Source: Epsilonproteobacteria bacterium 4484_65 (lineage in GTDB: Bacteria > Campylobacterota > Campylobacteria > Campylobacterales > Sulfurovaceae). From it: a stretch of 11,797 bases of DNA. The stretch spans positions 1 through 11,797 of the forward strand of contig NATJ01000013.1 of the NCBI GenBank assembly GCA_002085305.1, written 5' to 3'. Positions 1-11,797 of this stretch are shown in pieces; positions within the stretch are counted from its first letter, which is position 1, and every line of letters begins with the position of its first letter. The notes under the pieces were generated by a model. That model saw only the letters and a program-made list of their open reading frames with translations, was not told the origin of the DNA and ran no database searches. The position numbers were made by a program, and so were the translations under genes.

Positions 1-724
1 ATCCAATACCCATGCCCGTAGCTCCCATAGAACTTTTAACTACGTTCCCTGTGGCTATAGTATCTTGAGAGTACATAAAAAAGATGCCTACAGAATTAAA
101 TCTGTATTCATTGTCTCTTACAAGATTTTTACCTGCGTACATAAAATGCAAAGAGTACCTGCAGTGCTCTCCATAATTTTCTACAATATTATTACCGTGT
201 GAGTACCAAACAACCATATCCCTAGATTTGATCAATCTGTTTTTCTTAATGATATTATCATTACTATACCAGAGTCTTAGACCATCACCCCTAAGACCCA
301 GATCAACATCTTTTGATGTAATTGTATTGTTAGAAACTATAGAATTACTTACCTGCTGCATATCAATACCAAACAGACAGTCATCTATCACACAGTTACT
401 GATCTCGCATTGCTTGGCATTTGCTATGGTAATAGCGGCATCAAGTTGATGATGAAGATTTCCACTATTTGTTACTCTGAGATTTTTAAGTGTTACATAA
501 GAACTTTTTATAGAAATAACAGTTCCTGAACCACCACCATCTATGACTACACCTTTCTCTTTTCCTATAATAGTAAGAGGCTTAGTAATAACAATACTAC
601 CTTTATACACGCCGGCAGGAAGCTTGAGTATAGAACCGGCAGGTGCCTTATCTATAGCATCTTGCAGTACTGATGCAGTAAGTGCACTTAACAATGATAA
701 AAGGATTATTAACACTCTTATCAA
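1..724 (-). CDS. nosD: NosD, periplasmic copper-site maturation protein of N2O reductase (partial, C-terminus beyond window)
   Basis: The frame stays open from about 724 to the left edge, giving about 241 residues. The N-terminus is hydrophobic and signal-peptide-like (IRVLIILLSLLSALTASVL). It is followed by LQDAIDKAPAGSILKLPAGVYKG and IVITKPLTIIGKEKGVVIDGG, the entry to a right-handed parallel beta-helix. Repeating N/G-rich rungs follow (ISNCVIDDCLFGIDMQ, NIIKKNRLIKSRDMVVWYSHG, YSLHFMYAGKNLVRDN, SVGIFFMYSQDT), as in NosD/CASH carbohydrate-binding-like repeats. NosD is a periplasmic protein that works with the NosFY ABC transporter in assembling the CuZ centre of NosZ. Its place after nosB fits the Wolinella-type nos order. 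No ATG is available. TTG at 722-724 has AAAGG about 8 nt upstream, and GTG at 713-715 with GAAGAG upstream is the alternative. An in-frame TAG inside the upstream repeat rules out a longer start. The family call is firm; the start is uncertain. Confidence 0.85.
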   Translation of the reverse strand, partial: MIRVLIILLSLLSALTASVLQDAIDKAPAGSILKLPAGVYKGSIVITKPLTIIGKEKGVVIDGGGSGTVISIKSSYVTLKNLRVTNSGNLHHQLDAAITIANAKQCEISNCVIDDCLFGIDMQQVSNSIVSNNTITSKDVDLGLRGDGLRLWYSNDNIIKKNRLIKSRDMVVWYSHGNNIVENYGEHCRYSLHFMYAGKNLVRDNEYRFNSVGIFFMYSQDTIATGNVVKSSMGATGMGIG

Positions 725-737
725 CTCTTCAACCTTT

Positions 738-805
738 GTAGGGTGCGTTTGCTAACGCACCTTTTATTGTTTGGTTCTAAGGGTGCGTTAGCAAACGCAC
801 CCTAC
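738..805. repeat. Inverted pair of REP-like hairpin repeats (REPIN/BIME-like)
   Basis: A 24-bp unit at 738-761 (GTAGGGTGCG...AACGCACC) is repeated perfectly in inverted orientation at 782-805, with a 20-bp spacer. Each unit is itself a hairpin: GGTGCGTT pairs with AACGCACC around a 4-nt loop (TGCT or AGCA). The 5' foot is GTAG, the tetranucleotide typical of REP elements mobilised by RAYT (Y1-type, IS200/IS605-like) transposases. The element starts 5 bp after the nosB stop and ends 3 bp before the AAAGG ribosome-binding site of nosD. It therefore sits inside an apparent operon and would form strong RNA structure there. Assignment as a REPIN is by structure only; no RAYT gene is in the window. 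Confidence 0.8.
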
Positions 806-809
806 GCTT

Positions 810-1589
810 TTATTTTGTCTCTCTCATTGCTTTCTGTTTTGCAAAGAAAGCAAGCAGACTCAATAGACTGATCGCAACCAGCAGATAAAAACCTATCGTT
901 GGATACGAATGTGTCGTAAACTGTGCGATCTTCCCGTCACCAAAAACCGTAGGCATAAATGGTTTGATCTTAAATGCACCCCAGTCATGAAGGTTATGCC
1001 CAAACCAATAGAGCCAAAATGAATAATCTGCGATAAAGAGTAGTGGTAAAGAAACCGGTATAAGCATTAACAGATTTAGTATTTTTGAATCATACGCAAT
1101 GAACATGACTATGATCAGTGTTAACAGAAGAAGAGCATATGGTCCAATGGCTCTTTCAAAATGTCCTCCTACCCACATAGGATCCATCCCAACATAATGG
1201 TTAATAGTATTCATCTCATGCACTTCACCACTGTATCCGTCAAAGTGGAAAAAGACAGGAATTCCTTCAGGGAATGCCTCTTTAGGGTAATTGGGTGCTT
1301 CGAGTGAAACTGCCCAGATAGGTAAAGATGCTACACCTATTTCAGCAGATTCTTCAATCATTTTCATGAGATCATTATGTGCTTCTTTCGGTGTAGCTAC
1401 ACTCTTATATTGACCTTGATTGTAAAGATTCCAAACCTTTGCAGAAAATGGCGTTATCTCCTCTATTTTGCCTGCATCTATCTTATTGAGTACCCCATGA
1501 AATGAAACCATAGGGAAAGTAAAAGCAACAGTCAAAATAATCAAAGCTAACGCAGCAAAAATCTTTGCTTTGGTAAAACTTGGATGCAT
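810..1589 (-). CDS. nosB: NosB-like membrane protein of the clade II nos cluster
   Basis: This 259-residue protein has four predicted membrane segments: about 9-29, 149-167, 170-193 and 229-250. A roughly 115-residue loop after the first helix is probably periplasmic. It is the gene directly downstream of nosZ and upstream of nosD, the position of nosB in Wolinella and other clade II (Sec-dependent) nos clusters. Notable polar motifs are NHYVGM (about 130-135) and HDWGAF (201-206), followed by a T-H-S-Y-P stretch just before the last helix; the His/Met residues could matter for metal or electron transfer, but that is inference. The biochemical role of NosB is not well established. The ATG at 1587-1589 has AAAGGAG about 5 nt upstream. 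A separate Crp/Fnr-type promoter gives it a leader of only about 20 nt. The name rests on size, topology and synteny. Confidence 0.8.
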   Translation of the reverse strand: MHPSFTKAKIFAALALIILTVAFTFPMVSFHGVLNKIDAGKIEEITPFSAKVWNLYNQGQYKSVATPKEAHNDLMKMIEESAEIGVASLPIWAVSLEAPNYPKEAFPEGIPVFFHFDGYSGEVHEMNTINHYVGMDPMWVGGHFERAIGPYALLLLTLIIVMFIAYDSKILNLLMLIPVSLPLLFIADYSFWLYWFGHNLHDWGAFKIKPFMPTVFGDGKIAQFTTHSYPTIGFYLLVAISLLSLLAFFAKQKAMRETK

Positions 1590-1609
1590 TATTTCTCCTT
1601 TAAATTAAT

Positions 1610-1658
1610 ATCAATGATTATACCTAAATATTATTCAGAGTACATTGACAGGCGTCAA
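1610..1658 (-). promoter_or_regulatory. Class II Crp/Fnr-type promoter of nosB-nosD
   Basis: A perfect-arm palindrome TTGAC-AGGC-GTCAA lies at 1645-1658. Exactly 22 bp downstream on the minus strand is a perfect TATAAT at 1617-1622. This predicts a start site near 1610, with the box centred at -41.5, the standard class II Crp/Fnr activation geometry. The arms are identical to those of the box in front of nosZ. It implies that nosBD can be transcribed independently of nosZ. The regulator itself is not in the window. Confidence 0.75.
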
Positions 1659-1733
1659 GAAAAAAGTTTAGCTTATAAAAATAATAAGATTAGATAATAA
1701 TCGTATGGAAGATTTTTTGTGTATTTAAGAAGA

Positions 1734-1855
1734 TCAAAGGCTACAAACCTTTGATACTATTTTATATCGAAGATATTATGTGGCAAGACAACATGAGCCT
1801 GCTGCTGAAGCAGACACAGTGTCTAACGTAGTACATAGGGTAAATCCCTATGTAC
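1734..1855 (-). other. Cluster of five stem-loops between nosZ and nosB
   Basis: Reading from the nosZ stop on the minus strand there are five hairpins. The first is a 10-bp perfect stem at 1831-1855 (GTACATAGGG with CCCTATGTAC, 5-nt loop). Then come AGACAC/GTGTCT at 1812-1824, CTGC/GCAG at 1802-1813 (overlapping the previous one), ATATC/GATAT at 1764-1776, and a 7-bp stem at 1734-1754 (TCAAAGG/CCTTTGA). Only the last has even a weakly T-rich tail (TCTTCTTAAAT). The strong one begins 7 nt after the nosZ stop. They may act as a 3' stabiliser or partial terminator that sets nosZ mRNA above nosBD; this is inference. Confidence 0.5.
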
Positions 1856-1862
1856 GTCCTAT

Positions 1863-4457
1863 CTAAAATAAGTTGGCGTTTTCGTCAATCCATTTAAAAT
1901 ATTCTACAATATCTTTAACCTCTTCTTTATTCATATGTTGGTTAGGCATTTTAAGATTAAAGTAATCGATCATACCTTTCACATAAGGGTCTTTAAACAT
2001 TTTTTCCGGGTCTAAAATAAAATCAGAAACCCACTTCTCTGCATTTTCATGTCTTTGTAGTACACCTGTCAAGTCTGGACCTGAAGATACTTTACCTACA
2101 ACGTGACAACCAGAACATCCACCTTCATCAAAGGCTCTTGCACCTCTTTCTGCTGCCGGAGACTGTTTAGTTGCTATCTTCTTAACAAGAAGGTCTTTGG
2201 CTCTGATTCCAACATCTGCAGTTTTAACCATATATTGCCAGATCATATTTTCGAAAAGAATCGCTTTTTCCATATCTCCAGCTTTCACTGCAGCATCTGC
2301 TTTTGCTTTTTCTCCTTTGATCTGTCCGTACTGGTCAAGTGCATCAGTTACCAATTCAACAACAACCGGATATTTGTCATAGCCATTCTCTTTCAAGAAC
2401 TTAACAACTGACTGAATAACCTCATCAGTAGCGGCATTTACAGCAACTGTTTTGTCATACTCAGCTTTAAGCTGCTCTGGAGACATGGTTTGCATTTTAA
2501 GTTTTTGTGCAGACACATACTTTTTATTAGGATCTTTAACCATAAGGTAACCCATCATTTCCAAGTGAAGCGCTGAACAGAACTCTGTACAGTAATAAGG
2601 GAAAACACCTTCAATATCAGCTTCAAATTTGATAGTAGAAGTTTCACCCGGTTCGAGTGACATATGCACATCAAAGTGATCCACTGTAAATCCGTGAGTT
2701 TCATCTTCCGCTCTCTCAAGGTTAGTAATATGCATAATAACAGTATCACCTTTGTTAACCGTGATTCTTTCAGGGTTAATGTGAGAACGTACCATTGTTC
2801 CATAAACAGTAACTGTGTTTCCTTCTCTTACGATCTTCTCTTGACCTGCAAGTGTTTTACCTTTGTGTGGCTTACCAGTCTTCGTATTTGTACCCATTTT
2901 ATATCTTACATGCGGGTGTAGCTTTTCAGCTCTGATCGCAACCGCTTGGTGAGGTTCACCCAAAGGAATTGGCATATCATACAGAAGATCCATTTTCTTA
3001 CCACTTATATCAATCAACTGGTGATTTTGCGGGTGCAATGGTCCAACATTCTGAAATCTATCAATTGCAAGTTTATTCAATGAAATAATATACTTACCTT
3101 GAGGATCAGCAGATTTACCTTCCATACCACAAAGGTGTCCAACGTTATAGTGAACATTTTCTTTGTCAAGTACTTTCAGTGTTTTATAGTTCCATTTTAC
3201 AATTTGACTATCAACATAAAGTGAAGTATAGATCTCACCATCTACATTTGAGTACTGGTTATGTAAAGGCCCGAGACCCAACTCAACCTGACCATGCAGA
3301 GACTCTTTCATATCAAGAATAGGGATACCGTAAGGGTCTTTACCTACAAACTTCTTATCATCAATAAGTTTTTTGATCTTGCTCCATTTATAAACTGAAG
3401 CATGCGTATCTAGCTTACCACAAACTGTAATATATTCACCATCAGGAGAAACATCTACACCGTGAGGTGATTTTGGCTCAGGAATCAAGAATAGTGCATT
3501 ATTTGCAATAGATACATCCATAGGAACAATTCTATGTCCATTTACTACTTTAACATTTTTGTCATCTTTAGCAAGCTCTGCTAACTTTTCCCAGTTATAC
3601 ACATGTAAGAAGTCAGTATCATTTCTACTACAACCTGCTTCAAATGGTGGCATACCTACTTCGATACCCCCTGTATACATTTCAGAGTTAAATGAATTCG
3701 TGAAACCCCAACCGTGAGAAACACCCTTACCAGCATCACTCAAATCCTGCATATAAGGAGGTAATTCAATACTGAATGACTTATCTTCTTGAATTCTACC
3801 TATTTTAGAATCAAATTTCCACATAGTAATTGCACCACGATATGTCTCTTTGTACTCTTCTATAGGGTGATAGTTATTATCAAATGGCGCTGCATATTGA
3901 GAAGCTTCTATAATATACTCAGAGTTTTGAGTAAAGAACGCTCCACCATGGTCTGATTTCAAGATCGGGTTCACAACAATTTGTTTTGTTTCAAAATCCC
4001 CCAGATCGATAACACCAACTCTTGGATTGGCTTTATCGTTAATAACTAGCCATTTACCATCATACTTACCATCTACTTCAGAAAGTGCCGGGTGGTGAGT
4101 ATCTCCCCAATTGATCTCCCTACCTCTAATGTTACCTTGTCTAAGTACAGCTTTTGAATCTTCATCAAAACCATACCCTTGCCAAGGCTCAGGTGTAAAT
4201 ACTGCAATGTATTTTAAGATCTTCATCGATGGAACACCGTAAACTATCATTTGCCCAGATTGACCACCAGAACTAAAGATAACAAATTCGTCTCTACCAC
4301 CGGTAGGCAAATATGTTTTCGCTGCTCTAATAACATCACTCTCTGTTAAGCCTCTCTCTTTCATTATCTTCTCTAAAGTACCTGCACCAAAAGCTGTCGA
4401 CGCAGCTATTGCAGAACCCAGAAAAAGAGTTGAAAGTTTGTTTAACTTGTAATTCAT
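1863..4457 (-). CDS. nosZ: Nitrous oxide reductase, clade II (Sec-exported, C-terminal cytochrome c domain)
   Basis: This 864-residue periplasmic enzyme reduces N2O to N2 as the last step of denitrification. A Sec signal peptide (about 1-25, ending AFGA, no twin arginine) places it in clade II. The N-terminal beta-propeller carries the seven expected CuZ histidines: H121 and H122 (GDTHHP), H170 (SDHGG), H332 (SPHGVD), H399 (GPLHN), H441 (GHLCG) and H503 (EPHQ). The cupredoxin domain (about 540-640) holds the CuA set: H588 (THGF), C623 and C627 (CTEFC), H631 and M634. A fused monohaem cytochrome c domain (about 770-864) has C781-x-x-C784-H785, with M837 (KMPNQ) as the likely axial ligand. All key ligands are present, so the enzyme should be functional. 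The ATG at 4455-4457 is preceded by GGAGGAG at a 5-nt gap. Confidence 0.97.
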   Translation of the reverse strand: MNYKLNKLSTLFLGSAIAASTAFGAGTLEKIMKERGLTESDVIRAAKTYLPTGGRDEFVIFSSGGQSGQMIVYGVPSMKILKYIAVFTPEPWQGYGFDEDSKAVLRQGNIRGREINWGDTHHPALSEVDGKYDGKWLVINDKANPRVGVIDLGDFETKQIVVNPILKSDHGGAFFTQNSEYIIEASQYAAPFDNNYHPIEEYKETYRGAITMWKFDSKIGRIQEDKSFSIELPPYMQDLSDAGKGVSHGWGFTNSFNSEMYTGGIEVGMPPFEAGCSRNDTDFLHVYNWEKLAELAKDDKNVKVVNGHRIVPMDVSIANNALFLIPEPKSPHGVDVSPDGEYITVCGKLDTHASVYKWSKIKKLIDDKKFVGKDPYGIPILDMKESLHGQVELGLGPLHNQYSNVDGEIYTSLYVDSQIVKWNYKTLKVLDKENVHYNVGHLCGMEGKSADPQGKYIISLNKLAIDRFQNVGPLHPQNHQLIDISGKKMDLLYDMPIPLGEPHQAVAIRAEKLHPHVRYKMGTNTKTGKPHKGKTLAGQEKIVREGNTVTVYGTMVRSHINPERITVNKGDTVIMHITNLERAEDETHGFTVDHFDVHMSLEPGETSTIKFEADIEGVFPYYCTEFCSALHLEMMGYLMVKDPNKKYVSAQKLKMQTMSPEQLKAEYDKTVAVNAATDEVIQSVVKFLKENGYDKYPVVVELVTDALDQYGQIKGEKAKADAAVKAGDMEKAILFENMIWQYMVKTADVGIRAKDLLVKKIATKQSPAAERGARAFDEGGCSGCHVVGKVSSGPDLTGVLQRHENAEKWVSDFILDPEKMFKDPYVKGMIDYFNLKMPNQHMNKEEVKDIVEYFKWIDENANLF

Positions 4458-4567
4458 TTTCTCTCCTCCAAATAAATTTTAGAACCAATCTTAGGAGAAA
4501 TTTTCACCTTAGATCAACGCTCGTTTGATGTTATAATAATAATTTAAACTTATCATTATCATAAAAC
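4458..4567 (-). promoter_or_regulatory. nosZ 5' leader (about 110 nt)
   Basis: If transcription starts near 4568, nosZ has a leader of about 110 nt, against about 20 nt for nosB and tonB. Visible structure: arms ATCAA/TTGAT at 4513-4517 and 4525-4529, and AGGAGA at 4493-4498 (plus strand), which is complementary to TCTCCT at 4462-4467. On the transcript the latter pairing would mask part of the GGAGGAG ribosome-binding site through a 6-bp stem with a 25-nt loop. This is weak by itself. TTATCATTATC at 4550-4560 is a partial Fur-box look-alike. Confidence 0.3.
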
Positions 4568-4616
4568 ACTCCCAATTATAACTAAAAACTTAGAAATCTA
4601 ACTTGACATATGTCAA
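4568..4616 (-). promoter_or_regulatory. Class II Crp/Fnr-type promoter of nosZ
   Basis: The perfect 14-bp palindrome TTGACATATGTCAA at 4603-4616 is followed, 22 bp downstream on the minus strand, by a perfect TATAAT at 4575-4580. The predicted start is near 4568, with the box centred at -41.5. The arms TTGAC/GTCAA differ from the E. coli Fnr consensus (TTGAT/ATCAA) by one base each. They are identical to those of the nosB box, so the same protein should bind both. The regulator is expected to be a Crp/Fnr-family N-oxide or oxygen sensor; which one cannot be told from here. Confidence 0.8.
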
Positions 4617-4697
4617 TAATTTAACACTAATTTAACAATTGTATATATTTGGTGGTTTTTTCAGAACTAGAGAATATTTAGAGTTTTTTATATCACA

Positions 4698-4758
4698 GGA
4701 TGGAAGAATTCCACCTTTTTAGCAGTTATAGTACTTTCACAGGTGGATTATATCCACC
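4698..4758 (-). terminator. Two hairpins after the copper receptor gene, possible terminator
   Basis: Fourteen bases after the receptor stop, GGTGGAT/ATCCACC at 4742-4758 forms a perfect 7-bp stem with a 3-nt loop. Further downstream, 4698-4715 forms a second stem (TGGAA/TTCCA with flanking GG/CC and one bulge). Neither has a T-tract on the minus strand. The second is followed by TTTTT only in plus-strand orientation. They may partly insulate nosZ from upstream readthrough. Together with the nosZ promoter and leader they account for the gene-free stretch 4458-4771, where no other coding signal was seen. Confidence 0.4.
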
Positions 4759-4771
4759 CTTGTAAAGCATA

Positions 4772-6862
4772 CTAAAATTTATATTTTAGATTAGTATAAA
4801 CATATCTACCCGGCTCGTTCATCAGCATAACAGTATCATCTGGACCCGTTGGCATCAAAATTAGATCTTTATAGGTATTTGATACTGCATAGGTATTGTC
4901 AAATACATTATCTACTCCTATAACCAGTTCAAAATTCTTACCAAATCTCTTTGTTCCTCTAAGATTAAGTACAGCATACGCATCTAGCTCTTGCTCACCG
5001 TTCTCAACATCAATATTTGTCCAGTCATCAGCACCAAATAGTTCTGCTCTGAATGTTAAACTCTCATCCCAATCATAATTTGCTGCCAAATTCACTTTGA
5101 ATGGTGGGATCTCAGGCATATCAGTTCCTGTTTGTCCAGTTAAAGGATCATCTTTTTCTCCTATTTGGTATGCCATTCCATAATCAAAATAGAGGGAATC
5201 TGTTGCAATATAGGTACCACTTAACTCAAACCCATAGATCGTTGCATCTACATTTTCATATTGCCCTATAGTTGGATTTTTAGCAAAATTGTCATTATAA
5301 GCAATATAATTTTCCAGCATACTATAAAATGCTTTTGCTTTAAAAGTTGCATTATCAAAGGTCATTTCAACCCCAGCATCAAGCTCATAATTAATGGTTG
5401 CTTCAAGATCAGGAGTTCCTATTGGTTTAACAAACATTGTTCCATCAGGACGCTTCATAGGAGAGGACATCCAATAAAGTTCTTTAGCATCTGGCACTCT
5501 GGATGATTTTCCTGCACCGGCAAAAAACTTTGTATTGCTATCCATATGGTATGTTCCAAAAAGATATCCGTTTAATTCACTATAATCATTATTCTGTTGA
5601 TTTGGATTTTCTGAAGTAATAGTTGTATCATCATATCTTAAACCCATATCAAGAACAAGCTTATCCATTGTGATCTTATCTTTTAAGAAAAATGCAATAT
5701 TTTCAGTGTCAACATCCCAAATACTGTGATAAAACTTTTCAGGAAGAGGTTTACCATTTTTCAGGTATCCCCCATCCCAGTTACGTAAAGAATAATCTAT
5801 ACCGGCTGTAATTGTATGATTGTCAAGATCAAAACTATTTTTAATGTTTGCACCTTGCATTTTTGTTGTAAGGGCATGTGTCATCTCTGCCGCTTGCACT
5901 CCAGGCATCCCAGGATTACTATCCATTGCTGCCTTCTTTCTATACATCGTTGACATAGGATGCTCCACCTCTGTCTGATAGAGTTGTACATTAAGCTCTT
6001 TAGAGTATGTTCCAAGATCCTTTGCTGTATACTCTATATTGAAAATATCAGAATCATCAGAGATCGCATCCATTTTTGAAGAAGGATAAAGAATATCATC
6101 ACTCCTGTTAGCAGTATAACTCAGTCTTAGCTCCTGATTATCAGCAATATCCCAAAAAAGTTTTGCCATTAGTGTTTTTTTACTAAAAGCATCCATATCT
6201 TTGTATCTGTCTTGAAATTGAAAAGCAGGAAGAGCCTTTCCATCATCAATCTCACGTTGGATCTGGCCTGCAAAATCATTGCCGTCACCATCTTCATACT
6301 GTTCGCCTTCTTCTGCTGATCCACTGAGTAAAAACCTTACATTTTCTGCAATAGCACCACTGGCAGCAAAAGAAGCTTTTTTATATCCCCAGGATCCAAA
6401 ACCAAGGTTTACTTCACCTTCAAACTCATCTCCTGGTTTGATCGTGTGTATCTTTACATCTGCACTTAATACTCCAAAATCTTCTACATTATATGGCCCT
6501 TCATTGATCTCAATATAGTCAACATTGTTTGTTGCTACATGAGAGATGGGGGGATCCATTCTGTTTGGACATGCTCCACAAACTTTTGTTCCATCAATAG
6601 TCACATTAATATTGTCTCTTCTTTGTCCTCTCACAAAGATGTCATTAGCAATACCGGATCTTCTACTTAGTGTAACACTTGGTGACTGCTTAAAGAGTGC
6701 TTCTGCCAAGTCTGCCGACTTGATATCTTCCCCACTCACATCTTTGATAACTTCCGTATCTACTTTTGCTTCTACGTCTATGGTCCCCAACTCTACTTGT
6801 GCTGCCTGCAATGATAGCGCACATGCCAAAGAGAGATAGATCCCTTTTTTAATCCTTGTCAT
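4772..6862 (-). CDS. nosA: TonB-dependent outer-membrane copper receptor, NosA/OprC type
   Basis: This 696-residue protein has a signal peptide (about 1-21, cleavage near LQA-A), a plug domain (about 35-150) and a 22-strand-type barrel ending in F (YTNLKYKF), as outer-membrane proteins do. The plug has DIFVRGQRRDNINVTIDG followed by CGACPNRMDPP. C98-x3-M102 matches the CxxxM of the OprC copper site, and H301-P-M303 matches its HxM, so both halves of that site are present. C95 adds a CxxC not required by that model. NosA of Pseudomonas stutzeri is the founding member and is needed for copper-loaded NosZ. Position directly upstream of nosZ and downstream of tonB supports copper import for NosZ. 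The start is ATG 6860-6862, because GGAGGAG lies 5 nt before it; a GTG at 6896-6898 in the same frame lacks a ribosome-binding site. It is probably co-transcribed with tonB (60-nt gap). Confidence 0.88.
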   Translation of the reverse strand: MTRIKKGIYLSLACALSLQAAQVELGTIDVEAKVDTEVIKDVSGEDIKSADLAEALFKQSPSVTLSRRSGIANDIFVRGQRRDNINVTIDGTKVCGACPNRMDPPISHVATNNVDYIEINEGPYNVEDFGVLSADVKIHTIKPGDEFEGEVNLGFGSWGYKKASFAASGAIAENVRFLLSGSAEEGEQYEDGDGNDFAGQIQREIDDGKALPAFQFQDRYKDMDAFSKKTLMAKLFWDIADNQELRLSYTANRSDDILYPSSKMDAISDDSDIFNIEYTAKDLGTYSKELNVQLYQTEVEHPMSTMYRKKAAMDSNPGMPGVQAAEMTHALTTKMQGANIKNSFDLDNHTITAGIDYSLRNWDGGYLKNGKPLPEKFYHSIWDVDTENIAFFLKDKITMDKLVLDMGLRYDDTTITSENPNQQNNDYSELNGYLFGTYHMDSNTKFFAGAGKSSRVPDAKELYWMSSPMKRPDGTMFVKPIGTPDLEATINYELDAGVEMTFDNATFKAKAFYSMLENYIAYNDNFAKNPTIGQYENVDATIYGFELSGTYIATDSLYFDYGMAYQIGEKDDPLTGQTGTDMPEIPPFKVNLAANYDWDESLTFRAELFGADDWTNIDVENGEQELDAYAVLNLRGTKRFGKNFELVIGVDNVFDNTYAVSNTYKDLILMPTGPDDTVMLMNEPGRYVYTNLKYKF

Positions 6863-6922
6863 TGTAACTCCTCCAAAATATTTGAAGTAGTATGGCACGC
6901 TTATGTTAATTATGTGTTAAAC

Positions 6923-7657
6923 TTATTTAAGTTGGTAGTGAAGTGTGAGATTTACACTTGTTGGTAACGAAATAGGAATATTTCTAGTGTTTATAGGAAA
7001 AGCTTTTTTCACTGCATATCGTGCCGAATTATGAAATACTTTTGGTCCACTCACAGAAATGTGCCCCACATTACCATTTGCAAGAATAGTAAATCGTACT
7101 TTCACTTTACCTTGCATTCCTCTTCTTTTTGCTATTTTAGGGTAACTTTTATGTTGATTGATCTTTTGTCTTACTTTGGAAAGAAATTGATTTTTTTTGG
7201 CTGTACTATTTCTTGAGGTACCTGATCTTTTAAGCCCTTTGGTTGTTTTTGATGGTGCTTTTTTTCGTACTTTCTTTTTAATTTTCTTCTTTTTTACCTT
7301 TTTTTTCTTTTTTACTACAGGTTTTTTTTCAACTATAGGTTTAGGAACGATCTTTGGTTCTATGGGTTTTGGTATGATCTTTTCTGGAATTGACTTTTCT
7401 TCAACGATAGGTTCAGGCTCAGGTTCTTCTATGATCTCTTCTTCAACGACAGGTTCTTCTTTTTCTATCTCTTCAGGTTCTTCCACAGGAGGTACAACTT
7501 CCTGAACACAGGTAGAGAGGGAAAGGTGTATGGTCTGGTCTTGTGGCTTTTGATCTGCGATAAGGTACTGGTACTGTACGTAAAAGTAAGTCCCCGCCAA
7601 CAGAAGGTAAAAGAGTGTTGTACTAAAGTAAGAAATCAGATAACGATGTTTAAACAC
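6923..7657 (-). CDS. tonB: TonB-family energy transducer
   Basis: This 244-residue protein (GTG start) has one N-terminal membrane anchor (about 6-28). An acidic Pro/Glu linker (about 54-90) is followed by Pro/Lys segments and a very basic run (about 111-133, mostly Lys with Val, Ile, Arg). The C-terminal TonB domain (about 162-244) shows YPKIAKRRGMQGKVKVRFTI and ends LTLHYQLK. TonB couples inner-membrane proton-motive force, through ExbB/ExbD, to outer-membrane receptors. No exbBD is in the window, so it must use partners encoded elsewhere. Lying 60 nt upstream of the copper receptor, it is probably dedicated to it. GTG 7655-7657 has AAAAGGG 5 nt upstream and sits 19 nt after the predicted start site. 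The longer in-frame TTG at 7691-7693 has no ribosome-binding site and lies upstream of that start site. Confidence 0.88.
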   Translation of the reverse strand: MFKHRYLISYFSTTLFYLLLAGTYFYVQYQYLIADQKPQDQTIHLSLSTCVQEVVPPVEEPEEIEKEEPVVEEEIIEEPEPEPIVEEKSIPEKIIPKPIEPKIVPKPIVEKKPVVKKKKKVKKKKIKKKVRKKAPSKTTKGLKRSGTSRNSTAKKNQFLSKVRQKINQHKSYPKIAKRRGMQGKVKVRFTILANGNVGHISVSGPKVFHNSARYAVKKAFPINTRNIPISLPTSVNLTLHYQLK

Positions 7658-7676
7658 AACATCCCTTTTATTTAGA

Positions 7677-7725
7677 GTTTTGAAGTCTAGCAAAGATATG
7701 TTAAAAAAATGTTAATTTAAATCAA
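7677..7725 (-). promoter_or_regulatory. Class II Crp/Fnr-type promoter of tonB-nosA
   Basis: On the minus strand TTGAT-TTAA-ATTAA (7712-7725) matches the Fnr consensus TTGAT-N4-ATCAA at 9 of 10 arm positions. TAGACT at 7684-7689 is a -10-like hexamer exactly 22 bp downstream. The geometry is the same as at nosZ and nosB, with a predicted start near 7677. The box and -10 are weaker than the other two in this AT-rich spacer, so the shared spacing is the main support. Confidence 0.5.
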
Positions 7726-7750
7726 GATTTATATTCCGTTGATGTTCCCT

Positions 7751-7759
7751 TGCTACAAT
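7751..7759 (+). promoter_or_regulatory. Extended -10 promoter element of the lytic transglycosylase
   Basis: TGCTACAAT fits an extended -10 (TGnTATAAT, one mismatch). It has no clear -35, which is usual for Campylobacterota sigma-70 promoters. It would start transcription near 7766, about 32 nt before the ATG at 7798. The Crp/Fnr-like box at 7712-7725 would be centred at about -47.5 for this promoter, which is not a standard activating position. Confidence 0.45.
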
Positions 7760-7797
7760 GGATGCTAGAATATGCCCAAACTATGCAAAGGATAAAA

Positions 7798-8820
7798 ATG
7801 GCAAACTTTAAATTACTCTTTCTCTTGTTTTTCATTTGCACGTCTGGTCTAATGGCAAAAGACTATACAAAGAAACGTGAGGTTCGTGTTTTCATTGACC
7901 AGATGGTCAAACAGCATAAATTCAACAGAAGTGAACTCAATAGGCTATTCAGCCATACCAAATTTCAAAAAAAAGCATTGGCCATTTATGTCCCTTCACT
8001 GAGACCAAAAGTTAAAGCCTCAAAGAAAGTACACAAAAAACAGGGTTCATGGGACACATACGAAAAGATATTTCTTAAAGAATCAAAGGTAACAAAAGGT
8101 GTCTCCTATATGCATAAGCATCGCAATACACTTGCAAAAGCCTATCAAAAATATGGTGTTCAACCCGAATATATTATAGCGATCATTGGTATAGAGAGCC
8201 ATTATGGTGTAAATAGGGGAAAATTTCCCGTATTTGATATTTTAACAACTCTGGCTTTCGAAAAAAATCGAAGGAAACGATTTTACAAATCAGAACTCAA
8301 AGCGTTTCTTCTGATGACCCGTAGAGAGAAAGTCAATCCCAAAAATGTGATGGGATCATATGCAGGTGCCATCGGACTGGGACAGTTTATGCCAAGCAAT
8401 TATAAAACATTTGTGGTTGATTTTAATAAAGACGGCAAAAAACAGATGAACCATCCTTCTGATGCCATTGGAAGTATCGCCTACTACCTCAAGCGTCATA
8501 ACTGGCGGAAAAGAGAGCCTGTAGCCACAAGGGTTACTTACCCAGGGACACGGTATCGTGGTAAGAAAACTGGATATAAACATAAATACAACAGAGCTTC
8601 CCTAAAAGGGATCACACCAAAAAATAAATTTAATTATAGGGATAAAGTGCATCTCATCAAACTAAAACGTACCAGTTATGATGAACTTTGGTATGGAACT
8701 AAAAATTTCTACACGATTACGAGGTACAATCACAGTAACTATTATGCCATGGCTGTTTATCAGCTTGCACAGCGGATCAAAAGCAAGTATCAAAAAACCT
8801 ACGGGAAGAGTCTAAGGTAG
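7798..8820 (+). CDS. Lytic murein transglycosylase, MltB/SLT_2 family
   Basis: This 340-residue exported protein is predicted to cleave peptidoglycan between MurNAc and GlcNAc, forming 1,6-anhydro ends. A signal peptide (1 to about 20, ending GLMA) precedes the mature protein. C14 is not in a convincing lipobox, so a soluble periplasmic form is likelier than a lipoprotein. The catalytic Glu is E133 in GIESHYG. The substrate-groove motif GSYAGAIGLGQFMPSNY (186-202) and DAIGSIAYYL (about 222-231) are typical of MltB (GH103). The C-terminal third is unusually Lys/Arg/Tyr-rich. The start is ATG 7798-7800, because AAAGGA lies 5 nt upstream and the signal peptide begins right after it; in-frame TTG 7750 and ATG 7783 would put 5-16 polar residues ahead. 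It is divergent from tonB, with no evident link to N2O reduction. Confidence 0.92.
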   Translation: MANFKLLFLLFFICTSGLMAKDYTKKREVRVFIDQMVKQHKFNRSELNRLFSHTKFQKKALAIYVPSLRPKVKASKKVHKKQGSWDTYEKIFLKESKVTKGVSYMHKHRNTLAKAYQKYGVQPEYIIAIIGIESHYGVNRGKFPVFDILTTLAFEKNRRKRFYKSELKAFLLMTRREKVNPKNVMGSYAGAIGLGQFMPSNYKTFVVDFNKDGKKQMNHPSDAIGSIAYYLKRHNWRKREPVATRVTYPGTRYRGKKTGYKHKYNRASLKGITPKNKFNYRDKVHLIKLKRTSYDELWYGTKNFYTITRYNHSNYYAMAVYQLAQRIKSKYQKTYGKSLR

Positions 8821-8864
8821 TATTCATATTACTCTCTCTACTCCTAAGACTGTGCATGTTCCTA

Positions 8865-8997
8865 GAAGTGGAGACTTCAGTCCCACCTGAAATTTGCATA
8901 AATGCATATCTTTAACTCCAAAAAGAAGTATTACTCTCTAATAAGTACAAACTTTTTCAAGCAAATAAACTTTGTGTGGGACTAAAGTCTCCACTTC
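8865..8997. repeat. Second inverted pair of REP-like repeats between convergent genes
   Basis: The unit GAAGTGGAGACT...AGTCCCAC (22 bp, 8865-8886) recurs inverted at 8976-8997 with one mismatch in 22. Each unit folds on itself: GTGG-GACT pairs with AGTC-CCAC, with a bulged A and a 2-nt loop. The full element is 133 bp, a usual REPIN size. It fills the space between the transglycosylase stop and the RND stop, where it could end transcripts from both sides. Its sequence is unrelated to the 738-805 pair. An 11-bp direct repeat (TATTACTCTCT) also occurs at 8827-8837 and about 8929-8939. Confidence 0.7.
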
Positions 8998-9013
8998 CGT
9001 GACAAAGAGAAAC

Positions 9014-11797
9014 TTATGATGTTCGCACCTTCTCCTCATTTACTGTCCAGATAAATACTATAGGGATAAACACCAGTGTCATAAATGTCCCTACTATCAA
9101 TCCACCAATAGCTACCGCACCTAATGGTGCCAGTCTTTCCAGTCCTATGGCAGCACCCTGTGCTACGGGGAGCATACCTACCGAGACTGCAAATGCTGTC
9201 ATAAGCACAGGTCGTGTACGGATCTTGAGGGACTCCATCATTGCATCTTTCTTGTTCATCCCCGCCTGTATCTGTTCCAGAGCAAAGTGAATGAGCAAAA
9301 TAGCATTATTTACAATAACCCCGGAGAGCAACATAAAGCCCATCATTGCCGGCATAGAGGTATGATATCCAACAGCAAGCATCGTCCATGATGCACCAAT
9401 GATCGTTAGGGGAATAGAAAAAAGTATCATCAATGATATCTTCACATTGGCAAACATTACAATGAGGGTAAAAAAGATAAGTACAACAGCTATTGAGATA
9501 GCCCCTCCCATACGTCCTGCTGAAGATTTAAACTGTTTAACATCACCAGTCTGCATCAATTCTACACCTTGAGGAAGATTTACCTCTTCAAGATGTTTTT
9601 CAAAATTTGCCATAATGTGTGAAATGGCACCTTTTTCTCTGTTTCCATACACTTCAAGCGTATATTCCAGCCCTTCTCTGCTAATAGAGCTAGGCTCTTT
9701 TGTAAAATCTAAAGCAGCTATTTTATTTAAAGGGATCTTGCCTTTAGGAGTATCGATAAGCATACTTAAGATCGTATCAAAATCACCTATCTGTTTTTGA
9801 GGTAACCACACTCTTACAGTATAGTCCATACTGTTATCTTTAGCAAAAGTAGCAACGGGTGCTCCACGTAGGGCTAGTTGCAACTGTGCTGTTACATCTG
9901 AACGTTTAAGTCCATAACGCATCGCTTCAGCTTCATCTATATTGAGATTATAGACCACTTTATCCATATCCCAGGAGATAGAAGTTGATACAACACCTTT
10001 TGTCTTCCGTAGCGCTTTCTCCACATCTTCTCCTGCAGCCTGCAGTGAATTCAGATCTGAAGAACTCAACATAGCATCCACACTCGCACGGATACTTGAC
10101 ATTGCAGAGGAGCCGGCAGGTGCAATATCCAAATACTTCACATGAGGAATTTGAGCTATCTCTTTACGCAATGCTCTTGCGATCTGCCAGATATCTGCCT
10201 CTCTTTTGTATCTATCTACATAGGTTGCCAAGATAAACATATGGTCTATGCCAGACCCGGACCCAATACTCAATACGCCCGCCTCAGAACCGATACTCCC
10301 CGAAACACGTAAAAGTTCACCCTGCTCTTCAATGATCTTATTGACCTTTTGCATAATTTCTTCGCTCTTGGCTATAGGAAGATTTGTATCTGTAGTGATC
10401 TTAATGTTTACACCTCCGGTATCCATAGGCGGCATAAGCTCTTGACCAACGACAGGCATTACTATCTTAGCCGAAATCACAAAAAGTGCAATAAGTGCAG
10501 CAATTGAAAAGAACCCTAAGATTTTAGAAGAAGTAATAGCCCTTACAACTGAAGAGAAAAAACTCTGAACCATATCATTGGCACGACCGATGACTGCATG
10601 AAAACCATTTTCAACTTTAAGTAAAAGTGGATTCTCGATCGCCAAAATATGCAGAGAAAGCAAAGGTACTGCAACAATGGAAATAACATACGAAGCGATT
10701 AAAGCCAAAAGAAGCGTTCCAACAAGTGGTCCAAAAACTGTTTGGGGATATCCGCCAACAAAAAGCATAGGTGAAAGAGCGATCATTGTGGTTATCGTAC
10801 CGGAAAAATCTGCAAACATGATCTCCTTGGTTCCATCAAGGACTGCTGTGCGTATCTCTTTTCCCAACTCCCGATAGTGCCTTTCGATGTTTTCCATCAC
10901 CACCACTGTATCATCCAACAACAGCCCCAATGCTAAAATGATCGCTGTAAGTGTTACCACATTAAAATCTATCCCCACTAGCCACATCAATGCAATTGTC
11001 GAAGCATATACCAAAGGAATCGTTACAAGTACTACCAGTATCTGTCGGAAACTTGCCAAAAAGAGAAACACAATGATCGTTGACATGATAATGGCATCAC
11101 GAAGAGATTCAAACATATTTGTCGTACTCTGAACGATCGTCTCTTTTTGGGTGTCACTCACTTCAAAATTAATATTTGGATATTGTGTTTTAAAGTCATC
11201 GATCACATGCTCTGCTTTATCAATAGTGTGAATAACATCTGCAGAAACAGAACGCTGTATAGACAGGGCGATCGCTGCTTTACCATTCCCGTAATACGCA
11301 GCAGAGTTTTCATAATGCCCAAAATAGACTTCTGCTACATCTGAGAGTTTAATATCCGATGTAACCATTAATGCTTTGAGTGCAGATACTTTGTCTCTTT
11401 TCCCTTGTGATTTAAGCAGATAACGATTTTCTTCATTACTTACAAATCCTACAGCATATTCATTGTTGTTTTTTTGCAGAGTAGCAATAACTTCTCCCAA
11501 AGAGAGATGGTAACTGTCCAGTTTATCTTTATCGACAATGATCTGTAACTCTTTTTCATATCCGCCAAAGATATCAACATTTGCAACACCTTTGGTTTTT
11601 AGCAATTTATGCTTAATATCACCACTTGCCAGATCACGGATGTCTTCCAGTGTGAGTGCCGTATCACCTTTAGGAGACATTGCTATGACAAGTACAGGTG
11701 CTGTTGCTTCTGTGATCTTAATAATTTGCGGTTCTTTAATATCTTTTGGAAGTTTTGCACGGATCTTAGAGAGGGCATTGGTTACATCATTTACTGC
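9014..11797 (-). CDS. RND-family efflux permease, HAE-1/AcrB-like (partial, N-terminus beyond window)
   Basis: At least 927 residues are visible. The frame is open to the right edge, and the segment upstream of the internal Met at 11680 reads as good RND sequence (NALSKIRAKLPKDIKEP, then PVLVIA). About 90-100 N-terminal residues, including the first membrane helix, are missing. It is an inner-membrane proton-driven exporter working with a periplasmic adaptor and outer-membrane channel. The fourth-helix motif LGLLLDDTVVVMEN (near 10890-10930) keeps the Asp pair used for proton transfer in AcrB. This argues against the heavy-metal CusA type, which has a different motif there. In helix 10, GVIVNNAILLIHF (near 9280-9320) has Asn where AcrB has its conserved Lys, as in many non-enterobacterial RND pumps. 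The substrate is unknown. The partner genes would lie upstream, outside the window. Confidence 0.93.
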   Translation of the reverse strand, partial: AVNDVTNALSKIRAKLPKDIKEPQIIKITEATAPVLVIAMSPKGDTALTLEDIRDLASGDIKHKLLKTKGVANVDIFGGYEKELQIIVDKDKLDSYHLSLGEVIATLQKNNNEYAVGFVSNEENRYLLKSQGKRDKVSALKALMVTSDIKLSDVAEVYFGHYENSAAYYGNGKAAIALSIQRSVSADVIHTIDKAEHVIDDFKTQYPNINFEVSDTQKETIVQSTTNMFESLRDAIIMSTIIVFLFLASFRQILVVLVTIPLVYASTIALMWLVGIDFNVVTLTAIILALGLLLDDTVVVMENIERHYRELGKEIRTAVLDGTKEIMFADFSGTITTMIALSPMLFVGGYPQTVFGPLVGTLLLALIASYVISIVAVPLLSLHILAIENPLLLKVENGFHAVIGRANDMVQSFFSSVVRAITSSKILGFFSIAALIALFVISAKIVMPVVGQELMPPMDTGGVNIKITTDTNLPIAKSEEIMQKVNKIIEEQGELLRVSGSIGSEAGVLSIGSGSGIDHMFILATYVDRYKREADIWQIARALRKEIAQIPHVKYLDIAPAGSSAMSSIRASVDAMLSSSDLNSLQAAGEDVEKALRKTKGVVSTSISWDMDKVVYNLNIDEAEAMRYGLKRSDVTAQLQLALRGAPVATFAKDNSMDYTVRVWLPQKQIGDFDTILSMLIDTPKGKIPLNKIAALDFTKEPSSISREGLEYTLEVYGNREKGAISHIMANFEKHLEEVNLPQGVELMQTGDVKQFKSSAGRMGGAISIAVVLIFFTLIVMFANVKISLMILFSIPLTIIGASWTMLAVGYHTSMPAMMGFMLLSGVIVNNAILLIHFALEQIQAGMNKKDAMMESLKIRTRPVLMTAFAVSVGMLPVAQGAAIGLERLAPLGAVAIGGLIVGTFMTLVFIPIVFIWTVNEEKVRTS

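What the first reader, a model, noticed from the sequence alone, without database searches (positions are those of the whole stretch)
1610..7725. Three promoters with identical Crp/Fnr box-to--10 spacing tie copper import to N2O reductase
Boxes at 4603-4616 (TTGACATATGTCAA), 1645-1658 (TTGACAGGCGTCAA) and 7712-7725 (TTGATTTAAATTAA, minus strand) each lie exactly 22 bp upstream of a -10 hexamer (TATAAT, TATAAT, TAGACT), giving class II -41.5 geometry. This puts tonB-nosA, nosZ and nosB-nosD under one apparent regulator. The arms TTGAC/GTCAA differ from both the Fnr consensus and the TTAAC/GTTAA reported for NssR, which suggests a distinct Crp/Fnr paralogue.
Basis: partly seen in the sequence, partly recalled or inferred. 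Interest (0 to 1): 0.72.

Follow-up and report, generated by a model that had tools for sequence, protein, structure and literature searches.

The report
Two promoter codes at nos locus
In a Sulfurovum-like bacterium the genes that destroy the greenhouse gas N2O carry a known type of nitrogen-oxide switch, while the neighbouring copper-import genes carry a different, apparently undescribed DNA switch, so copper supply and N2O removal look wired separately, with a possible overlap at one promoter.

Summary
All three boxes and their 22-bp spacings are in the sequence. Two hold up strongly. nosZ and nosB carry class II TTGAY-N4-RTCAA boxes, conserved in most relatives examined. The 22-bp geometry dominates across the family (31 of 49 matches) and recurs before hcp, nrdD, Rieske and napF-like genes. 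Arms vary between TTGAC and TTGAT in orthologous promoters, and TTGA-N6-TCAA is the published consensus for Wolinella Nss-type regulators, so no distinct TTGAC paralogue is needed.

The third box (tonB) is mainly a different element. Its right arm is the first half of a direct repeat, TTAAC-N6-TTAAC-N10-YANAMT, found only three times in the 1.13-Mb MAG: before tonB, nosA and exbB-exbD. It is conserved at tonB/nosA promoters with or without nosZ nearby, and in relatives also precedes NosL-, MbnP- and CcsBA-like genes. The receptor keeps the four OprC copper ligands. An OmpR-family two-component pair encoded near tonB-nosA is the best regulator candidate (unproven).

The 22-bp coincidence at tonB follows from the repeat's geometry. 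Yet a TTGATT arm completing a half-box stands in 7 of 10 assessable nosZ-linked loci and at no other tonB promoter seen, so dual control remains possible.

The parts
4603..4616 (-). Crp/Fnr (Nss/Dnr-type) box of nosZ, TTGACATATGTCAA, centred at about -41.5
   Evidence: TTGA-N6-TCAA in 53 of 78 relatives' nosZ upstream regions
4575..4580 (-). nosZ -10 element TATAAT, 22 bp after the box
   Evidence: 22-bp spacing conserved
1645..1658 (-). Crp/Fnr box of nosB-nosD, TTGACGCCTGTCAA
   Evidence: 39 of 65 nosB upstream regions hold TTGA-N6-TCAA, 37 of 65 with N22-TANNNT
1617..1622 (-). nosB -10 element TATAAT, 22 bp after the box
7684..7715 (-). tonB direct-repeat promoter TTAAC-N6-TTAAC-N10-TAGACT
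   Evidence: one of 3 such sites in the MAG
7712..7725 (-). The finding's third box TTGATTTAAATTAA; its last TTAA is the first repeat of the direct-repeat operator; the TTGATT arm (7720-7725) is seen before tonB only in loci counted as nosZ-linked
6889..6920 (-). nosA direct-repeat promoter TTAAC-N6-TTAAC-N10-CATACT
1863..4457 (-). nosZ, Sec-dependent clade II nitrous-oxide reductase with cytochrome c domain
   Evidence: TIGR04246 882.7 bits over cut-off 625; Cytochrom_C
810..1589 (-). nosB-like membrane protein gene (named by position and by homologues 59-84% identical in 65 of 80 nos loci; no family model matched)
2..724 (-). nosD, cut off by the contig end
   Evidence: PF05048; TIGR04247 255.2 bits, below its cut-off of 300
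4772..6862 (-). NosA/OprC-like TonB-dependent receptor with CxxxM-HxM copper ligands C116, M120, H319, M321
6923..7657 (-). tonB, GTG start at 7657 preferred because the upstream TTG start at 7693 lies at the -10 element
   Evidence: PF03544, TIGR01352

Best explanation
The locus carries two promoter codes. (1) nosZ and nosB-nosD each have a class II activator site, TTGAY-N4-RTCAA centred at about -41.5 and 22 bp upstream of a TATAAT -10, read by a Dnr/Nss-type Crp/Fnr activator. In this family it serves a regulon of nitrogen-oxide and anaerobic genes (shown: sites, geometry, conservation and neighbouring genes; inferred: binding, activation, signal). (2) tonB, nosA and the distant exbB-exbD each have a tandem direct repeat TTAAC-N6-TTAAC ending 10 bp upstream of the -10, the geometry of an OmpR/PhoB-type response-regulator operator that replaces the -35. 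It most likely induces TonB-dependent copper uptake and copper-enzyme assembly genes when copper is short (shown: element, spacing, gene set, copper ligands; inferred: regulator, signal, sign). The best-placed regulator is the OmpR-family response regulator/histidine kinase pair (RR1-HK1) near tonB-nosA in many relatives. The finding's third box is mainly this second code; its 22-bp spacing is C + N6 + TTAAC + N10.
For: Code 1: 31 of 49 at 22 bp; 5 of 5 at 22 in the MAG; nosZ 41 of 78 and nosB 37 of 65 with box-N22-TANNNT; shuffles 0.1 and 0.0; downstream genes: hybrid cluster protein, NapF-like below its cut-off, NrdD, hemerythrin, Rieske; a Crp/Fnr gene itself at spacing 25; Crp/Fnr gene immediately upstream of the nosZ box, there at 23 bp, in G025 and G051; Crp/Fnr fragment before NorCB-like genes in the MAG. 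Published parallel: exact TTGA-N6-TCAA boxes 48-49 nt before the TSS of napA, norE and nosB in Nitrosophilus labii (PMC11539149). Code 2: only 3 sites in the MAG: tonB, nosA and C57; the C57 site precedes exbB-exbD; 83 matches in 41 genus genomes, 63 at spacing 10; reversed control 4; 34 of 35 repeat/-10 pairs before tonB and 33 of 39 before nosA at spacing 10; NosL, MbnP/MbnH, ResB-like just below cut-off, DUF2202, ExbB; CxxxM-HxM: C 66, M 68, H 69, M 69 of 69 receptors; receptor in 108 of 150 family genomes, nosZ in 62 of 150, so the receptor is not tied to nosZ. RR1.
Against: 25 of 78 nosZ and 26 of 65 nosB upstream regions lack an exact TTGA-N6-TCAA, so the code is not universal. 22 of 69 nosA loci show no strict direct repeat in the up to 1.5 kb scanned, 13 of them from other genera and 9 from the genus. 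G132 has a perfect repeat at nosA but no RR1 orthologue was found; G096 lacks RR1 and shows no repeat. RR1-HK1 follows a FabG-like gene (named by eye) in most loci read, so its nearness to tonB may be an inherited neighbourhood. Direct-repeat matches also precede genes with no evident copper link (MoxR-type ATPase, NLPC/P60-domain protein, methyltransferases by eye). A TTGATT arm at the right place upstream of tonB in 7 of 10 assessable nosZ-linked loci favours some Crp/Fnr input. For P. stutzeri one nosA knockout left NosZ activity and copper unchanged, and OprC occurs in non-denitrifiers (PMC8610252), so the receptor's role in NosZ maturation is uncertain. Nothing was measured here: no transcript, binding or copper data.
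Confidence: 0.74

Rival explanations
1. One reading: one Crp/Fnr paralogue specific for TTGAC-N4-GTCAA arms activates tonB-nosA, nosZ and nosB-nosD alike.
For: Exact 22-bp spacing at all three; TTGATT-N3-ATTAA upstream of tonB in 7 of 10 assessable nosZ-linked loci and at no other tonB promoter seen, in lineages scattered on the receptor tree.
Against: The tonB right arm is ATTAA in all 7 of those loci; a scan that also allowed TCAA found no exact TTGA-N6-TCAA with a -10 before tonB in any locus, only the nosZ box of L218. Unlinked loci keep the direct repeat without the TTGATT arm. Arms interchange in orthologous nosZ/nosB promoters. nosA has its own repeat promoter.
Confidence: 0.12
2. The TTGAC boxes are ordinary sigma-70 -35 hexamers (TTGACA, TTGACG) and not regulator sites.
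For: A consensus scan finds TTGACG-17-AATAAT at the nosB box.
Against: 28 promoter-like hits against 29.4 expected in shuffles. Both palindrome arms and a 22-bp, not 17-bp, distance to TATAAT are conserved. Control palindromes with other arms or gaps occur in 0-5 loci against 53 and 39.
Confidence: 0.04
3. The direct repeat is the site of another OmpR-family regulator (the second pair RR2-HK2, a PhoB/PhosR-type or an orphan regulator), or its regulon senses something other than copper (redox, phosphate, envelope stress).
For: G132 has the repeat without a detectable RR1. RR2-HK2 also lies near tonB in several relatives and on MAG contig C89. Several genes without a copper link carry the repeat in relatives.
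Against: RR1 occurs in 40 of 42 genus genomes and lies within 12 kb of nosA in 27 of the 28 genomes where both are on one contig. The pair stands directly upstream of nosZ in three genomes whose nosA is on another contig. No phosphate-uptake gene was recognised by eye among the first genes of the 40 loci read.
Confidence: 0.4

Closest known systems
Nss regulators of Wolinella succinogenes (NssA/B/C) and the predicted Crp/Fnr sites of Nitrosophilus labii (PMC11539149)
   Same: TTGA-N6-TCAA consensus, nosB box with its first base 48 nt before the TSS (= centre -41.5), nosZ and accessory nos genes as separate units, a Crp/Fnr gene upstream of the nor cluster
   Different: In N. labii, boxes overlapping the predicted TSS are reported at nosZ; here nosZ has a clean class II site. 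No tonB-nosA link appears in the sections read
DNR of denitrifying proteobacteria (TTGATnnnnATCAA; PMC1274295)
   Same: FNR-like box on nir, nor and nos genes; E-x-x-S-R recognition helix (the DNR helix is recalled)
   Different: Different phylum; both TTGAC and TTGAT arms used here; orthology not tested
NssR of Campylobacter jejuni (TTAACnnnnGTTAA, A180/Q181; PMC1274295)
   Same: Crp/Fnr family in the same phylum
   Different: Different arms and a different recognition helix from the MAG's S-P-E-T-L-S-R; the TTAAC in this window is a direct, not an inverted, repeat
PhoB/OmpR-type operators (Pho box; DccR of C. jejuni, both geometries recalled)
   Same: Two direct repeats in 11-bp register ending about 10 bp before the -10, in place of the -35
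   Different: Repeat sequence TTAAC; TonB/copper gene set; regulator not identified
NosA/OprC copper-importing TonB-dependent transporters (PMC8610252)
   Same: CxxxM-HxM ligands conserved; P. stutzeri NosA is also repressed by copper and made anaerobically
   Different: Scores 165.9 bits against the 472.45 cut-off of TIGR01778; encoded with its own tonB beside clade II nosZ

Membership tests
Nss/Dnr-type Crp/Fnr regulon | TTGA-N6-TCAA boxes upstream of denitrification genes | tested here: met
   nosZ 53 of 78, nosB 39 of 65, shuffles 0.7 and 0.3; both exact in the window
Nss/Dnr-type Crp/Fnr regulon | Class II position, box centre about -41.5 relative to the start | tested here: inconclusive
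   22-bp box to -10 spacing conserved; the start itself was not measured
Nss/Dnr-type Crp/Fnr regulon | A Crp/Fnr activator with E-x-x-S-R recognition helix in the genome | tested here: met
   Truncated gene on C17 with HTH_Crp_2 and SPETLSR, before NorCB-like genes; the MAG is 72% complete
Nss/Dnr-type Crp/Fnr regulon | Orthology of that protein to NssA, NssB, NssC or Dnr | not tested
   Named Nss/Dnr sequences were not compared; best identity of the fragment to 19 motif-selected family proteins is 49% (L164)
NssR (C. jejuni) sites | TTAAC-N4-GTTAA inverted repeat | tested here: not met
   nosZ/nosB boxes are TTGAC-N4-GTCAA; the tonB/nosA TTAAC elements are direct repeats
NosA/OprC copper receptors | CxxxM-HxM copper ligands | tested here: met
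   C116, M120, H319, M321 in the window protein; 66, 68, 69 and 69 of 69 receptors; OprC is the best PDB match
NosA/OprC copper receptors | NCBIfam TIGR01778 equivalog score | tested here: not met
   165.9 bits against cut-off 472.45, so described as OprC-like, not filed as an equivalog
OmpR/PhoB-type direct-repeat operator | Two direct repeats at 11-bp period ending about 10 bp upstream of -10 | tested here: met
   34 of 35 (tonB) and 33 of 39 (nosA) pairs at spacing 10 when 5-15 was allowed
OmpR/PhoB-type direct-repeat operator | Binding by an OmpR-family response regulator | not testable with these tools
   Only gene linkage is available

The most novel reading that the evidence does not exclude
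Where tonB-nosA has become joined to nosZ, the tonB promoter has gained a TTGATT half-site overlapping the TTAAC direct repeat, so that a nitrogen-oxide-sensing Crp/Fnr protein and a copper-sensing OmpR-type regulator meet on one promoter. Copper import would then be induced only, or most, when copper is short and N2O respiration is on.
Probability: 0.27. Interest if true: 0.68.

Novelty: new variant of a known kind. Interest (0 to 1): 0.52.

Why it matters
N2O reductase needs copper, and environmental N2O emission is thought to depend on copper supply (recalled). How clade II N2O reducers of the Campylobacterota obtain copper and time its uptake is little covered in the papers I could search. 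This locus offers two predicted and separable switches, one for nitrogen oxides and one for a TonB-ExbBD-receptor copper route, plus a candidate two-component system, all testable in cultured Sulfurovum or Sulfurimonas relatives.

Tried and rejected
Distinct TTGAC-specific paralogue: rejected because arms interchange among orthologous promoters. Third box as a plain Crp/Fnr site: rejected as the main element. Sigma-70 -35 reading of TTGACA: the scan is at chance level. Finding a full-length Crp/Fnr regulator in the MAG: the PF00027 search hit only a 623-aa open frame that I did not pursue, PF13545 only a truncated gene. Pho-box reading: the passages shown of the Pho review gave no C. jejuni consensus, and no phosphate-uptake gene was recognised by eye among the first genes of the 40 repeat loci read. 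DccR box: recalled, and a library search found no paper. RNA fold at the nosB leader: nothing. No paper describing a TTAAC direct-repeat or copper TonB regulon in Campylobacterota stood in the listings of the searches; I opened only some of the listed papers, and most papers of subscription journals are absent from the library.

Limits and dropped rows: 2 of 80 nosZ loci had under 150 bp upstream and 15 of 80 loci had no nosB match. One receptor fragment (L218) was dropped. Of the 58 rows not flagged as nosZ-linked, six (L092, L100, L205, L207, L211, L222) end within 400 bp after nosA, so their linkage is unknown, and in a number of them no tonB was recognised. In one search I kept only Crp/Fnr proteins that match a recognition-helix pattern (19 of 29 loci printed; the other ten were not examined), so that call cannot show how common the helix is. 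One search's match list was cut by the tool and was not used for counts. Of the 49 matches, 37 were read with their downstream genes (34 regions). From I fetched 40 regions, leaving out most sites already seen at tonB/nosA and some repeats.
Full report
What was checked. The three boxes and spacings are exact. All lie on the minus strand: nosZ box 4603-4616 with TATAAT at 4575-4580; nosB box 1645-1658 with TATAAT at 1617-1622; tonB box 7712-7725 with TAGACT at 7684-7689. The genes were identified by family scans: Sec-dependent clade II NosZ with a cytochrome c domain, NosD (cut by the contig end), TonB, a TonB-dependent receptor, an MltB-type transglycosylase (plus strand) and an RND pump cut by the other contig end. 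NosB has no family model and is named by position and by homologues 59-84% identical in 65 of 80 nos loci. The window is contig C76 of a 1.127-Mb, 72%-complete MAG.

Chance. TTGACN4GTCAA is found at 3 sites in the MAG; the reversed-letter control gives 2, so the number is unremarkable. Two of the 3 are these promoters; the third lies inside a MoaA-like gene. The geometry is the strong part. With TTGAYN4RTCAA and TATAAT 17-27 bp further on, the MAG has 5 matches, all at exactly 22 bp, control 0. Three of them lie elsewhere: before a Rieske protein gene, about 120 nt before a NifS-like class V aminotransferase gene, and in a region where I could not assign a clear target. Over 150 genomes of the family, TTGACN4GTCAA-N{14,30}-TATAAT gives 49 matches: 31 at 22, 5 at 21, 5 at 23, and one each at eight other spacings; the reversed control gave one match.

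Conservation at nos. From 80 named, mostly Campylobacterota-labelled nos loci, 78 have at least 150 bp before nosZ and 65 have a nosB match with that much upstream. TTGA-N6-TCAA occurs within 200 bp of the start in 53 of 78 (nosZ) and 39 of 65 (nosB); dinucleotide shuffles average 0.7 and 0.3. Control palindromes with other arms or with gaps of 5 or 7 occur in 0-2 loci for nosZ and 0-5 for nosB; the highest, TTGA-N5-TCAA before nosB, is 5 of 65 where shuffles reach at most 2. Box-N22-TANNNT: 41 of 78 and 37 of 65. Some nosZ promoters, several of them labelled Sulfurovum, use 23 bp instead. Arms: nosZ 34 TTGAC..GTCAA, 10 TTGAT..ATCAA, 9 mixed; nosB 7, 15, 16, plus 2 others. The C/T and G/A choice is therefore free within one promoter family, which removes the argument for a separate TTGAC-reading paralogue.

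Regulon and regulator of the first code. The genes following 37 of the 49 family-wide matches include hybrid cluster protein, a NapF-like ferredoxin, NrdD, a hemerythrin, NosB and NosZ, a DUF2249-like protein, an FmdE-like protein and, at spacing 25, a Crp/Fnr protein (the NapF, DUF2249 and FmdE scores are below curated cut-offs). The MAG's only Crp/Fnr gene found is a fragment at the start of contig C17, followed by a 107-aa gene and NorCB-like genes (named by eye; COX1 superfamily by Pfam), with the helix SPETLSR. In G025 and G051 a full Crp/Fnr gene stands directly before the nosZ box and nosZ, with 23-bp spacing. In print: Nitrosophilus labii boxes to the consensus TTGA-N6-TCAA lie 48-49 nt before the napA, norE and nosB starts (PMC11539149, sections 15 and 19 read). 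NssA/B/C mediate nitrate, NO and N2O responses of nap, nrf and nos in Wolinella (PMC6682613 and PMC8139620, passages). NssR of C. jejuni reads TTAACnnnnGTTAA with A180/Q181, DNR reads TTGATnnnnATCAA, and TTGACnnnnGTCAA sites are predicted before hcp or norB in two cyanobacteria (PMC1274295, passages). The nosZ/nosB promoters are a new member of this known kind.

The third box is mainly something else. I read the tonB upstream regions of 13 loci treated as nosZ-linked (some are duplicates of one genome) and 18 treated as unlinked. By eye, 18 of the 31 show a clear TTAAC (or TTAAT)-N6-TTAAC-N10-(-10) before tonB, 6 show a decayed or half one, and in 7 tonB follows an exbD-like gene with no room for a promoter. 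In the MAG the pattern (N8-12, YANAMT) occurs 3 times only, all at spacing 10: before tonB (7684-7715), before nosA (6889-6920) and at C57:974-1005. The last precedes exbB-exbD (family scans of the equivalents in L281). In 41 genus genomes (YATAMT, N5-15) there are 83 matches, 63 at spacing 10, reversed control 4. In 69 receptor loci, repeat/-10 pairs are at spacing 10 in 34 of 35 cases in the tonB region and 33 of 39 in the nosA region; 47 of 69 loci have at least one at 9-11. The finding's box is TTGATT + NNN + ATTAA, whose TTAA is the first repeat, and C + N6 + TTAAC + N10 makes exactly 22. The coincidence with the other two promoters is thus accounted for by the repeat. The receptor is also not tied to nosZ: 108 of 150 family genomes have it and 62 of 150 have nosZ, and only 3 of the 80 named nosZ loci, many on short contigs, show tonB-nosA alongside.

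TTGATT-N3-ATTAA is present in 7 of 11 rows flagged nosZ-linked (7 of 10 with enough upstream sequence). Of the 58 other rows, one has a partial match, inside the tonB coding region and without the ATTAA arm; six of the 58 have unknown linkage. One of the 7 (L199) has an insertion that breaks the 22-bp spacing. One of the 7 (L223) is counted as linked because the other half of what I take to be the same receptor gene lies before nosZ on another contig. On a receptor tree the linked rows with the arm fall in several separate places. A functional half-site joined to the repeat in nosZ-linked loci is therefore a fair possibility, not shown.

The copper link. The receptor's best PDB relatives are OprC chains. 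The ligands C143, M147, H323 and M325 of OprC (PMC8610252, passages) correspond to C116, M120, H319 and M321 here; the H-x-M pair rests on a low-scoring aligned stretch. They are kept in 66, 68, 69 and 69 of 69 receptors. The NCBIfam copper-receptor equivalog cut-off is not reached. The same paper notes that P. stutzeri NosA is anaerobically expressed and copper-repressed, but also that one nosA knockout did not change NosZ and that OprC occurs in non-denitrifiers. In relatives the repeat also precedes NosL-domain genes (one at spacing 10, two at 8), an MbnP-MbnH pair, ResB/CcsBA-like genes (one at 10, two at 11; score just below the Pfam cut-off on a 110-residue piece), DUF2202 genes and exbB. 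It also precedes genes without a clear copper link: a MoxR-type ATPase, an NLPC/P60-domain protein and methyltransferases (by eye).

Candidate regulator. An OmpR-family response regulator and histidine kinase pair lies next to tonB-nosA in many relatives; in G003 the order is RR-HK-exbB-exbD-tonB-nosA. An orthologue at 61% identity or more is in 40 of 42 genus genomes tested, 67% in the MAG. It lies within 12 kb of nosA in 27 of the 28 genomes where both are on one contig; in 12 of the 40 this could not be judged. The pair stands directly before nosZ in G073, G142 and G136. Against: G132 has the repeat but no such orthologue was found (G096 lacks both); the pair follows a FabG-like gene in most loci read; a second pair (RR2-HK2) lies close by in several. 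On MAG contig C89 the two pairs are followed by OEP and HlyD-type genes and what reads as the start of an RND pump. The window's RND pump lacks about its first hundred residues at the contig end, so C89 probably adjoins the window; this is inference.

Verdict. The more interesting result is the second, direct-repeat code on tonB, nosA and exbBD, for which I found no description with the searches named in Tried and rejected.

Noticed in passing
L179 (G000:C13:916-957, minus): The same box-22-TATAAT promoter precedes a Rieske protein gene with a cytochrome b-like gene (by eye) after it; a Rieske/cytochrome bc complex is required for clade II N2O respiration in Wolinella according to a reference title seen.
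   Followed up: partly
L318 and L319 (G025:C11, G051:C57): A Crp/Fnr gene sits between a CobA-like methyltransferase gene (by eye) and nosZ, directly upstream of the nosZ box; a natural place to look for the nosZ activator.
   Followed up: partly
L006, L009, L010, L012, L073, L076, L078, L081: These nosZ promoters keep a perfect TATAAT but at 23 bp, not 22, from the box; a class II activator normally tolerates a shift poorly (recalled).
   Followed up: no
L241, L243 and similar (one search matches of 27 nt): A variant of the direct repeat with only 5 bp to the -10 recurs (7 of 83 matches); in the two loci read it precedes a DsbD_2-type membrane protein gene.
   Followed up: no
L228, L229, L236: A near-invariant promoter TTAACYTTCAATTAAC-N10-TATACT precedes a MoxR-type ATPase gene in several genomes; no evident copper link.
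   Followed up: no
window 740-803: Two similar 24-nt hairpins (AGGGTGCGTTWGCWAACGCACC type) between nosD and nosB; terminator-like by the scan, perhaps a repeat element.
   Followed up: no
L199 upstream of tonB (G024): An inserted hairpin-like stretch (TATGGGCA...TGCCCAT) splits the tonB direct repeat in one closed genome while its relative G042 (L200) lacks it.
   Followed up: no
L313 (G000:C89:5047-11844): Two two-component pairs, two small cytochrome-like genes (by eye), then OEP, HlyD-type and RND genes; probably continuous with the right end of the window.
   Followed up: partly
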